Shown here: piece by piece, positions 1 to 64,000 of the stretch | Position numbering within the stretch: the first letter of the stretch is position 1 | Layout of the letters: the number at the start of each line of letters is the position of its first letter | The notes under the pieces: model-generated | Told to the model about the DNA's origin: nothing | Databases searched by the model: none | The model's input: only the letters and a program-made list of their open reading frames with translations | Made by a program: the position numbers and the translations under genes | NCBI RefSeq assembly: GCF_014635725.1 | Contig: NZ_BMDJ01000001.1 | Coordinates: 620,001-684,000, forward strand | From: Pedobacter mendelii | GTDB taxonomy: Bacteria; Bacteroidota; Bacteroidia; Sphingobacteriales; Sphingobacteriaceae | Direction: 5' to 3' | Length of the DNA: 64,000 bases

Positions 1-1
1 T

Positions 2-361
2 AATAAGGCAATATACCTACAAATAGCAGATTATGTTTGCGAACATATTTTGCTAGGAAAATGGAAAGCCGACGAAAAAGTGCCTTCAGTTAGAGAACTC
101 GCTGTAGAAATGGAAGTTAACCCAAATACGGTAATGCGTACCTACGAGCTGTTACAGAATAAAAACATTATTAACAATAAAAGAGGCATCGGATTTTTTG
201 TAGATGAAAATGCTACTGAGCACGTAAAAACTTACAGAAAAATTCAATTTATAGATGATGAACTGCCTGTAGTATTTAGAAACATCTATTTATTAAACAT
301 TGGCTTTGATGAACTTGAAGCCAAATACAAAACATTTGTTAAAGAAAATTTTAACGCTTAA
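2..361 (+). CDS. GntR-family transcriptional regulator, YtrA type (5' end outside window)
   Basis: The reading frame is open from base 2, so the start lies upstream of the window; the TTG at 50 is internal. What remains is a winged helix-turn-helix: the recognition helix region reads SVRELAVEMEVNPNTVMRTY and is followed by the wing GIGFFV. Only about 50 residues follow the wing, so there is no large effector domain, which is the YtrA-like short GntR architecture. Such regulators commonly control ABC exporters and adjacent membrane proteins. It is followed after 3 bp by a membrane-anchored protein, so the two are probably co-transcribed. An ABC exporter lies about 6 kb downstream on the other strand, but no link is shown. 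Confidence 0.85.
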   Translation, partial: NKAIYLQIADYVCEHILLGKWKADEKVPSVRELAVEMEVNPNTVMRTYELLQNKNIINNKRGIGFFVDENATEHVKTYRKIQFIDDELPVVFRNIYLLNIGFDELEAKYKTFVKENFNA

Positions 362-364
362 AAT

Positions 365-1207
365 ATGAAAACAAGTAATAAACTATTGATATCGCTTGCC
401 ATCTCGCTGATATTAATTCCAATAATTGTGATTGCTGTAAATGTTAAAACGAACTACATTCAGGCTGATAAACTAACTCAAAATAATAAAAATTTAGAAG
501 ACTTTAATATAGCTTCACCTAATTTTGTTCTTCATAAGTTGGATAAAAGCTTTGATAAAATAAATATAATTGCTTCAAAAAAAACAATCTTAAAAGTCAC
601 AATAGTAGAAAATCCTAATACAGGATTAAAGATTTCTGATAATGAAGAAAATAATACTGGGGCTTTTGTTGATAAAAATGGCGTTTTGCAGATTTCGAAT
701 AAAAATTTAAAAGATAATCAAACGGTCTTTCTAAGCTTAGTGATCTTCTCGCCAAAAATTAACCAATTATCAATTAAAGATGCACTGCAGTTAGAGTTCC
801 ACGCAACGGCTAAACAGCTTAACCTAAATCTAAAAAATTTACAAAGCATGTTTTTTCAGAATACAAAAATTAGCCAACTCAATATAATTGGAGATAACTT
901 AAAGAATTTTTTTCAAGATGATAACAATATTGATAAACTATATTTGAATTTGAACAATAGCCAATTCAAAGCAAGTAAAGTATCTTATAAAATATTGGAT
1001 ATTGTTTTAACGGGAAATTCTAAAATTTCAATCGAAGGAGATGAGGTTAATAAAGAAAAATACAAAATTGATAGTCTTTATATTAATACCAAAGGTAAAT
1101 CTGATTTGAAATTAGAGAATATAAAAGTAAATAAATCTTCCGGCAACTTATCCGATTCTACAACGGTAAATATGTCGGCCGCTGTTTTAAAAACAATGTT
1201 TAAATAA
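365..1207 (+). CDS. membrane-anchored protein with repetitive beta-rich ectodomain, function unknown
   Basis: I do not recognise a named family with certainty. The 280-residue product starts with one hydrophobic segment (residues about 8-25) that should act as an uncleaved anchor or signal. The rest is a polar domain rich in Asn, Lys, Leu and Ile, with recurring short strands such as LNLNLKNLQ and LYLNLNNSQ. This pattern resembles the stacked beta strands of the GIN/DUF2807 adhesin-like domains common in Bacteroidota, but that is inference. There are 3 bp between it and the GntR gene, so it is probably an operon partner and possibly the regulated target. No catalytic motif is visible. Confidence 0.6.
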   Translation: MKTSNKLLISLAISLILIPIIVIAVNVKTNYIQADKLTQNNKNLEDFNIASPNFVLHKLDKSFDKINIIASKKTILKVTIVENPNTGLKISDNEENNTGAFVDKNGVLQISNKNLKDNQTVFLSLVIFSPKINQLSIKDALQLEFHATAKQLNLNLKNLQSMFFQNTKISQLNIIGDNLKNFFQDDNNIDKLYLNLNNSQFKASKVSYKILDIVLTGNSKISIEGDEVNKEKYKIDSLYINTKGKSDLKLENIKVNKSSGNLSDSTTVNMSAAVLKTMFK

Positions 1208-1209
1208 AA

Positions 1210-1245
1210 TTATTCTGCGGTTTATTACGGCAAACCGCAGAATAA
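1210..1245 (+). terminator. hairpin terminator after the GntR operon
   Basis: A perfect 14-bp inverted repeat (TTATTCTGCGGTTT at 1210-1223 and its complement at 1232-1245) with an 8-nt loop starts 2 bp after the stop codon at 1207. The tail after the stem is AT-rich but not a clean T-run. Confidence 0.6.
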
Positions 1246-1435
1246 AATTAAGGTGATAACTTGCTTAAAAACCAATGATTTAAAATACAATTGCGTTCAA
1301 GGTTCACATATAAACTTATTTAAATAAAACCTGCTTTTCTTGAACCAAAATTTCAGGCATGGTTTTTAACCTATTCTCTTCAACCAAATCGAATTAATTA
1401 TTATTAATTTCGCGAGGTTACCAAAATATTTTAAA

Positions 1436-2422
1436 ATGAAGAGATTTTTAATTCTAGTTACCCTTTCGTTATTATCATTTACAGCTTTAAAGGCGCAAAA
1501 AATTGATACGCTATCCATCACTTTAGAAAACATAAAATATCCATATCCTATAAAATTTTTACCCATCAATGTTGAAGGTCAGGATGTTAGAATGGCTTAT
1601 ATGGATGTGCCTCCAACGATTGCCCCAAACGGAAGAACAGTGATGCTTTTTCATGGCAAAAACTTTGGTGGCTATTATTGGAGCCACGTAATAAGAGCCT
1701 TAGCCGGAAATGGTTACCGGGTTTTGGTACCAGACCAGATTGGATTTGGACGTTCATCTAAACCGATTATTAACTATAGTTTTAAGCAATTGGCTCAATG
1801 GAATAAAAAGTTACTGGATACTTTAGGCATTCAAAAAACTTCAATTTTAGGACATAGTATGGGCGGCATGTTGGCAACACGATTTGCATTAATGTTCCCA
1901 GAACGGATGGATAAACTTTTACTGGAAAACCCAATCGGCTTAGAAGATTACAAAACTTTTGTACCGGTTTCTACCGTGGAAGAGCAGTATCAACGAGAAC
2001 TAAAAAACACCGCAGAAAGCATTCGCCAATATTATAAAAGCTCTTATTTTACAGTATGGAAACCCGATTATGAAAGTTTAGTAAATGTTGCTGCAGGCGT
2101 AACGTTTAGTGCCGATTTCCCACGATATGCCAAAGTTGCTGCGCTAACCTATAACATGATTTACGAACAACCTGTTGTAGATGAATTTAAAGATTTAAAA
2201 GTTCCAACCATTCTTTTCATCGGCAAAGAAGATAAAACGATCGTTGGCAAAGGTTTACTTTCTGAAGATCAACAAGCCATTCATGGCCTGTACAGGTTTT
2301 TAGGAAAAAATACAGCACTCAAAATACCGGGTTCAAAAATTGTTGAATTCGAAGCATGCGGACATATACCACATATAGAAATTATGACCGAATTTTTGGT
2401 TGCGCTAACGGGTAGTTTATAG
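1436..2422 (+). CDS. secreted alpha/beta hydrolase
   Basis: This is a 328-residue alpha/beta-hydrolase-fold enzyme. An N-terminal signal peptide ends near residues 19-21 (LKAQ). The oxyanion-hole segment FHGKNFGG lies near residue 72. The nucleophile elbow GHSMGG puts the catalytic Ser at about 141. The acidic residue is probably the Asp in GKEDKT, and the His is in ACGHIPHIE near the C terminus. The triad is complete, so activity is likely. The substrate is unknown; esterase, lipase-like or epoxide-hydrolase-like roles fit the fold. The export signal places it in the periplasm or outside. It is monocistronic, and its stop codon abuts that of the convergent gene. Confidence 0.85.
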   Translation: MKRFLILVTLSLLSFTALKAQKIDTLSITLENIKYPYPIKFLPINVEGQDVRMAYMDVPPTIAPNGRTVMLFHGKNFGGYYWSHVIRALAGNGYRVLVPDQIGFGRSSKPIINYSFKQLAQWNKKLLDTLGIQKTSILGHSMGGMLATRFALMFPERMDKLLLENPIGLEDYKTFVPVSTVEEQYQRELKNTAESIRQYYKSSYFTVWKPDYESLVNVAAGVTFSADFPRYAKVAALTYNMIYEQPVVDEFKDLKVPTILFIGKEDKTIVGKGLLSEDQQAIHGLYRFLGKNTALKIPGSKIVEFEACGHIPHIEIMTEFLVALTGSL

Positions 2423-3322
2423 CTAATTGATTTCTTTACCTGTAACCTTATTTATTCCCTCCAAGTTAAAATCTACGGATTGCTCGGCAACTTTCATTTT
2501 ACCATATAACTCTAAACGGGTATGCGTATTTAATACCATACCTGTTTTTAGGTCAATTTGTGCATCGCCGATGGTCATGCCCTTTAAATCGGTTTCCATT
2601 TTGCTGCCCAAACTTTCAAATGCTCCTTTTGAAACAAGTGTACCTTTGATTGCAAGGGTTGCAATTCCGTTTTTTACTTCTTTAAGTGTATAAGTTACCG
2701 CAGATTCAATTGGCATTGTAATTACAACTTTGGCATTTACTACCCAACTCTCCCCAATTTTTACTGCTTTATCTGGAAATATTTTTAACGAAGATTCTAT
2801 TGATTGTTTTATAACTTCAGCATTAAACTGTTTACTAAGAGAAGTTTTAATCTGATTCAGTTGCGCTGTATCTGTTGTCATTTTAGCAGCCATACTATCC
2901 ACCATTTTATCAATCCCCGATATTGATTTTACTCCACCGTTTGGTGCCATTACCATATTAAATGTTGCATTCCTTAAACCTGCAAATGGATTAGGTTTAC
3001 CTATTTCTTCTTTATCAGAATCTAAAATCAATTCGTTGCCAGCTCCAACTGATTTGATATTCAATCGTTTGTAAATGACCTTTATATTTTTATCACCAGC
3101 CTTTGCTTCCGAAATATCAAAAGTGTAATCGGTACCAACATTTTGTATGTAGTCCAACTCTTTTCCATCTACTTTTTGACTAATAATTTGGTCGGAATTA
3201 AATGTATAGCTGTATTTCTTCCCAACCGGATAATTCTGTTTAAGCGAATAAGTTTGCTGAGCAAGAGTGTTTATGGAAGTTAAGCAAAAAGCTAACCATG
3301 CAATTATTTTGATCTTTTTCAT
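2423..3322 (-). CDS. DUF6263-like secreted protein
   Basis: The 299-residue protein has a signal peptide (start MKKIKIIAWLAFCL, cleavage after LAQ). The mature part begins with the segment YSLKQNYPVGKKYSYTFN and is rich in beta-strand-like stretches, as in the DUF6263 proteins of Bacteroidota. These are periplasmic or surface proteins of unknown function. I see no catalytic residues, lipobox or membrane anchor. It lies 14 bp downstream of the MtfA-like peptidase gene on the same strand, so the two may be transcribed together. The family assignment is by overall look and is moderately sure. Confidence 0.7.
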   Translation of the reverse strand: MKKIKIIAWLAFCLTSINTLAQQTYSLKQNYPVGKKYSYTFNSDQIISQKVDGKELDYIQNVGTDYTFDISEAKAGDKNIKVIYKRLNIKSVGAGNELILDSDKEEIGKPNPFAGLRNATFNMVMAPNGGVKSISGIDKMVDSMAAKMTTDTAQLNQIKTSLSKQFNAEVIKQSIESSLKIFPDKAVKIGESWVVNAKVVITMPIESAVTYTLKEVKNGIATLAIKGTLVSKGAFESLGSKMETDLKGMTIGDAQIDLKTGMVLNTHTRLELYGKMKVAEQSVDFNLEGINKVTGKEIN

Positions 3323-3336
3323 TTCAGTATTTTTAA

Positions 3337-4110
3337 TTATCCCGCAGGTTGTTGTGCAAATATTTTACTCAACTGATGATACAAATCAGGATGCTTATCT
3401 TTTAACAATTCTGGTTTTTCAAAAAAGTATTCTGATACAACTGCAAAAAATTCTGCCTGATTCGTAATTGCATAAGGATTAATATCAGATTTGTTATCTT
3501 CAATCTGCTTCATTTCTTCGTGCATCATTTTTATCCACGGCAGGGTATATTCATGGCTCATCAAATTTTCCGGAACGCCGTCCGTAGCCCCGTCAGATTT
3601 ATCCAAAAGATGTACAAATTCGTGAATCGCTGTATTCTCTTTCCCGGCGCTTTTAGAAAAACCCTGACGTAATGCAGACCGAGATAGAATCATTTGTCCA
3701 TTCATGTAACCACTTCCAACCATACCCATAATGTTTCTTTCACCTCCTTCAAATTGAAAATCGCTGTTAAAAGTATCAGGATAAAGCAAAACGCTGGTCA
3801 GATTTTTATATTGCCAATCTTTAAATCCAAAAATTGGTATAACAGCACTAGAAGCAATTAATAACTCATCTAATGTTGTCATTTCTAATTCAATGCCTTC
3901 AATTTTTACGGTGCTGAAAAATTCCGCGACTTTTTGCTCAAACATCAATTTATTTGTAGAATCTAAATGATGATAATAACCAACGTAATCGTTTAAAATT
4001 TGTTTATCAGTTTCTGTTAATGGCTCAATAGCTTGCTTCTTTTTTCTTAAGATAAAATAAAGCGCTAGTAGAAATATCGGGATTAAGTAGGCAAAAGGTA
4101 GTGAACTCAT
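3337..4110 (-). CDS. MtfA-like zinc-dependent peptidase (M90)
   Basis: This is a 257-residue metallopeptidase with one N-terminal transmembrane segment (residues about 4-21), followed by a basic patch. The zinc motif HEFVH at about 163-167 continues as HLLDKSDG. A downstream Glu in NQAEFFAVVSEYFFE (about residue 220) would be the third ligand, as in E. coli MtfA. MtfA is an aminopeptidase that binds the Mlc repressor; Bacteroidota homologues have an added anchor and an unknown substrate. The length matches the family. It sits upstream of the DUF6263-like gene on the same strand and 35 bp after the oxidoreductase gene. Confidence 0.85.
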   Translation of the reverse strand: MSSLPFAYLIPIFLLALYFILRKKKQAIEPLTETDKQILNDYVGYYHHLDSTNKLMFEQKVAEFFSTVKIEGIELEMTTLDELLIASSAVIPIFGFKDWQYKNLTSVLLYPDTFNSDFQFEGGERNIMGMVGSGYMNGQMILSRSALRQGFSKSAGKENTAIHEFVHLLDKSDGATDGVPENLMSHEYTLPWIKMMHEEMKQIEDNKSDINPYAITNQAEFFAVVSEYFFEKPELLKDKHPDLYHQLSKIFAQQPAG

Positions 4111-4145
4111 GAATGGATATACTCGGATTATTTATATTGTTTTGT

Positions 4146-5174
4146 TTACTTACTTTCTAAAATTTCTAACTGGATTAGCACATCTGCTCTCGTTACGGGA
4201 TAAGCGATATTTTCGGTTAGCGCCATATGAACCGCATCAAAAAGCGGCAAATAACTTCCTTTTTCTGATGCTATCGCTTCTTCTGTTTTCAAACCTTCGC
4301 TATCGATTGTGGTTAATAAGCCATCTTTGCCTTTAGGTTCAATTCCATAACCTTCATCAGTTAATTTCATTCCTGCAAGCAGCTGCTCTTCCTGGCTATC
4401 CGCTCTATGCTTGATAAAACTGCCATTAACGCCATGTAGCACAAAAGCTGCTTGTGGATTTACCACCAACATACTTGATGTTACAAACACATTAACGCTA
4501 TCTTCATAATTTAGTTGAATCGAAAAATAATCATCAACTGCGGTGTCTTTTCTATTCTTCCCTAAAATTTTATGATAACTTAAGGGTTTTCCAAAAACGC
4601 TAATCACCTGATCCAATAAATGCGGGCCTAAATCGTATAACAATCCGCTTGCCTCTATTGCCTTTTCTTTAAAAGCTTTCGGACCAATCACGTTTCTGTA
4701 TCTATCGTAACGTAAATGCATCTCATTCAATTTACCCAATTTGCCGCTTGCCAATACTTTTTTTACCGAGGCAAAATCACTATCCCAACGGCGATTTTGA
4801 TAGAAGAAAATTTGCTTTCCAACGCTATCTGCTAAATCAAATAATTCTTTTGCCTGGGCTGATGTTGCGGTGAAGGGCTTTTCTACCAAGATATGTTTTC
4901 CCTTTTCTAAAGCACCTTTAGCATGTTCGTAATGAAGATTATTTGGGGTATTAACAACTACCAATTCTATTGCAGCATCATTTAGAAGTTCATCAACACT
5001 ATCATAGCTTATAATATCAGGGTAATCAGTTACTGCATTTTTATTGCTTCGTTCTACAACAGCTTTTAAATTAAAACCATTGTGGGCATTTAAAAAAGGA
5101 GCGTGGAAAACTTTCCCCGACATGCCGTATGCCAATAAACCAACAGTAATTGTTTTATTTGAATTTGTAATCAT
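4146..5174 (-). CDS. Gfo/Idh/MocA-family oxidoreductase
   Basis: A 342-residue NAD(P)-dependent oxidoreductase. The N-terminal Rossmann fold shows the glycine-rich stretch YGMSGKVFHAPFL. The family hallmark EKPF occurs in LVEKPFTATSAQ near residue 98. The C-terminal domain carries YDLGPHLLDQ, where the His is the expected catalytic residue. The length is normal. Substrates in this family are usually sugars or sugar-like polyols; nothing here fixes which one. There is no signal peptide, so it is cytoplasmic. A -7 element precedes the start at 5191-5198. Confidence 0.88.
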   Translation of the reverse strand: MITNSNKTITVGLLAYGMSGKVFHAPFLNAHNGFNLKAVVERSNKNAVTDYPDIISYDSVDELLNDAAIELVVVNTPNNLHYEHAKGALEKGKHILVEKPFTATSAQAKELFDLADSVGKQIFFYQNRRWDSDFASVKKVLASGKLGKLNEMHLRYDRYRNVIGPKAFKEKAIEASGLLYDLGPHLLDQVISVFGKPLSYHKILGKNRKDTAVDDYFSIQLNYEDSVNVFVTSSMLVVNPQAAFVLHGVNGSFIKHRADSQEEQLLAGMKLTDEGYGIEPKGKDGLLTTIDSEGLKTEEAIASEKGSYLPLFDAVHMALTENIAYPVTRADVLIQLEILESK

Positions 5175-5190
5175 AGGCTATAAATGTAAC

Positions 5191-5198
5191 CAAAAATA
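5191..5198 (-). promoter_or_regulatory. Bacteroidota -7 promoter element for the oxidoreductase gene
   Basis: The minus strand reads TATTTTTG, matching TAnnTTTG. It lies 16 bp upstream of the ATG at 5174. No clear -33 element is evident. Confidence 0.5.
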
Positions 5199-5265
5199 CA
5201 ATAATGACATAAGTCTACCACTTAAACCCTATGCCTTTTGCATTATGCCATAAACCTTTTTACAC

Positions 5266-5273
5266 TATCTTTG
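5266..5273 (+). promoter_or_regulatory. -7 promoter element giving a near-leaderless transcript
   Basis: TATCTTTG ends 5 bp before the ATG at 5279, so transcription would start at or next to the start codon. This decides the start and excludes the in-frame upstream start at 5231. Confidence 0.6.
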
Positions 5274-5278
5274 CAAAC

Positions 5279-5623
5279 ATGAAACCGTCGGAGATTAACA
5301 GCAAATGGAAAATTTTACAGGAGAAAATTTCTCAGGAATTTGATTCAGATTTCCCTGATTTAAAAGTTATGCTTTTTCTGATTGGCGTTCAGGAATTAGG
5401 AAAAGGCCCAAAGAAGTATAGCAAGCGCCAAAAAGAAGAACTAATGCATATTGCTACTTGCCGTTTATTAAGTGAAATGGGTTTCTACGAATTAGAAGGT
5501 TTAGACCAGGATGATTGGCCACACTGGAAACTAATTAAAGCGATTCCACCTTACACCATGCTGGAGCAAGAACTGCTAATGAAATCGTTAGTGGTAAGCT
5601 ATTTTGAAGATATTTATTCTTAG
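5279..5623 (+). CDS. conserved hypothetical cytoplasmic protein, 114 aa
   Basis: The product is small (114 residues) and mostly alpha-helical in character, with charged stretches such as GKGPKKYSKRQKEELMHIA. I see no signal peptide, transmembrane segment or known motif. I recognise it only as the type of short conserved protein seen in Sphingobacteriia and do not assign a function. The ATG at 5279 is preferred because a -7 element ends 5 bp upstream. The gene stands alone between a divergent oxidoreductase and a convergent OmpA-family gene. Confidence 0.7.
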   Translation: MKPSEINSKWKILQEKISQEFDSDFPDLKVMLFLIGVQELGKGPKKYSKRQKEELMHIATCRLLSEMGFYELEGLDQDDWPHWKLIKAIPPYTMLEQELLMKSLVVSYFEDIYS

Positions 5624-5715
5624 CTTAAATCGTCATCTTAAGGCAAAAAAGAATCTACTTTACAGAAAGGATACTTCATGCTTTACATTGTCGGCAAAAA
5701 CAATTTTAAATAAAA

Positions 5716-5740
5716 AACCCCGATGCAAAACATCGGGGTT
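5716..5740 (-). terminator. intrinsic terminator of the OmpA-family gene
   Basis: A 10-bp perfect stem (AACCCCGATG with its complement, 5-nt loop) is followed on the minus strand by a T-run (5712-5717). The T-run orientation fits the minus-strand gene ending at 5782. Confidence 0.8.
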
Positions 5741-5781
5741 GGATATATAATGACCTCATAGGTAGAGGGAATTTACAAATA

Positions 5782-6459
5782 CTATCCTTGTTTTTGTGCT
5801 GTGCTTTTTAATGCATCATTAGCAACAATAACAATTTCTACACGACGGTTAGCTGTACGACCTGCGTCTGTTTCATTATCAGCAATTGGCTCAGAAAAAC
5901 CTTTACCAATTGTTACCAATCTAGAAGAAGGAACACCTTGAGAAACGGCATAAGCTTTAACAGCTGCTGCTCTTCTTTCTGATAAACCCATGTTATATTG
6001 CTCAGTACCACGGCTATCTGTATGTCCAATTATTTTAATGTCTGTATCAGGATATTGGTTTAATGAGGCAGCCAAACTTTGAACATTTGTTTTCGCAGCA
6101 TCTTTTAATGCAGTTTTATCAAAATCGAACAAAATGCCACTATCAAATTTTACAATAATACCTTCACCTTCGCGAATAACTTCTGCATTAGGAATTGCTT
6201 TTTGAATTTCAGCTGCTTGTCTGTCCATTCTACGTCCAATAAATGCACCTGCCGTACCACCAACAGCACCACCAATCAATGCACCAACTGCAGTATTACC
6301 AGCCTTTTTACCGATTAACGCTCCAATTACACCACCTGCTGCTGCACCAATACCTGCCCCTTTTTGTGTTTTAGTTAAACTATCACAACTTTGAAATGCC
6401 ATTGAACCAACCGCTAATCCTATGCTTAATGTTGCTACTCTTACTTTTGAAATACTCAT
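5782..6459 (-). CDS. OmpA-family lipoprotein with glycine-zipper (YiaD-like)
   Basis: The 225-residue protein begins with a signal sequence ending at FQSC, a plausible Bacteroidota lipobox. A Gly/Ala-rich glycine-zipper segment follows at about residues 33-75 (GAGIGAAAGGVIGALIG), and then a C-terminal OmpA/MotB peptidoglycan-binding domain (about 100-215) containing the motif IIGHTDSRG and the region NMGLSERRAAAV. It should sit in the outer membrane or inner leaflet and hold peptidoglycan. The architecture equals E. coli YiaD. It is monocistronic with its own strong terminator. Confidence 0.9.
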   Translation of the reverse strand: MSISKVRVATLSIGLAVGSMAFQSCDSLTKTQKGAGIGAAAGGVIGALIGKKAGNTAVGALIGGAVGGTAGAFIGRRMDRQAAEIQKAIPNAEVIREGEGIIVKFDSGILFDFDKTALKDAAKTNVQSLAASLNQYPDTDIKIIGHTDSRGTEQYNMGLSERRAAAVKAYAVSQGVPSSRLVTIGKGFSEPIADNETDAGRTANRRVEIVIVANDALKSTAQKQG

Positions 6460-6575
6460 AATAATTTAGGTTTAATTTCCTGAAGTTCTTTATTCAAACA
6501 CAATGCCAAAAATTCTTGTGAACATATTTTAAGTTAAATAGCCATCAATAGAGCTAAAAAGAATATTCTTGGAGC

Positions 6576-6607
6576 AAAAAAAAGCATCCTAATTAGTGAG
6601 ATGCTTT
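6576..6607 (-). terminator. intrinsic terminator of the ABC exporter operon
   Basis: The stem AAAGCATC/GATGCTTT (6581-6607, 11-nt loop) is followed on the minus strand by eight T residues (6576-6583, overlapping the stem base). It lies just downstream of the ATPase gene stop at 6634. Confidence 0.75.
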
Positions 6608-6633
6608 AATTGTATTATTATTAGTACAAAACA

Positions 6634-7326
6634 CTACGCAGAAAAGTAACTTTCTAATTCCTTAAGGGTGTTTTCATCAGTTTTGAAGTCTTTAATCACG
6701 TGTCCCTTTTCCACTAAAATAATTCTGTTACACACATCAGTAACATGATTCAAATCATGACTTGAGATAAATGTTGTCATGTTGCCGGGATGTTCTTTTA
6801 AGAGCTTCTTTAAACGTATTTGAGTTGTTGGGTCCAGATTTGCAAAAGGTTCATCAAGAATTAAAATTTCGGGTTTCTGCATCAATGCGGCAGCAATGCC
6901 TACCTTATTTTGGTTTCCTTTACTAAAATCGCGGATGTATTTCCCACTGTTTAATATTTCACCGTTAAAGAATTCTGCATATTGAGCTAAATAAGCAGAA
7001 ACATCGGCAACACTTAAATCGTGCAAACTGCCAATGAAAATAAAATACTCTTCAGGTGTTAAATAATCAATCAGGAAACCTTCATCTAAAAATGATGCAG
7101 TATAATTTTTCCAATCATCTTTTAACATTACATTTTCACCTTTTGATAAAACTTCTCCTTCTGTAGGACGAATCAAATCTAAAAGCATACGAAAAAATGT
7201 AGTTTTACCTGCTCCATTGTTACCAACTAAACCTATGGTTTCACCTTGTTCAATTTGTACATGTTCTATGTTTACAACGGTTTTATCGCCATAAACCTTT
7301 TTCAAATTTTTAATTTCTAAAATCAT
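6634..7326 (-). CDS. ABC transporter ATP-binding protein
   Basis: A 230-residue ATPase subunit. Walker A is GNNGAGKTT (about 36-44), the signature loop is FSKGNQNKVG, Walker B is ILILDEPFANLD and the switch His is in SSHDLNH. The signature SKGNQ is a variant of LSGGQ of the kind seen in exporters regulated by YtrA-type repressors. It follows the membrane subunit gene by 2 bp, so the two form one transporter. It is most likely an exporter, since there is no binding protein. The substrate is unknown. The operon ends at a clear terminator. Confidence 0.9.
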   Translation of the reverse strand: MILEIKNLKKVYGDKTVVNIEHVQIEQGETIGLVGNNGAGKTTFFRMLLDLIRPTEGEVLSKGENVMLKDDWKNYTASFLDEGFLIDYLTPEEYFIFIGSLHDLSVADVSAYLAQYAEFFNGEILNSGKYIRDFSKGNQNKVGIAAALMQKPEILILDEPFANLDPTTQIRLKKLLKEHPGNMTTFISSHDLNHVTDVCNRIILVEKGHVIKDFKTDENTLKELESYFSA

Positions 7327-7328
7327 AA

Positions 7329-8801
7329 TTATTCTCTAAAGCCTTCGGCTATTTTATAACGTTGTTTTTCAAATTTTGCAGTAATCACATCTACCCAAAA
7401 ACCTCTCATCAAAAGCATAGCTAAGCCAAATATGGCAACTACAATTAAACCCCAATATGGCATATCCATCATCCCAAAAGGAACATACAATAGTATTGGT
7501 GTTAGTGCATAAGGAAACATCAATAAAAACTGAGTTGCACTTGTACCTTGATAATTAAAGCTTGCAGCCTTAGTAATATCTAACCGCTTTTTATTAAGTG
7601 TTGCCAGATAAAGAACGATAACAGTACCAAAACCAATGTTGTATAAATATGCTGCCAGTTGTAATAAAAGCAACTTCGGACTTAAAAACCCATAAAAACT
7701 TGCCAACAATGTTATAATGCTAGATGCTATAGTGAACAGTAAAAATTTTGCTTTAATAAAATCTTTAAAATTAATTTTAGCACTCAACAAACCATCGAAA
7801 TGTGCGCTTTGCCACGCGAACATGAACTGCCCGTAAATGATGATGGAAACGCCCGTCATAAAAATAGCACCGAACATCATTTGTCCGAATTTATCACCAT
7901 CAATAGCTGGCGTTTTGTAAAAAAGGAATCCATAAAGCAAAAAGAAGAAACCCAATATTACTGATGAACGCGAACGCTTATGGCGTAAAATTAATTTAAG
8001 TTCTAATGCTGCAAGTTCGCCAACTTTACCGAAACGATTTAAGAAAGCATAATCGGTACTCCCTTTTTTCTCTTGCTTACTGCTTAATTCTTCTGTGTAA
8101 AGATTTTTCCGAAGGAAATCTGAATTGATTTTAAAGATTAAAAAAGCTGCAATTGTAAAAGCAAATCCAATGTAAGGATGTAATGCTACTGCCTTAAAAA
8201 CAAAATCGGAAGCAGCCATTATAGATATGACCTTATAATATTCTAAAGCCGCAAAACCTGCAATAATTATTAAGCCAACAGCGGTATAAAGCACATTACT
8301 AATGGTTTTTCTTTTGATGTATAATACCAAGTAGTTATTAAAAATGGCAATAGAAAATATTGCGATTATGTACATAATGGTCGCAAATGCGCCATAAGTG
8401 GGTGCAATTCGCATAAAAATAAATGGCAGAAATAAAAAGAACGGCCAGAGGTTAAATGCAGAAAACAATGATTTTACATTCAGAAAGGAAATTATCTGAC
8501 TACGTTTTATCTTTAAATGCAGATAAGGAATTATACTTAACGTTGGTAACTCTTGCAATTGCAAACGCATAATAAAATCAAGTGCAAAGTAATACAGAAT
8601 TAATCCGTTAAAACTGGTGATTACATTTTGGTTAGCAAAAATTTTAGGCAATAAATATGGCATGCTAAAACCTGCTCCAACCGCCAACACCAGGAAATAG
8701 AGCATAAAAAAACCTAGAATAATTTGAGTGGCAATGCTACTGCCTTTGTTTCGCGATCGCCAAAAGGATTTCGATTGATGGCTTAAAAAAGTTTTCAGCA
8801 T
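7329..8801 (-). CDS. DUF5687 membrane protein, ABC exporter permease subunit
   Basis: A 490-residue integral membrane protein with roughly twelve hydrophobic segments and a cytoplasmic basic loop in the middle (near ELKLILRHKRSRS). The N terminus (MLKTFLSHQSKSFWRSRNKG) and the segment DFIMRLQLQELPTL match my memory of the DUF5687 family, which in Bacteroidota is encoded beside an ABC ATPase. There are 2 bp between it and the ATPase gene, so it is the transmembrane partner. The transported molecule cannot be told from sequence. Confidence 0.85.
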   Translation of the reverse strand: MLKTFLSHQSKSFWRSRNKGSSIATQIILGFFMLYFLVLAVGAGFSMPYLLPKIFANQNVITSFNGLILYYFALDFIMRLQLQELPTLSIIPYLHLKIKRSQIISFLNVKSLFSAFNLWPFFLFLPFIFMRIAPTYGAFATIMYIIAIFSIAIFNNYLVLYIKRKTISNVLYTAVGLIIIAGFAALEYYKVISIMAASDFVFKAVALHPYIGFAFTIAAFLIFKINSDFLRKNLYTEELSSKQEKKGSTDYAFLNRFGKVGELAALELKLILRHKRSRSSVILGFFFLLYGFLFYKTPAIDGDKFGQMMFGAIFMTGVSIIIYGQFMFAWQSAHFDGLLSAKINFKDFIKAKFLLFTIASSIITLLASFYGFLSPKLLLLQLAAYLYNIGFGTVIVLYLATLNKKRLDITKAASFNYQGTSATQFLLMFPYALTPILLYVPFGMMDMPYWGLIVVAIFGLAMLLMRGFWVDVITAKFEKQRYKIAEGFRE

Positions 8802-8856
8802 AAATAGTTTTGATTTAGTTCTTTTAGTTAGTGTTCGTTTTTATTGAAATGTTACA

Positions 8857-10137
8857 TCAATACTTGTATTTTTCTTTCCAGTTTTGCCTAAGTTTTTCTC
8901 TCAGCTTTTCTTCTGCCGGATTTTTCCCAGGGTCGTAAAGCTTAGTGCCGCTCAATTCGTCAGGAAAATATTCTTGCGCCTCAAAATTGCCTTCATAACC
9001 ATGCGAATATTTGTAATCCTTACCATAACCTATATTCTTCATTAGCTTAGTTGGCGCATTTCGAATGTGTAATGGAACAGGTAAATTACCCGTTTGCTTA
9101 ACCAAAGCTTGTGCCTGATTAATGGCCTCGTAAGATGCATTACTTTTTGGCGAACTGGCTAAATAAGTTACGCATTGCGATAAAATAATCCTTGCCTCGG
9201 GATAGCCGATAACATTAACCGCAGTAAAACAATTATTGGCCAAAAGCAAGGCGTTCGGATTGGCATTTCCGATATCTTCAGATGAAAGAATCAATAATCT
9301 GCGGGCAATAAACAAAGGGTCTTCACCGCCTTCAATCATTCTGGCTAACCAATACACCGCAGCATTTGGATCGCTACCACGGATGGATTTTATAAAAGCA
9401 GAAATGATGTCGTAATGTTGCTCGCCAGCTTTATCGTAAAGCGCTAAATTTTGTTGAGCATGTGCTAAAACATTCTCATTGGTTAGTATGATATTATCTC
9501 CGCCTATCCCATTGATGGCAATTTCGAGTACATTTAAAAGTTTACGGGCGTCGCCACCACTCAATCGAATTAAAGCCTCATGTTCTTTTATGGTAATTTT
9601 CTTTTGAGATAAGAGAACATCTTTTTTTACAGCTGTTTGCAGCAAACCAGCCAATTCTTCTTCGGTTAGAGATTTTAAAATATAAACCTGGCAGCGGGAA
9701 AGTAAAGCAGAAATCACCTCGAACGATGGATTTTCTGTTGTGGCACCGATTAGCGTAACTAATCCCCGTTCTACAGCACCAAGCAAGCTATCTTGCTGCG
9801 ATTTGCTGAAACGGTGAATCTCATCAATAAACAAAATCGGCAAACCCAAAAAGCTGTCTTTCAAAGCTGCTGCCTTATCAATTACCTCACGGATATCTTT
9901 AACACCACTGTTGATTGCACTAAGGTTAAAAAACGGTCTGTCTAAAGTTTGAGAAATGATATAAGCCAAAGTGGTTTTCCCTACGCCAGGCGGCCCCCAA
10001 AAAATCATTGATGGCAGCTGACTGCTCTCAATCGCCTTGCGTAAAACAGCACCAACGCCTACCAAATGCTTTTGTCCTACATATTCATCAAGATTTTGAG
10101 GACGCATTCTTTCGGCTAACGGGGCTTGATTGAGCAT
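8857..10137 (-). CDS. rarA: replication-associated recombination protein A (RarA/MgsA)
   Basis: A clamp-loader-like AAA+ ATPase acting at stalled or damaged replication forks. Visible motifs are Walker [10 protein letters not shown], Walker [11 protein letters not shown], sensor 1 [11 protein letters not shown], and the C-terminal tetramerisation region with [18 protein letters not shown] place the start at the ATG at 10137 ([14 protein letters not shown]), giving 426 residues. The in-frame extension to 10185 adds a segment (MKSYFHGKRYFSIFTI) that is not family-like and would overlap the promoter-like TATATTTA. It is monocistronic. Confidence 0.93.
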
Positions 10138-10308
10138 AATGGTAAATATAGAAAAATATCTTTTGCCATGGAAATAGGATTTCAATGGGTTGTTTTAACC
10201 ACAGATTAACATGGATTTTTTTGCCAAAGAAACACAGTTATGCTAGACTTTATGTTCCCCGTAATAATCTTAAAATCCAGCAATCCTTAAATCCTAGCTT
10301 AATCCTGG

Positions 10309-11613
10309 TCAGTCTTCTATTTTCGAGTGATGCTTTGTATCCTTCATTGTGGTATATAAAATCAAGGAAATTAAAATACAGCCAGTAACATACCAGTAAA
10401 AGTAATTTTCGTGACCTATATTTTTAAACCAAAGCGCTAAATATTCTGCCGTTCCACCGAAAATGGCAACAGTTAAAGCGTAAGGCAAACCGACACCCAA
10501 TGCTCTGATTTCTGCAGGAAACAATTCTGCTTTAACAACTGCATTTATACTGGTATAGCCACTTACAATAATCAACGCAGCAATCATCAGTAGAAAAATT
10601 ATCGTTGTATTGGTTTCATTTGCTAAACCAGTTAAAATGGGTACGGTACATAAAGTTCCTAAAATACCAAAGCTAATTAATAGCGGCTTACGACCGATTT
10701 TATCTGATAATAACCCAAATAATGGCTGCATAATGGCAAAAACCAACAGTGAAACGAACGATAATGTTGTAGAGGTCTCCTTACTTAAATGAACGGTATT
10801 TACCAGAAATTTTTGCATGTAAGTGCTGAAGGTATAAAATGCAATTGTTCCACCCAAGGTTAAACCAACCACAGTAAAAACCTCTTTCGGATATTTCATC
10901 AACACAGAAACTCCACCTTTCTTGTCTTCTTTGTTTTTCTTAAATGCGGAAGTTTCATCAATATGTCTTCTTAAATATAAGGCTATAAACGATAGAATGG
11001 TACCAATAAAGAAAGGGATTCTCCATCCCCAGGCATGTAATTCGGCTGGTGTCAGCAACCAGTTTTGCAAAATTAATTGAATGCCCAAAGCCAGTAATTG
11101 TCCGCCGATTAAGGTTACATACTGAAAACTTGAATAAAAGCCTCGATGCTTTTTGGTTGCCATTTCACTTAAATATGTTGCCGAAGTTCCATATTCGCCA
11201 CCCGTGCTTAAGCCTTGAATTAATCTGGCAAAAACCAACAGTAAAGGCGCGAAAATCCCGATTTGTTTATAGCCTGGTGTTAAGCCAATAATTAAAGAAC
11301 CAATTGCCATAATGAATACCGAAAGCCCCATGGATTTTTTCCTTCCTTTTTTATCGGCGATGCTGCCAAACAGCCAGCCACCAATTGGCCGCATTAAAAA
11401 ACCCACAGCAAATATTCCGGCTGTATTTAAAAGCTGTGCGGTTGGATTGCTATTCGGAAAAAATACAGGTGAAAAATATAAAGCAAAAGCCGAGTAGGTG
11501 TACCAATCGTACCATTCTACCAAGTTACCAACCGAACCACCGAAAATAGATTTTAATCGATATTTAACGTCGTCGATTTCCTTTGGCGTAAAATCATTTT
11601 CAGTTGGATGCAT
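10309..11613 (-). CDS. MFS transporter, metabolite:H+ symporter (MHS) type
   Basis: A 434-residue major facilitator with 12 predicted membrane helices. It has the MHS-type N terminus (GGSVGNLVEWYDWYTYSAFA) and the loop motif ADKKGRKKSM between helices 2 and 3, repeated in weaker form as LSDKIGRKPL in the second half. Relatives include E. coli KgtP and ProP and various dicarboxylate or aromatic acid transporters. The exact substrate cannot be fixed. Proton-coupled uptake of an organic acid or compatible solute is the likely role. No catabolic genes sit beside it. Confidence 0.88.
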   Translation of the reverse strand: MHPTENDFTPKEIDDVKYRLKSIFGGSVGNLVEWYDWYTYSAFALYFSPVFFPNSNPTAQLLNTAGIFAVGFLMRPIGGWLFGSIADKKGRKKSMGLSVFIMAIGSLIIGLTPGYKQIGIFAPLLLVFARLIQGLSTGGEYGTSATYLSEMATKKHRGFYSSFQYVTLIGGQLLALGIQLILQNWLLTPAELHAWGWRIPFFIGTILSFIALYLRRHIDETSAFKKNKEDKKGGVSVLMKYPKEVFTVVGLTLGGTIAFYTFSTYMQKFLVNTVHLSKETSTTLSFVSLLVFAIMQPLFGLLSDKIGRKPLLISFGILGTLCTVPILTGLANETNTTIIFLLMIAALIIVSGYTSINAVVKAELFPAEIRALGVGLPYALTVAIFGGTAEYLALWFKNIGHENYFYWYVTGCILISLILYTTMKDTKHHSKIED

Positions 11614-11746
11614 GGTTTGGTCTTAATTTCTAATATGAATTTAAACACAATTGTGTTCTCATTGTTTATTGATCTAAATTAGGTAATATCAGAATAGATT
11701 ACTGAAAAATATCATTGCTAAAGTATCGAAGTTTAATTGTTAAAAC

Positions 11747-12478
11747 ATGAAAGATAACTTTTCCACCCAGTCTGCTGAGTACGCCATTTACCGACCAACT
11801 TATCCTCAAGAATTGTATGATTATCTATTAAATCTAATCGATAATAAAGATGCGGCCTGGGACTGTGCCACCGGCAATGGACAAGTTGCAAGAGTTTTGG
11901 CACAACATTTCCAATCAGTTTATGCTACGGATATTAGTGAGAAACAACTGAGTCAGGCTTTAAAAATGCCAAATATTTTGTACGATGTAGCACCTGCTGA
12001 AAAGATAAATGTTCCGGATGGCAGTTTTGATTTGATAACCGTTGCACAAGCCATCCACTGGTTTAATTTTGAAGATTTTTACAGTGAAGTAAAACGAACT
12101 TTAAAGCCTGATGGCGTTCTGGCTGTAATTGGTTATGGCTTGATGTTTATTGATAAGAAAGTAGATAAAGCTGTTCACAAACTTTACGAAGATATTCTTG
12201 GAAAATATTGGGATAGCGAACGCAGGTACATTGAAGAAGGCTATAAAACAATTCCATTTCCCTTTGATGAAATTGTTGCGCCACACTTTCAAATTAAAAC
12301 GACCTGGAATTTTAACCAGATGATTGGTTATCTAAATACCTGGTCATCCTTACAACACTACAAAAAAGCCAACGACAGAAATCCATTAGAATATATGTTT
12401 ACCGAGTTGAAAGAGGCATGGGGAAATGATGCAGAGAAAGATGTACATTTCCTGATTTTGTTAAGGATTGGGCGTTAG
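11747..12478 (+). CDS. class I SAM-dependent methyltransferase
   Basis: A 243-residue cytoplasmic methyltransferase. Motif I is DCATGNGQVARVL (near residue 38), the acidic end of beta-2 is YATDISEKQL, and motif post-I includes FDLITVAQAIHWF. This last pattern, with HWF, is typical of the trans-aconitate-methyltransferase-like group in the Methyltransf_11 family. The length is normal. The acceptor substrate is unknown. It is monocistronic and followed by a repeat-rich spacer. Confidence 0.87.
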   Translation: MKDNFSTQSAEYAIYRPTYPQELYDYLLNLIDNKDAAWDCATGNGQVARVLAQHFQSVYATDISEKQLSQALKMPNILYDVAPAEKINVPDGSFDLITVAQAIHWFNFEDFYSEVKRTLKPDGVLAVIGYGLMFIDKKVDKAVHKLYEDILGKYWDSERRYIEEGYKTIPFPFDEIVAPHFQIKTTWNFNQMIGYLNTWSSLQHYKKANDRNPLEYMFTELKEAWGNDAEKDVHFLILLRIGR

Positions 12479-12604
12479 GATTTAACGACAAAGAAATGAA
12501 GAAAAGCTTAAGGTTGGGTATTTAATTCTACCACAGAGCACACAAAGTTTAAGGCTAGCGTTTGTTCGAGGGAAAAAGAAAAACATTTAATTCTCTATTT
12601 TCCT

Positions 12605-12890
12605 CTGTGAAAACCTAAGTGCACTCTGTGGTTAAAAATTGAAAACCTAAATGAAGGCTCTAATCATTGCGCAGATTGAAGAAAAATATTTCAAATCCTC
12701 GCTTCGGAAAGTCTAAATCCTCAATTTACTCTGTGAAAGCCTCGGTGCGCTCTGTGGTTAAAAATTGAAAACCTAAATGAAGGCTCTAATCATTGCGCAG
12801 ATTGAAGAAAAATATTTCAAATCCTCGCTTCGGAAAGTCTAAATCCTCAATTTACTCTGTGAAAGCCTAAGTGCACTCTGTGGTTAAAAA
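12605..12890. repeat. tandem repeat, 126-bp unit, about 2.25 copies
   Basis: The unit starts at CTGTGAAA at 12605, 12731 and 12857, exactly 126 bp apart. Copies one and two differ at about four positions in the first 20 bases and are otherwise identical as read. The third copy stops inside the end of hisS. Each unit contains CTCTGTGGTTAAAAA, and an inverted relative (ACCACAGAGCACAC) lies upstream at 12532. The spacer 12479-12898 has no supported gene. Confidence 0.9.
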
Positions 12891-12898
12891 TGGAAGCC

Positions 12899-14431
12899 TT
12901 ACTTCAGCAAATCCAAAATACCTAATACGGCTAGCTTTTTCTGTTCACCGCTTTTCATATCCTTTATCGTTAACTCCCCACTTGCAATTTCATCACCACC
13001 TATTAAAACTACATAAGGGATGTTCTTCGCATCGGCATACGCCATTTGTTTTTTCAACTTTGCTGATGATGGATATAATTCAGCAGAGATTCCTGCATTT
13101 CTAAATTGTTGTAAAATGGGTAAAGCATATTTTTCGGCTTCTGCATCGAAATTACTGATTAAAACTTTCGTTCCAACTTCTGCCGATGCAGGGAAAAGAT
13201 TTAACTCTTCTAACACATCGTAAATTCTGTCGGCACCAAATGAAACCCCAACGCCGGTTAAACCTTTTAAACCAAACATTCCGGTTAAATCATCGTAACG
13301 ACCACCACCACCGATACTTCCCATTGCAACTTCGTTGGTTTTAACCTCGAAAATACAACCCGTATAATAATTTAAACCGCGAGCTAAAGTGATGTCTAAT
13401 TCCAGTTTTGCGGTTAATGGCAAACCGTAAGAGATTAAGCTTTCTACATATTCAAAAACCTGTTCAATTTCTGCTACACCTTTCAAACCCGTTTCAGAAG
13501 CTGCTAACACGTCTTTTAAGCTACCTAATTTTTCTTCGTTAGTCCCTTCCAATAAAATAACCGGACGAAGTTTTTCCAAATCGTCTTCTGTAAAACCACG
13601 CTCTAACAATTCTTTACTAACGCCATCCAAACCAATTTTATCTAGTTTATCTATGGCAACCGTCATGTCGATTATCAAATCAGGCTTACCTATAATCTCA
13701 GCGATGCCTGATAGAATTTTTCTATTATTAATTTTAACGGTAAAATCTTTTAAGCCTAATTTAGCTAAGGCCTCATTGTAAATGAGGATAAATTCAGCCT
13801 CATTCAATAAACTTTCAGAACCTACCACATCCACATCGCATTGATAAAATTCACGGTATCTGCCTTTTTGCGGTCTGTCAGCTCGCCAAACAGGTTGAAC
13901 CTGAAAACGTTTAAATGGTAAAGTGATTTCATGCTGGTGCATCACTACGTAACGAGCAAAAGGAACTGTTAAATCGTAACGAAGGGCTTTTTCGGAGATA
14001 TCTGTAAGAACAGTTTTACTGACATTTTTATAAAGAGATATTGCTTGTTGTAGTTTAGCATACTCTTCATTATTTCCGAATACCACAGAGGCATTGCCAC
14101 CTATCACTATTTTATCAGGATTAGAGTCATCATTTTCAGCAAGGTATCCCTCTGCTTCTTCAAATTGTTTTTTAAGATGACTAACTTTATCTAAAACTTT
14201 TTGGCTCAAATATTCTCCACTATTCAAAATTTTAAAAATCAATTTATCACCCTCATCCCCATATTTTCCGGTTAAGGTAGAAAGGTTTTCAAAACTAGGT
14301 GTTTGAATTTCTGCGTAACCATATTTTTTGAAAACCGTTTTAATGGTGTCGTAAATAAAGTTGCGTTTTACCATTTCAACAGGCGTAAAATCGCGTGTAC
14401 CTTTTGCTAATGAGGGTTTAATAACTGACAT
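12899..14431 (-). CDS. hisS: histidyl-tRNA synthetase
   Basis: A class II aminoacyl-tRNA synthetase charging tRNA-His. The protein is about 510 residues, longer than the roughly 420-450 of E. coli-type HisRS, with an insertion after motif 1 (near residues 75-120). Visible are motif 2 (PVWRADRPQKGRYREFYQCD), the HisA motif LARGLNYYTG, motif 3 with GGGRYDDL, and the C-terminal anticodon-binding domain. The start is the ATG at 14431 (MSVIKPSLAKGTRDF); the TTG at 14440 lies inside the -7 element. It is monocistronic. Confidence 0.95.
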   Translation of the reverse strand: MSVIKPSLAKGTRDFTPVEMVKRNFIYDTIKTVFKKYGYAEIQTPSFENLSTLTGKYGDEGDKLIFKILNSGEYLSQKVLDKVSHLKKQFEEAEGYLAENDDSNPDKIVIGGNASVVFGNNEEYAKLQQAISLYKNVSKTVLTDISEKALRYDLTVPFARYVVMHQHEITLPFKRFQVQPVWRADRPQKGRYREFYQCDVDVVGSESLLNEAEFILIYNEALAKLGLKDFTVKINNRKILSGIAEIIGKPDLIIDMTVAIDKLDKIGLDGVSKELLERGFTEDDLEKLRPVILLEGTNEEKLGSLKDVLAASETGLKGVAEIEQVFEYVESLISYGLPLTAKLELDITLARGLNYYTGCIFEVKTNEVAMGSIGGGGRYDDLTGMFGLKGLTGVGVSFGADRIYDVLEELNLFPASAEVGTKVLISNFDAEAEKYALPILQQFRNAGISAELYPSSAKLKKQMAYADAKNIPYVVLIGGDEIASGELTIKDMKSGEQKKLAVLGILDLLK

Positions 14432-14437
14432 AGCCAG

Positions 14438-14445
14438 CAAAAGTA
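14438..14445 (-). promoter_or_regulatory. -7 element of the hisS promoter
   Basis: TACTTTTG on the minus strand lies 6 nt upstream of the hisS ATG, giving a leader of only a few bases. It overlaps the alternative TTG start and so rules that start out. Confidence 0.65.
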
Positions 14446-14540
14446 CAAAAAGGTTTATTAACCACGGAGGGCACAGAGAATTTCACAGAGAATTGTTGAG
14501 GTTTCATTCTCTTAGAGAATAGCCGATTAAGAGGGCAGCA

Positions 14541-14605
14541 TCAATTCCTTGCCGTTGGTTTCAACCAACGGAATTTAAAATTAACATTAAGGGCTTTAGC
14601 CAAAA
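14541..14605. repeat. dispersed hairpin repeat, copy 1
   Basis: The element is a palindrome (CCGTTGGTTTCAACCAACGG at 14552-14571), an AT-rich spacer of about 20 bp, and then GGGCTTTAGCCAAAA. The same plan is found at 61631-61688. It is non-coding. Confidence 0.7.
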
Positions 14606-14678
14606 TTTGCATCAAACAAATTTTATTACCTGCTGTTTCTTAGCCACATAAACCCGATGGCAGCGGAAATACTTTTGC

Positions 14679-14727
14679 AAACCTTATAGGTTTAATAGCG
14701 CAATGTAAAATAAAACCTATAAGGTTT
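14679..14727. repeat. perfect 15-bp inverted repeat
   Basis: AAACCTTATAGGTTT at 14679-14693 and its exact complement at 14713-14727 are separated by 19 nt. It lies in the 479-bp hisS-fumC spacer, which has no supported gene. It may be a dispersed repeat or a transcript-end hairpin. Confidence 0.75.
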
Positions 14728-14859
14728 AAGGAAAAGATTGCAGCGAATCAGCGGGACCGAACCCAAGCTAAAAACCACTTCAATACCTTTCCAAAATAAA
14801 AACTTAGCATATCTAAAAAATCTTCAAATCATACCTTGGTAAATATCTAAGATAATACC

Positions 14860-14888
14860 TTGCTTTATAGGCAAAAAACTTAAATTTG
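14860..14888 (+). promoter_or_regulatory. fumC promoter
   Basis: A TTG (14860-14862) lies 18 bp upstream of TAAATTTG (14881-14888), matching the -33/-7 pattern of the Bacteroidota primary sigma factor. It is 22 bp before the fumC ATG. Confidence 0.6.
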
Positions 14889-14910
14889 CGACAACAAAAA
14901 TCAAAATATA

Positions 14911-16308
14911 ATGAGTTTCAGAATAGAACACGATACCATGGGCGAGGTTCAAGTGCCTGCCGATAAATACTGGGGTGCACAAACCGAACGCTCACGCAAT
15001 AATTTTAAAATCGGACCAGAAGGTTCTATGCCTAAAGAAATTATTCATGCTTTTGGCTATTTGAAAAAAGCAGCAGCTTTGGCTAATACTGAACTTGGTG
15101 TACTTTCTGCAGATAAGGCAGAACTGATTGCTAAAGCTTGCGATGAGATTATTGCAGGTCAGTTAGATGACCAGTTTCCACTAGTGATTTGGCAAACCGG
15201 TTCTGGTACACAAAGTAACATGAACGGAAACGAAGTAATTGCAAACCGTGCCCACGTAATAAATGGCGGTGCATTGGCTGATGATAAAAAAGTACTTCAC
15301 CCGAATGATGACGTGAATAAATCGCAATCATCTAACGATACATACCCAACTGCAATGCACATTGCAGCATACAAATTAACAGTAGAAAATACCATTCCTG
15401 GTTTGGAGAAATTGCGAAATGCTTTGGCTTCAAAAGTTGAAGAGTTTAGTTCGATTGTTAAAACTGGTCGTACGCATTTTATGGATGCAACGCCGTTAAC
15501 CTTAGGACAAGAATTTTCGGGTTACGTACAACAAATTGATAATAGCATTAGAGCGATTAAAAATGCTTTAGTTATGGTTGCTGAGTTGGCTTTAGGCGGA
15601 ACGGCAGTTGGAACGGGCTTAAATACACCAAAAGGTTATGATGTTTTAGTGGCACAAAAAATTGCTGAGTTAACTGGTTTACCTTTTGTAACGGCGCCAA
15701 ATAAATTTGAGGCTTTGGCTGCTCATGATGCAATGGTTGAACTCTCTGGCGCTTTAAAACGTACTGCAGTTGCCTTGATGAAAGTAGCAAATGATGTACG
15801 TATGTTAAGTTCTGGTCCGCGTTGTGGCATTGGCGAAATCGTAATCCCTGATAACGAACCAGGTTCTTCAATTATGCCGGGAAAAGTTAACCCAACTCAG
15901 CCAGAAGCTTTAACCATGGTTTGTGCACAAGTTATGGGTAACGACGTTGCAGTTTCAATTGGCGGCATGTCTGGCCATTTTGAATTGAATGTTTTCAAGC
16001 CATTAATTGCTGCAAACGTATTGCAATCAGCTCGTTTAATTGGCGATGCATGCGTTTCTTTCACCGAAAAATGTGCAGAAGGCATCACTGCCAACTTACC
16101 AGAAATTGAGAAACATTTACAAAACTCATTGATGTTGGTTACAGCATTAAACCCCCATGTGGGTTATGAAAACGCCGCTAAAATTGCAAAAAAAGCACAT
16201 AAAGAGAATAAAACTTTAAAAGCAGCAGCGGTAGAGCTGGGCTTATTAACGAACGAACAATTTGATGAATGGGTTCGTCCGGAAGATATGGTTGGAAGTT
16301 TGAAATAA
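14911..16308 (+). CDS. fumC: class II fumarate hydratase
   Basis: It catalyses reversible hydration of fumarate to L-malate in the TCA cycle, in the cytoplasm as a homotetramer. The 465-residue length matches FumC. Seen are [10 protein letters not shown], the THFMDATPL region, and the fumarase/aspartase signature [13 protein letters not shown], whose loop carries the catalytic Ser. The iron-sulfur class I fumarase is unrelated, so this is the oxygen-stable type. It is monocistronic with its own promoter. Confidence 0.97.
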
Positions 16309-16373
16309 TAGCCACACCTATCGGAGGAATACCTTTCTAAGCTGATAGGAAAAGTCGCTTTAGAGATTTTATG

Positions 16374-16415
16374 AAAGCAGGGCTATTCGTTCTTCGGCTC
16401 CGATAGCCCCGCTTT
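16374..16415. repeat. imperfect hairpin repeat in the fumC downstream spacer
   Basis: AAAGCAGGGCTAT (16374-16386) pairs with ATAGCCCCGCTTT (16403-16415) with one mismatch. A T-rich tract follows. It could terminate fumC transcripts, or be one copy of a dispersed repeat. Confidence 0.55.
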
Positions 16416-16442
16416 TTGCTTCAAGTTTTTTCAACTTCTGTT

Positions 16443-16498
16443 ATGCTGAGGCACAAGTCATCTGTTTCATCGGTTGCAGATGCTTCGTGCCTCAGCAT
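16443..16498. repeat. long hairpin, ATGCTGAGGCAC arms
   Basis: The outer arms ATGCTGAGGCAC (16443-16454) and GTGCCTCAGCAT (16487-16498) are perfect complements, and an inner CATCTG/CAGATG pair extends the stem to about 22 bp with a few mismatches. It is non-coding and resembles a dispersed intergenic repeat of Sphingobacteriaceae (from memory). Confidence 0.75.
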
Positions 16499-16592
16499 GA
16501 ATTATTTAAAGTTAGTGCAATAAAAAGCTTTACGCTGCAATCGGGTTTATTTAACTCAAAACTTGCTTAAAAATTAATCGCTCTGCGAACAA

Positions 16593-17144
16593 ATGACAAT
16601 ATCAATAAATAAACTTCTTGATTTAAGAATAACCAAGCATTACTCAAGGTTAAGGTTTTTGTACATCATCCTTTTTACCTTTTCCATCTTACAGCTGGCT
16701 TGTTCCCCTCGCCCCAACATTCAAGGCAAAGGTGCAGATTTTTTACAGGGTGTTTGGAATGAAGATTCTGTTGCTTTTAGCGATAAATTAAACAATTACA
16801 CCCAACACCATTTTAAGTTTACCTGTGATTCCGTTTACATTGATTTAGTTACCCATAGCAAAGTAAATTTTTATGAAGATTCTTGCTACAACAATGGTGT
16901 TTGGAAAGAATATGCAAAAGGTGTTTACGCTATTAAAGGAGATACATTATTTGTAGGCGCAACTTTTACCCATGCAAATTATAAACAAAAGATTTCTGGC
17001 TGTTACCGCATCGGCAGATATGATAAAGGCTTCCTGATTAAGAATAAAACTTCTGATACGTTACATTTGGAAAGCCTTAGCGATAGACGAGATATTAAAT
17101 TGGCATTAAAAGAAAAAATTATCTGCGTACAAAAAGAACTATAA
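16593..17144 (+). CDS. putative lipoprotein of unknown function upstream of S1/P1 nuclease
   Basis: A 183-residue protein with a signal sequence near residues 22-37 ending at the lipobox LQLAC. The mature part carries several Cys, and segments such as GVWNEDSVAF and GVYAIKGDTLFVGATF that suggest a lipocalin-like beta sheet; this is inference. I do not recognise a family. It is 1 bp from the nuclease gene, so the two are an operon, and the lipoprotein may work with the nuclease on the cell surface. An alternative start further in would shorten the N-terminal tail before the signal. Confidence 0.65.
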   Translation: MTISINKLLDLRITKHYSRLRFLYIILFTFSILQLACSPRPNIQGKGADFLQGVWNEDSVAFSDKLNNYTQHHFKFTCDSVYIDLVTHSKVNFYEDSCYNNGVWKEYAKGVYAIKGDTLFVGATFTHANYKQKISGCYRIGRYDKGFLIKNKTSDTLHLESLSDRRDIKLALKEKIICVQKEL

Positions 17145-17145
17145 T

Positions 17146-17952
17146 ATGATATTGAAATCAATTAAAAAAAAGATAATTACAGTTGGAGTAATTGGCTTAC
17201 TAGCTTATCTACCAATACAGGCAAATGCATGGGGAATGATTGGTCATCGAGTTGTGGGTGAAATTGCCGATAGTTATTTGAAAGCCAAAACACGCAAAGC
17301 CATCCAAGGCATATTAGGATATGAAAGCCTGGCGATGTCTGCAAACTGGGGCGATTTTATAAAATCCGATTCAACTTATAACTATATGTACAACTGGCAC
17401 TTTGTAAATCTTCCGGGTGGATTAAACAAAGATGGCATTTACAGTATTTTAGAAACAGAAAAAGGAACCAATCTTTACAATAAAATCCCCGAATTAATTG
17501 CCATATTAAAAAATGGAAGCAGCACAGCTGATGAAAAAAAATTAGCATTGCGCATGTTGGTACATTTAGAAGGCGATTTATCTCAGCCGATGCATGTTGC
17601 CCACAAAGATGATTCAGGTGGAAACCGGGTTTCTGTTTTATGGTTTAACGAAAAATCTAATCTTCACCGCGTATGGGATGAGCAATTAATTGAATATCAG
17701 CAATTAAGCTATACAGAATTTGCTAAAGCAATAAACCATCCTTCGTCAGTGCAATTGTACAATTGGCAAAACACAAGTTTAAAAGATTGTATATACGAAT
17801 CATACTTAATTTGCAGCAAAATTTACGACAAAACCAAACCCGATTCTAAATTAAGTTATCGCTACAATTTTGATTGGGTTGATACTTTAAACGAACAATT
17901 ACTTAAAGGTGGTATCAGGTTAGCTAAAGTGTTAAATGATATTTACGGATAG
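17146..17952 (+). CDS. secreted S1/P1-type zinc nuclease
   Basis: A 268-residue extracytoplasmic nuclease of the phospholipase C/P1 fold. The signal peptide ends after QANA, so the mature protein begins with Trp, whose amino group is the first zinc ligand in this family. Further ligands are visible: His in WGMIGHR, Asp in NWGDFIKSD, His in NWHFVNLP, and the cluster HLEGDLSQPMHVAH. All three zinc sites can be filled. It should cleave single-stranded DNA and RNA, probably for nutrient salvage. It ends at a strong terminator. Confidence 0.93.
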   Translation: MILKSIKKKIITVGVIGLLAYLPIQANAWGMIGHRVVGEIADSYLKAKTRKAIQGILGYESLAMSANWGDFIKSDSTYNYMYNWHFVNLPGGLNKDGIYSILETEKGTNLYNKIPELIAILKNGSSTADEKKLALRMLVHLEGDLSQPMHVAHKDDSGGNRVSVLWFNEKSNLHRVWDEQLIEYQQLSYTEFAKAINHPSSVQLYNWQNTSLKDCIYESYLICSKIYDKTKPDSKLSYRYNFDWVDTLNEQLLKGGIRLAKVLNDIYG

Positions 17953-17971
17953 CTATCAGCTCAATTAATTT

Positions 17972-18001
17972 AAACGCCTCAATATTGAGGCGTTTGTTTT
18001 T
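17972..18001 (+). terminator. intrinsic terminator after the nuclease operon
   Basis: A 24-bp perfect palindrome with arms AAACGCCTCAAT/ATTGAGGCGTTT is followed by GTTTTT. It lies 19 bp downstream of the stop. Confidence 0.85.
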
Positions 18002-18056
18002 ATACATGTAGCGTTAATTAGTCTCACCACGTTTTAGGATTAAAAACCAAAACATC

Positions 18057-18488
18057 ATGAAAAAACTGTTCCTTATTTTAGTACTCTTTACTGCATTTGG
18101 CTGTAAAAAGAAATCCATTAACCCGGAAGATATTACACAATATAACTGGTTGTTGTCGTCTGCTACCATCAGCCCAGCAATGGTCGTTAATGGAAAGCCT
18201 GAAACCAATTTTAAAACAATGGCTGGCCCATCGGGCTGCTTAAATAATAATTACACCCTTTCTTTTTCCAAAGATGGCACTTATGCTTTTAGTTCAAATG
18301 GGCCACTTTGTGATATGATTTCTTACAAAAATGCAAAGTATGCCCGCAATGGAAATGAAATTATCCTGAATGATGGCTTGAATCACAGCAGCATTTATAT
18401 TTTAAGTGGCAATAGCATTACTAATAAATATACATTTGAGCAAAATAACGTGAGTTATACCGTTACTTATATTTACAATCCGAAATAA
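18057..18488 (+). CDS. small lipoprotein, lipocalin-like, function unknown
   Basis: A 143-residue protein with a classic short signal and lipobox (LFTAFGC), followed by KKK. The mature domain contains TQYNWLLSSATISP, a single-strand-rich pattern and YTLSFSKDGTYAF, typical of lipocalin-like DUF proteins in Bacteroidota. The family call is inference. There is no partner gene; the next gene starts 207 bp away behind a hairpin. Confidence 0.65.
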   Translation: MKKLFLILVLFTAFGCKKKSINPEDITQYNWLLSSATISPAMVVNGKPETNFKTMAGPSGCLNNNYTLSFSKDGTYAFSSNGPLCDMISYKNAKYARNGNEIILNDGLNHSSIYILSGNSITNKYTFEQNNVSYTVTYIYNPK

Positions 18489-18630
18489 TTGAGTTTTTAC
18501 TCCTTGATTTGAACTTTGTGGTAAAAAATTGCCGTCATTTCTTTTACTGCGCATATTTCGCAGGTAAGAAAATTCAAAACTATTTAGCTACTGATGCGAT
18601 TTGTACATTTAATGGAAATCTTCTAACTTA

Positions 18631-18665
18631 CGGGCTAATATATCCGGGCACGGTACATTAGCCCG
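18631..18665 (+). other. hairpin upstream of the tyrosine phosphatase gene
   Basis: CGGGCTAAT (18631-18639) pairs perfectly with ATTAGCCCG (18657-18665) across a 17-nt loop, 30 bp upstream of the phosphatase start. No T-run follows directly. It could be a leader structure or the terminator of the preceding gene. Confidence 0.45.
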
Positions 18666-18695
18666 GTTCTTAAAAGTATAATACAATAACATATT

Positions 18696-19130
18696 TTGAA
18701 AATTTTGATGGTTTGCCTGGGCAATATCTGCCGTTCACCTTTGGCTGAAGGGATAATGCGCCATTTGGCTAGTGAAAAAAAATTAAACTGGGAGATTGCA
18801 TCTGCAGGCACTGGGAACTGGCATATTGGCAAAGCACCCGACCATAGAAGTGTTGCCGCAGCAAAGGCAAATGGTTACGATATAAGCAGTCAGCGGGCGC
18901 AGCAATTCAGCCATAGTATGTTTGCCGGATATGATTTGATATTCGTGATGGACAGGAATAATCTTGATGACGTACAGGCATTGGCAAAAACTCCGGAAGA
19001 GCGTAAAAAGGTGAAGTTATTTTTAGATAACGATGAAGTTACAGACCCATATTGGGATAATGCTTTGTTTGAGCCGGTTTGCAAGCAAGTGGAAGAACGA
19101 TGTAAAGAAATTATCAAACAACTTTCTTAA
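18696..19130 (+). CDS. low-molecular-weight protein-tyrosine phosphatase
   Basis: A 144-residue cytoplasmic phosphatase with the N-terminal P-loop CLGNICRS (C-X5-R-S, nucleophile Cys7) and the general-acid loop DPYWDN near residue 112. Length and motif order match the LMW-PTP family, which dephosphorylates tyrosine kinases or other phosphoproteins and is often linked to polysaccharide export. No kinase or capsule genes are nearby. The start is a TTG at 18696, giving MKILMVCLGN; an ATG at 18708 would leave only two residues before the Cys, so TTG is preferred. Confidence 0.92.
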   Translation: MKILMVCLGNICRSPLAEGIMRHLASEKKLNWEIASAGTGNWHIGKAPDHRSVAAAKANGYDISSQRAQQFSHSMFAGYDLIFVMDRNNLDDVQALAKTPEERKKVKLFLDNDEVTDPYWDNALFEPVCKQVEERCKEIIKQLS

Positions 19131-19173
19131 ATTAGTGCATCATTCAAGAACATAATCACGCTAACCACTTATC

Positions 19174-19917
19174 ATGAAAAATCTATTTTCAATTTGCTTG
19201 TTAATTATTGTAGTTTCTTTCTTTCAGAGTTATACCGTTGTTAAGAAAAATCCAAAAGTATTAGTTTTTTCTAAAACCAAAGGTTATCGCCACGCATCTA
19301 TCGAAAAAGGTAAAATAGCACTTATAAAATTAGGTGTTGAACATAATTTTTCAGTTGATACGACAGAGAACTCAGCTTTATTTACCGAAGAAAATTTAAA
19401 GAAATATGCTGCTGTGATTTTTTTAAGCACAACTGGTGATGTTTTGGATGATAAACAACAATCTGCGTTTGAAAAATACATTCAAGCGGGAGGCGGTTAT
19501 GTTGGTGTACATGCAGCAACAGATACAGAATATGATTGGCCTTGGTATGGAAAACTTGCTGGTGCTTATTTCTTAAGCCATCCAGAACAGCAAAATGCCA
19601 GATTTGTAATTAAAGATAAGAAACATCCTTCTACAAAATTTTTTACTGATTCTGTTTGGATGCACCGTGATGAACTGTACAATTTCAAAGATATTAATCC
19701 TGACATTAAGGTTTTAATAACCATTGATGAATCATCTTACAAAGGTGGTAAAAATGGAAATTTCCATCCATTTAGCTGGTATCATAACTTTGACGGAGGC
19801 AGATCATTTTACACCTCAATGGGCCATACCGATGAGTGCTGGGTTGACAATTTGTTTTTAAAACATTTATACGGTGGTATTAAGTATGCAATGAGCCGAC
19901 AAAAGAAATTGGATTAA
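19174..19917 (+). CDS. secreted ThuA-domain protein
   Basis: A 247-residue protein with an N-terminal hydrophobic signal (residues about 4-19). The rest is the ThuA fold, a class I glutamine amidotransferase-like domain: VLVFSKTKGYRHASI at the start, the segment GGYVGVHAATDTEYDWPWYG and the His-rich end FYTSMGHTDECW. ThuA proteins are linked to sugar metabolism, but the reaction is not well established. It starts 43 bp after the phosphatase gene, so read-through is possible. Confidence 0.85.
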   Translation: MKNLFSICLLIIVVSFFQSYTVVKKNPKVLVFSKTKGYRHASIEKGKIALIKLGVEHNFSVDTTENSALFTEENLKKYAAVIFLSTTGDVLDDKQQSAFEKYIQAGGGYVGVHAATDTEYDWPWYGKLAGAYFLSHPEQQNARFVIKDKKHPSTKFFTDSVWMHRDELYNFKDINPDIKVLITIDESSYKGGKNGNFHPFSWYHNFDGGRSFYTSMGHTDECWVDNLFLKHLYGGIKYAMSRQKKLD

Positions 19918-19963
19918 TCCAAAGCACATTCTAAATTGCCTTAAATCTACGATTACTTTTAAG

Positions 19964-20647
19964 CTACTTCTTAATTTTAAACTGATTATTAGAATTAACC
20001 AGGTAAATATAATTTAGCATACAAAACGATGCTATGGCACCGAAAGTATGCCACAGGAAATGTGTACCAACAATTAATATTTCCCACTTATCTGCAATAC
20101 GAAAAGTTAAGGCAAATATAAATGCAATCAAGGCAAAGCCAACCCACTTTCCATTTTTCCATTCTGTTTTAAGCAAATATCCAAAAACAGGAAAAAGAAC
20201 TAAAGCAGCCATAAATGCATAATTAATATTGATAAAGATCTGGAAATCGCCACCCGTGAATTGTCTCCTTAAAAAGATCTGAAATAAAGCATATAATACA
20301 ACAATTAATGCTGCAAAATACCACTTTGTAATTTTAGCCAAAAAATATGTTCCGGCAGATAGACATAACAACATTATCGGAACCCAGTCCATCATTATAA
20401 ATATTGGCCATCTTCTTAAACCATGATAAGTTGTCCCGCCGATGCCTCCTATGTATAACAATACCAATGCGAAACTTAAAAATGTATGTAATTTAAAATT
20501 TCCCCAAAGTTTAAAAGTAAAATAAACTGCAATTGCTAAAAAGAAGCAGCTCGTAATTGTATTCAAAGGCTCAGGAAATAATTGAGAGAGATTTGTTTCG
20601 GTGTACATGGTGCCACCATCGGGAGGATTCTGGGCGAAAGCATTCAT
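19964..20647 (-). CDS. CREST-superfamily membrane hydrolase, alkaline ceramidase-like
   Basis: A 227-residue protein with about seven hydrophobic segments. Conserved polar residues sit where the CREST/alkaline ceramidase family has them: EPLNTITS (residues 26-33), GGTTYHG (His75), MMDWVPI (Asp87) and the C-terminal THFLWH (His196 and His200, HxxxH). In that family these bind zinc and hydrolyse an amide such as ceramide. The start at 20647 (MNAFAQNPPDGG) is chosen over 20683, whose extra twelve residues look untypical. It is monocistronic. Substrate is unknown; a sphingolipid or other amide lipid is plausible in this phylum. Confidence 0.7.
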   Translation of the reverse strand: MNAFAQNPPDGGTMYTETNLSQLFPEPLNTITSCFFLAIAVYFTFKLWGNFKLHTFLSFALVLLYIGGIGGTTYHGLRRWPIFIMMDWVPIMLLCLSAGTYFLAKITKWYFAALIVVLYALFQIFLRRQFTGGDFQIFININYAFMAALVLFPVFGYLLKTEWKNGKWVGFALIAFIFALTFRIADKWEILIVGTHFLWHTFGAIASFCMLNYIYLVNSNNQFKIKK

Positions 20648-20925
20648 AATTTTAAAACATGTGATGGTTTTGAAAGCTTGCAATCTGCATTTATAAAACC
20701 ATTATATTAGTCTTTTAGGTGTGGATTTTAAGTAAAAAAAATGCGACTGTAGCTTAACGAATTAGTAACATACATCGATATTATTGAGTTCCACCTGATT
20801 AAACCAGAAATTGTAGTTAAATTAATCTTAGTATAGCTAAGCGTTGTGAGCATTTATAAAAGATGAAAAACCTTTTTTTAATTGGCTGTGTTGAAACAAT
20901 ACATCGAAACTGTAAATAAAAAAAC

Positions 20926-21381
20926 ATGAAAACTATAACAGCAACAACAGAAATTTTAAACGACTTAGTTCAAATTAATAACGACCGCATAGAAGGTTAT
21001 GAAAAAGCTCGTCAGGAATTAAAAGATAATGATGCAGATTTAAAATCTTTATTCTTGAATATGATTGAAGAAAGTCAGAAATATAAAATGGCTTTAGCAA
21101 CAGAAGTAGCTGCTTCAGGTCAAGACATCGAAACTGGCACAACAACGTCAGGTAAAATTTATAGAGGCTGGATGGATGTGAAGGCTCTATTTACAGGCCA
21201 TGACCGTCAAACTGTTTTAAACAATTGTGAGTTTGGCGAAGATGCAGCTCAAAATGCATATAAATTGGCTTTGGAAGAAGAAGATTTACCTTCAAACATC
21301 AGATCATTAATTTCTGATCAAAAAGCTTCTTTAAGACAGTCGCATGATGAAATTAAAAGATTACGTGATGCTCAAGCTTAA
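20926..21381 (+). CDS. DUF2383 / PA2169-type four-helix-bundle protein
   Basis: A 151-residue, highly charged, all-helical cytoplasmic protein. The opening (residues about 6-24: ATTEILNDLVQINNDRIEG) and the later segment IRSLISDQKASLRQSHDEIK fit the DUF2383 ferritin-like bundle. Bacteroidota genomes often carry such proteins, commonly with stress-related expression; the molecular role is unknown. It ends at a bidirectional terminator shared with the convergent cyanophycin synthetase gene. Confidence 0.85.
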   Translation: MKTITATTEILNDLVQINNDRIEGYEKARQELKDNDADLKSLFLNMIEESQKYKMALATEVAASGQDIETGTTTSGKIYRGWMDVKALFTGHDRQTVLNNCEFGEDAAQNAYKLALEEEDLPSNIRSLISDQKASLRQSHDEIKRLRDAQA

Positions 21382-21394
21382 AATTTGATATCAT

Positions 21395-21428
21395 AAAAAA
21401 ACCTCCTGATGAATCGGGAGGTTTTTTT
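21395..21428 (+). terminator. bidirectional intrinsic terminator
   Basis: The stem CCTCCTGAT/ATCGGGAGG (one G-T wobble) is flanked by an A-run on the left and a T-run on the right, so it can end both the DUF2383 gene and the convergent cyanophycin synthetase gene. Confidence 0.85.
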
Positions 21429-21446
21429 ATGCTTTTTATTTCTTAT

Positions 21447-24062
21447 TTAAGATTCCAGTTCCCTATCCAAATGCTCTGTAACTCTTTGAATGGTATTATC
21501 TATAGTATTACTTAAAATGGTTAGATAAGAACCTTTTTTGGCATGGTCAATTGCGATTTGTAAACACTCCGTACTCTTGTTATTGATAATAATTTCCTTG
21601 TTCGGATCAACCTCTTTAATACCTTTTACCAACAAATCTATTAATTCATCTTGAGTACGTCCGCGTAAATATTTTTCCTGGCAGATGTAAATTTTATCAA
21701 ACATTTGTGCAGAAATTCTAGCCGTTTCCATAATATCCTCGTCACGTCTATCTCCTGTTCCCGAAATAATACCAACATGTTCAGTTGCTTCCACGCTGTG
21801 CAAATACGCTTTAACACCATTAAAGCCATCAGGATTGTGCGCAAAATCTACCAACACTTTAAAATCTTTAAATCTAAAAATATTCATCCTACCGGGAGTA
21901 TGTGCTGCCGATGGAATAAAGGTTTCGAGCGATAAACGAATATCATCTGTTTTATAACCCCACAAATATGCCGCTAGCGTTGCTGCTAAAACATTCTGAA
22001 TCATGAAATTTACTGAACCACCAAAAGTCAACGGTACGTGGGTTGCTTTATCAACACGTAATTTCCAATCGCCTGTTTTAATCGTTATGTAGCCATTCTC
22101 ATAAATTGCTGCAATACCACCTTTTTTGCAATGCTCTTTAATAACCGGATTGTTCTCATCCATACTAAAATAAGCAACATTACAACGGGCATCTCTGGCT
22201 ATTTTAACACAATAACCATTATCAGCATTTAAAACAGCCCAGCCTTTACGCCTAACCGCACCAATTACTACTGCTTTTACACGTGCTAAATCATCAAGAT
22301 TATGAATATCTGATATACCTAAATGGTCTTCCTGAATGTTAGTGATAACACCAATATCACACTGGTTGAATCCTAAACCTGCCCTTAAAATTCCACCACG
22401 GGCGGTTTCTAATACAGCAAATTCAACCGTTGGGTCTTTTAAAATAAACTCTGCACTAACAGGCCCCGTAGTATCGCCTTTCATCAACATTGTGTTGTGA
22501 ACGTAAACGCCATCAGAAGTTGTAAAGCCAACTCGTTTACCATTACTACGAATAATGTGGGCAATTAAACGGGTTGTTGTAGTTTTTCCATTTGTACCTG
22601 TAACCGCAATTATCGGAATTTGGGATAATTTTCCCTGTGGATAAAGCATATCGATAACCGATGCAGCAACGTTTCTTGGCAAGCCTTCGCTTGGAGCAAG
22701 GTGCATCCTAAAACCAGGTGCTGCATTTACTTCTAATACAACGCCTCCATTTTCAGTTAATGGTTGAGTTAAGTTCTGCGCCATAATATCAATACCGCAA
22801 ATGTCCAATCCGATAACTCTCGAAATTCGTTCGCAAATAAAAATATTTTGTGGATGAACAATATCGGTTACATCAATGGATGTTCCGCCAGTGCTTAAAT
22901 TTGCAGTAGATTTTAGATACACTATCTCTCCCTTTTCAGGAATCGTTTCTAAAGTATATTCTTTTTTTGCAAGTAAATCTAAAGTATCTCTGTCAACCGA
23001 AATTTCTGTTAAAACGTTTTCATGGCCATAACCGCGACGAGGATCTTCATTCTCCTTATCAATTAATTCTTGGATGGTATGAATGCCGTTACCTTTAACA
23101 TGTGCAGGATCACGTTGTGCAGCTGCAACAACTTTATGGTCAATAACCAAAATACGGAAATCAAAGCCTGTTATAAATTTCTCGATAATTACCTTGCGAG
23201 AATAGGTTTTGGCATATTCAAATGCTGCTTTTGCAGCCTCTAATGTTTTTACATTTATAGTTGCACCCTTACCGTGGTTACCATCTAAAGGTTTAAAAAC
23301 CAAAGGAAAGCCAACTTTTTTAACAGATGCTTCTAAATCATCTGGATTGGATATGGTTACACCAGATGCTACAGGAATTGCTGCTTCGGTTAATAAACGT
23401 TTAGTTTCTTCTTTATTACTGGCAATATCAACTGCAATACTACTTGTTTTCTCAGTCATGGTAGCTCTAAAACGAACCTGGTTTTTGCCATAACCCAGCT
23501 GCACCAAAGAACTTTTATTTAACCTAATCCAAGGTATGCTTCTGCTTACAGCTTCCTGAACAATAGAACCTGTACTTGGCCCTAATGCTTCCAACTCACG
23601 AATTTCCTTCATCCGTCGGATATCGTGATCTAAATCATATTCTTCATTATCAATCAAAGCCTGCGCTATTTTTACCGATGCTTCAGCAGCATAAACACCA
23701 ACTTTTTCTTCTAAATAACTAAATACTACATTATATATGCCATCAGTTTTAGTTTGGCGTGTACGGCCAAAACCGGTTTCCATACCAGCAATGGTTTGAA
23801 TTTCTAAAGCGATATGCTCAATAACATGGCCCATCCATGTGCCTTCTTTTACGCGGGTAAAAAAGCCTCCTTCAACACCTTTGGAACAGCGGTGACTAAA
23901 CATGCTTGGCAAAAGCTTTTCTATTCTTTCGCTAAATCCTTCGATCGTATTTGTTGGTCTTTGCTCTAATTCTTCTAAATCAAGTCGCATTTGAATTAGT
24001 TTTTTGCGATTGATAGACCATATATTTGGCCCTCTTAATACTTGTATGTTTGATATCTTCAT
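21447..24062 (-). CDS. cphA: cyanophycin synthetase
   Basis: An 871-residue enzyme that polymerises L-aspartate and L-arginine into cyanophycin using ATP. Domain order is complete: an N-terminal domain (about 1-160) with GTWMGHVIEHIALEIQ, an ATP-grasp domain (about 215-475) with the glycine-rich loop KPLDGNHGKG, and a Mur-ligase-like domain (from about 490) with the P-loop VTGTNGKTTTT and a C-terminal part including GVISGTGDRRDEDI. The length is the family norm. It is transcribed away from the cyanophycinase gene across a 293-bp divergent spacer. The product should be an insoluble nitrogen reserve in the cytoplasm. Confidence 0.93.
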   Translation of the reverse strand: MKISNIQVLRGPNIWSINRKKLIQMRLDLEELEQRPTNTIEGFSERIEKLLPSMFSHRCSKGVEGGFFTRVKEGTWMGHVIEHIALEIQTIAGMETGFGRTRQTKTDGIYNVVFSYLEEKVGVYAAEASVKIAQALIDNEEYDLDHDIRRMKEIRELEALGPSTGSIVQEAVSRSIPWIRLNKSSLVQLGYGKNQVRFRATMTEKTSSIAVDIASNKEETKRLLTEAAIPVASGVTISNPDDLEASVKKVGFPLVFKPLDGNHGKGATINVKTLEAAKAAFEYAKTYSRKVIIEKFITGFDFRILVIDHKVVAAAQRDPAHVKGNGIHTIQELIDKENEDPRRGYGHENVLTEISVDRDTLDLLAKKEYTLETIPEKGEIVYLKSTANLSTGGTSIDVTDIVHPQNIFICERISRVIGLDICGIDIMAQNLTQPLTENGGVVLEVNAAPGFRMHLAPSEGLPRNVAASVIDMLYPQGKLSQIPIIAVTGTNGKTTTTRLIAHIIRSNGKRVGFTTSDGVYVHNTMLMKGDTTGPVSAEFILKDPTVEFAVLETARGGILRAGLGFNQCDIGVITNIQEDHLGISDIHNLDDLARVKAVVIGAVRRKGWAVLNADNGYCVKIARDARCNVAYFSMDENNPVIKEHCKKGGIAAIYENGYITIKTGDWKLRVDKATHVPLTFGGSVNFMIQNVLAATLAAYLWGYKTDDIRLSLETFIPSAAHTPGRMNIFRFKDFKVLVDFAHNPDGFNGVKAYLHSVEATEHVGIISGTGDRRDEDIMETARISAQMFDKIYICQEKYLRGRTQDELIDLLVKGIKEVDPNKEIIINNKSTECLQIAIDHAKKGSYLTILSNTIDNTIQRVTEHLDRELES

Positions 24063-24316
24063 GTAATATTTTGTAGTTTTTTGTTAAACAAGGGTTTGGG
24101 ATAGCTTATTTAATTCAATTCGAGATTGTAAAATTGATGATTGTAAAATATGAATTTATTTTTAAAATTGTTGCTGCATTTACCTAAATCAATTTTTTGG
24201 TACAATTGTTTTATTTTCAGCGCAAAACAACTTATTTTTTATATAATTAATTTTAACGTTTGTTAATAAAGTGAATATTATTGACAAAAAAAGTCGTAAT
24301 TTTTATCTTATCCTGA

Positions 24317-24324
24317 TATATTTG
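24317..24324 (+). promoter_or_regulatory. -7 element of the cyanophycinase promoter
   Basis: TATATTTG matches TAnnTTTG and lies 31 bp before the cyanophycinase ATG. The divergent spacer (24063-24355) otherwise holds only AT-rich sequence. Confidence 0.55.
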
Positions 24325-24355
24325 GGTTTTTCGATACAATAATAATACACAAAGA

Positions 24356-25231
24356 ATGGTTCCGAAGGGTAAACTCATCATCATAGGTGGCGCAATAAAC
24401 ACAGGTAGCTTTGCAGAAACACAGTTCGGATTACCCGAAAACATGAATTTCTTTGAGCGTGGAATTTTAAAAAGAATTACTACCGAATCAATTAAAGATA
24501 TAGAATCACGTTTCGAAATCATTACAACGGCTTCACTTATGCCTGAAAAAGTTGGTGAAGAATATATTAAAGCTTACGCCCAATTAGATGTTCATAATGT
24601 TGGTGTGTTAAATATAACCAACCGCGAAGAAGCAAATAGCGAAGAAAATTCTGAACGTATAAAAGCTGCAGATGTAATCGTTTTTACCGGAGGCGACCAA
24701 TTGCGTTTATCTTCCATTTTCGGAGGAACTAAAATTCATCAAATTCTTTTAGATAAATATAAAAATGAACCTGTAGTTATAGCTGGGACTTCTGCAGGTG
24801 CCGCTGCAAGCTCAAAAAATATGATTTATCAGGGAAGCAGTAAAGATGCGTTATTAAAAGGTGAAGTTAAAATTACAGGCGGATTAGGTTTTATTGATGA
24901 TGTTATTGTTGATACACACTTTGTTCAACGTGGAAGAATTGGCCGTTTGTTGTATGCTGCAGCAAGTAATCCTGGTATTTTAGGTATTGGTTTAGGCGAA
25001 GATACAGGTCTTTTTATTTCTGACGGCCATGTTATGGAGGCCATTGGTTCGGGTATGGTAATACTTGTTGATGGACGCCAAATGGCAGATACAAATTTAA
25101 CCGATGTGGAAATGGGCCAACCTGTATCAATAAAAAATATGGTTGTACATGTAATGTGCGATGGAGATGTGTACGATTTAACAGATCATAGTTTGGTTAT
25201 TCATCACCCAAAAGTTGTTCCTATAGGATAG
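24356..25231 (+). CDS. cphB: cyanophycinase
   Basis: A 291-residue serine peptidase of family S51 that cuts cyanophycin into beta-aspartyl-arginine dipeptides. The nucleophile elbow GTSAGAAASS is near residue 144. The family His lies in VDTHFVQRGRIGRL, and a Glu in GLGEDTGLF completes the expected set. There is no signal peptide, so it is the intracellular form that mobilises stored polymer. The gene is divergent from cyanophycin synthetase and 137 bp upstream of an isoaspartyl peptidase gene. Confidence 0.93.
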   Translation: MVPKGKLIIIGGAINTGSFAETQFGLPENMNFFERGILKRITTESIKDIESRFEIITTASLMPEKVGEEYIKAYAQLDVHNVGVLNITNREEANSEENSERIKAADVIVFTGGDQLRLSSIFGGTKIHQILLDKYKNEPVVIAGTSAGAAASSKNMIYQGSSKDALLKGEVKITGGLGFIDDVIVDTHFVQRGRIGRLLYAAASNPGILGIGLGEDTGLFISDGHVMEAIGSGMVILVDGRQMADTNLTDVEMGQPVSIKNMVVHVMCDGDVYDLTDHSLVIHHPKVVPIG

Positions 25232-25249
25232 AAGGTTATATTGCTTAAT

Positions 25250-25360
25250 CTTGATACTTACTACTAGATACTTGATACTAAATACTTACTACTAGATACT
25301 AAAATCTTACTGCTTAATACTTGATTTTAATTACTTGATACTCGCTATTAAATCTCGATA
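25250..25360. repeat. degenerate short repeats (ATACTTGATACTAAAT-like)
   Basis: The 18-bp block ATACTTACTACTAGATAC occurs at 25254-25271 and 25282-25299 (period 28 bp), amid many TACTTGATACT and GCTTAATACTTGA variants. It fills the spacer between cyanophycinase and the isoaspartyl peptidase. Confidence 0.75.
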
Positions 25361-25368
25361 CTTACAAA

Positions 25369-26211
25369 ATGAAACTAATTATACATGGTGGCTTTTTCAG
25401 CGAGTCATCTACCAATCAGGAAACTAAAAAAGCTAAGCAAGATGCTTTATCCCAGATAGTTACGTTTGGTTACGAATATTTAAAAAGCCACACAGCCTTA
25501 GAAACTGTGGTTTATACCGTTTCCTTGCTGGAAGATAATGATTTATTTAATGCAGGAATTGGCTCTCAAATTCAGAGTGATGGAAAAGTTCGTTTAAGCG
25601 CATCACTAATGGATGGTAAAACAGAAAAGTTTAGTGGCGTAATAAATATTGAGGATGTTAAAAATCCGGTTGAAATTGCTAAAAATCTTTTAAACTATGA
25701 TGACCGGGTTTTAAGCGGCGAGGGTGCACAGCTTTTCGCAAGAAATAAAGGATTTGAATATTTTAATCCGATAACCAAACAACGTCAATCAGAATACGAG
25801 GCAAAATTAAACCAGCAAAATAATAAAGGTACCGTTGGATGTGTTGCTTTAGATGATAGTGGCAATTTAGCTGCAGCCACTTCAACAGGCGGAAAAGGTT
25901 TTGAAATTCCTTGTCGCGTTAGCGATTCTGCTACTGTTGCTGGCAATTACGCAAATCAATACGCTGGCATCTCTTGCACAGGCGTTGGTGAAGATATTGT
26001 AAGTGGTGCTTTGGCGGCTAAAATTGTAACCAGAGTTACAGATGGTTTTACCTTAAAAGCAGCTACTGATAAATCATTCGCAGAACTTAAATCTTTCGAT
26101 GGCTTTGCCGGAGTTGTAGGAATTAGTGCGGAAGGTGAAATTTATCATTGCGATTCGCATCCTTACATGGTTTGGGCATCTTTTGATCTTAATTTACAGG
26201 TATTTAGCTAA
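25369..26211 (+). CDS. isoaspartyl peptidase / plant-type L-asparaginase
   Basis: A 280-residue Ntn-hydrolase that is autocleaved before a Thr. The cleavage motif is NNKGTVGCVALD, with Thr in GTVG as nucleophile. The substrate-binding GGKGFEIPCRVSDSATVAGN and the C-terminal GAL stretch are also family features. It is shorter than E. coli IaaA (about 320). Enzymes of this group split beta-aspartyl dipeptides, including beta-Asp-Arg from cyanophycinase, and asparagine. Its position directly behind cyanophycinase suggests it finishes cyanophycin breakdown. There is no export signal. Confidence 0.9.
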   Translation: MKLIIHGGFFSESSTNQETKKAKQDALSQIVTFGYEYLKSHTALETVVYTVSLLEDNDLFNAGIGSQIQSDGKVRLSASLMDGKTEKFSGVINIEDVKNPVEIAKNLLNYDDRVLSGEGAQLFARNKGFEYFNPITKQRQSEYEAKLNQQNNKGTVGCVALDDSGNLAAATSTGGKGFEIPCRVSDSATVAGNYANQYAGISCTGVGEDIVSGALAAKIVTRVTDGFTLKAATDKSFAELKSFDGFAGVVGISAEGEIYHCDSHPYMVWASFDLNLQVFS

Positions 26212-26228
26212 AAATTCATTTAAAGTAT

Positions 26229-26236
26229 TATTTTTG
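26229..26236 (+). promoter_or_regulatory. -7 element before the TPR gene
   Basis: TATTTTTG ends 4 bp before the ATG at 26241, so the transcript is leaderless, or translation begins at the in-frame ATG at 26250. Confidence 0.55.
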
Positions 26237-26240
26237 TTGC

Positions 26241-26921
26241 ATGACTAAAATGGTTCTGGCTCTTTTTTGCCTTTTTGCCTCTCTACAACTTTACGCTCAA
26301 AATATAGATAAAGCCGACCAAGAACCTGGGTTTGGTGGAAGTGCAATTAATATTGCGGTTTCTAAATACGATCTTGCCGAAGGAACCAATTACTTTGAAG
26401 ATGCTCAAAGCCTTGAAAAGAAAGGTGATTTTAATGAAGCATTAACCCTATTTGGCAAAGCAGCTTTTGAATTTAATGCCGTAAAAAACTTTAATCTGTA
26501 TTGCCAGGCACTTATAAAAATGAGCAATATGCATTATCAACTCGGGCGTTTTATGGATGCTGAACAAATTTTGCTTAATGTGGTGCTTAAAAATTATTCT
26601 AAAATGGGCAGTCGCGTAGGGCAAATGAATACTTACAACATTTTAGGAAAGGTTTATCTGGCTGATAGTAAATACACACAATCTATGTGGTTTTATACTC
26701 AACAGGGTATTTTAGCCAAACAACTTAGAAGTAATAGTTCTTTTATCGAATCGGTATTAGGGCTTGCGCAAGTAAAAATCAGGAAGAAGGATTTTACGCT
26801 GGCATCAAAAGATTTAAAGCAGGCGGAGCTTTTAGCCAATGCCATAAAAAGTTCTCAATATAAATCTCAAATAAAAGATGCCCGCGAAATGATTGCATCT
26901 AAAACAACTCCTAAAAAATAA
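26241..26921 (+). CDS. secreted TPR-repeat protein
   Basis: A 226-residue protein with a signal peptide ending near LYAQ (residues about 4-20) and then about four TPR-like helical hairpins, for example EALTLFGKAAFEFNAVKNF and ALIKMSNMHYQLGRFMDAEQ. TPR domains bind other proteins, so it is probably a periplasmic adaptor. The partner is unknown. It is 29 bp after the isoaspartyl peptidase gene but has its own promoter-like element. Confidence 0.75.
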   Translation: MTKMVLALFCLFASLQLYAQNIDKADQEPGFGGSAINIAVSKYDLAEGTNYFEDAQSLEKKGDFNEALTLFGKAAFEFNAVKNFNLYCQALIKMSNMHYQLGRFMDAEQILLNVVLKNYSKMGSRVGQMNTYNILGKVYLADSKYTQSMWFYTQQGILAKQLRSNSSFIESVLGLAQVKIRKKDFTLASKDLKQAELLANAIKSSQYKSQIKDAREMIASKTTPKK

Positions 26922-26950
26922 CCTTTTGCTTTAAGAATGCATTTATTAGG

Positions 26951-26967
26951 ATGCCTGTCAGGCATCA
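26951..26967 (+). terminator. short hairpin terminator after the TPR gene
   Basis: GATGCCTGTCAGGCATC forms a GC-rich stem with a tiny loop and is followed by ATTATTTC. The T-run is weak. The larger spacer 26922-27240 also contains the promoter and leader of the downstream protease gene. Confidence 0.5.
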
Positions 26968-27123
26968 TTATTTCAGCAGAAAATTAGGATTCTCTAATAA
27001 CTGACATCTATAATTATATAATTTCTTCACAATAAACACAAATGTTAATTTTTGTTAAAATATATTACGCCTAAAGGCCTGATATTAAAACAAAAAGTGC
27101 TGTGTTGGGTTGTTTTATAGCAA

Positions 27124-27154
27124 TTGACAAATAAAAACCTTTTAGTTAGATTTG
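27124..27154 (+). promoter_or_regulatory. promoter of the tail-specific protease gene
   Basis: TTG (27124-27126) lies 20 bp upstream of TAGATTTG (27147-27154), a good -33/-7 pair. It is expected to start RNA near 27158, about 80 nt before the ATG. Confidence 0.55.
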
Positions 27155-27162
27155 AACCATTT

Positions 27163-27194
27163 AACAAGAGACGGTAATAATGCTGTCTCTTGTT
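27163..27194 (+). other. terminator-like hairpin in the leader of the protease gene
   Basis: AACAAGAGAC (27163-27172) pairs perfectly with GTCTCTTGTT (27185-27194) across a 12-nt loop, followed by a T-rich tract (TGTTTATTTG). It lies only a few bases after the predicted transcription start and 46 bp before the ATG, so it could attenuate or stabilise the message. Confidence 0.6.
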
Positions 27195-27210
27195 TGTTTA
27201 TTTGATAAAA

Positions 27211-27226
27211 TGGTATCATATTGGCT
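27211..27226 (+). promoter_or_regulatory. possible sigma-54 promoter before the protease gene
   Basis: TGGTATCATATTGGCT has GG and GC exactly 10 bp apart, as in TGGCACG-N4-TTGCW, but with several mismatches in the -24 half. Transcription would begin about 5 bp before the ATG. Confidence 0.25.
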
Positions 27227-27240
27227 ATATAGAATTAGAA

Positions 27241-29430
27241 ATGGATTTTAAATTATTTAAAGAGATGTTGAAGAGAATATTTTTTGTACTTTTTACAGCC
27301 GCAGTGCTAGCTTGCCATGCCGCTCCAAAAACTCAACCTGTTGTTGAAGGCGTTACAAATGTAAAGCCAGATGAACAACAGCAGTTGGTTATTAAAGAAG
27401 TTGTTAATCTTATCGAGAGCTATAACTATAAAAAACTGGAAATCAATGATTCTATATCTTCTATAATTTTAGATAAATACATAAAATCATTAGATCAAGG
27501 TAAAAACTACTTTCTAGCATCTGATATTAAAGAATTTGAAAAATATAGGTTTACACTTGATGATGATTTTAAAAATGGCGATTTAAGCGGTCCGTTTTAT
27601 ATCTACAATGTGTACGCTAAACGCTTAAACGAGTATTTCAACTACTCTTTAGCTCAGATAAAAACTAAATTCGATTTCAACCAAAACGATACTTACACTT
27701 ACGACAGAGAAAAAATGCCTTGGGCTGCATCAAGCACCGCATTAAATGAAACCTGGAAAAAACGTGTTAAATACGAACTGGTAAATTTAAACTTAGCAGG
27801 AACCGCACAGGCAAAAAATGTAGAAACGTTAACCAAACGTTATCAAAATTTGCAATCGCAAACGTCAAAAACTAATAATCAAGATGTATTTCAAATTTTG
27901 ATGGATGCTTTTACAGAATCTATTGACCCACATACAAATTACTTCAATCCGGTAAATGCAGTAGCTTTTAACGAAGATATGTCTCGCTCATTTGAGGGTA
28001 TTGGTGCCAGATTACAATTAGAAAATGAAGTAGTTAAGATTTCGGAAATTATAGCCGGCGGACCAGCTTTTAAAGATAAACAATTAACTCCAGGCGATAG
28101 AATTATTGCAGTTGCTCAAGGCGACGCTGAATTTGTTGATGTTGTAGGCTGGAGATTAGATGCTACCGTATCAAAAATTAAAGGTGCCAAAGGAACCAAA
28201 GTCCGTTTAAAAGTAATTCCTGCCGGCAAAGAAATGTCTTCTAAACCTGTCATTATCTCTCTAGTACGGGATAAAGTAATTTTAGAAGAAACTTCAGCTA
28301 AAAAAATGGTAAAAACCATTAATATGAATGGTAAAAGCTATAAGATGGGTGTAATTACTTTACCTGCATTTTATGCTGATTTTAAAGCTGCAAACGCAGG
28401 CGATAAGAACTACAAAAGCACAACACGTGACGTAAGAAAACTTATCGATTCTTTAAAAACTTTTGATAAGGTTGATGGAATTGTTATGGATTTACGTGGT
28501 AATGGTGGTGGTTCTTTAGTTGAAGCAATTTCATTAACTGGTTTATTTATTGATAAAGGCCCAGTTGTTCAGGTAAAAGATTTACGCAACAAAATTGAGG
28601 TTGATGAGGATGAAAATACAGGTGTAGCTTGGGATGGTCCTTTTGGTGTGATGGTTGATCGTTTAAGTGCTTCTGCCTCTGAAATTTTTGCAGGTGCGAT
28701 TCAGGATTATGGTCGCGGTATTATTATGGGTAGCCAAACTTATGGCAAAGGAACAGTTCAATCATCAATCGATTTAAATAAACTGGTAAACCCAAGTATG
28801 CTTCAAAGAATGGCAGGATTAATTACAAAAAACAAAACAACATTAACTTCACCAACTAATGTAACCGCTGCAGATATTAATCTAGGTCAGATAAACCTTA
28901 CAATGGCTAAATTCTACCGCGTTGCCGGAAGTAGCACCCAACATAAAGGTGTAACGCCCGATGTTATTCTCCCATCTTTATATCCAATGGATAAAATTGG
29001 AGAAGATACAGAGCCATCGGCATTACCTTGGGATGTGATTCCAAGTTCGAATTTTAAAGCAGTAGCAAATTTAACAGCTGTTAAGCCTAACCTGATAAAA
29101 AATAGCGAACAACGTATTGCCAACTCCTTAGATTTTAAATATTTAAAACAAGATTTTGCAGAAATGAAAAAACGCGATGCCGAGGTTTCAGTAACATTAA
29201 ATGAAGCTAAACTTAAAGCAGAACGCGAGGCACAGGAGGTAAAGAGTCTTGCCAGGATTAATGAGTTAAGAGCAGCAAGAGGTTTACCCGCAATTAAAAA
29301 AGGAGAAAAGCCAACAAAACAAGATGCATTCGACTTTATTGAAGATGAATCATTACATGTAATGGGCGATTTTATGCAGCAATCGGGTAACTATGTTATG
29401 AATCTTGGTTTAATGCCAAAGAACAATTAA
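27241..29430 (+). CDS. carboxy-terminal processing (tail-specific) protease, Prc type
   Basis: A family S41A protease of about 730 residues that trims or degrades envelope proteins. It starts with a signal and lipobox (TAAVLAC). An N-terminal Tsp-type helical domain is followed by a PDZ domain (GIGARLQLENEVVKISEI onwards) and the protease core with Ser in RLSASASEIFAGAI and Lys in GSQTYGKGTVQS. The C-terminal DUF3340-like region has KRDAEVSVTLNEAKLKAER. The ATG at 27241 is chosen; the longer TTG start at 27190 falls inside the leader hairpin. Translation from 27265 is also possible. Confidence 0.92.
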   Translation: MDFKLFKEMLKRIFFVLFTAAVLACHAAPKTQPVVEGVTNVKPDEQQQLVIKEVVNLIESYNYKKLEINDSISSIILDKYIKSLDQGKNYFLASDIKEFEKYRFTLDDDFKNGDLSGPFYIYNVYAKRLNEYFNYSLAQIKTKFDFNQNDTYTYDREKMPWAASSTALNETWKKRVKYELVNLNLAGTAQAKNVETLTKRYQNLQSQTSKTNNQDVFQILMDAFTESIDPHTNYFNPVNAVAFNEDMSRSFEGIGARLQLENEVVKISEIIAGGPAFKDKQLTPGDRIIAVAQGDAEFVDVVGWRLDATVSKIKGAKGTKVRLKVIPAGKEMSSKPVIISLVRDKVILEETSAKKMVKTINMNGKSYKMGVITLPAFYADFKAANAGDKNYKSTTRDVRKLIDSLKTFDKVDGIVMDLRGNGGGSLVEAISLTGLFIDKGPVVQVKDLRNKIEVDEDENTGVAWDGPFGVMVDRLSASASEIFAGAIQDYGRGIIMGSQTYGKGTVQSSIDLNKLVNPSMLQRMAGLITKNKTTLTSPTNVTAADINLGQINLTMAKFYRVAGSSTQHKGVTPDVILPSLYPMDKIGEDTEPSALPWDVIPSSNFKAVANLTAVKPNLIKNSEQRIANSLDFKYLKQDFAEMKKRDAEVSVTLNEAKLKAEREAQEVKSLARINELRAARGLPAIKKGEKPTKQDAFDFIEDESLHVMGDFMQQSGNYVMNLGLMPKNN

Positions 29431-29447
29431 TAAGAATTTTAATCAGT

Positions 29448-29486
29448 AAAAAGCCTGCTAAAATTAAAATTTTAGCAGGCTTTTTT
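29448..29486 (+). terminator. intrinsic terminator, bidirectional
   Basis: A long stem (AGCCTGCTAAAATT with its complement) is flanked by an A-run and a T-run (TTTTTT). It ends the protease gene and may also serve the convergent SPFH gene. Confidence 0.85.
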
Positions 29487-29562
29487 GATCCATGGTAAAA
29501 CATACGAAGTCAAACAGGCTAAGAGCAGAGGAGACTTCGTAAGTTTAGATGAAGCGCCAAAC

Positions 29563-30504
29563 CTATTTCGCTTGCTGTCCAGGTTGGTTTTGTCTGTTTA
29601 ACTGCATAGCCATCATTTCTTTCATGGTTTTATTCATGCCTTCAGTACTTCCATCCAAGAAAATAATGTTGCCTTCGCCATATTCAGCAAATTGCTTAAT
29701 TGCTTCGGTCCACATCGTGAAAAGAATTACTGAAGTATCTAAATTGGCTTGTTGCATTTCATGAGCAGCATTTGTCATACCCTTTGCAACTTCCTCTCTA
29801 AACAAAGCAATACCTTGTCCACGTAATTGAGCGGCTTCACGTTCGGCCATTGCCGCTATTTTAATTGCATTACCATCAGCCTCTGCACCTTTTGTTTTTG
29901 TAATCAATAAAGCTTGTCCTTCATTTTCTGCCGCAGCTTTTAAATTATTTGATGCTACCACGCGGCTCATAGATCGCATAATTTCTTCATCAAAAGTTAT
30001 ATCATTCAACTGCAAATCTTGCAAATGATAACCCCAGCCATCTAAAACCTGATCGATTTGTTCCTTTACATGGAGAACAATCTCATTACGCTGCGCTAAA
30101 ACATTTGCTTGTTTCTGCGTTGCAACATACGCTCGAATAGAACCTTCTATGGTTCTTATTAATGCTTGCATTAAGTTCGTTGCATCAACAAATTTAAAGG
30201 CTACGTTTTTAATGGTTTCTTCATCCTGATTAACTACAGAATATAAAAGCATTGCCTTAAAATAAACATTTGCCTGATCTTGTGTTACTGCCTGAAAAGA
30301 CAATTCTACTGAACGATTTTGAATAGAAATACGTGAATAAATCTGCTCAATTAGTGGGATTTTAAAATTTAAGCCTGGTCGTAACTGCCGTTGGTATTTT
30401 CCAAAAACCGTAATAACAGCTATTGTACCTTGCTTAACAGTAACAAAAGAACTTAAAAGGATGATGATCCCAAAGAAAACTAGAATGTAAATTATGTATT
30501 GCAT
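29563..30504 (-). CDS. SPFH/Band 7 (stomatin-like) membrane protein
   Basis: A 313-residue protein with one N-terminal membrane segment (residues about 2-20), then the Band 7 domain beginning TVKQGTIAVITVFGKYQ, with PGLNFKIPLIEQIYSRI and RIEGSIRAYVA-like segments. An Ala/Glu-rich helical stretch (AAAENEGQALLITKTKGAEADG) follows. Such proteins form large oligomeric scaffolds in membrane microdomains. It ends in a Gln-rich tail. No NfeD or FtsH gene is adjacent, so it belongs to the stand-alone stomatin-like set. Confidence 0.85.
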   Translation of the reverse strand: MQYIIYILVFFGIIILLSSFVTVKQGTIAVITVFGKYQRQLRPGLNFKIPLIEQIYSRISIQNRSVELSFQAVTQDQANVYFKAMLLYSVVNQDEETIKNVAFKFVDATNLMQALIRTIEGSIRAYVATQKQANVLAQRNEIVLHVKEQIDQVLDGWGYHLQDLQLNDITFDEEIMRSMSRVVASNNLKAAAENEGQALLITKTKGAEADGNAIKIAAMAEREAAQLRGQGIALFREEVAKGMTNAAHEMQQANLDTSVILFTMWTEAIKQFAEYGEGNIIFLDGSTEGMNKTMKEMMAMQLNRQNQPGQQAK

Positions 30505-30594
30505 CTTTTTAGATTTTTTATGAAGTTATAAAAAATTCATACAAACTACATCATGCTTTTCGTAGCTTTAATTTTCTTAACTAATTACAACCCC

Positions 30595-32637
30595 ATGAAA
30601 AGAAAATTATTTCTGCCAGCGGCAGCATTATTGTTACTTGCCGCCTGCCAGAACGATAAAAATCATCAAGCAGCAGAAGCAGATCAAAGAACTGTATTTT
30701 TTGATGCAGTCGGTATGGACACAACCATAAAGCCCGGCGATAATTTTTTCCTGTACGCCAACGGAAAATGGATGAAAAATACGCAAATCCCCAAAACCGA
30801 AACTGGTTGGGGTTCATTTTATATGCTTTACAATGATAATATTAAAAACCTAAGGAGCATTTTAGAACACGCAGCTAAGAGTAGCGTAAGCAAAGGGAGC
30901 GCAGAGCAAAAAGTTGGAGATTTTTACGCAAGTGGAATGGACTCTGTAACGATTGAAAAGTTAGGAATAGAGCCTATTAAACCCTTATTATCAAAAATTG
31001 ATGCCATTAAAAATGATAAAGATTTAATCAATTTTATTGCGGAAGGATTTAAAGATGGCGAAGGCGATTTATTAGGTTTTGGTATCGAACCAGATGATAA
31101 AATGAGTTCAAAAAATGCTTTGGTTTTCTCTCAATCGGGAATAAATTTACCTGAACGTAGTTACTATTTAGATAAAGATGAAAAAGCAAAAAAAATCAGA
31201 ACAGAATATGTAAAATACATCAATAAAATATTTAGTCTTGCAGGCGATTCACTAAATGCCGCTAAATATGCTGATGATATTTTGAAGTTAGAAACAGCAA
31301 TTGCAGAATCTCATTCAACTCCTGTAGAACTTCGCGACCCGCAAAAAAACTATAATAAGTTTGCTGTTGCAGATTTTCAAAAACAAATGCCAAACATCGA
31401 TTTTAAATCTGTTTTAAGCAAACTTGGGGCAAATACTGATACAGTCATCGTACGTCAACCGAAATATTACCAGGAATTATCTAGTTTATTAAAGAATCAG
31501 CCGATTAACGTTTGGAAGGAAAAACTAAAATTCGACGCATTAAATACTTCTTCTAATTCACTTACAAAAGCTTTCAGAACAGCAAGATTTGATTTCTTTG
31601 GTAAAACGCTTTACGGTCAGCCATCGCAAACAGAAAGATGGAAAGCAATGGTGAGCAATACTGATAGAAATCTTGGTGATCTTTTAGGCCAGTTATATGC
31701 CGAACAATATTTTAAGCCTGAAGCCAAAAAACGTATGCTTGAATTGGTTAATAACCTTCAAAAAGTTTATGAAGGCAGGATTAAAAAAGTTGACTGGATG
31801 ACTCCTGAAACGAAGAAAAAAGCATTAGAGAAATTAAATGCTTTTGTTAAGAAAATCGGTTATCCTGATAAATGGAAAAAATATGATGATGTAGAAATTT
31901 CTAAAAACACTTATTACGCAAATCTTCAATCGGCTAAAAAGCACGATTATAAAGAGATGATGGATAAGTTAGGTAAACCTGTTGATAAAACCGAATGGGG
32001 AATGACACCACCAACTGTAAATGCTTATTACAATCCTTCGTTTAATGAAATTGTATTTCCTGCCGGAATCTTGCAGTTTCCTTTCTTCGCCTTTAATGCC
32101 GATGATGCGATTAATTATGGCGGTATTGGTGCGGTTATTGGACACGAGATGACTCACGGTTTTGATGATCAAGGTCGCCAGTACGATGCAGCAGGTAATT
32201 TAAAAGAATGGTGGACAAAAGATGATGCTGCTAAATTTAAAACCAAAGCCGATAAAGTGGTTGCATTTTACAATAACTTCTCTTTATTAGATAATCAGCA
32301 TGTAAATGGCGCACTAACATTAGGCGAAAACTTGGCCGACATTGGTGGATTAAATATTGCTTATGATGCATTTAAACTTACTGAACAAGGCAAAGGAGAT
32401 AAAAAGATTGACGGTTTTACACCCGACCAACGTTTCTTTTTAAGCTTTGCACAGGTATGGAGAGTGAAAAACCGCGATGAAAGCATGCGTGTTCGTTTAA
32501 AAACAGATCCACATAGCCCTGAAATGTTTCGTGTAAATGGTCCTGTTTATAACATGGAAGCTTTCTATAAAGCCTTTAACATACCAGCAACCGCAAAAAT
32601 GTATGTTGTACCGGCCAATAGACTAGGGGTTTGGTAA
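30595..32637 (+). CDS. M13-family zinc metallopeptidase, lipoprotein
   Basis: A neprilysin-like peptidase of about 680 residues. The ATG at 30595 gives a textbook lipoprotein signal (MKRKLFLPAAALLLLAAC); the longer frame from 30553 is less likely. The zinc motif HEMTH is in GAVIGHEMTHGFDDQG, and the Glu ligand is in GENLADIGG. The final VYNMEAFYKAFN and the region with CxxW-like end are family features (no terminal CxxW is seen, as in many bacterial homologues). It should degrade oligopeptides in the periplasm or at the cell surface. Confidence 0.92.
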   Translation: MKRKLFLPAAALLLLAACQNDKNHQAAEADQRTVFFDAVGMDTTIKPGDNFFLYANGKWMKNTQIPKTETGWGSFYMLYNDNIKNLRSILEHAAKSSVSKGSAEQKVGDFYASGMDSVTIEKLGIEPIKPLLSKIDAIKNDKDLINFIAEGFKDGEGDLLGFGIEPDDKMSSKNALVFSQSGINLPERSYYLDKDEKAKKIRTEYVKYINKIFSLAGDSLNAAKYADDILKLETAIAESHSTPVELRDPQKNYNKFAVADFQKQMPNIDFKSVLSKLGANTDTVIVRQPKYYQELSSLLKNQPINVWKEKLKFDALNTSSNSLTKAFRTARFDFFGKTLYGQPSQTERWKAMVSNTDRNLGDLLGQLYAEQYFKPEAKKRMLELVNNLQKVYEGRIKKVDWMTPETKKKALEKLNAFVKKIGYPDKWKKYDDVEISKNTYYANLQSAKKHDYKEMMDKLGKPVDKTEWGMTPPTVNAYYNPSFNEIVFPAGILQFPFFAFNADDAINYGGIGAVIGHEMTHGFDDQGRQYDAAGNLKEWWTKDDAAKFKTKADKVVAFYNNFSLLDNQHVNGALTLGENLADIGGLNIAYDAFKLTEQGKGDKKIDGFTPDQRFFLSFAQVWRVKNRDESMRVRLKTDPHSPEMFRVNGPVYNMEAFYKAFNIPATAKMYVVPANRLGVW

Positions 32638-32663
32638 AAGATTAGTTTAATTAGTTCAATTTA

Positions 32664-32713
32664 AAGCCACAGATTACCAGATTTTAAATCTGTTAATCTG
32701 TGGCTTATTTTTT
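32664..32713 (+). terminator. intrinsic terminator of the M13 peptidase gene
   Basis: AAGCCACAGATTA pairs perfectly with TAATCTGTGGCTT (17-nt loop) and is followed by ATTTTTTTT. The loop itself carries a second inverted repeat, AGATTT/AAATCT. Confidence 0.85.
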
Positions 32714-32788
32714 TGATTAGCTTATCTTTTTATTCAAATGAAAACAAAAATCAAAAATTATTGTCTTTACTCTGATAATTTTAAAACT

Positions 32789-32974
32789 ATGAACGTAAAA
32801 CGCACTTTTGGAACGGTCCTGACTATTTTAGGTATAATTGGATTAGTTTATGCCGGTTATGGTTTCGTTAACCATAGCCAGAATAGTAGAGGATTGTTAG
32901 TTTATGGTATAATTGGATTGATATTCTTTGTTTCTGGAATTGGTTTGGTAAAGAATACTAAGGATGAGGTGTAA
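32789..32974 (+). CDS. small two-helix membrane protein
   Basis: The ATG at 32789 gives 61 residues (start MNVKRTFGTVLTIL) with two hydrophobic segments (about 8-24 and 36-53) joined by a short loop with NHSQNSRG. It resembles small DUF3185-like membrane proteins, but this is a guess from size and shape. A frame extension back to 32738 adds an unlikely polar N terminus. The gene follows the M13 terminator and has a second small membrane protein gene convergent with it. Confidence 0.6.
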   Translation: MNVKRTFGTVLTILGIIGLVYAGYGFVNHSQNSRGLLVYGIIGLIFFVSGIGLVKNTKDEV

Positions 32975-33040
32975 TTTTAGCTACCAGCCTATCTATTTTA
33001 ACAAATACTACTTAGTTTCTTCTTGTGGGATAAACATATA

Positions 33041-33220
33041 TTATTTTTTATTTCTTCTAATTATCAAATACTGGCTAAAAGCAACCAGCGAACCTGCCAA
33101 AATTATTATTCCGGCAGAAACTATATTCTTTGGGTTTTGATTGATGTAGTAAGCTGCCGCTAAAACTAAAATTGCTGCTGCAATACCAACGATATAGTGA
33201 AGAGTTAATCCTGTTTTCAT
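33041..33220 (-). CDS. small two-helix membrane protein, 59 aa
   Basis: A short frame reads ATG at 33220 to TAA at 33041. The product begins MKTGLTLHYIVGIAAAIL and ends FSQYLIIRRNKK. It has two hydrophobic segments (about 8-24 and 35-52) with a short loop (NQNPKN) and a basic tail, matching the layout of the 61-residue protein on the other strand. The coding use looks real: Ala, Ile and Leu codons are frequent and there is no internal stop. No database match was made. Confidence 0.6.
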   Translation of the reverse strand: MKTGLTLHYIVGIAAAILVLAAAYYINQNPKNIVSAGIIILAGSLVAFSQYLIIRRNKK

Positions 33221-33254
33221 GTTTTGAGGGTTGAGGTTAAGGTCGAGATTGAGA

Positions 33255-34352
33255 TTATGGCTGAGCTGTTATCCTATTATTTTCGAATTCAAGTTTGTGC
33301 CCAACAAAGTCTTCATCTGTTAATTGTTTAATTCTTTTGAATGCGGTATGATTTTCATCCACTGTTAATCTGCTTATTTTTTCTTGCTTAACCGAAATTA
33401 CATCAGCATATAAAAAATCGCCCTTGCCATTAACTTTAACTTGAAACAGTGGGGCAAAACCATTGTTTCCCTTTAAGCTAAACATGCCATAGGTACAAAA
33501 ATTCCCCATGCTGTAAGCAATAAATTTATTTTTGTAAACTTCCACAGCACGGCTTACATGGGGGCCATGACCTAAAACGATATCCGCCCCAGCATCAATA
33601 ACTGCATGTGCAAAAGCATAAACATTCCCCCGGTTTTCGTTATAGAATATTTCATTTTTGCGTGTTACATGTTCAAATCTTGCACCTTCACCTCCACCAT
33701 GAAAGGAAACAATAACAATATCTGCCATCTTTTTTAATCTGCTAACTAATGCTTTGGCACTATCAATTTTATTAATTGAAACGGTATTTTCATTCGGGGC
33801 AAAAGCACAAAAAGCATATTTTATACTATCTTTCTCAAATACATCGAAAGGTTTATTTAATTGGCCTGCATAGTGAATTTGTAAGGAATCTAAAATTCGG
33901 ACTGTATTCTTCCTTCCTTTAGCATCAAAATCACCAACATGATTATTGGCAATGCTCATAACATTGAAGCCTGCCTTTTTATAAATTCCAGCGTAGCGTT
34001 CTGGCATCCGGAAAGCGTAGCAGTTGTTTGGGTTGATGCCATTACATTTTGTAGAGTTTCCGGAGTTCAAAAAACAGCCCTCTAAATTGCCAAAAACGAT
34101 ATCTCCTTTCAATAAACTATCAACCGCTGCGAAACTATTTACCGCATCATCTGAAGGAAGATTACTCGCAGATGGAAATGCCGAACCGAGCATCATATCT
34201 CCAACGGCTGTTATCGAAATTGTATCCTTAATCTTTCTAAGAATAGTATCTACCTTCATACCATTAACTACTTCCTGAGCGCTATTGCTGGTGCAGCTAA
34301 TAAATATAATTAAAAAGAAGAATGGCAAAATTATGCTATTGGCTAATTTCAT
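33255..34352 (-). CDS. CapA-family lipoprotein (metallophosphatase fold)
   Basis: A 365-residue protein with a lipobox (IIFISC) near residues 15-20. The CapA domain shows GDMMLGS, NLEGCFL, SIANNHVGDFDAKG, SFHGGGE and GHGPHV, the calcineurin-like motif series of the PGA_cap/PgsA family. CapA is best known from poly-gamma-glutamate export in Bacillus. In Bacteroidota such homologues are usually alone, as here, and the role is unclear. Metal-dependent hydrolysis at the cell surface is a reasonable guess. It follows the NlpC/P60 gene on the same strand, past a terminator. Confidence 0.87.
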   Translation of the reverse strand: MKLANSIILPFFFLIIFISCTSNSAQEVVNGMKVDTILRKIKDTISITAVGDMMLGSAFPSASNLPSDDAVNSFAAVDSLLKGDIVFGNLEGCFLNSGNSTKCNGINPNNCYAFRMPERYAGIYKKAGFNVMSIANNHVGDFDAKGRKNTVRILDSLQIHYAGQLNKPFDVFEKDSIKYAFCAFAPNENTVSINKIDSAKALVSRLKKMADIVIVSFHGGGEGARFEHVTRKNEIFYNENRGNVYAFAHAVIDAGADIVLGHGPHVSRAVEVYKNKFIAYSMGNFCTYGMFSLKGNNGFAPLFQVKVNGKGDFLYADVISVKQEKISRLTVDENHTAFKRIKQLTDEDFVGHKLEFENNRITAQP

Positions 34353-34370
34353 TAATTGATTTTATGGTAT

Positions 34371-34403
34371 AAAAAAATCCTCCAAAATTGCTTCAGGAGG
34401 ATT
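34371..34403 (-). terminator. intrinsic terminator of the NlpC/P60 gene
   Basis: On the minus strand AATCCTCC (34396-34403) pairs with GGAGGATT (34376-34383) and runs into seven T residues. It lies 46 bp downstream of the hydrolase stop. Confidence 0.8.
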
Positions 34404-34448
34404 ATATCTATTCAATCTACAATCGTAAATCTACAATCGTAAATTTTT

Positions 34449-35006
34449 TTATTCTACGGTAAAGTCCTTTTTAAAAGATTCTAAAATTCTTCCACCTTTA
34501 TAAAAATAACGACTGTAATATGGCTCGTTTAAATTGCTGATAACCACACCACGAGAACTTGATGCATGAGCAAATCGGTTGTCGCCAAGGTAAATACCAA
34601 TGTGTGAAATACTTCTGCTTTTGATTTTGAAGAAAACCAAATCACCTTCCTTTAAATCTTCTTTAGATAATGGGTCAACCATGCTAAATATATCGCGAGA
34701 ATTTCTTCTAATGGTAGTGTTGAAAACTTTATCGTAAATCGCTTTTGTAAAAGCCGAACAATCTATTCCTTTTTTAGTGTTTCCACCGAAACTATAAGGT
34801 GTTCCAATCCATTCGTAAACAAACTTATATAATTTTAAGTTCGAAGTTGCATCTACAGCAACGCCCATTACTTGCGAGAAATATTGAGATGCAAGATTAT
34901 CTGGATCTGTTAATTCTTTGCCGGGTTCTTTTGTTTTTGTTTGCGCAAATGCGGCAGAGAGCGTGCAAATAGCGATTAGGGATGAAAACAAAAATTTTTT
35001 AATCAT
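34449..35006 (-). CDS. secreted NlpC/P60 (C40) peptidoglycan endopeptidase
   Basis: A 185-residue protein with a signal peptide (cleavage after AFAQ) and a C-terminal NlpC/P60 domain. The catalytic Cys lies in TKKGIDCSAFTKAIY, the His in SISHIGIYLGDNRFAHAS, and the third polar position is the His in FAHAS. The family cuts D-Glu-DAP or similar bonds in peptidoglycan. The segment GTPYSFGG before the Cys is typical. There is no SH3 or LysM domain, so targeting is by export alone. It is monocistronic. Confidence 0.92.
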   Translation of the reverse strand: MIKKFLFSSLIAICTLSAAFAQTKTKEPGKELTDPDNLASQYFSQVMGVAVDATSNLKLYKFVYEWIGTPYSFGGNTKKGIDCSAFTKAIYDKVFNTTIRRNSRDIFSMVDPLSKEDLKEGDLVFFKIKSRSISHIGIYLGDNRFAHASSSRGVVISNLNEPYYSRYFYKGGRILESFKKDFTVE

Positions 35007-35447
35007 GTTATACAGTTATGTTTGGGTAATTCACTTACACAGTAACGTAAACCACATGGGCTTATTATTGAGTTTCAAAAGTATTGATAATACAAATGTT
35101 ATCCAAATGTTTTGTTGTAAAACTCAAAAGTTATTAACATTTTTAATTTTTCATCTCGGTTTCTACGCTTAAAATCAGATTTATTACACATATAACTTTA
35201 AATTAATATTTTAACGATATTTAAATTAAAAATTAGGGAAATATGGTTCAAAACAGAATTAAATTTTACAAAAAAATAATTCTCAATCTTGATAAACTGC
35301 AAAGTTTTGAATTTGAAAAATTGCAGCTAATTGCTTAACAGGCGATATTTTAAGCATATAACCGTAAAACAACTGTTAAAACTATAGCAAAGGGAATTAC
35401 TACGATGTTTTTACACTAAAAAGTGCCAAAAATTACAATAAAAAAAT
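35007..35447. other. AT-rich spacer upstream of pyruvate dehydrogenase, no gene seen
   Basis: No supported frame, hairpin with a T-run or repeat was found in this stretch, apart from promoter-like AT-rich sequence. Confidence 0.5.
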
Positions 35448-35455
35448 TAGATTTG
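35448..35455 (+). promoter_or_regulatory. -7 element of the pyruvate dehydrogenase operon
   Basis: TAGATTTG lies 27 bp before the ATG at 35483, so the earlier GTG at 35423 is upstream of the expected transcript. Confidence 0.6.
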
Positions 35456-35482
35456 CTGTCGCAAAAAAACAAATATCCTAAA

Positions 35483-36478
35483 ATGAGTGCAGTAGAAATA
35501 AATAAAGATACGTGGTTAAAGTGGTTCGAATCGATGTTGCTTATGCGCAAATTCGAAGAGAAAACAGGCCAGTTATACGGACAACAAAAAATTCGTGGCT
35601 TTTGTCATTTATACATTGGGCAAGAGGCTGTTGTTGCAGGTGCAATATCTGCAATGCAAAAAGGCGATTCTATGATTACTACTTATCGTGATCATGCTCA
35701 TGCTTTAGCTTTGGGTGTAAGTGCAGATAGCATAATGGCAGAGATGTATGGTAAGGCTACTGGTTGCTCTAAAGGAAAGGGTGGTTCGATGCACATGTTT
35801 AGCAAAGAACATAACTTTTATGGTGGCCATGCAATTGTTGGAGGTCAGATTCCATTGGGTGCTGGTGTTGCATTTGCAGAAAAATATAAAGGAACAGATA
35901 ATGTTAATATTTGCTATATGGGTGATGGTGCCGTTCGCCAGGGCGCATTAAACGAAACTTTTAACATGGCCATGCTTTGGAAATTGCCCGTAGTTTTTGT
36001 TTGCGAAAACAATGGTTACGCAATGGGAACATCGGTACAGCGTACTACAAACATGACTGATATTTATAAAATTGGTTTAGGATTTGATATGCCTTGCGGT
36101 CCGGTTGATGGTATGGATCCTGTTGCTGTACACAACGCAATGGACGAAGCTATTCAAAGAGCTCGCAAAGGTGAGGGACCAACTTTCTTAGAAATGAGAA
36201 CTTATCGTTATCGCGGTCACTCCATGTCAGATCCTGCAAAATATCGTACTAAAGAAGAATTAGAAGATTACAAAGCGAAAGATCCGGTTGAGCATGCCAG
36301 AGAAACTATCCTTAAAGAAAAGTATGCAGATCAAGCCTGGATTGAAGAAGTTGAAGCTAAAGTAAAAGCAACTGTAGATCAGGCTGTAAAATTCGCTGAA
36401 GAATCTCCTTGGCCTGATGCTTCTGAATTATATAAAGATGTATACATGCAGAAGGATTATCCTTATGTAATGGATTAA
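35483..36478 (+). CDS. pdhA: pyruvate dehydrogenase E1 component, alpha subunit
   Basis: It decarboxylates pyruvate with thiamine diphosphate and passes the acetyl group to E2. The product is about 331 residues from the ATG at 35483 (MSAVEINKDTWLKW), the usual E1-alpha length. The ThDP motif GDGAVRQGALNETFNMA ends in the region VFVCENN; the loop YRYRGHSMSDPAKYR is the conserved regulatory loop of E1-alpha proteins. The E2 gene follows after 31 bp, making a two-gene operon. The partner E1-beta gene is not in the window. Confidence 0.95.
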   Translation: MSAVEINKDTWLKWFESMLLMRKFEEKTGQLYGQQKIRGFCHLYIGQEAVVAGAISAMQKGDSMITTYRDHAHALALGVSADSIMAEMYGKATGCSKGKGGSMHMFSKEHNFYGGHAIVGGQIPLGAGVAFAEKYKGTDNVNICYMGDGAVRQGALNETFNMAMLWKLPVVFVCENNGYAMGTSVQRTTNMTDIYKIGLGFDMPCGPVDGMDPVAVHNAMDEAIQRARKGEGPTFLEMRTYRYRGHSMSDPAKYRTKEELEDYKAKDPVEHARETILKEKYADQAWIEEVEAKVKATVDQAVKFAEESPWPDASELYKDVYMQKDYPYVMD

Positions 36479-36509
36479 TAAATTTAAGATTTTCAATTAA
36501 TAATATATA

Positions 36510-38228
36510 ATGGCTGAAGTAGTAAGAATGCCTAAAATGAGCGATACCATGACTGAAGGGGTATTAGCAAAATGGCATGTTAAAGTTGGCGATAAAGTAA
36601 AAAGTGGCGATGTGCTTGCTGAAGTAGAAACCGATAAGGCAACTATGGATCTTGAATCTTACGAGGAAGGTACTTTATTACATATTGGTGTTGAAGAAGG
36701 CAAAGGCGTTCCTATTGATGCAATTATAGCCGTAATTGGAAAAGAAGGAGAAGACTTCCAGGCAGCTATTGACGCTGCAGGCGGTGCTAATAAGGCAGAA
36801 GAAAAACCTGCTGAAAGTACAGAAGCTCCAAAAGCTGAAGGTGAACAACCAAAAGCTGAAAGCGAACAACCAAAGGATGAGACTCCTGCTCAAGGTGGTG
36901 GCTTAAGTGAAGAAGAATTAGCAGAAAAAGGCGTTACCGTTATTCGTATGCCTTTGTTAAGCGATACTATGACTGAAGGCGTTATTGCCGAATGGCATAA
37001 AAAAGTAGGCGACAAAGTTAAGGATGATGATGTTTTAGCTGATGTAGAAACCGATAAGGCAACTATGGAAGTTATGGGTTACGCAACCGGAACTTTATTA
37101 CACATTGGTGTAGAAAAAGGTGCTGCTGCTAAAGTTAATGGCATTATAGCTATTGTTGGTCCAGAAGGTACTGATGTTAGCGGAATTTTAGCTGGAGGAA
37201 CTCAAAGTTCGAAACCTAAAGCTGAAAGCGAAGCAGGAGCAGATTCTTCAAAAGAAGAAAAGCAAACTGCAAATGCTGATGCAAACTCATCTGTACCAGT
37301 TGCAGAAAGTTCTTCTGATAGCCGCGTTAAAGCATCGCCTTTAGCTAAAAAAATCGCAAAAGATAAAGGTATTGATTTGGCACAAGTTGCGGGTAGCGCA
37401 GAAGGTGGTCGAATCATTAAAAAAGATATTGAGAACTATAAACCAGCAGCTCCAAAAGTAGAAAGTGGAAATGCTAAAGCCGAAAGCGCTCCATTAACAG
37501 AGAAAGCTACTGCCGCAGCTCCAGCAATTCCTACTTATGTTGGTGAGGTTAAATTTACTGAGCAACCTGTTTCGCAAATGCGTAAAGTAATTGCAAAACG
37601 TTTGGCTGAAAGTTTATTTACTGCTCCACATTTCTATTTAACAATCAGTATCGATATGGATAATGCAATGGCTGCTCGTACAGCAATCAATGCAGTTGCT
37701 CCTGTTAAAGTTTCTTTCAACGATATCGTAATTAAAGCAGTTGCAGTTGCATTGAAAAAGCACCCGGCTGTTAATTCATCATGGGGAGGTGATAAAATCC
37801 GCTTCAATGAACATACAAATATTGGTGTTGCCATGGCTGTTGAAGATGGTTTGTTAGTTCCTGTGGTTCGCTTTGCTGATGGTAAATCTTTATCTCACAT
37901 TTCTGCTGAAGTAAAAGACTTCGGTGGTAAAGCGAAAGCTAAAAAATTACAACCAGCAGATTGGGAAGGCTCAACTTTTACCGTTTCTAACTTAGGTATG
38001 TTTGGTATTGATGAATTTACATCAATTATCAACTCTCCAGATGGTGCAATTTTATCAGTAGGTGCTATTCAGGCTGTGCCAGTTGTTAAAAATGGCGCTG
38101 TTGTTCCAGGTAATGTTATGAAATTAACGTTAGGTTGCGATCACCGTGTGGTTGATGGTGCAACAGGAGCTCAATTTTTACAAACTTTGAAAGGTTTATT
38201 AGAAGAGCCAATCAGGTTATTAGCGTAA
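36510..38228 (+). CDS. pdhC: dihydrolipoamide acetyltransferase (pyruvate dehydrogenase E2)
   Basis: The core of the pyruvate dehydrogenase complex. The 572 residues hold two N-terminal lipoyl domains, with lipoylated Lys in ETDKATMDLE and ETDKATMEVM, separated by an Ala/Glu/Pro/Lys linker. Next come the peripheral-subunit-binding domain (SPLAKKIAKDKGIDLAQVAG) and the catalytic domain, whose C terminus has the HRVVDGA active-site motif. Two lipoyl domains are common in Bacteroidota E2. Acetyl-CoA is the product. The gene ends at a terminator 43 bp downstream. Confidence 0.95.
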   Translation: MAEVVRMPKMSDTMTEGVLAKWHVKVGDKVKSGDVLAEVETDKATMDLESYEEGTLLHIGVEEGKGVPIDAIIAVIGKEGEDFQAAIDAAGGANKAEEKPAESTEAPKAEGEQPKAESEQPKDETPAQGGGLSEEELAEKGVTVIRMPLLSDTMTEGVIAEWHKKVGDKVKDDDVLADVETDKATMEVMGYATGTLLHIGVEKGAAAKVNGIIAIVGPEGTDVSGILAGGTQSSKPKAESEAGADSSKEEKQTANADANSSVPVAESSSDSRVKASPLAKKIAKDKGIDLAQVAGSAEGGRIIKKDIENYKPAAPKVESGNAKAESAPLTEKATAAAPAIPTYVGEVKFTEQPVSQMRKVIAKRLAESLFTAPHFYLTISIDMDNAMAARTAINAVAPVKVSFNDIVIKAVAVALKKHPAVNSSWGGDKIRFNEHTNIGVAMAVEDGLLVPVVRFADGKSLSHISAEVKDFGGKAKAKKLQPADWEGSTFTVSNLGMFGIDEFTSIINSPDGAILSVGAIQAVPVVKNGAVVPGNVMKLTLGCDHRVVDGATGAQFLQTLKGLLEEPIRLLA

Positions 38229-38270
38229 TAATTTCTCATCCTGAGTTTATCTAAGGATAATATTAATATT

Positions 38271-38303
38271 AAAGCCAATTCGTTTAAAAGGATTGGCTTT
38301 TTT
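38271..38303 (+). terminator. intrinsic terminator of the pyruvate dehydrogenase operon
   Basis: AAAGCCAAT pairs with ATTGGCTTT (12-nt loop) and runs into TTTTTT. Confidence 0.8.
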
Positions 38304-38421
38304 GATTAAACGGTTTTTGGTTCTGCGGAAAGCTTCTTGATTTGCAGGAGAAAAATTAAGATTCTGTTAGAAAATATCTCCCGCTGATTTCGCAGATCTA
38401 CGCTGATTTTACAGCTCATAA

Positions 38422-38545
38422 CTACAGACCATTAACTTTTCGGTAAATTGAGTTCTTGATATCAACGGTGTTAAAGTTAACGAGTAATCCCAATCTATAA
38501 TCTGCGAAAATCTCTTTGATCTGCGGGAGGTAAAAAAATCATCTG
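38422..38545 (-). pseudogene. C-terminal remnant of a GxxExxY (PDDEXK_3-like) protein
   Basis: On the minus strand a frame from about 38500 to the TAG at 38422 encodes YRLGLLVNFNTVDIKNSI plus a final RKVNGL, the characteristic C terminus of GxxExxY proteins. There is no upstream coding region for the rest of the protein, which is normally about 120-130 residues. The flanks hold inverted motifs related to CTGCGGGAG and CTCCCGC (38380 and 38521). I call it a decayed remnant; extent toward the 5' side is approximate. Confidence 0.6.
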
Positions 38546-38553
38546 ATTTTTAC

Positions 38554-38561
38554 TATTTTTG
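38554..38561 (+). promoter_or_regulatory. -7 element of the DUF885 gene
   Basis: TATTTTTG lies 23 bp upstream of the ATG at 38585. Confidence 0.55.
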
Positions 38562-38584
38562 ATTAGAACCCTAAACCAAATTCA

Positions 38585-40363
38585 ATGAAGAAGATAGTTC
38601 TTTTGGCTGTATGTGCAACTGCTATTATAGCCTGTAAGCAAAGCAATAAACCTGAAAATACAGAAGCAAATAAAAAATTTGCATCAATGTGCGAAACCTA
38701 CTATCAGGATGGATTAAAATTAAATCCCATTTCTGCAACTTTTATAGGAGATGAGCGCTACAACGATCTCCTGCCAAATGATGGGTCAGAAGCATTTATC
38801 AGAGAATATAGAAGCTTTAATGAGCGTTATCTGGATAGTTTGGGTAATTACGATAGAGAAAACCTTAATAAGAACGATAAACTATCTTTTGACTACCTGA
38901 AAGATCAGCTGGGTATGAATATCGAAGGGTTAAAATACCACTTCGAATATTTTCCTTTTAACCAGATGTTTGCTTTGCCGTTGATGTTTGGTCAATTAGG
39001 TTCAGGTACGGGCGCCCAGCCTTTTAAAACCATCAAAAATTACGAAGATTGGCTTAAGCGAGTTAATGCATTTTCCATTTGGGCCGATACAGCAATTGGC
39101 AATTTCAAAAAAGGAGCAGCTGCAGGTTTTGTACTTCCGAAAGCTTTGGTGGTAAAAATGATTCCTCAAATGCAAAGTATGGTTGTAGCAACACCAGAAC
39201 AAAGTTTATTTTATGGCCCTGTTAAGTCAATTCCGAACACTTTTTCTTCTGCCGAGAAACAAAAAATGACAGAAGAATATCGCAATGCGATAACAAATGT
39301 GATTATCCCAACTTACAAAAAACTGGGCGACTATTTAAAAAATGAATATTTACCTAAAGCGAGATCTACATCTGGTTATTCGGCTCTGCCGGGTGGTGCT
39401 GAGTGGTATGCTTACCTGGTACGACAACAAACAACCACAAACAAAACACCTGAAGAAGTGTATCAAACAGGTTTAAAAGAGGTTTCCCGTATTAAAGGCG
39501 AAATGGATAGCATTAAAAACCTAGTCGGATTTAAAGGTGATTTAAAAGCCTTTTTTGAATACATGAAAACGGATAAAAAGTTTATGCCTTATAAAAATCC
39601 ACAGGAGATTTTAGCTGCTTTTGAAAACATACACCAGCGTATGAAGCCGAACTTAAAAAAAATGTTTGAGAACGAGCCTAAAACTCCTTTTGAAATTCGC
39701 CAGACAGAAGCTTTCAGAGCGGCCTCTGCAAGTGCAGAATACAATCAGGGTTCGGCAGATGGTAAACGACCAGGTATTTTTTATGTGCCAATTTTGGATG
39801 CAAAAACTTTCAACACCACTTCGGGAATGGAGTCTCTTTTTCTGCATGAGGCAATTCCTGGACATCACTACCAAATTTCCTTAACACAGGAAAATACGCT
39901 GCTTCCTAATTTTCGCCGATTTGGTGGCCATAATGCTTATGTAGAAGGCTGGGCTTTATATTGTGAATCTTTGGGAAAAGAACTTGGATTGTATCAAGAC
40001 CCATATCAGCACATGGGTGCTTTGGGCGATGAAATGCACAGGGCTATTCGTTTGGTTGTTGATGTTGCTATTCATACCAAAAATATGAGCCGAGAAGATG
40101 CGATAAAGTACATGACAGATAATGAAGCGATAAGTACTGAAGGTGCGACGGCAGAAATTGAACGTTATATGGGTATTCCTGCTCAGGCTTTAGGCTACAA
40201 AACAGGTGCAATGAAAATTAGAGAATTGAGAACTAAATACGAAAAAGAACTCGGTGCTAAATTTAAACTTTCTGCCTTTCATACAGAGGTTTTAAAAGAT
40301 GGTTCTTTGCCACTATCTGTATTTGAAGCTAAAATGGATGCATGGGCTGAGGAACAGAAATAA
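38585..40363 (+). CDS. DUF885-family lipoprotein, putative metallopeptidase
   Basis: A 592-residue protein starting with a signal and lipobox (AIIAC). The DUF885 core holds the zinc motif HEAIPGHHYQ, a HExxxGH variant in the family, and the later segment YVEGWALYCESLGKELG, which resembles the gluzincin Glu helix. Members act like carboxypeptidases of the M32-like type in the periplasm; the exact peptide substrate is unknown. The length is family-normal. Monocistronic. Confidence 0.88.
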   Translation: MKKIVLLAVCATAIIACKQSNKPENTEANKKFASMCETYYQDGLKLNPISATFIGDERYNDLLPNDGSEAFIREYRSFNERYLDSLGNYDRENLNKNDKLSFDYLKDQLGMNIEGLKYHFEYFPFNQMFALPLMFGQLGSGTGAQPFKTIKNYEDWLKRVNAFSIWADTAIGNFKKGAAAGFVLPKALVVKMIPQMQSMVVATPEQSLFYGPVKSIPNTFSSAEKQKMTEEYRNAITNVIIPTYKKLGDYLKNEYLPKARSTSGYSALPGGAEWYAYLVRQQTTTNKTPEEVYQTGLKEVSRIKGEMDSIKNLVGFKGDLKAFFEYMKTDKKFMPYKNPQEILAAFENIHQRMKPNLKKMFENEPKTPFEIRQTEAFRAASASAEYNQGSADGKRPGIFYVPILDAKTFNTTSGMESLFLHEAIPGHHYQISLTQENTLLPNFRRFGGHNAYVEGWALYCESLGKELGLYQDPYQHMGALGDEMHRAIRLVVDVAIHTKNMSREDAIKYMTDNEAISTEGATAEIERYMGIPAQALGYKTGAMKIRELRTKYEKELGAKFKLSAFHTEVLKDGSLPLSVFEAKMDAWAEEQK

Positions 40364-40441
40364 TCACAATTAGTTAGGGAATGATGATGTAAGCTATAAA
40401 AAGCACAAACTTTTATTTTAGTAGCAAATATGTTCATATTA

Positions 40442-41407
40442 TCATTCTAACAACCATTTATTAAGTTCATAATTTAGCATCTTCATAGAACAGGTGGATA
40501 CATCAGGAGAAATACCATTTGGGTATGTTTGCCCTTTTAAATCAGCCATAAATCCTGTTGTTAAAACTAAAACTTCTTTATTTCCAAAGTATATAGTTTC
40601 ATTTGATGTTGCAAATCCATGAGTTTGTAAACCGAATAATTTAACATTATTTAGAGACTTTAAAGCGAGAACTATTGCTTCACCAGCACTTTTTGTACGA
40701 TGATTTATTAATACTGCAATCTTTGCATTTTTGTTAATTATCTTATATTTAATTTTACCTACTCCCAGCCTTATATTCTGAGAATTATCACCAAGCCAAA
40801 TTTCATTATTATCTAAACGCCAAGTTAAATTTCGGTTTTCTTCTTTAAAAGAACCAAGTATTGAAGGTAATAAAAATGGAGTTGTTGCCACTAACATCGG
40901 CCACATATCCCCCCCAGAATTATATCTTAAATCAATTATCCAGCCTCTCAAATTATCTCTATCTTGTTTTCGAATAGAATTTACTATATCATTAATATAA
41001 TTGCTAGATAACGTATCCTTTCTATAAGATTCAGAAGTATTAGTATTAAAACCATCAACCCTAACATAACCTATATTTTCCAATAAATTCTTATTTAAAT
41101 TTCCAAACAGATGACATGTATCTATGGGTATATTTAAGGCATAGTTTCCTTTCAGAATCTTTTTGCCCTTCAGAAAAAATGTATGAGGATTATTATTTAA
41201 AGTTAGGGAAGTAATGATTGCTGAATCTTTTGATATTATTGCGCTTTTTAGCACCTCCCTTTCAAACATATCCCAGTCAATCTTGCGCTTATTAATGCTT
41301 TTTGTTTTGAATACATTAACCAGTTTTTGACCAAATTGGGAGTCAGATTCTTTACATGAAGAAAATAGGGTTAAACTTATTAAGGCAGATAGGATTGAGC
41401 GTTTCAT
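40442..41407 (-). CDS. S41-like peptidase family lipoprotein
   Basis: The protein is about 321 residues with a lipobox (LFSSC). The C-terminal half has the S41 hallmark RTKSAGEAIVLALKS, with the nucleophile Ser, followed by LFGLQTHGFATSNETI where many S41 proteins have a Lys-containing GKG. Here no Lys is present at that place, as in the IRBP/Tricorn-like subgroup, so the assignment is to the lysine-free branch. There is no PDZ domain. The first Met of two adjacent ATGs is less likely than the second. Confidence 0.72.
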   Translation of the reverse strand: MKRSILSALISLTLFSSCKESDSQFGQKLVNVFKTKSINKRKIDWDMFEREVLKSAIISKDSAIITSLTLNNNPHTFFLKGKKILKGNYALNIPIDTCHLFGNLNKNLLENIGYVRVDGFNTNTSESYRKDTLSSNYINDIVNSIRKQDRDNLRGWIIDLRYNSGGDMWPMLVATTPFLLPSILGSFKEENRNLTWRLDNNEIWLGDNSQNIRLGVGKIKYKIINKNAKIAVLINHRTKSAGEAIVLALKSLNNVKLFGLQTHGFATSNETIYFGNKEVLVLTTGFMADLKGQTYPNGISPDVSTCSMKMLNYELNKWLLE

Positions 41408-41571
41408 CATACAAAATAGGATATATTTATTGTAAAATAAACTTAAGATAGCATTTGTTGATGTAATTTAAAAACCTCATTCAACAATTATTTCTAAATT
41501 ATCTATTCAATACAATGAAAATTGTAAACCCTTTAAGCAATCTTTTGTTAGATAATAAAAAAACTTAAATC

Positions 41572-42123
41572 ATGGATAAAGAAAAATTAATTCAGGAAGC
41601 ATACTTGGTTTCGCATAAAATAGAAGAGAACGGAAATTTTCCCAACAATCCTTTTTATCCGTTAATGATTTACAAAGGTGCATTTTTAATTCATCCTGAT
41701 GATAAAATTGATATAATTAAAACTGTTTTTGCACAAAATGGATATGGCAATTTTTGGGTAGATGGAATTTTTGATTATCACCACTACCACAGCAATACAC
41801 ATGAAGTTATGGGCGTTTACTGCGGCAATGCAGATGTACAATTTGGGGGCGAACATGGTGTTTGTATCGAACTTGACAAAGGCGATGTTTTGGTAATTCC
41901 GGCCGGCGTTGCACATAAAAGGCTTAGAGCCAGCGATGACTTTACTGTTGTGGGTGCCTATCCAAAAGGGATTGGTTATAATATGAAGTATGGAGAAGCT
42001 GGCGAACGCCCTGAAACTGATGAAGATATTGCAAAAGTAGAAAAACCAGATAACGATCCGGTTTACGGCAAAAGCGGCCATTTATTTGAATGCTGGTACA
42101 ACCAGCAATGTAAAAATGTTTAA
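41572..42123 (+). CDS. cupin-fold protein, YjlB-like
   Basis: A 183-residue cytoplasmic protein. The beta-barrel metal-site motif appears as YHHYHSNTHEVMGVYCG, and the second cupin motif as GDVLVIPAGVAHKRL. A C-terminal tail of polar residues is also family-like. It resembles Bacillus YjlB-type cupins of unknown activity. A metal, probably Fe or Mn, should sit on the His residues. No operon partner is seen; the next gene starts 67 bp away in the same direction. Confidence 0.85.
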   Translation: MDKEKLIQEAYLVSHKIEENGNFPNNPFYPLMIYKGAFLIHPDDKIDIIKTVFAQNGYGNFWVDGIFDYHHYHSNTHEVMGVYCGNADVQFGGEHGVCIELDKGDVLVIPAGVAHKRLRASDDFTVVGAYPKGIGYNMKYGEAGERPETDEDIAKVEKPDNDPVYGKSGHLFECWYNQQCKNV

Positions 42124-42190
42124 AACTCTTTGGCTTTTACGCGTCAAAATTATTTAATTTTCGGGTTTTAAATCTAGTCTGCCCGAATAA

Positions 42191-43420
42191 ATGAATTTTA
42201 AATATATAATCTCTGCATTTGCCATCTCTTTAACCCTCTTAACAGCTTGTAATAACAAAAAATCAGAAGAAAAAAAAGCTGCTGATGCTAAAATCAGAAC
42301 TAAAGAAGATGATAAAGCCGACAGTTCACTGTTAGTTTATAATCCGGCAAAAGGAGATAAGTGGATAGCAGACTTCGTTGATAACCTGCATAAAAAATAC
42401 GGTTTCAATGGAAATATGCTTGTGGCAAAAGACGGCAAAATTTTGTATGAAAAAGCCATTGGCTGGGCAGATTACCTTCATCGCGACAGCCTTAAAATAA
42501 ATTCAGAATTTGAACTTGCTTCGATTACCAAAACCTTTACCGGAACAGCAATTATGCAGTTGGTTGAGGCTGGGAAACTTTCTTTAAATGATAATGTTAA
42601 AAAATTCTTCCCTAACTTCCCTTATGAAGGTATAACTGTAAAATTGTTGCTTACTCACCGTAGCGGTATGATGAATTATGTCTATTTCATTGATGATATC
42701 TGGAGGAAAGAAAAACGTCCGATGAAAAAAGGCGTAACTAATCAGGATGTGATGAATGTTATCGCCGAGAAAAAACCTAATCCGTATACGAAACCAGATA
42801 ACCGCTTTCATTACAATAATTCAAACTTTATGGTTTTGGGCGCAATTATAGAAAAAGTTACAGGTCAGCGTTATTCGCAATACATGATGGAACATGTTTT
42901 TAAACCCGCTGGATTAAAACATACCCACGTTTACAGCACTTCGGAGTATGAAAAAATACCTGTTGATGTTGTTGGTCACGACCGCTCATGGCGTTACTCC
43001 GTAGCTCAAAACTTTTTAGATGGACCTGTTGGTGATAAAGGAATTTATAGTACAGTACACGATTTAGTACTTTTTGATAAGTATTTGAAAAACGGTCGCT
43101 TACTAACCAAAAAGAGTTTAGATTCTGCTTACACCGGTCATAATAAACCGGTTAACGGACACTTTAATTATGGTTATGGATGGCGAATGTTCGATGGAGA
43201 AAAGATGGACAAAGTGGTTTACCACACGGGCTGGTGGCATGGTTTCCGCCACATTTATGTTCGTGATTTAGACAAAAATATTGTTATCATCTTTTTAGGA
43301 AACTTAACCAACGGGAGTTTAATGCATCTTGATGATTTGTACAAGCATTTTAATATGCCGATAATTCGCAAAGGTGCTTACAAAGGCAATGGCAGCTTAC
43401 CAGGAAGCGACGAAGATTAA
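42191..43420 (+). CDS. serine hydrolase, class C beta-lactamase-like lipoprotein
   Basis: A 409-residue protein with a signal and lipobox (LLTAC). The Ser-x-x-Lys motif is SITK in FELASITKTFTG (near residue 118). A Tyr-x-Asn-like motif is YNNSNF, and the third motif is HTG in VVYHTGWWHG. These residues make the active site of class C beta-lactamases and D-alanyl-D-alanine carboxypeptidase/esterase relatives. Physiological substrates are usually peptidoglycan or short esters. It is not an obvious resistance enzyme. It ends at a hairpin. Confidence 0.88.
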   Translation: MNFKYIISAFAISLTLLTACNNKKSEEKKAADAKIRTKEDDKADSSLLVYNPAKGDKWIADFVDNLHKKYGFNGNMLVAKDGKILYEKAIGWADYLHRDSLKINSEFELASITKTFTGTAIMQLVEAGKLSLNDNVKKFFPNFPYEGITVKLLLTHRSGMMNYVYFIDDIWRKEKRPMKKGVTNQDVMNVIAEKKPNPYTKPDNRFHYNNSNFMVLGAIIEKVTGQRYSQYMMEHVFKPAGLKHTHVYSTSEYEKIPVDVVGHDRSWRYSVAQNFLDGPVGDKGIYSTVHDLVLFDKYLKNGRLLTKKSLDSAYTGHNKPVNGHFNYGYGWRMFDGEKMDKVVYHTGWWHGFRHIYVRDLDKNIVIIFLGNLTNGSLMHLDDLYKHFNMPIIRKGAYKGNGSLPGSDED

Positions 43421-43431
43421 ATACATATTCT

Positions 43432-43463
43432 AAACCCTACAGCTTTAAAAACCTGTAGGGTTT
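43432..43463 (+). terminator. hairpin terminator after the serine hydrolase gene
   Basis: AAACCCTACAG pairs perfectly with CTGTAGGGTTT across a 10-nt loop, followed by AATTGTT. The T-run is partial. Confidence 0.65.
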
Positions 43464-43516
43464 AATTGTTATCTTCGATCCTAAAAAAATTACATTTAAA
43501 AGAAAACAAATAGCCT

Positions 43517-43524
43517 TAATTTCG
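43517..43524 (+). promoter_or_regulatory. -7 element before the YbaB gene
   Basis: TAATTTCG, a TAnnTTNG variant, lies 21 bp before the ATG at 43546. Confidence 0.4.
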
Positions 43525-43545
43525 TTTTATAATAAAAACAAAATT

Positions 43546-43848
43546 ATGTTCGATAAGTTATTTGCGGCTCAACAAAAAGCCGAAGAAATTAAAAAACGCC
43601 TGGATACAATTTCGGTATTTGGTGAGGTAGAAAATGGTGCTATCAAAATTACAGCAACTGCAAATAAAGTAATTGCAGCTGTAGCAATTGATGAGGAATT
43701 TTTAAAGAAAGCAGACAAAGAAGAGCTTGAAGAACTTTTGCTTACTGCAATAAACAAAGCTTTGGCTAATGCAGAAGAAGTAAGCTCAACTGAAATGCAA
43801 GCCTCTGCGAAAGATATGCTTGGTGGTTTAGGCGGCATGTTTGGGTAG
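43546..43848 (+). CDS. YbaB/EbfC-family nucleoid-associated protein
   Basis: A 100-residue DNA-binding protein. It has the helical N terminus (FDKLFAAQQKAEEIKKRLD), a central beta hairpin (EVENGAIKITATANKVIAAV), and a second helix ending in the Gly/Met-rich tail LGGLGGMFG, all typical of YbaB. YbaB dimers bind DNA and usually sit beside recR/dnaX; here the neighbours are a serine hydrolase and UPF0173 genes. A role in nucleoid organisation is likely from family knowledge. Confidence 0.92.
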   Translation: MFDKLFAAQQKAEEIKKRLDTISVFGEVENGAIKITATANKVIAAVAIDEEFLKKADKEELEELLLTAINKALANAEEVSSTEMQASAKDMLGGLGGMFG

Positions 43849-43912
43849 TAATATAAGAGCTTAAAGCAAGCATACGAAATATCTCTTTTTCACAAGTTAA
43901 AATCTCAATATT

Positions 43913-44590
43913 ATGAAATTTACATATTATGGTCAATCGTGCTTTTTATTAGAAGGTGCAGGTAAAAAACTTTTGTTCGACCCATTTATCACCCACAATC
44001 CATTAGCTAAAGACGTTGATGTTGCCGCAATTGAAGCTGATTATATCCTGGTAAGTCATGGCCACGGCGACCACGTTGCCGATTTGGCAATGCTTGCAAA
44101 ACAAACAGGCGCTACGGTTATTGCCATGCCCGAAGTTGTTACATGGGCGAAAAAACAAGGTATAGAAAAATTCCACGAAATGAATTTTGGCAAGTTTACA
44201 TTCGACTGGGGAACGGTTAGAATGGTTGTTGCTACACACTCTTCTAGCTTGCCAGATGGTGGCTATGGCGGTAATCCTGCTGGATTTGTTTTAGAAATTG
44301 ATGGTAAGCAAATTTACTTTGCTGGAGATACTGGCTTAACTATTGAAATGAAAGTTTTAGCAGATATTTATAATTTAGACTACGCAATTTTGCCAATTGG
44401 TGGGAATTATACTATGGATGTTGATGATGCTTTAATTGCTACAAAATATTTTGACTGCGATAAAGTGATTGGTGTTCATTACAATACTTTTCCGGTTATC
44501 GAAATTGACACAAAAGTAGCTCTAGATAAGTTTAGTAGAGAAAATAAAACTTTGTTATTGCCAGAAATTGGTGAGACAATAGATTTATAA
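43913..44590 (+). CDS. UPF0173 metal-dependent hydrolase
   Basis: A 225-residue metallo-beta-lactamase-fold enzyme without a signal peptide. The metal site HGHGDH is followed by the variant fingerprints LFDPFITHNPLA and AGDTGL. These match the UPF0173 group of cytosolic hydrolases, whose substrate is not established. It follows the YbaB gene by 64 bp on the same strand, so co-transcription is plausible. Confidence 0.9.
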   Translation: MKFTYYGQSCFLLEGAGKKLLFDPFITHNPLAKDVDVAAIEADYILVSHGHGDHVADLAMLAKQTGATVIAMPEVVTWAKKQGIEKFHEMNFGKFTFDWGTVRMVVATHSSSLPDGGYGGNPAGFVLEIDGKQIYFAGDTGLTIEMKVLADIYNLDYAILPIGGNYTMDVDDALIATKYFDCDKVIGVHYNTFPVIEIDTKVALDKFSRENKTLLLPEIGETIDL

Positions 44591-44593
44591 AAC

Positions 44594-44624
44594 AAAAAAA
44601 GCGTCTTGATTTCCATCAAGACGC
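44594..44624 (-). terminator. intrinsic terminator of the small basic protein gene
   Basis: GCGTCTTGAT pairs with ATCAAGACGC (4-nt loop); on the minus strand it runs into a T-run (44594-44600). It lies 19 bp downstream of the minus-strand gene. Confidence 0.85.
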
Positions 44625-44643
44625 TCAAATTAAAAACCTAAAA

Positions 44644-44967
44644 CTAATTCTTTTTATTTGCTTTGTAACGCATATCTGCTGTACCATCTTTTTTAGTTGG
44701 CCCTGCAACTTTTGTTACTGCTTTAGCCTTGTTATCTTTAAAACGCATATCAGGTGATCCATCTGCCTTCATTTTCGAAGCCGTGGTAGTTGTTTTGGTT
44801 TCTACCTTTTTAGCTTCCATTTTTGTTGCCGCCTTTGCTGGTGCTACAGTAGTTTTCACCTCTTTTTTTACTGCTTTTTTAGCTGGAGTTGCTGTAGCAG
44901 GTGTTTGAGCAAATGCTGTTGTTAAACCAAATGCTGCGATTGCGATTAAACTCAATAATTTTTTCAT
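44644..44967 (-). CDS. exported small basic protein with two DGxxDMRxKxNK repeats
   Basis: A 107-residue, Lys/Ala/Thr-rich protein with a signal peptide (cleavage after AFAQ). Two copies of a short motif are near the C terminus: ADGSPDMRFKDNKAK (about 68-82) and KDGTADMRYKANKKN (about 93-107). The linker is Lys/Ala/Thr repeats like a histone-like or surface-adhesion tail. I do not recognise a named family. Strong charge suggests binding to polyanions such as LPS or nucleic acid, which is inference. Confidence 0.7.
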   Translation of the reverse strand: MKKLLSLIAIAAFGLTTAFAQTPATATPAKKAVKKEVKTTVAPAKAATKMEAKKVETKTTTTASKMKADGSPDMRFKDNKAKAVTKVAGPTKKDGTADMRYKANKKN

Positions 44968-45064
44968 GTTCTTAATTTTTTGTTTTACTCGTTTATTTGT
45001 TGATATAAAATTGATTAATCGGGATGAAGATTTAATGAAGATAGGAAAAAATTATATGCAGATA

Positions 45065-45922
45065 TTAGTTTAAAGAGAAATTTATATTCAAAGTTTGCTT
45101 CATATCAACAGGCTTACCATCTTTAGTTGCAGGTATCCATTTCGGCGAATTCATTACCACTTTTTTAGCTTCTTCTGTAAGGACGTCACCCGGTGAAGAT
45201 ATAACCTTGAAATCTTTTGCTTTGCCTTCTTTATCAATAGTGATAAGAAAGTAAACTTTTCCCGTTAACATTGCATTACGTGCCTCTTTTGGATACCTAA
45301 TATTTCTACCGAGGTACTGATAAAACATTTTTATACCTCCAGGGAATTGAGGAGGTGTTAGATTTAACAATTTAACGTCACTCATCTCAGAACCAGAAAG
45401 AATTCCATTTTTGAAAATCTTAACAGATTTTAACCCGCCGTCTTCTCCGTATAATTTCCAATCGCCATTCATTTTGCCATGTTCGTAATTACCTTGTTCC
45501 ATTATTTTTCCATTAGGATAATAAGAATTAAAAGGGCCACTCAATGTATCTTGATTATATGTTTCGGTTTCCATTATTTGTCCTTCCGGATAATTTCTAG
45601 TCCATAACCCAGTCTTACTACCTTTTATATAAGAACCAAAAAAACTTATTTTCCCATTTTGATATTCAATATAAGAGCCATTTAATGTGATTAATTTTGA
45701 ATCAGTAAATGTTTCCTTTTTAAGTAAATTCAGACTTTTATCAGAAGTTATTCTAACCCATCCTGCGCTATCACCTTTGTATATTTTATAAATATTTACA
45801 GCCATATCGATTTTCTTAAGCGCTTTACCGCCAATATTTGTATAACTATACAAAGTATCGCTCTGTTGTGCAAAGCTTGATATGGAGATAAAAATAAAAA
45901 GAACAAAAATTATATTTTTCAT
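45065..45922 (-). CDS. MORN-repeat and TonB C-terminal domain protein
   Basis: A 285-residue protein with a signal peptide ending at SSFAQ. The middle contains MORN-like repeats (YPEGQIMETETYNQDT, YYPNGKIMEQGNY and similar), as in YwqK-type proteins. The C-terminal 90 residues form a TonB domain (YPKEARNAMLTGKVYFLITI). The ATG at 45922 is chosen, 2 bp after the polA stop; the upstream frame to 45943 overlaps polA. It probably contacts TonB-dependent receptors or carries mechanical energy, but its substrate is unknown. Confidence 0.78.
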   Translation of the reverse strand: MKNIIFVLFIFISISSFAQQSDTLYSYTNIGGKALKKIDMAVNIYKIYKGDSAGWVRITSDKSLNLLKKETFTDSKLITLNGSYIEYQNGKISFFGSYIKGSKTGLWTRNYPEGQIMETETYNQDTLSGPFNSYYPNGKIMEQGNYEHGKMNGDWKLYGEDGGLKSVKIFKNGILSGSEMSDVKLLNLTPPQFPGGIKMFYQYLGRNIRYPKEARNAMLTGKVYFLITIDKEGKAKDFKVISSPGDVLTEEAKKVVMNSPKWIPATKDGKPVDMKQTLNINFSLN

Positions 45923-45924
45923 AA

Positions 45925-48735
45925 TTAATGTGCAGCTAGCCAATTTTCACCTTCACCAATTTCAACTACAATTGGCACAGTAAGTTTAATTGCATTTACC
46001 ATTTTATCCTGAATGATGGCTTTCATAACTTCCTTTTCCGATTTCAAAACATCGAAAACCAACTCATCATGCACTTGCATTGTCATGGTAGATTGCAGAT
46101 TTTGAGCTTTCATTTCTTTATGGATATTTATCATAGCAATTTTAATCATATCTGCAGCAGAGCCTTGAATTGGAGCATTAATTGCATTTCGTTCTGCAAA
46201 GCCACGAACAGTTTGATTGGCCGAGTTAATATCGCGTAAATAACGTCTTCTACCCATAATTGTCTCTACAAATCCATTTTCACGTGCAAAATTCATGGTA
46301 TCACTCATATAGCGTTTTATACCAGGATATTGAGCAAAATATTGTTCAATAATTTCAGCTGCTTCTTTACGGGGTATGCCCAGATTTTGTGATAAACCAA
46401 AAGCCGACTGACCATAAATAATACCAAAGTTAACTGCCTTAGCATTTCTTCTTTGCGTACCGTCTACCTCTTCAATTGTAATTCCGTAAACTTTTGCTGC
46501 GGTTGCCGTATGAATATCGATGCCTTTGCTAAACGCATCGAGCATATTTTCTTCTTTACTAATTTCGGCAATAATGCGTAGCTCTATTTGAGAATAATCG
46601 GCAGATAACAAAATATGATTTTCATCTCTGGCTATAAATGCTTTTCTAACCTCTCTTCCTCTTTCTGTACGGATTGGGATATTCTGTAAATTCGGATTGT
46701 TGGAGCTTAACCTCCCGGTAGCTGCCACCGCCTGGTTGTATGATGTGTGAACACGACCCGTTTTCGGATTTACCATAAGTGGCAAAGCATCAACATAAGT
46801 AGATTTAAGTTTCTGCAACTGTCGGAAATCTAAAATATCCTTTACAATATCGCTTTTACTTGCTAAGGCAGTTAAAACATCTTCTCCAGTTTGGTATTGG
46901 CCCGTTTTGGTTTTCTTAGCTTTTGGGTCTAACTGTAGTTTATCGAATAAAACTTCTCCAAGTTGTTTTGGTGATGCAAGGTTAAATTTTATACCTGCTT
47001 TATCGTAAACGTTCTGCTCAAATTTGATGATATCTTTTTCAAGCTCTTTAGAATATGCTTTCAAGGTTTCCATATCAATTCTTACACCTTCTTTTTCGAT
47101 ATCGGCCAAAACATAAACTAAAGGATTTTCAATTTCTGCTGCCAGTTTAGCAGCGTTTAATTCTTTTAATTTAGGTTCGAAAATATGGGCAAGTTGTAAG
47201 GTAACATCTGCATCTTCTGCAGCGTAATCTACAACATCTGCAACGGGAACATCACGCATAGTTCCCTGATTTTTACCTTTAGGCCCGATTAATTTTGTAA
47301 TGGAAATTGGCGAATAACCTAAATAATTCTCAGATAAAACATCCATTCCATGTCTTGTATCGGGGTCTATTAGGTAATGAGCCAGCATGGTATCGAAAAG
47401 CTTTCCTTTAACCTGCAAACCATACCATTTTAAAACTAAGATATCGTATTTGGTATTTTGCCCAATTTTTTCAATTTTATCATTCTCCAAAACCACTCTA
47501 AATTCATCAACAACTGCCTGTGCTTCTTCTCTAATTGCCGAAACTGGGATATAATAACCCGAACCTGGTTTAATAGAAAAAGATAAGCCAACCAAATCTG
47601 CCATATTTGCATCTGTACCGGTTGTTTCTGTATCGAATGAAATTCTATCTTGTGTAAGTAAAAGCTTGATCAAATCTGCACGCTGGTCTGCTGTTTCAAC
47701 TAATCGATAGTCATGTTCGGTATTGTCTATCGTTTTAGCAGGAAGCTTTTCTGCTGGTTCCTCTTCTAAATTATTTGTATATTGAATGGTTTCTACCGAA
47801 TGGTTTCCAAACAAATCGGTTTGCGCACCTTCTTCAAATCTTGCTGTAGTAACAGAAAATCCATCTCCAAAAACCCTTCTACCTAAAGTTCTGAATTCTA
47901 ATTCTGTAAAAAGTGGCTCTAACAAATCACGGCTTGGGTCGCAAAGTTCTAAACTTGCCTCGTCTAATTCAACCGGGACATCTAATAAAATTGTAGCAAG
48001 CTTTTTTGAAAGTAAGCCTTGTTCTGCAAAATTTTCTACGTTTTCGCGCTGTTTTCCTTTTAATTCGTTCGAATGGGCAATGATATTTTCCATCGAACCG
48101 TATTGCTTAATTAAAAGTTTCGCTGTTTTCTCCCCAATACCCGGAATACCTGGAATGTTATCTACTGCATCGCCCCATAAACCTAAAATATCAATAACCT
48201 GAAGTACATTTTCAATTTCCCATTTTGCCAGAATTTCTTTAACACCGAGTATTTCCATATCATTCCCCATTCTTGCTGGCTTATAAATGAAAATATTCTC
48301 AGAAACGAGTTGAGCAAAATCCTTATCAGGTGTCATACAGTAAACCTGATAGCCTTTTAACTCTGCCTTTTTAGCCAATGTACCAATAATATCGTCTGCT
48401 TCATAACCATCGGAAGTAATAACAGGAATGTTGAAGCCCGTAATTAGTTTAATAACATAAGGCATCGCCGCGGCCAAATCTTCGGGCATGGCCTGGCGTT
48501 GTGCTTTATAAGCTTCGTAAGTGGTATGTCTTTCGGTTGGTGCTTCTGTATCAAAAACAACCGCAATATGTGTTGGTTTTTCTTTCTTCAAAACATCAAG
48601 CAAAGTATTGGTAAAGCCCATTACTGCCGATGTGTTTATACCAGAGGAGGTGAAACGTGGATTTTTACTTAACGCAAAATGCGCTCTGTACATTAGCGCC
48701 ATTCCATCCAAAAGAAAGAGTTTTTTATTATTCAT
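45925..48735 (-). CDS. polA: DNA polymerase I
   Basis: A 936-residue replicative repair polymerase. The N-terminal 5'-3' exonuclease domain has DGYEADDIIGTLA and GIPGIGEKTA. The 3'-5' exonuclease is intact: DTETTGTD, the GQNTKYD segment and YAAEDADV. The polymerase A motif is DYSQIELRI, the finger motif RRNAKAVNFGIIYG, and the C motif QVHDELVFD. Length and order match the family. A signal-peptide MORN/TonB gene follows 2 bp later in an apparent operon. A -7 element lies 60 bp upstream of the start. Confidence 0.97.
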   Translation of the reverse strand: MNNKKLFLLDGMALMYRAHFALSKNPRFTSSGINTSAVMGFTNTLLDVLKKEKPTHIAVVFDTEAPTERHTTYEAYKAQRQAMPEDLAAAMPYVIKLITGFNIPVITSDGYEADDIIGTLAKKAELKGYQVYCMTPDKDFAQLVSENIFIYKPARMGNDMEILGVKEILAKWEIENVLQVIDILGLWGDAVDNIPGIPGIGEKTAKLLIKQYGSMENIIAHSNELKGKQRENVENFAEQGLLSKKLATILLDVPVELDEASLELCDPSRDLLEPLFTELEFRTLGRRVFGDGFSVTTARFEEGAQTDLFGNHSVETIQYTNNLEEEPAEKLPAKTIDNTEHDYRLVETADQRADLIKLLLTQDRISFDTETTGTDANMADLVGLSFSIKPGSGYYIPVSAIREEAQAVVDEFRVVLENDKIEKIGQNTKYDILVLKWYGLQVKGKLFDTMLAHYLIDPDTRHGMDVLSENYLGYSPISITKLIGPKGKNQGTMRDVPVADVVDYAAEDADVTLQLAHIFEPKLKELNAAKLAAEIENPLVYVLADIEKEGVRIDMETLKAYSKELEKDIIKFEQNVYDKAGIKFNLASPKQLGEVLFDKLQLDPKAKKTKTGQYQTGEDVLTALASKSDIVKDILDFRQLQKLKSTYVDALPLMVNPKTGRVHTSYNQAVAATGRLSSNNPNLQNIPIRTERGREVRKAFIARDENHILLSADYSQIELRIIAEISKEENMLDAFSKGIDIHTATAAKVYGITIEEVDGTQRRNAKAVNFGIIYGQSAFGLSQNLGIPRKEAAEIIEQYFAQYPGIKRYMSDTMNFARENGFVETIMGRRRYLRDINSANQTVRGFAERNAINAPIQGSAADMIKIAMINIHKEMKAQNLQSTMTMQVHDELVFDVLKSEKEVMKAIIQDKMVNAIKLTVPIVVEIGEGENWLAAH

Positions 48736-48794
48736 GTGATTACACAGATTTAATGATTACCGATAAACTGAATTTATCAGGTTAGTAAATTAAC

Positions 48795-48802
48795 CAAAGT
48801 TA
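48795..48802 (-). promoter_or_regulatory. -7 element of the polA promoter
   Basis: The minus strand reads TAACTTTG, 59 bp before the ATG at 48735, giving a leader of roughly 50 nt. Confidence 0.5.
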
Positions 48803-48891
48803 ATAATCTGACGAAACTAAAACGCATGAAATTTTAGGAATGATGTGCCAAAAGCATTAAAATTGCGTTATCCTAAACATTAGCCTTTACT

Positions 48892-49575
48892 ATGAAGATT
48901 TTTAGCTTTTTTACTGCGTTTTTTTTATTCAGCATTTTTTCGGTTGATGCACAAGACTTTATTGTAAAAAATAATGATGATGTAATTCGTGGAACGATAA
49001 AGGGAACGGATTACTTCTCCGTTTTTATAAGTGCAAATGACCAGACTGATGTAATTCTTCCGGCAAGGGATGTAAAGAATTTTTTCTGGAATGGAAATAG
49101 CTATTTAAGCAAGGGCTTCGCAACTGGTAAAAATTTAGAATATCGTTTTGTTAAGTTAATTGAAATGGGCGCTGTAAACTTGTATTCTTTTGGGGGCGAA
49201 ACATTAATGCCTCCTGTAAAGCAGAAAAATGTAAGGTTTAGGCCCTCAATTGGAATTGGCACAGGTACTGGCGGCTATGGTAGCGGCATGGGTTTAGGCG
49301 GCGGATTAAGTATTGGTGGTGGCCGAAATACACCTGACCGACCAGCTGGTGCACCAGTGGTAAGATATTTTATCGAAAAACCTGGCGCCGGACCACTTCA
49401 GGAAATCCCGATTAAAGCCATTACCAATGATATTAAAAAAGCAGAAGTAAAAACGATTCTACTTCAAAAACTGGGCGATGAACCTAGTATTAAATCACAG
49501 ATTGAGGCAAACACAGCACTAAACAGCAATGATGTTAGCAATATGGTTAAAGCTTACAATGCGGCTAAAAAATAA
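48892..49575 (+). CDS. exported hypothetical protein with Gly-rich linker
   Basis: A 227-residue protein with a signal peptide (cleavage near VDAQ). The first 90 residues are beta-rich (IVKNNDDVIRGTIKGTDYF). A Gly-rich stretch near residues 122-147 (GIGTGTGGYGSGMGLGGG) follows and then a Lys-rich helical tail. I see no enzyme motif. Similar exported proteins with a beta head and flexible Gly linker occur in Bacteroidota. Function unknown. Confidence 0.65.
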   Translation: MKIFSFFTAFFLFSIFSVDAQDFIVKNNDDVIRGTIKGTDYFSVFISANDQTDVILPARDVKNFFWNGNSYLSKGFATGKNLEYRFVKLIEMGAVNLYSFGGETLMPPVKQKNVRFRPSIGIGTGTGGYGSGMGLGGGLSIGGGRNTPDRPAGAPVVRYFIEKPGAGPLQEIPIKAITNDIKKAEVKTILLQKLGDEPSIKSQIEANTALNSNDVSNMVKAYNAAKK

Positions 49576-49630
49576 GGCAAGGATTTTGGGGATTTAAGGA
49601 TTGTAAAATAATTGTGTAAAATACATCTTT

Positions 49631-49975
49631 TTAAATCGCATTCAACTCATCCCAGTATTCAACGGCTCTTCTGTAATGCGGAATAACAATACTTCCTCCA
49701 ACCAAGTTTGCAATCATAAAAATCTCACTCATTTCTTCACTGTTAACGCCGGCATCATGGCATTTACCTAAATGATACTTAATGCAGTCATCGCAACGCA
49801 AAACCATTGAAGCAACCGAGCCTAACATCTCTTTAGTTTTAACATCTAAAGCGCCATCGGCGTAAGAGGTTGTATCTAAAGCAAAGAAACGTTTGATATT
49901 GGTATTCGCGGTTTCCATTATTCTATCGTTCATTTTTTCGCGATAGCCATTAAATTCTTCTACTAATTTTCTCAT
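49631..49975 (-). CDS. carboxymuconolactone decarboxylase/AhpD-like protein
   Basis: A 114-residue helical protein. The CxxC motif RCDDCIKYH is the catalytic dithiol of AhpD-type peroxidase reductants, with the adjacent His. It is too short to be the aromatic-ring decarboxylase itself, and members of this family are often thiol-dependent hydroperoxidases. No ahpC gene is nearby. Monocistronic. Confidence 0.85.
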   Translation of the reverse strand: MRKLVEEFNGYREKMNDRIMETANTNIKRFFALDTTSYADGALDVKTKEMLGSVASMVLRCDDCIKYHLGKCHDAGVNSEEMSEIFMIANLVGGSIVIPHYRRAVEYWDELNAI

Positions 49976-50034
49976 TATAATTTAGTTAAATCTTTTTTAC
50001 AAATTATTTGTTTACATCAAAAGCAACAATCAAC

Positions 50035-50397
50035 ATGAAAATTATTACTCCTAAATTTCACGCAATATTAGATTTTGTTCTGATTATTTTATTATTGGCA
50101 TCGCCCAACATTTTTCATTTAAGCGATACCGCTTCTACCCTATGTTATGCTTTGGCTGTAATCCATTTTTTATTAACAATAATTACCGATTTTAGCGGCG
50201 GCATTTTTAAAATTGTGCATTTAAAACTGCACGGACTAATTGAACTGGTGGTGAGTATTTTACTTGTAATTCTGGCCTTTACTTTCTTTAAAGGAAATCT
50301 AGTTGATGAAATCTATTTTGCCTGTTTGGGTCTTTTAATTTTGATAATTTTTACCCTTACCGATTACCAGAAAGCACCTCCATTAATTACAAGGTAA
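50035..50397 (+). CDS. small membrane protein, four hydrophobic segments
   Basis: A 120-residue protein from the ATG at 50035. Hydrophobic stretches at about 9-25, 35-52, 62-83 and 87-105 give four helices; the ends are polar, and HGLIELVVSILLVI is conserved-looking. It resembles SPW-repeat or DoxX-like small membrane proteins by shape only. A longer frame from 50008 begins at a non-ATG codon. Its last 11 bp overlap the convergent alkyltransferase-like gene. Confidence 0.65.
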   Translation: MKIITPKFHAILDFVLIILLLASPNIFHLSDTASTLCYALAVIHFLLTIITDFSGGIFKIVHLKLHGLIELVVSILLVILAFTFFKGNLVDEIYFACLGLLILIIFTLTDYQKAPPLITR

Positions 50398-50719
50398 TTT
50401 CATCCATCGGATTCCAGAATACCTTCTTAAAATCTACAACCTTATCATTTTTAACTTTTATGCCTTCCTGATCTAACATTTCTTCCATCAGTTCTGGCGG
50501 ACTAAAATGAAATTTACCCGTTAATAAGCCGCTACTATTTACAACCCGGTGTGCCGGAACTTTAGGATGAGCTGTACCTGCGTAAGCCATTGCATGACCA
50601 ACCATTCTGGATGATTTTGATGCACCCAAACTTTTAGCGATGGCTCCATACGAAGTTACTCTTCCCTTCGGAATAAGTCGAGCTAGCTCATAAACCTGTT
50701 CGTAAAAGTTGGTATCCAT
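50387..50719 (-). CDS. alkyltransferase-like protein (ATL) of the MGMT family
   Basis: A 110-residue protein with the fold of O6-alkylguanine-DNA alkyltransferase C-terminal domain: it starts FYEQVYELARLIPKGRVTSYG and has SSRMVGHAM. The active-site PCHR motif reads PAHRVVN, so the methyl-accepting Cys is absent. ATL proteins bind alkylated DNA and hand the lesion to nucleotide-excision repair instead of repairing it. The start codon overlaps the stop of trmB in a TAATG overlap. Confidence 0.85.
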   Translation of the reverse strand: MDTNFYEQVYELARLIPKGRVTSYGAIAKSLGASKSSRMVGHAMAYAGTAHPKVPAHRVVNSSGLLTGKFHFSPPELMEEMLDQEGIKVKNDKVVDFKKVFWNPMDEITL

Positions 50720-51369
50720 TACTCAAATGAAAATTGAATGTAGTTTATATTTTTATCGTGCAACAAATACTTTTTCTCGTAATATGTTTTAATAGACAAA
50801 ACCTCATCAGCAAATTCTGATGCATATAAATGGTCAGTATTTTTATGAACTTTCAAACCTAATTCTTCTACTTTACCACAAGTGTAAAGATAAAGCAGGT
50901 CGTTATCTGTTTTAAGGTTAACCTTGCCACCTTGCTTTAAAACTTGCTTGTATCTGCTTAAAAACGCTGGAAAAGTTAACCGTTTTTTCTCGCGACTATC
51001 CTGCGGTTGTGGATCGGGGAAAGTTATCCAAATTTCATCAATTTCTCCATCTCCAAAATAATCCAACAGGTTTTCTATCTGAATTCTTAAAAAAGCAACG
51101 TTATCAATGCCCTCTTCAACTGCCGTTTTAGCACCACGCCAAATACGGTTCCCTTTGTAATCAATTCCTATAAAATTTTTTTTAGGGAACAATTTAGCAA
51201 GGTTAACAGAATATTCACCTTTACCACAGGCTAATTCCAGCACAATAGGATTTTCATTTCTAAAATGTTGAGCTGCCCATTTTCCCTGTAATGGTTTTCC
51301 TTCTTCTAATTGATATACGTTTGCAAATGTTTCTATTTCTGCAAAGCGTCTAAGTTTATCTTTACCCAA
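50719..51369 (-). CDS. trmB: tRNA (guanine(46)-N7)-methyltransferase
   Basis: It methylates G46 in the variable loop of tRNA. The SAM motif is ELACGKGEYSVNLAK (about 52-66), and the tRNA-binding acidic motif WITFPDPQPQDS follows. The 216-residue length is typical. Start codon is TTG at 51369, supported by the family N terminus MGKDKLRRFAEIETF and by a -7 element 14 bp upstream. The next gene (ATL) overlaps by one base, so the two are translationally coupled. Confidence 0.93.
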   Translation of the reverse strand: MGKDKLRRFAEIETFANVYQLEEGKPLQGKWAAQHFRNENPIVLELACGKGEYSVNLAKLFPKKNFIGIDYKGNRIWRGAKTAVEEGIDNVAFLRIQIENLLDYFGDGEIDEIWITFPDPQPQDSREKKRLTFPAFLSRYKQVLKQGGKVNLKTDNDLLYLYTCGKVEELGLKVHKNTDHLYASEFADEVLSIKTYYEKKYLLHDKNINYIQFSFE

Positions 51370-51383
51370 AAGTTTTTTTTCAG

Positions 51384-51391
51384 CAAAAATA
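51384..51391 (-). promoter_or_regulatory. -7 element of the trmB promoter
   Basis: The minus strand reads TATTTTTG, 14 bp before the TTG start at 51369. Confidence 0.55.
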
Positions 51392-51455
51392 CAAAAATCA
51401 TTTATCTACTTATTTTTTTGTTGCCAGTATTTATGGCTTTATTCATAATTCGTTG

Positions 51456-51463
51456 TACTTTTG
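51456..51463 (+). promoter_or_regulatory. -7 element of the GDP-fucose synthase promoter
   Basis: TACTTTTG overlaps the alternative TTG at 51461 and puts the transcript start near 51467. This supports the TTG at 51485 as the real start. Confidence 0.6.
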
Positions 51464-51484
51464 CCAATATTTAATAAAGTCTCA

Positions 51485-52411
51485 TTGGAAAAAAATGCTA
51501 AAATATATGTTGCGGGTCACCGTGGCATGGTTGGTTCAGCCATTTATCGCAAATTACAAAAAGAAGGATATACAAATCTTTTAACAAAAACTTCAGCAGA
51601 ATTAGATCTTCGTAATCAGCAAGCCGCCACTGATTTTTTTGAAACTGAAAAACCTGATTACGTATTTCTGGCAGCAGCTAAAGTAGGTGGCATTATTGCT
51701 AATAATACTTACCGTGCCGATTTCCTTTTTGAAAACTTAGCCATCCAAAATAATGTAATTCACAATGCTTATTTAACGGGCGTTAAAAAATTAATGTTTT
51801 TAGGTTCGAGTTGTATTTACCCAAAATTAGCGCCTCAGCCACTAAAGGAAGATTATCTTTTAACCGGTATTTTAGAAGAAACTAATGAACCTTATGCCAT
51901 TGCAAAAATTGCCGGTATAAAAATGTGTGATGCCTATCGCGACCAGTATGGCTGCAATTTTATATCCGTAATGCCAACCAATTTATATGGCTATAATGAT
52001 AATTATCATCCAGAGAATTCGCATGTATTACCTGCTTTAATTAGAAAAGTTCATGAAGCAAAAATTAACAACGAAAAGCAGGTTACAGTTTGGGGATCGG
52101 GTTCGCCAATGCGTGAGTTTTTATTTGCTGATGATTTAGCAGATGCCTGTTATTTTTTAATGCAAAACTATAACGAAGCAAATCTAATTAACATTGGTGT
52201 TGGCCATGATTTAACCATTAAAGATTTAGCACTTCTAATTGCAGCTGTTTTGGGTTTTGAAGGTGAGTTAGTTTTTGATGCAAGCAAACCTGACGGCACA
52301 CCACGAAAATTAATGGATGTTACCAAGCTTCATAATTTGGGTTGGAAACATAAAATTGAATTGCCTGAAGGAATTGCTTTGGCCTATGATGATTTTATGA
52401 GTAGATATTAG
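51485..52411 (+). CDS. fcl: GDP-L-fucose synthase
   Basis: It converts GDP-4-keto-6-deoxy-mannose to GDP-L-fucose by epimerase and reductase steps, giving precursor for surface polysaccharide. The Rossmann fold begins [18 protein letters not shown]; the catalytic Ser/Tyr/Lys set is visible as GSSCIYP and YAIAKIAG. The TTG at 51485 gives [14 protein letters not shown] and 308 residues, near the family norm. The earlier TTG at 51461 lies in the -7 element. The GDP-mannose dehydratase gene that normally accompanies it is not in the window. Confidence 0.93.
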
Positions 52412-52486
52412 CAAAGCCAAGTAACCAATATCTAATTTCTCCATAAAGTTTTTCATGCGATAATTTACATTTTAGTAATAGAATTT

Positions 52487-53269
52487 CTAAAGAGAAAAAG
52501 CTTTGAGATCAGGCTGTGCATACTCACCCCAATCTTTCATTGCTGCCATTAAAACCTTTCTTAATGCAGCATTATCTACGGGTTTGCCTTTTGTTGGTGG
52601 TAGTAACTCTTTTTCCGGCACTACAGTTTCAGTAACCTTTGTTGCAAACCATGTTATATTTTCATGAGGCAATGCTAAACCCAAAATCATTCCTGGTAAA
52701 CCAGCAAAAGATTCTGGCCCTCCCGATACGGCAATTTGATTACTGTAATAGGCAACAACATACACCGAATCCATAATTATTGCATTTGCTCTTCGGCACT
52801 CATAACCTGCAATGTCACGGGTTTCATCGGTAATTTTCCAGTTTATTTTGCGGATACTATCTTTAACAAGATAAGTTGCTTCATAAACGCTTTTTTGAAT
52901 GGTATTGGTTTCAGTTTTAAAATCAGTTGCAACAACGTTTTTTAAATCAGCAATCGGATTATTCGCAAGCCAGTTGTTGTTAGCGGGTGATGAATCATCC
53001 TCAAATTTATATAATCCCTTGTCACTATTAAATTTAAGTAAGCTTTTTGCCGCTTTAAATTGAGGATTACTCTTTTTATAATTATCAAAAGCCTGATTCA
53101 TATAACTTTCATTATTTTTAGTTATTCGCTTTTTAATAAGTGCGTACATATTCGACCTTTTTTCGAATTCGATAACACCATTTTTTATAAAGTGTACATT
53201 TTGCGCAAAGCAACTATTAGCTATAAAAATAATTGTGCAAATGATTGTAAGTTTTAATACTGTTTTCAT
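52487..53269 (-). CDS. GLPGLI-family protein
   Basis: A 260-residue exported protein with a signal peptide (cleavage near SCFAQ). The family-naming motif is FAGLPGMILGL near residue 190, preceded by the strand region IRKINWKITDETRDIAGYEC. GLPGLI proteins in Bacteroidota are usually next to an outer-membrane beta-barrel gene, as here: the gene follows 5 bp after the barrel gene. The function is unknown, probably a periplasmic or secreted partner. Confidence 0.88.
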   Translation of the reverse strand: MKTVLKLTIICTIIFIANSCFAQNVHFIKNGVIEFEKRSNMYALIKKRITKNNESYMNQAFDNYKKSNPQFKAAKSLLKFNSDKGLYKFEDDSSPANNNWLANNPIADLKNVVATDFKTETNTIQKSVYEATYLVKDSIRKINWKITDETRDIAGYECRRANAIIMDSVYVVAYYSNQIAVSGGPESFAGLPGMILGLALPHENITWFATKVTETVVPEKELLPPTKGKPVDNAALRKVLMAAMKDWGEYAQPDLKAFSL

Positions 53270-53274
53270 GGTTA

Positions 53275-56064
53275 TTAGTTTTGAGGTTTAGCGCCACCGC
53301 CCATTTTTGTAAAGTCCCAACTTAGTGAGAACATAAAATATCTTTTTATTGTTGTATAACTACTTTGTGTAATATTACCGTTTGAAGCTGAACGGTCAAA
53401 CCCTTGGTTTTGGTTTAAAAGATCAAATCCAGTAATAGAAGTTTTCAAATTTTGTGCTTTAAAGAATTTCTTACTTATAGTTGTGTTCCATAAAAAGCGT
53501 GTAAACGACTCGTTAAAAGCTTGCGTTTTTCCGCGGTAAGTATATTCCCCATCAGTATTAATTTCAAATTTACCAGGCAATTGAATGTTTCCCGAAAGGT
53601 AACCCGAAGCCCCCCATCCATTACTATTAAAAGCTTGTTGAACTGACGCTTCTGTTGTAGAATAGCTAGGGCCGAAATAGGCATAAAAACTAAATTTTTT
53701 CTCAACATACTTTTGGATATTAATTGTTGGTGAGTAGGATGCATATTTAGTTTCATTCAAAACACTGTTTATGTAGTTATAAGAATTACTTCCATTCATA
53801 TTAAATCCTATACCCATGGTAATACCTAAAATCTTCCTATCAATACTGGAGTAAACACTGAAATTTGTCGGTGTTTTGCTTGAAATATTAACAGATTTAA
53901 AAGTGCTTTTACCTGCGGCATCCGTAAATACATCGCTTACAATAGGGTTGTTTGTAAAACTATAATTTCCGCTGATGTATATAGATTGACTTGTTAAAAC
54001 CTTGTATGAGTTATAGCGTGCATTCAAGCTACTTCTAAATGACGGCCTTAAATCAGGATTACCAAGGGTGATATTTAGTGGATCGTTATTTACTCTGATT
54101 GGTTGAATTTGTTCTAGAGATGGTTGGTTTGTATTTCCGTTGTAATTTAATCTAAAAGATTTTTGTTGAGAAAAGTTGTATTGATACATTGCCTGTGGCA
54201 TATAATTTATAAAGTTTCTATTGTATGTTTTATTATTATACAAATCTTCTTGTTTAAATCTTACCCCGCTAAATTTAGAACCAGCATTAATTACAGTTTT
54301 ACCCCTTTTATAGTTAAAGATTGCACCACCCTGATTTACAGTTTGATCCAATTGATAATCATTACTAAACTGTGTATCAAAAATATCATACTTTCCTGGC
54401 GCAGATTGGTTAAACGATTTCCTATCTGAACGACCATTGATTAAATTTAAACCATAATTTATAACCACTGTTAATGTTTTACTAATGGGTTCTGTATAAG
54501 CAAGGTTTGATTTAAAAACATTATTTTTAATGTCATTAACCTTATATTGATTTACATTAGCAATACTATCTAACGAACCGGTTGTACTATAAAAGCTATT
54601 TGAAGAATTTAAGTAGCCTTCTGTTTTACTGTCAGACACGGATTGACTTAAATTAAGTGATAACGTACGGCCTTTTTTCTTAAGCCTTTTTGTAAGAAAA
54701 GCATTGATGTTAAAAATTTTATCATCACCATCGTTAATCAAAGTTCTTGCACTCGTATTAAGTAAACTGTTATCACCCCTGGTACCTAAAGTCGAATAAT
54801 CGTTAAATGTGGTACTGTTTTTTAAAGTTCCGTCTACATTTACTTTTAAAGTTAAAGTCGAATCCAGTTTAATTTCATACATCGCATCAAGTTTCTGTCT
54901 GAATATATCATTATCGTAAGTTTGATTCGAGGTGTTGTTGATAATACCAGTTGAAAGGTTGTTTTGGCTAATTGTACTTCTATCACCAACTACTTTTAAC
55001 GAGCCGATTTTATAATTTGTATTTAAAGTTTCTTTATCATCGTTCCATTTATTGTCAAAATGCAAACCACCGGTTCTTGCAACCGGAATACCTTGCCCGT
55101 TATATTGGCCACCCCATCCCTCAAATTCATCGCCGCCACCGGTAAAATATATTCCGCCATCATCACTAACCGTAGTGCCGCCCGATGCACCAAGTTTTTG
55201 GCTATCTTCCCAGCCTAAACCTATCTGACCGTTATTACCTAATATACCATAGGCTGAGAATTTCTTTTTGCCAGCAAACTTATTAAATAATAACTGTCCC
55301 TGATAAAAACCATCTGTACCAACGCCGCCAACGGCTTTCCCAAAATAGCCATTTTTTGCATTTTCCTTAAGCTTAATATTTAGCGTTTTTGTTTTTTCGC
55401 CATCATCAATATCGGTAAATGTTGCCTGGTCACTTTTTTTATCATATAACTGAACTTTATCAACCATATCAGCACGAATGTTTTTGGTTACCAGTGTTGG
55501 GTCGTCTCCGAAAAATTCTTCACCATCTACTAAAACCTTAACATTTTTTTGGCCTTGTGCTGTAATTTTACCGTCCTTATCAATCTGGATTCCGGGAAAC
55601 TGTTTAATCAAATCTTCTACTTTGGCATTTGGCTCTATGGTATATGCCTGCGGGTCGAATTCTGTTGTATCGCCTTTAATTTTAATTGCAGAGCGATTAC
55701 CTTTAATAATTACATCGGCTAAAATTTGTGCTTTTCCCGTTAAGCTAATCTTTCCGTAATCAATATCTTTCTTTGTAGAATCTAACGTAAAATAATCTAC
55801 AAAGTCTGCGTATTTAGGGTAAGAAACCAACAAAATATATTTACCGTTCTTGATATTGCTAATATCGAACAATCCATTTTCTGCAGACCGGGTGAATTTT
55901 ACCAAAGTTGAATCTTTAGCATTTAAAACAGCAATTGAGGTTCCTCCTAATATTGCTGTTGTAGTGGTATCAATTACACGCCCTTTAATTGCGTGCAGGT
56001 TTTGTGCTTTTGCGGTTAAGAGACAAAAAAATAGAAAGCACACTGAGAGTAGTAATCTTTTCAT
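53275..56064 (-). CDS. outer-membrane beta-barrel (TonB-receptor-like) protein
   Basis: A 929-residue exported barrel protein. After the signal peptide (cleavage after TAKAQ), it has a carboxypeptidase-regulatory-like domain (HAIKGRVIDTTTTAIL), a plug-like domain with VLVDGEEFFGDDPTL, and a long beta-rich C-terminal barrel ending with FSLSWDFTKMG. The pattern matches the OMP_b-brl_3/TonB-dependent receptor group. The substrate is unknown. The GLPGLI gene lies 5 bp downstream, so the two are one operon with a -7 element upstream. Confidence 0.9.
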   Translation of the reverse strand: MKRLLLSVCFLFFCLLTAKAQNLHAIKGRVIDTTTTAILGGTSIAVLNAKDSTLVKFTRSAENGLFDISNIKNGKYILLVSYPKYADFVDYFTLDSTKKDIDYGKISLTGKAQILADVIIKGNRSAIKIKGDTTEFDPQAYTIEPNAKVEDLIKQFPGIQIDKDGKITAQGQKNVKVLVDGEEFFGDDPTLVTKNIRADMVDKVQLYDKKSDQATFTDIDDGEKTKTLNIKLKENAKNGYFGKAVGGVGTDGFYQGQLLFNKFAGKKKFSAYGILGNNGQIGLGWEDSQKLGASGGTTVSDDGGIYFTGGGDEFEGWGGQYNGQGIPVARTGGLHFDNKWNDDKETLNTNYKIGSLKVVGDRSTISQNNLSTGIINNTSNQTYDNDIFRQKLDAMYEIKLDSTLTLKVNVDGTLKNSTTFNDYSTLGTRGDNSLLNTSARTLINDGDDKIFNINAFLTKRLKKKGRTLSLNLSQSVSDSKTEGYLNSSNSFYSTTGSLDSIANVNQYKVNDIKNNVFKSNLAYTEPISKTLTVVINYGLNLINGRSDRKSFNQSAPGKYDIFDTQFSNDYQLDQTVNQGGAIFNYKRGKTVINAGSKFSGVRFKQEDLYNNKTYNRNFINYMPQAMYQYNFSQQKSFRLNYNGNTNQPSLEQIQPIRVNNDPLNITLGNPDLRPSFRSSLNARYNSYKVLTSQSIYISGNYSFTNNPIVSDVFTDAAGKSTFKSVNISSKTPTNFSVYSSIDRKILGITMGIGFNMNGSNSYNYINSVLNETKYASYSPTINIQKYVEKKFSFYAYFGPSYSTTEASVQQAFNSNGWGASGYLSGNIQLPGKFEINTDGEYTYRGKTQAFNESFTRFLWNTTISKKFFKAQNLKTSITGFDLLNQNQGFDRSASNGNITQSSYTTIKRYFMFSLSWDFTKMGGGAKPQN

Positions 56065-56086
56065 AGATGAAATTAGGTTTATTGTC

Positions 56087-56094
56087 CGAATATA
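56087..56094 (-). promoter_or_regulatory. -7-like element before the outer-membrane protein gene
   Basis: The minus strand reads TATATTCG, a TAnnTTNG variant, 22 bp before the ATG at 56064. Confidence 0.4.
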
Positions 56095-56362
56095 AAACTA
56101 ATTCATTAGTTTAAAAGCATATTAACTCTTTTTAACAAAAATGTTATACGGATTTAATAACCCTTAATTCTTTTATTATTTTTTCACGCAGATAAGTCCT
56201 TTTTCGTATAGATATTACTGGCGTTCGTCTATAATATTATGGCTGTGGTATAATAGCGAGCTTTCCGCTGAAACGTTTTCCAGTTGTTGTCGTCTTATAT
56301 TCAAAACAACCTAATAATTAGGGATTTAAAAAAAGATTTATAACATATAAAATATTAAAGTC

Positions 56363-57001
56363 ATGAAAAATTCTATCAAAAACTTATTCGTTGCCTCTTT
56401 AACAATAGTTGCTTTAAGCAGCGCAACAATAGTAGCAAATGCTACAGAAGTTAATTCAAGCTACACAGCTCTAACTCAAGTTAGAAACATTACAAAAATT
56501 GCAGTTAGTGGAAATGTTAAACTTATCCTAGTTCAGGATGGTAAGGAAAGTATCGAAGTTTTCGATAAGTACTATGCAAACAATGCATTGGTACAACAAC
56601 AAGGCTCAGAACTTCGCGTTAGCTCATTCAGTAAAGATGCGTTAACTGTTATTGCACACGTTAACAATATTTCATCGATCGAAGCTTCAAATACTTCTAC
56701 CGTATTAACTTCTGGAAAATTCAATTTATTAAATCTTAATGTAGTTTTAAAAGATAGAGCATCGGCTAGCATTAATGCAAACACAATTAATTTAACAACA
56801 ACAATTAATGATGGAACGAGCTTAAATTTAGAAGGAACAACTGAAAGCCATACAGCAGTTTTAGGTTATGAAGCTAAAATTAAAATGGACGATTTTGCTT
56901 CTGACAACACAAACATTAGCATTGTGCCAAAAGCAGTCTATGCAAATAACTTATCTCGATACGAAGATCTAAAAATCGACTTGTTAGAAAAACTTTTCTA
57001 A
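56363..57001 (+). CDS. GIN-domain (DUF2807-like) exported protein
   Basis: A 212-residue protein with a signal peptide (cleavage near ANA). The rest is a repetitive beta-helix-like domain with short strands such as GNVKLILVQDGKESIEV, IEASNTSTVLTSGKF and ASASINANTINLTT, which is the usual look of the GIN/DUF2807 adhesin-head domain. There is no autotransporter barrel. It should be a periplasmic or surface protein. Its own terminator follows; the gene stands alone. Confidence 0.82.
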   Translation: MKNSIKNLFVASLTIVALSSATIVANATEVNSSYTALTQVRNITKIAVSGNVKLILVQDGKESIEVFDKYYANNALVQQQGSELRVSSFSKDALTVIAHVNNISSIEASNTSTVLTSGKFNLLNLNVVLKDRASASINANTINLTTTINDGTSLNLEGTTESHTAVLGYEAKIKMDDFASDNTNISIVPKAVYANNLSRYEDLKIDLLEKLF

Positions 57002-57038
57002 CAATCAACATACATAGTTTAGTTTTAGTTAATGATGA

Positions 57039-57070
57039 CAGCGAAGGAGCGATTCCTTCGCTGTTTTTTT
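57039..57070 (+). terminator. intrinsic terminator of the GIN-domain gene
   Basis: CAGCGAAGG pairs with CCTTCGCTG across a 7-nt loop and is followed by seven T residues. Confidence 0.85.
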
Positions 57071-57100
57071 ACTATTAAATTTTAAAAGATGTTCCCTTTC

Positions 57101-58642
57101 CTACAAATCAAACTTTATACCTTGTGCCAATGGCAAAGTATGCGAATAATTTATGGTATTTGTTTGTCGACGCATATAAGCTCTCCAAGCATCAGAACCA
57201 CTTTCTCTTCCGCCACCGGTTTCTTTTTCACCTCCAAAAGCACCACCAATTTCAGCGCCAGATGTACCGATATTAACGTTGGCAATACCACAATCAGACC
57301 CCTGATTTGAAAGAAAATGCTCTGCTTCCCTCAAGTTCAAAGTCATAATTGCTGATGATAGACCTTGCGGAACGCCATTCTGAAAAGCAATTGCTTCATC
57401 CAATGTTTTATATTTTATTAAATATAAAATCGGCGCAAATGTTTCATGCTGAACAATTTTATAATCGTTTTTAACCTCTGCAATACACGGTTTTACATAG
57501 CAGCCACTGCTATAATTTTCGCCTTTTAAAACACCACCTTCAACAACAAAATTTCCACCCTCAGCTTTACACTTTTCAATTGAATCCAAATAAGCTGTAA
57601 CAGCAGCTACATCAATCAACGGACCAACATGATTATTTTGATCCAAAGGATCGCCAATTCTCAATTGCCCATACGACTTAACTAGTTTTGCTTTAAATGC
57701 ATCGTAAATATTTTCGTGAATAATTAATCGTCGTGTAGAAGTACAACGTTGCCCAGCAGTACCAACTGCACCAAAAACGGCACCAATTAAACTCATATCC
57801 AAGTCTGCATGCTCAGAAATAATAATTGCATTGTTTCCGCCAAGTTCTAATAAACTTTTTCCTAAACGAGCACCCACAGCCGCAGCAACCGCTTTACCCA
57901 TTCGTGTAGAACCTGTTGCAGAAATTAAAGGTACACGAATATCATTTGTCATCAATTCGCCAATCGATTTATCGCCAATAATTAGGTTTGAAACACCTTC
58001 AGGCATATCATTATCTGCCAAAACTTTTGAAATAATTTTCTGACAGGCAATTCCGGTTAAGGGCGTTTTTTCTGATGGTTTCCAAATGCAAACATTACCG
58101 CAAACCAAAGCTAGAGCGGCATTCCAACTCCATACGGCCACAGGAAAATTAAAAGCAGAAATAATGCCGACAATGCCAAGTGGATGCCATTGCTCGTACA
58201 TCCGATGACTTGGACGTTCGCTGTGCATGGTTAAACCATATAGTTGACGGGATAAACCAACGGCAAAATCACAAATATCTATCATCTCCTGCACTTCGCC
58301 GAAACCCTCTTGCAAACTTTTACCCATTTCGTATGAAACCAGCGTTCCTAAAGCTTCTTTGTTTTTACGCAACGCATCGCCAAGTTGCCGAACAATGTCG
58401 CCTCTTTTTGGAGAAGGAACTGTTTTCCAGAAAAGGAAGGCTTCTTGTGCTTTTAAAATCACCCCTTCATAATCTTTTTGACTGGCGACACCAACAGAAG
58501 CTATTTTATTTCCATCAACTGGAGAAAAACTGTTTATAGTTTCTGAATTTAAAGAACCTCCCCAGTCGTTTCCTGTACTAAATGCCGCGTTATTAGCTTC
58601 TATTCCTAACTTATCTAATATAGATTGAATATCTGTTTTCAT
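57101..58642 (-). CDS. aldehyde dehydrogenase, ALDH7/antiquitin-like (aminoadipate semialdehyde type)
   Basis: A 513-residue NAD-dependent aldehyde dehydrogenase. The Cys nucleophile is in TAGQRCTSTRRL and the Glu in LELGGNNAII; both signatures are those of ALDH7A1/AmaB-type enzymes that oxidise L-2-aminoadipate 6-semialdehyde (or its cyclic form) in lysine breakdown. The length and the coenzyme loop GSTRMGKAVAAAVGARL also fit. No other lysine-degradation gene is in the window. The enzyme is cytoplasmic. Substrate is inferred from motif similarity. Confidence 0.9.
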   Translation of the reverse strand: MKTDIQSILDKLGIEANNAAFSTGNDWGGSLNSETINSFSPVDGNKIASVGVASQKDYEGVILKAQEAFLFWKTVPSPKRGDIVRQLGDALRKNKEALGTLVSYEMGKSLQEGFGEVQEMIDICDFAVGLSRQLYGLTMHSERPSHRMYEQWHPLGIVGIISAFNFPVAVWSWNAALALVCGNVCIWKPSEKTPLTGIACQKIISKVLADNDMPEGVSNLIIGDKSIGELMTNDIRVPLISATGSTRMGKAVAAAVGARLGKSLLELGGNNAIIISEHADLDMSLIGAVFGAVGTAGQRCTSTRRLIIHENIYDAFKAKLVKSYGQLRIGDPLDQNNHVGPLIDVAAVTAYLDSIEKCKAEGGNFVVEGGVLKGENYSSGCYVKPCIAEVKNDYKIVQHETFAPILYLIKYKTLDEAIAFQNGVPQGLSSAIMTLNLREAEHFLSNQGSDCGIANVNIGTSGAEIGGAFGGEKETGGGRESGSDAWRAYMRRQTNTINYSHTLPLAQGIKFDL

Positions 58643-58687
58643 AATATATTTGCTCTTGATATTTTATTTTTGGTCAATACTTCAAAG

Positions 58688-59146
58688 CTAAGATTTACAA
58701 TCATCTTTTCTTCTGGTATCAATAATATAAACGATTTGCCAACCCTTTTTGCCCTTAACAAGTTGAAAAGAATTCACTCCACAATGACTAAATTTATCAT
58801 CAACGTAAAACTTATAGTCGGCCCAAACACTTGCCAATGGGCCATCAATTAATATCTTGGTAAACACTATTCGCTGATCATATTTTTGAGAATGAGGTGT
58901 GCCGATAAACTTAATAAATTCAGAAACAGATTCTGTCCGTACCATACTTTCACCATCTTTACTAACAATGGTTTGCAAAATACTATTCATTGCAAAAGCG
59001 GACGAGGATAATGTGCTATCACCATTCTTCATTCCTAGAAAAAGATTGTTGACTACTTTTTTCACTGCATCTTCATGAAAGCTTTGAGCCACCAGTTTTT
59101 CACTAAAAAATGCACATATTAGTGCTAAAACGAATACTCTTTTCAT
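58688..59146 (-). CDS. exported NTF2-like protein
   Basis: A 152-residue protein with a signal peptide (cleavage near VAQ). The domain has a helical N-terminal part (EDAVKKVVNNLFLGMKNGD) and a beta sheet (GPLASVWADYKFYVDDKFSH, GVNSFQLVKGKKGWQIVYII) like SnoaL/lumazine-binding-like NTF2 proteins. No catalytic residue is obvious. The gene is 45 bp upstream of the aldehyde dehydrogenase on the same strand. Confidence 0.75.
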   Translation of the reverse strand: MKRVFVLALICAFFSEKLVAQSFHEDAVKKVVNNLFLGMKNGDSTLSSSAFAMNSILQTIVSKDGESMVRTESVSEFIKFIGTPHSQKYDQRIVFTKILIDGPLASVWADYKFYVDDKFSHCGVNSFQLVKGKKGWQIVYIIDTRRKDDCKS

Positions 59147-59368
59147 GACTTATTAATTACTATTGATAAGATAAATTTATAGTATTTTTGTAAAAGAAGG
59201 GAAAAGGAACCGCGATACCGAATAAAGTTGTTGATTATTCACACATCAAAACACAACTAATATCGTTTATTTTCAATGATTTACGTTGATTTAAACATCC
59301 AATGTTAGTAATTATTTTTAAACTACATTGGTAAATATTGTAAACTTATAATGTGTTTTTCTGCTAAA

Positions 59369-59384
59369 TGGCACGGTTCTTTAA
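59369..59384 (+). promoter_or_regulatory. possible sigma-54 -24/-12 promoter before the TPR gene
   Basis: TGGCACGGTTCTTTAA has a perfect -24 half (TGGCACG) but its -12 half, TTTAA, lacks the GC of TTGCW. Transcription would start just before the ATG at 59397. A separate -7 element, TATTTTTG, lies at 59183-59190, about 205 bp upstream, in the otherwise gene-free spacer. Confidence 0.35.
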
Positions 59385-59396
59385 TAGTATAACAAT

Positions 59397-60800
59397 ATGG
59401 AAGAAGAATTCTTTTTTGAATCCAATGAAGATGCACAACGTTCGATAGAACGTTACGAAGAAATGATCCGAAATAAGGATCAGTATTTTTTCGATGCAGG
59501 TGCTTTTGAATACATTGTAGATTTTTACATCGAAAAAAACGACCCTGTAAAAGCTTTACAGGTTGTGGATTATGCCGTTAGTCAACATCCGTATGCAACC
59601 GTTTTTTTAATAAAACAAGCGCATCTATTTATCTTAACAAATAATAACGAACAAGCATTTCTAGCTTTACAAAAAGCTGAACTTTTAGAACCATCCGAGC
59701 CTGACATTTATTTGCTTCGTGGCAATATTTATCAGAATACAGAACGCTACAGCGAAGCGCTTGAAAATTATGAAAAGGCTTTGATTTTAGCTGAAAACAC
59801 AGATGAAATTTTATTGCAGATAGCTTATGTTTATCAAAGCATGTCTGATTATGAAAGTGCCATTACTTATATTAAAATGAGTTTGGAGCAAAACATGGAA
59901 AATCAGGACGGCTTATACGAATTGGCTTTTTGCTATGATGTTTTAGATAAACAAGAAGAAAGCATTAAATTTTACCAACAATATATTGATACTGACCCAT
60001 ACTCTTATGCAGCATGGTATAATTTGGGTAACAGCTTTCATAAACTTAATCTTTTCGAAAAGGCAATTGATGCTTACGATTATGCCATTTTAATTAAAGA
60101 GGATTTCAGTTCTGCATATTTTAACAAGGGCAATGCCTTGGTTCAGTTGGATAAATATGATGAGGCAATAGAGGTTTACAAACATACTTTCGAATATGAA
60201 CAACCAAATGCAGATACTTATTGCGCAATTGGAGAGTGTTATGAGAAGTTAGAAAAGATGGATGAAGCCCGCTCCTATTACAAAAAATCGGTAAAAATGG
60301 ATCCAAAAATGGCTGATGCCTGGTTTGGAATTGGTGTAACATTAAATCACGAAGAGCGTTATTTCGAATCCTTGCATTTCTACAAAAAAGCAATTGATTT
60401 AGAAGGAGAAAACCCTGATTTCTGGTTCGCAATGGCTGATGCTCATTACAAACTGAATCAAATTGAAGAATCTATTGCTGCTTATGAGAAAGTTTTAGAG
60501 TACAATCCGTTAGATATTGAAGCTTGGTTAGATTTTAGCACCGTTCTTTATGAGCAAGGAAAGCTTTTGGAGGCATCAGAAACAATGGCAGAGGCGATTA
60601 AGAATAATCCAGAAGCTGCAGAATTGTATTATAGAATGGTTGCCTATCTGTTTGCATTAGGAAGTTATGCAGATGCACTTGGTTATTTAGAAACCGCTTT
60701 AACAACTGACCCCGATAAACATTACATTTTATTTGAATATTTACCGCAGTTGCAAGATAACAGCGCCATTATCAACGTTATAAACAGATATATCAGGTAA
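59397..60800 (+). CDS. cytoplasmic TPR-repeat protein
   Basis: A 467-residue protein made almost wholly of about ten TPR repeats, for example SEALENYEKALILAENTDE, EKAIDAYDYAILIKEDFSS and DEARSYYKKSVKMDPKMAD, with conserved small and aromatic residues at the usual places. The acidic N terminus (MEEEFFFESNEDAQRSIERY) is not a signal peptide. It probably scaffolds a protein complex. It is 60 bp upstream of the phosphosulfolactate synthase gene in the same direction, so they may be co-transcribed. Confidence 0.88.
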   Translation: MEEEFFFESNEDAQRSIERYEEMIRNKDQYFFDAGAFEYIVDFYIEKNDPVKALQVVDYAVSQHPYATVFLIKQAHLFILTNNNEQAFLALQKAELLEPSEPDIYLLRGNIYQNTERYSEALENYEKALILAENTDEILLQIAYVYQSMSDYESAITYIKMSLEQNMENQDGLYELAFCYDVLDKQEESIKFYQQYIDTDPYSYAAWYNLGNSFHKLNLFEKAIDAYDYAILIKEDFSSAYFNKGNALVQLDKYDEAIEVYKHTFEYEQPNADTYCAIGECYEKLEKMDEARSYYKKSVKMDPKMADAWFGIGVTLNHEERYFESLHFYKKAIDLEGENPDFWFAMADAHYKLNQIEESIAAYEKVLEYNPLDIEAWLDFSTVLYEQGKLLEASETMAEAIKNNPEAAELYYRMVAYLFALGSYADALGYLETALTTDPDKHYILFEYLPQLQDNSAIINVINRYIR

Positions 60801-60860
60801 TAACCTTGTGAGAAAAATTTAACAAATAAATCTCAAATTTTTTTTCACTTTTGTACGTAT

Positions 60861-61628
60861 ATGAATTACCCATTATTAAACGTTCCCGAACGTCCTGCTA
60901 AACCACGCCAAAAAGGCTTAACAATGGTTATGGATAAGGGATTAAGCCTTCGCCAGGTAGAAGATTTCATTGAAGTCGCCGGCTTACATACAGATATTGT
61001 AAAATTAGGTTGGGCTACATCACATGTTACACCTAATCTGAAAGAGAAATTAGCTTTATATAAAAGCGCAGGTATCCCAACTTACTTCGGAGGAACGCTT
61101 TTCGAAGCCTTTATCATTCGTAATCAGTTCGAAGATTATCAACGCATTTTAGACCAATACGGAATGGAATATGCCGAAGTTTCGGATGGCTCTATAGAAA
61201 TTGAACACGATATAAAATGTGATTACATCAGTAAATTAGCCAAACAGGTTACTGTAATTTCTGAAGTGGGTAGTAAAGATGCCGCAAAAATATTTGCTCC
61301 GTACAAATGGATTAAATTAATGAAGGCTGAAATGGAGGCCGGTTCATGGAAAGTAATTGCCGAAGCACGCGAGGGTGGAAATGTTGGTATTTACCGTGGT
61401 AGCGGTGAAGTTAGAGAAGGCTTGGTTGATGAAATCCTTACCCAAATTCCTGAAGATACAATTATCTGGGAAGCACCACAAAAAGAACAGCAAGTTTGGT
61501 TTATTAAACTTATCGGGTCAAATGTTAACCTTGGAAATATTACTCCCGCAGAAGTTATTCCTTTAGAAACCATTAGATTAGGATTACGTGGCGATACATT
61601 CGACCACTTTCTTAACTTAGGAAAATAA
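60861..61628 (+). CDS. phosphosulfolactate synthase (ComA family)
   Basis: A 255-residue TIM-barrel enzyme matching ComA, which adds sulfite to phosphoenolpyruvate to give (2R)-phospho-3-sulfolactate. The family segments GLTMVMDKGLSLRQVEDF, DIVKLGWATSHV, YFGGTLFEAFIIRNQ, EVSDGSIEI and VISEVGSKD are present. In methanogens the product leads to coenzyme M; in Bacteroidota ComA homologues lack that pathway and the use is unclear, perhaps sulfonate or sulfonolipid synthesis (inference). The aroE and gldD genes follow. Confidence 0.9.
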   Translation: MNYPLLNVPERPAKPRQKGLTMVMDKGLSLRQVEDFIEVAGLHTDIVKLGWATSHVTPNLKEKLALYKSAGIPTYFGGTLFEAFIIRNQFEDYQRILDQYGMEYAEVSDGSIEIEHDIKCDYISKLAKQVTVISEVGSKDAAKIFAPYKWIKLMKAEMEAGSWKVIAEAREGGNVGIYRGSGEVREGLVDEILTQIPEDTIIWEAPQKEQQVWFIKLIGSNVNLGNITPAEVIPLETIRLGLRGDTFDHFLNLGK

Positions 61629-61630
61629 TT

Positions 61631-61688
61631 CATTGCCGCCGACTTCAGTAGACGGTTAAAAATAAAGCAAAAATGGCTTTAGCCAAAA
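61631..61688. repeat. dispersed hairpin repeat, copy 2
   Basis: The element has CCGCCGACTTCAGTAGACGG, an AT-rich spacer and then TGGCTTTAGCCAAAA, the same plan as the copy at 14541-14605. Confidence 0.65.
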
Positions 61689-61750
61689 CAGGCTGAGTCA
61701 TTTTGTTTTTTCAGAAATGGCAACATTGAAAGGCCAAAATGAAAACTAAA

Positions 61751-62500
61751 ATGAAAACTTACGGCTTAATAGGTTATCCGCTTTCTCATTCTTTCTCTAA
61801 AAAGTATTTTACCGAAAAATTTCTTAACGAAGGGATTACAAATCATCAATACGAACTTTTTCCTATTGAAAACATCAAATCTTTACCCGATTTGTTGGCA
61901 GAACAAACATCACTTTACGGCCTGAATGTAACCATTCCACATAAGATTACAGTTTTACCATTTCTAAATGATATAGAAGAAGCTGCAGAAAAAATTGGCG
62001 CTATAAATTGTATTGCCATAAGAAGCTTTGAAGGAGAGACGTATTTAAAGGGATTTAATACTGATGCCTACGGTTTTGAAGCTTCATTAAAACCATTAAT
62101 TGAACCTCAACATACCAAAGCATTGATTTTTGGTGATGGTGGCGCAGCAAAAGCAGTAAAATATATATTAGAAAAGTTAAATATCGAATACAAAGTTGTT
62201 GTACGTAAAGCGGTTCCGGGTACAATTTTATACAGCGATATTACTGCAGAAATTTTACAATCGCACAAATTATTAATTAATACAACACCTTTAGGCATGT
62301 CGCCTAATGTTGATACTTGTCCTGATATCGATTATTCTCAATTAGATGAAAGCCATTTAGCCTACGATTTAGTGTATAATCCTTTAGAGACTAGTTTCTT
62401 AGCAAAGGCTGCAGAGCAAGGCTCAAAAATTAAAAACGGTTTAGAGATGCTACACAAACAAGCAGAAAAAGCCTGGTGCATTTGGAATAATATGTTGTAA
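61751..62500 (+). CDS. aroE: shikimate dehydrogenase
   Basis: It reduces 3-dehydroshikimate to shikimate with NADPH in the aromatic amino acid route. The substrate motif is GYPLSHSFSKKYF near the N terminus, then LNVTIPHKI with the catalytic Lys, and the cofactor loop FGDGGAAKAV. About 249 residues from the ATG at 61751 (MKTYGLIGYP); the ATG at 61739 adds four residues and cannot be excluded. The gene is in the same direction as the ComA and gldD genes. Confidence 0.95.
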   Translation: MKTYGLIGYPLSHSFSKKYFTEKFLNEGITNHQYELFPIENIKSLPDLLAEQTSLYGLNVTIPHKITVLPFLNDIEEAAEKIGAINCIAIRSFEGETYLKGFNTDAYGFEASLKPLIEPQHTKALIFGDGGAAKAVKYILEKLNIEYKVVVRKAVPGTILYSDITAEILQSHKLLINTTPLGMSPNVDTCPDIDYSQLDESHLAYDLVYNPLETSFLAKAAEQGSKIKNGLEMLHKQAEKAWCIWNNML

Positions 62501-62547
62501 CTATCGTTAATGCAGTAGTATAAAAGCAACAATGTAAAGAAGCCAAT

Positions 62548-63135
62548 ATGAAAATAAAACACCTGTTTTTTCTTACTTTTATGCTTCTATTATTCGTGGC
62601 AGCTTGTCAGAATAACGATTATAGTCCAAAACCTAATGGTTATTTCCGAATCATTTATCCCGAAAAGAAATATCAGACTTTTGATAATGCAGCCCCATTT
62701 AGTTTTGAATATCCAGTATATGCAAAAATGGAAACTGATCGTGGTAGAAATGTTAAAAAAGATTGGTATAATTTGCATTTTACACAGTTTAATGGCTTTT
62801 TACACTTAACCTATTATGATGTTGCGAACAAAGCTGAATATGATGAAATGGTAGAAGATGCTAGAAAACTAGCATTTAAACACACCATCAAAGCAACCGC
62901 AATTGATCAGAAACTGATTAATTATCCTGACAGAAAAGTTTATGGCATTTATTATGCTATTGAAGGTAATACCGCTTCATCAGTGCAGTTTTTTTTAACA
63001 GATAGCACGAAACATTATTTTAGAGGAGCATTATATTTTAATGAGCGACCCCAGTACGATTCCATTGAGCCTGTTGTAAAGTTTATAAAAAAAGATATCG
63101 ATAAAATGATATCTACATTTAAATGGAAGGATTAA
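62548..63135 (+). CDS. gldD: gliding motility lipoprotein GldD
   Basis: A 195-residue lipoprotein with a signal and lipobox (FVAAC). The opening mature segment DYSPKPNGYFRIIYPEKKYQ is the GldD hallmark of Bacteroidota. GldD is needed for gliding motility and chitin use in Flavobacterium johnsoniae, where it is linked to the type IX secretion machinery. The other gliding genes are not in the window. An MBL hydrolase gene begins downstream, its start within 27 bp of the gldD stop. Confidence 0.92.
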   Translation: MKIKHLFFLTFMLLLFVAACQNNDYSPKPNGYFRIIYPEKKYQTFDNAAPFSFEYPVYAKMETDRGRNVKKDWYNLHFTQFNGFLHLTYYDVANKAEYDEMVEDARKLAFKHTIKATAIDQKLINYPDRKVYGIYYAIEGNTASSVQFFLTDSTKHYFRGALYFNERPQYDSIEPVVKFIKKDIDKMISTFKWKD

Positions 63136-63161
63136 TTTCTTTCTCCAAAATATTTAGAAAC

Positions 63162-63803
63162 ATGATTAGCATAAAAATATTTACGTTTAACACCTATAGT
63201 GAGAATACTTATGTTTTATTTGACGAAACGAGAGAATGTGTAATAATCGACCCTGGCATGTACGAGGGCGCAGAGCAGAATAAACTTGTTACTTTTATAA
63301 AAGAAAACGAATTAAAACCTGTCCTGCTTCTAAATACACATTGCCACTTAGACCATATTTTCGGAAATAAATTTGTTTTTGATACATGGGGATTGAAGCC
63401 ACAATTTCATAAAGGCGAATTGCAAATTCTACAAGCTGTACCAGGTTATGCACCTCAAATGGGTTTTACTAAATATGAACTTTCTCCCGAGCCAGAAACC
63501 TTTTTAGGCGAAACAGGAACAATAACCTTTGGAAATAGTAGTTTAGATTTAATTTTTGCTCCTGGACACTCGCCTGCGCATTTGTGCTTTTACAGCAAAG
63601 CTGATAACTTTTTAATTGGTGGTGATGTTCTCTTTTATGGAAGTATCGGCCGTACAGATTTACCAGGAGGTAATCATCAGCAACTAATCAATAATATTGA
63701 AACGAAGTTGTTTCTATTACCTGATGATTGCAAAGTTTATCCCGGGCATGGGCCAGCAACCACAATTGGTTTTGAAAAACAAAACAACCCATTTTTTAGT
63801 TAG
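63162..63803 (+). CDS. MBL-fold hydrolase, glyoxalase II-like
   Basis: A 213-residue cytoplasmic metallo-beta-lactamase-fold protein. The motif THCHLDHIFG holds the metal-binding His and Asp residues; further ligands are in APGHSPAHL, IGGDVLFYGSIGR and YPGHGP. The order is as in glyoxalase II/Rv-type hydrolases that act on thioesters or related compounds. The ATG at 63162 (MISIKIFTFNTYSE) is preferred to the earlier in-frame start at 63123, which overlaps gldD. Confidence 0.9.
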   Translation: MISIKIFTFNTYSENTYVLFDETRECVIIDPGMYEGAEQNKLVTFIKENELKPVLLLNTHCHLDHIFGNKFVFDTWGLKPQFHKGELQILQAVPGYAPQMGFTKYELSPEPETFLGETGTITFGNSSLDLIFAPGHSPAHLCFYSKADNFLIGGDVLFYGSIGRTDLPGGNHQQLINNIETKLFLLPDDCKVYPGHGPATTIGFEKQNNPFFS

Positions 63804-63859
63804 TTAGTTAGAAAATCCAGCAACCTTAAATAGCATACTCTTTTCTTTATCTTTAAATC

Positions 63860-64000
63860 GTGAATACACCATTCTATATTGCCAAAAGGTATTTGTTTGC
63901 AAAAAAATCAACAAATGCCATTAATCTGATTTCGGGGATTTCTATGGTTGGTGTTATGGTTGGTAGCGCCGCTTTAATAATAATTCTTTCTGTATTTAAC
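63860..64000 (+). CDS. LolC/LolE-type ABC transporter permease, N-terminal part
   Basis: A GTG start at 63860 begins a frame open to the window edge: 47 codons encoding TPFYIAKRYLFAKKSTNAIN and then ISGISMVGVMVGSAALIIIL. This is the N terminus of MacB/LolC-E permeases: a short cytoplasmic basic region with the first membrane helix. The family moves lipoproteins or other substrates out of the inner membrane. The rest of the gene is outside the window. Confidence 0.8.
   Translation, partial: MNTPFYIAKRYLFAKKSTNAINLISGISMVGVMVGSAALIIILSVFN

Follow-up and report, generated by a model that had tools for sequence, protein, structure and literature searches.

The tail-specific protease gene (tsp) in the Pedobacter mendelii window, the whole 64,000-nt stretch of DNA that was analysed, is preceded by a leader with a defined anatomy: a promoter-like sequence, a hairpin running into a T-rich tract, and a strongly conserved block close to the start codon. 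The leader is conserved among relatives, and its stem has undergone compensatory changes. We read it as a two-part control leader in which an ordinary promoter (P1) and a promoter-proximal terminator are followed by a degenerate sigma-54-type promoter (P2) abutting tsp, a reading made from sequence to which we give a probability of roughly 0.45. Within it, P1 activity, termination, sigma-54 recognition and a stress signal are what we infer, in the following scheme. A housekeeping-type P1 would start RNA at ~27158, a few bases before the stem-loop, which would fold at once and, together with the U-rich tail behind it, would form an intrinsic terminator close to the promoter, serving as attenuator or insulator. 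The bulk of P1 RNA would stop at ~27197-27202 as a product of ~40 nt, and only readthrough would reach tsp and provide basal expression. About 20 bp further on, near the start codon, would lie another control element, for which a degenerate promoter of sigma-54 type (P2) is the likeliest candidate. It would give a hairpin-free tsp mRNA when proteins or the envelope are under stress, and the terminator would shield P2 from transcription arriving from upstream. If this is true, a periplasmic quality-control protease would be controlled by premature termination and a stress-type promoter in Pedobacter's family. The features concerned are as follows.

26241-26921, plus strand: TPR gene (Pfam TPR matches below the cut-off)
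26950-26966, plus strand: separate terminator-like hairpin just past the TPR gene
27124-27154, plus strand: P1, ordinary Bacteroidota-type promoter predicted from sequence, TTG (-33) and TAGATTTG (-7)
27163-27194, plus strand: hairpin with 14 pairs and a 4-nt loop (~16 pairs in relatives)
27190-27204, plus strand: T-rich tract, a terminator-like tail that overlaps and follows the 3' arm of the hairpin
27209-27226, plus strand: block of highest conservation, AATGGTATCATATTGGCT, and candidate for the sigma-54-type promoter P2
27241-29430, plus strand: tsp, tail-specific protease gene, 729 aa
27265-27267, plus strand: second in-frame ATG, where translation of RNA starting at ~27237 might begin

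The gap between the TPR gene and tsp measures 319 nt and holds P1, the hairpin, the T-rich tract and the block. Tsp, which we take to belong to COG0793, carries TSP_NTD, PDZ, Peptidase_S41 and DUF3340 domains (protein scanned from 27265) and, judging from VLAC in its signal peptide, is probably a lipoprotein; the nearest named locus among those listed, where records very close to our own may be left out, is tsp of Pedobacter jejuensis, with 98% protein identity. ATG 27241 (MDFKLFKEMLKR...) is the most probable start codon: the alignments of 79 of the 80 listed homologues begin at residue 1, and by eye the first codons vary at their third positions as coding sequence would. On the same grounds TTG 27190, the start given by the automatic ORF call, is less likely.

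The leader alignment comprised 79 leaders, 72 of them distinct (80 named loci minus the truncated L166 and L205, plus our own); the Pedobacter set includes one Nubsella as well as MAGs with names at family or order level only (L137, L198, L205, L207). Fixed criteria were tallied over 70 distinct Pedobacter-set leaders, paralogues included, and over 39 leaders of other genera, taken from 121 family genomes as one to four chosen genomes per genus in 19 genera. An ATG followed by Leu/Phe-Lys-like codons was found near the place equivalent to 27265 in 36 of these 39. A 201-bp query matched 60 of 60 genus genomes, our own included, some matches being partial or at contig ends. An order-level search gave matches only within Pedobacter's own family, and two more distant homologues (L093 and L094) showed no such leader by eye.

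Identity to our own leader was scored segment by segment over 68 rows (L200, L202 and L207 left out), made up of 32 close relatives (at least 85% protein identity), 32 distant ones (<75%) and four between. Fourfold-site identity was 0.41 in close and 0.36 in distant relatives. The corresponding values were 0.45 and 0.32 upstream (27116-27123), 0.87 and 0.43 in P1, 0.55 and 0.36 in the spacer 27155-27162, 0.95 and 0.77 in the hairpin, 0.83 and 0.80 in the T-tract plus spacer (27195-27206), 0.99 and 0.85 in the block, and 0.92 and 0.40 between the block and the ATG. The synonymous sites of tsp are less conserved than the leader, which has no above-threshold match in Rfam 15, where 26900-27400 gave nothing above the gathering score (SurA, 16.7 bits with a cut-off of 100, on the minus strand; DdR18, 16.6 with a cut-off of 80).

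The preliminary description had placed a -33/-7 promoter at 27124-27154, and both elements are present: TTG starts at 27124, the -7 box TAGATTTG occupies 27147-27154, and 20 nt separate the two. P1 resembles in this the sigma-ABfr housekeeping promoter of Bacteroidota, whose consensus is TAnnTTTG/TTTG according to the parts of PMC7366714 consulted; it differs in having a terminator-like hairpin within 10 nt. Its RNA is predicted to start at ~27158-27160. A simple scan of 22000-34000 counted 46 promoter-like sites (45.1 expected) and 7 terminator-like sites (8.2 expected), so that neither element is significant by itself. Among 68 distinct leaders, a count without L200 and L202, 52 have a strict TAnnTTTG whose end lies 10-15 nt ahead of the stem core, and 11 have only TAnnTTT (7 at 5 nt and 4 at 14 nt from the stem core). 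Five (L188, L189, L195, L197, L201) have neither form of the box and still carry a hairpin-like stem, imperfect in some. Since box-less leaders and paralogues have the hairpin and the block, the hairpin also occurs without P1. By a stricter joint criterion, a strict -7 box precedes the hairpin in 36/70 Pedobacter-set leaders (shuffled mean 0.1) and in 5/39 of other genera (shuffled 0.0); outside Pedobacter the strict box precedes the stem by 12-14 nt in L217, L218, L238, L240 and L242, from three genera.

Within 1.264 Mb of our own genome, 165 terminator-like hairpins lie outside ORFs, and a strict TAnnTTTG ends 0-20 nt upstream of 2 of them, one being that of tsp. About 4.1 would be expected from the box density outside ORFs, and control intervals further upstream gave 1 to 4. 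A promoter followed by a hairpin is uncommon and not enriched in this single genome; the tsp hairpin stands above chance because it is conserved among relatives. That the pairing of box and hairpin does not exceed chance in one genome fits the best-surviving alternative, which we nevertheless consider rather unlikely: the hairpin would serve only as an insulator, ending readthrough from the TPR gene or elsewhere and protecting the tsp-adjacent element, with P1 incidental or minor. Such a role would also suit L169, L189 and L197, in which the gene in the TPR position ends immediately ahead of the hairpin, ~94-104 nt from the tsp ATG, and two of which have no recognisable -7 box; it would suit the paralogues L200 and L202 too, where a different stem directly follows another ORF. 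However, an incidental P1 would not be expected to keep its -7 box at so nearly fixed a distance from the stem, as it does in 52 of 68 leaders and, outside Pedobacter, in five leaders belonging to three genera. Moreover, the TPR gene here has its own hairpin at 26950-26966, which is nearer, so the tsp hairpin is not its nearest terminator-like site.

Where a perfect 10-bp hairpin had been described right after the promoter, AACAAGAGACGGT-AATA-ATGCTGTCTCTTGTT forms ten consecutive Watson-Crick pairs and then G.T, G-C, T.G and A-T, at a gap of 8 nt from the -7 box. The T-rich tract recorded earlier between hairpin and start codon is likewise there, as TTGTTTGTTTATTTG at 27190-27204 with the ATG at 27241. 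The leader of 105 nt folds at -26.1 kcal/mol, compared with -14.3 ± 2.8 for shuffled sequences (z -4.21; 0/200 as good). Our own T-rich tract is interrupted by G and is weaker than that of most relatives, so that termination may be weak here; in relatives it is mostly TTTTTTGTTTTTTT, TTTTTTGTTTATTT or TTTTCTGTTTATTT, and by eye it persists even where the opposite arm offers it no pairing.

Stem covariation was counted in 58 distinct rows from 65 of the 79 leaders, a set that omits the paralogues L200 and L202, exact duplicates (L136, L139, L142, L151, L161, L186, L199) and close relatives of kept rows (L128, L157, L164, L192, L204). In the 16-pair stem, 86.7% of cells were paired (42-58% in slid controls), 30 cells had changed on both sides (10.4 ± 2.4 shuffled; 0/500) and the covariation score reached 0.180 (0.128 shuffled; 0/500), all three measures being inflated by relatedness among rows. 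The number of pairs with change on both sides (5 vs 3.4; 54/500 shuffles as high) and of further stem pair types (16 vs 14.4; 64/500) was not significant. Compensatory changes include GAGAC/GTCTC to GATAC/GTATC and, in the lower stem, A-T to G-C, which breaks the T-run. Leaders differ in loop length and in part of their stem sequence, and the varying loop length together with the compensatory changes favours an RNA hairpin over a spaced DNA operator. A hairpin plus T-run by the fixed criterion was found in 45/70 Pedobacter-set and 14/39 other-genus leaders (shuffled means 0.3 and 0.3).

As in an intrinsic terminator or attenuator, the stem-loop and U-rich tract separate a promoter from a coding gene, the stem is stable, contains GC and stands directly before the U-rich tract, and its pairing is conserved through compensatory change; the terminator reading is moderately supported. 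Unlike attenuators, the tsp leader showed, by eye and in a single fold, neither a leader peptide nor an alternative structure acting as antiterminator, and its stem starts ~5-10 nt into the predicted RNA. The near-constant spacing from -7 box to stem, the compensatory changes and the retention of the T-tract beyond pairing support a structured, terminator-like 5' end on P1 transcripts. Of the roles proposed earlier for the hairpin, namely an attenuator, a stabilising 5' structure or the end of a tiny RNA, attenuation is plausible and the tiny RNA survives mainly as the terminated product; a trans-acting small RNA looks unlikely in view of the sequence variation in the loop and in part of the stem.

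Hairpin plus T-run followed by the block motif [TA]GGYAY-N5-TNG occurred in that order in 43/70 Pedobacter-set and 8/39 other-genus leaders (shuffled 0.0 and 0.0). The motif by itself was present in 66/70 and 16/39, respectively (shuffled 0.7 and 0.5). Genera g1, g30, g33, g40, g41 and g43 have the hairpin, the T-run and a GGYAY block with 20-23 nt between, a spacing obtained by manual arithmetic that allows for different anchor letters (L240 was measured by hand); in this comparison, 26/109 leaders gave no T-run/GG pair and the pairs of g26 and g35 look spurious. The near-constant spacing between stem and block in six genera suggests some coupling. Other gaps occur in g34 and g38, and the gap is 42 nt in the paralogues; L162 has kept P1 and the hairpin and lost the block, and of the genera lacking the full leader some have the hairpin without the block and some neither. 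That a two-stage switch, with a constitutive promoter stopped almost at birth and a stress-type element downstream, has been kept as a unit across several genera is possible, if doubtful. Second tsp-like copies exist in some species (L200, L202, L083-L085, L089). In the paralogous copies the hairpin followed by the GG block is kept just after an upstream ORF, with a different, GGGACAAAC-type stem and a spacer ~21 nt longer.

The near-constant distance between hairpin and block in six genera would also be expected if a single P1 mRNA carried a stabilising 5' stem-loop and the block were an element of its untranslated region, binding a protein or the ribosome, and no promoter. The stem-loop does lie at the extreme predicted 5' end, and the block is close to the ATG and fits the sigma-54 matrix poorly. 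We judge this second alternative unlikely, however: the U-rich tract is conserved beyond the needs of pairing, which stabilisation does not require, some leaders without a recognisable P1 retain hairpin and block, and the paralogues retain the block after a changed 42-nt spacer.

The block at 27209-27226, absent from the preliminary description, is the most conserved part of the leader. Under the two-promoter reading it would be P2, with GG at 27212-27213 in TGGTAT-N5-TGGCT and an RNA start at ~27237. Its variation, TGG[TC]A[TC] and then T/G/A and G, resembles a -24/-12 element. It shares with the sigma-54-type promoters of Pedobacter dnaK and clpB the GG at -25/-24, A at -22, a pyrimidine at -21, the five-base spacer and G at -13, as well as its place before a protein quality-control gene and, like clpB, next to the ATG; it differs from them in having T for C at -23 and G or A for T at -14. 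On a matrix built from dnaK and clpB the block scores 1.1 of 23.1, and it is the best matrix site in only 11/70 leaders, the matrix preferring other sites in most Pedobacter leaders. The mean best score was 3.9 in leaders and 2.9 in reversed leaders, whose maximum was 13.6. In genus g34, AGGCAC-N5-TTGAT stands at a similar place with matrix scores of 11.6-13.8 (a second site in L223 scores 10.8 and its reversed leader 9.5), and genus g42 has TGGCAC-N5-TAGAT (10.8). By position and by analogy with g34, sigma-54 recognition of the Pedobacter tsp block is plausible; the case is weaker than that for the terminator, since dnaK and clpB do have motifs of this kind, and on the matrix built from them the tsp block has a low score. 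In L224-L226 of g34, the only ATG upstream of the conserved in-frame tsp codons lies by eye inside GGCAC-N5-TTGATG, a position at odds with RNA starting 24 nt past the GG unless translation begins at a different codon.

Other explanations of the block were considered. A 15-mer of the block is not enriched in the genome, with 194 matches within 3 mismatches and 204 in the backward control, which speaks against a genome-wide repeat or a regulon site. Thirty of the 194 matches were examined; of the 29 other than tsp, 27 fall within open stretches of 330 nt or more, and L105 and L122 may be intergenic. The same lack of enrichment and placement in open stretches, together with a second half-site that is by eye not kept in other genera, make it quite improbable that the block, near-perfectly conserved as it is and with an 11-bp repeat step visible by eye in Pedobacter (direct repeat ATTGG-N6-ATTRG), is the operator of a dedicated DNA-binding regulator acting as a roadblock on P1. 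A conserved upstream peptide through the block looks improbable by eye, as frame and stops differ among leaders, a possible MVSYW reading being interrupted by TAG or frame-shifted. Also rejected was the block as a -7 box (TAnnTTTG) with its -33 element in the T-tract, since by eye other genera retain neither the A at position 2 nor the TTTG.

The sigma-54-type motif was followed at dnaK and clpB loci from 30 genomes (G021 gave no match). Upstream of dnaK, TTGGCAC-N5-TTGTT is invariant in 29/29 Pedobacter loci read (L330-L358), our own included, where it lies at ~103960-103974 of C1 on the minus strand. Upstream of clpB, [TC]GGCAY-N5-TTG was present in 28/29 loci (L360-L388) and in 26/29 by a stricter pattern, L388 lacking the motif and being counted among the 29; weak second matches (L359, L389) were not used. 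The clpB site of our own genome lies at C3 ~219036-219065. The clpB motif adjoins the ATG, placing the RNA start only 1-2 bases before it (~4 bases in tsp). The clpB mRNA would be almost leaderless, and a second conserved block, GACAAAATTTCCGAT, lies upstream. In our own genome, TTGGCAY-N5-TTG outside ORFs precedes dnaK, lon, an OmpA-like lipoprotein gene and five other small exported-looking genes; NCBIfam and Pfam, applied to whole proteins or N-terminal pieces, confirmed dnaK, lon, the OmpA-like lipoprotein and clpB, the identity of the five small genes being our own reading. This pattern is not enriched genome-wide (22 sites, 21 in the backward control; 21 of the 22 examined). On the sense strand of 694 upstream regions, TGGYAY-N5-TNG occurred 10 times (2 reversed, 3 antisense, 4.6 shuffled), a modest excess, with four of the ten sites in or at coding starts. 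The sites point to a quality-control set of dnaK, clpB, lon and possibly tsp with sigma-54-type promoters in Pedobacter. The presence or absence of rpoN was uninformative as a test, the gene being present in our own genome and nearly universal (120/121 family and 59/60 genus genomes).

In the parts of PMC12316311 consulted, predicted sigma-54 promoters in Bacteroidota are enriched before DnaK, GroEL/ES, GrpE, DnaJ and IbpA and before the proteases COG0542, COG0466 and COG1066; COG0793 is absent from its main text. As reported in the consulted text of PMC12282069, tsp of Chlamydia is a sigma-28 target, which offers a precedent for special sigma control of tsp, by a different factor. In the literature searched, within the texts consulted, no description of the tsp leader was found, which is no proof that it is unpublished, nor was any paper combining tail-specific protease and Pedobacter.

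Some further observations concern the sigma-54 context. rpoN is kept in family genomes of only 1.7-2.2 Mb (G087, G090, G101, G107, G109), and a sixth small genome, G121 (1.8 Mb, 95% complete), gave no rpoN match. Many dnaK leaders have a conserved CTGCCAA upstream that forms an inverted repeat with TTGGCA. Within the window itself, TTGGCATTGTGTTTG lies at 6495-6509 on the minus strand, ~50 nt before the gene of the 225-aa OmpA-like lipoprotein, which NCBIfam assigns to the YiaD-type glycine zipper/OmpA proteins.
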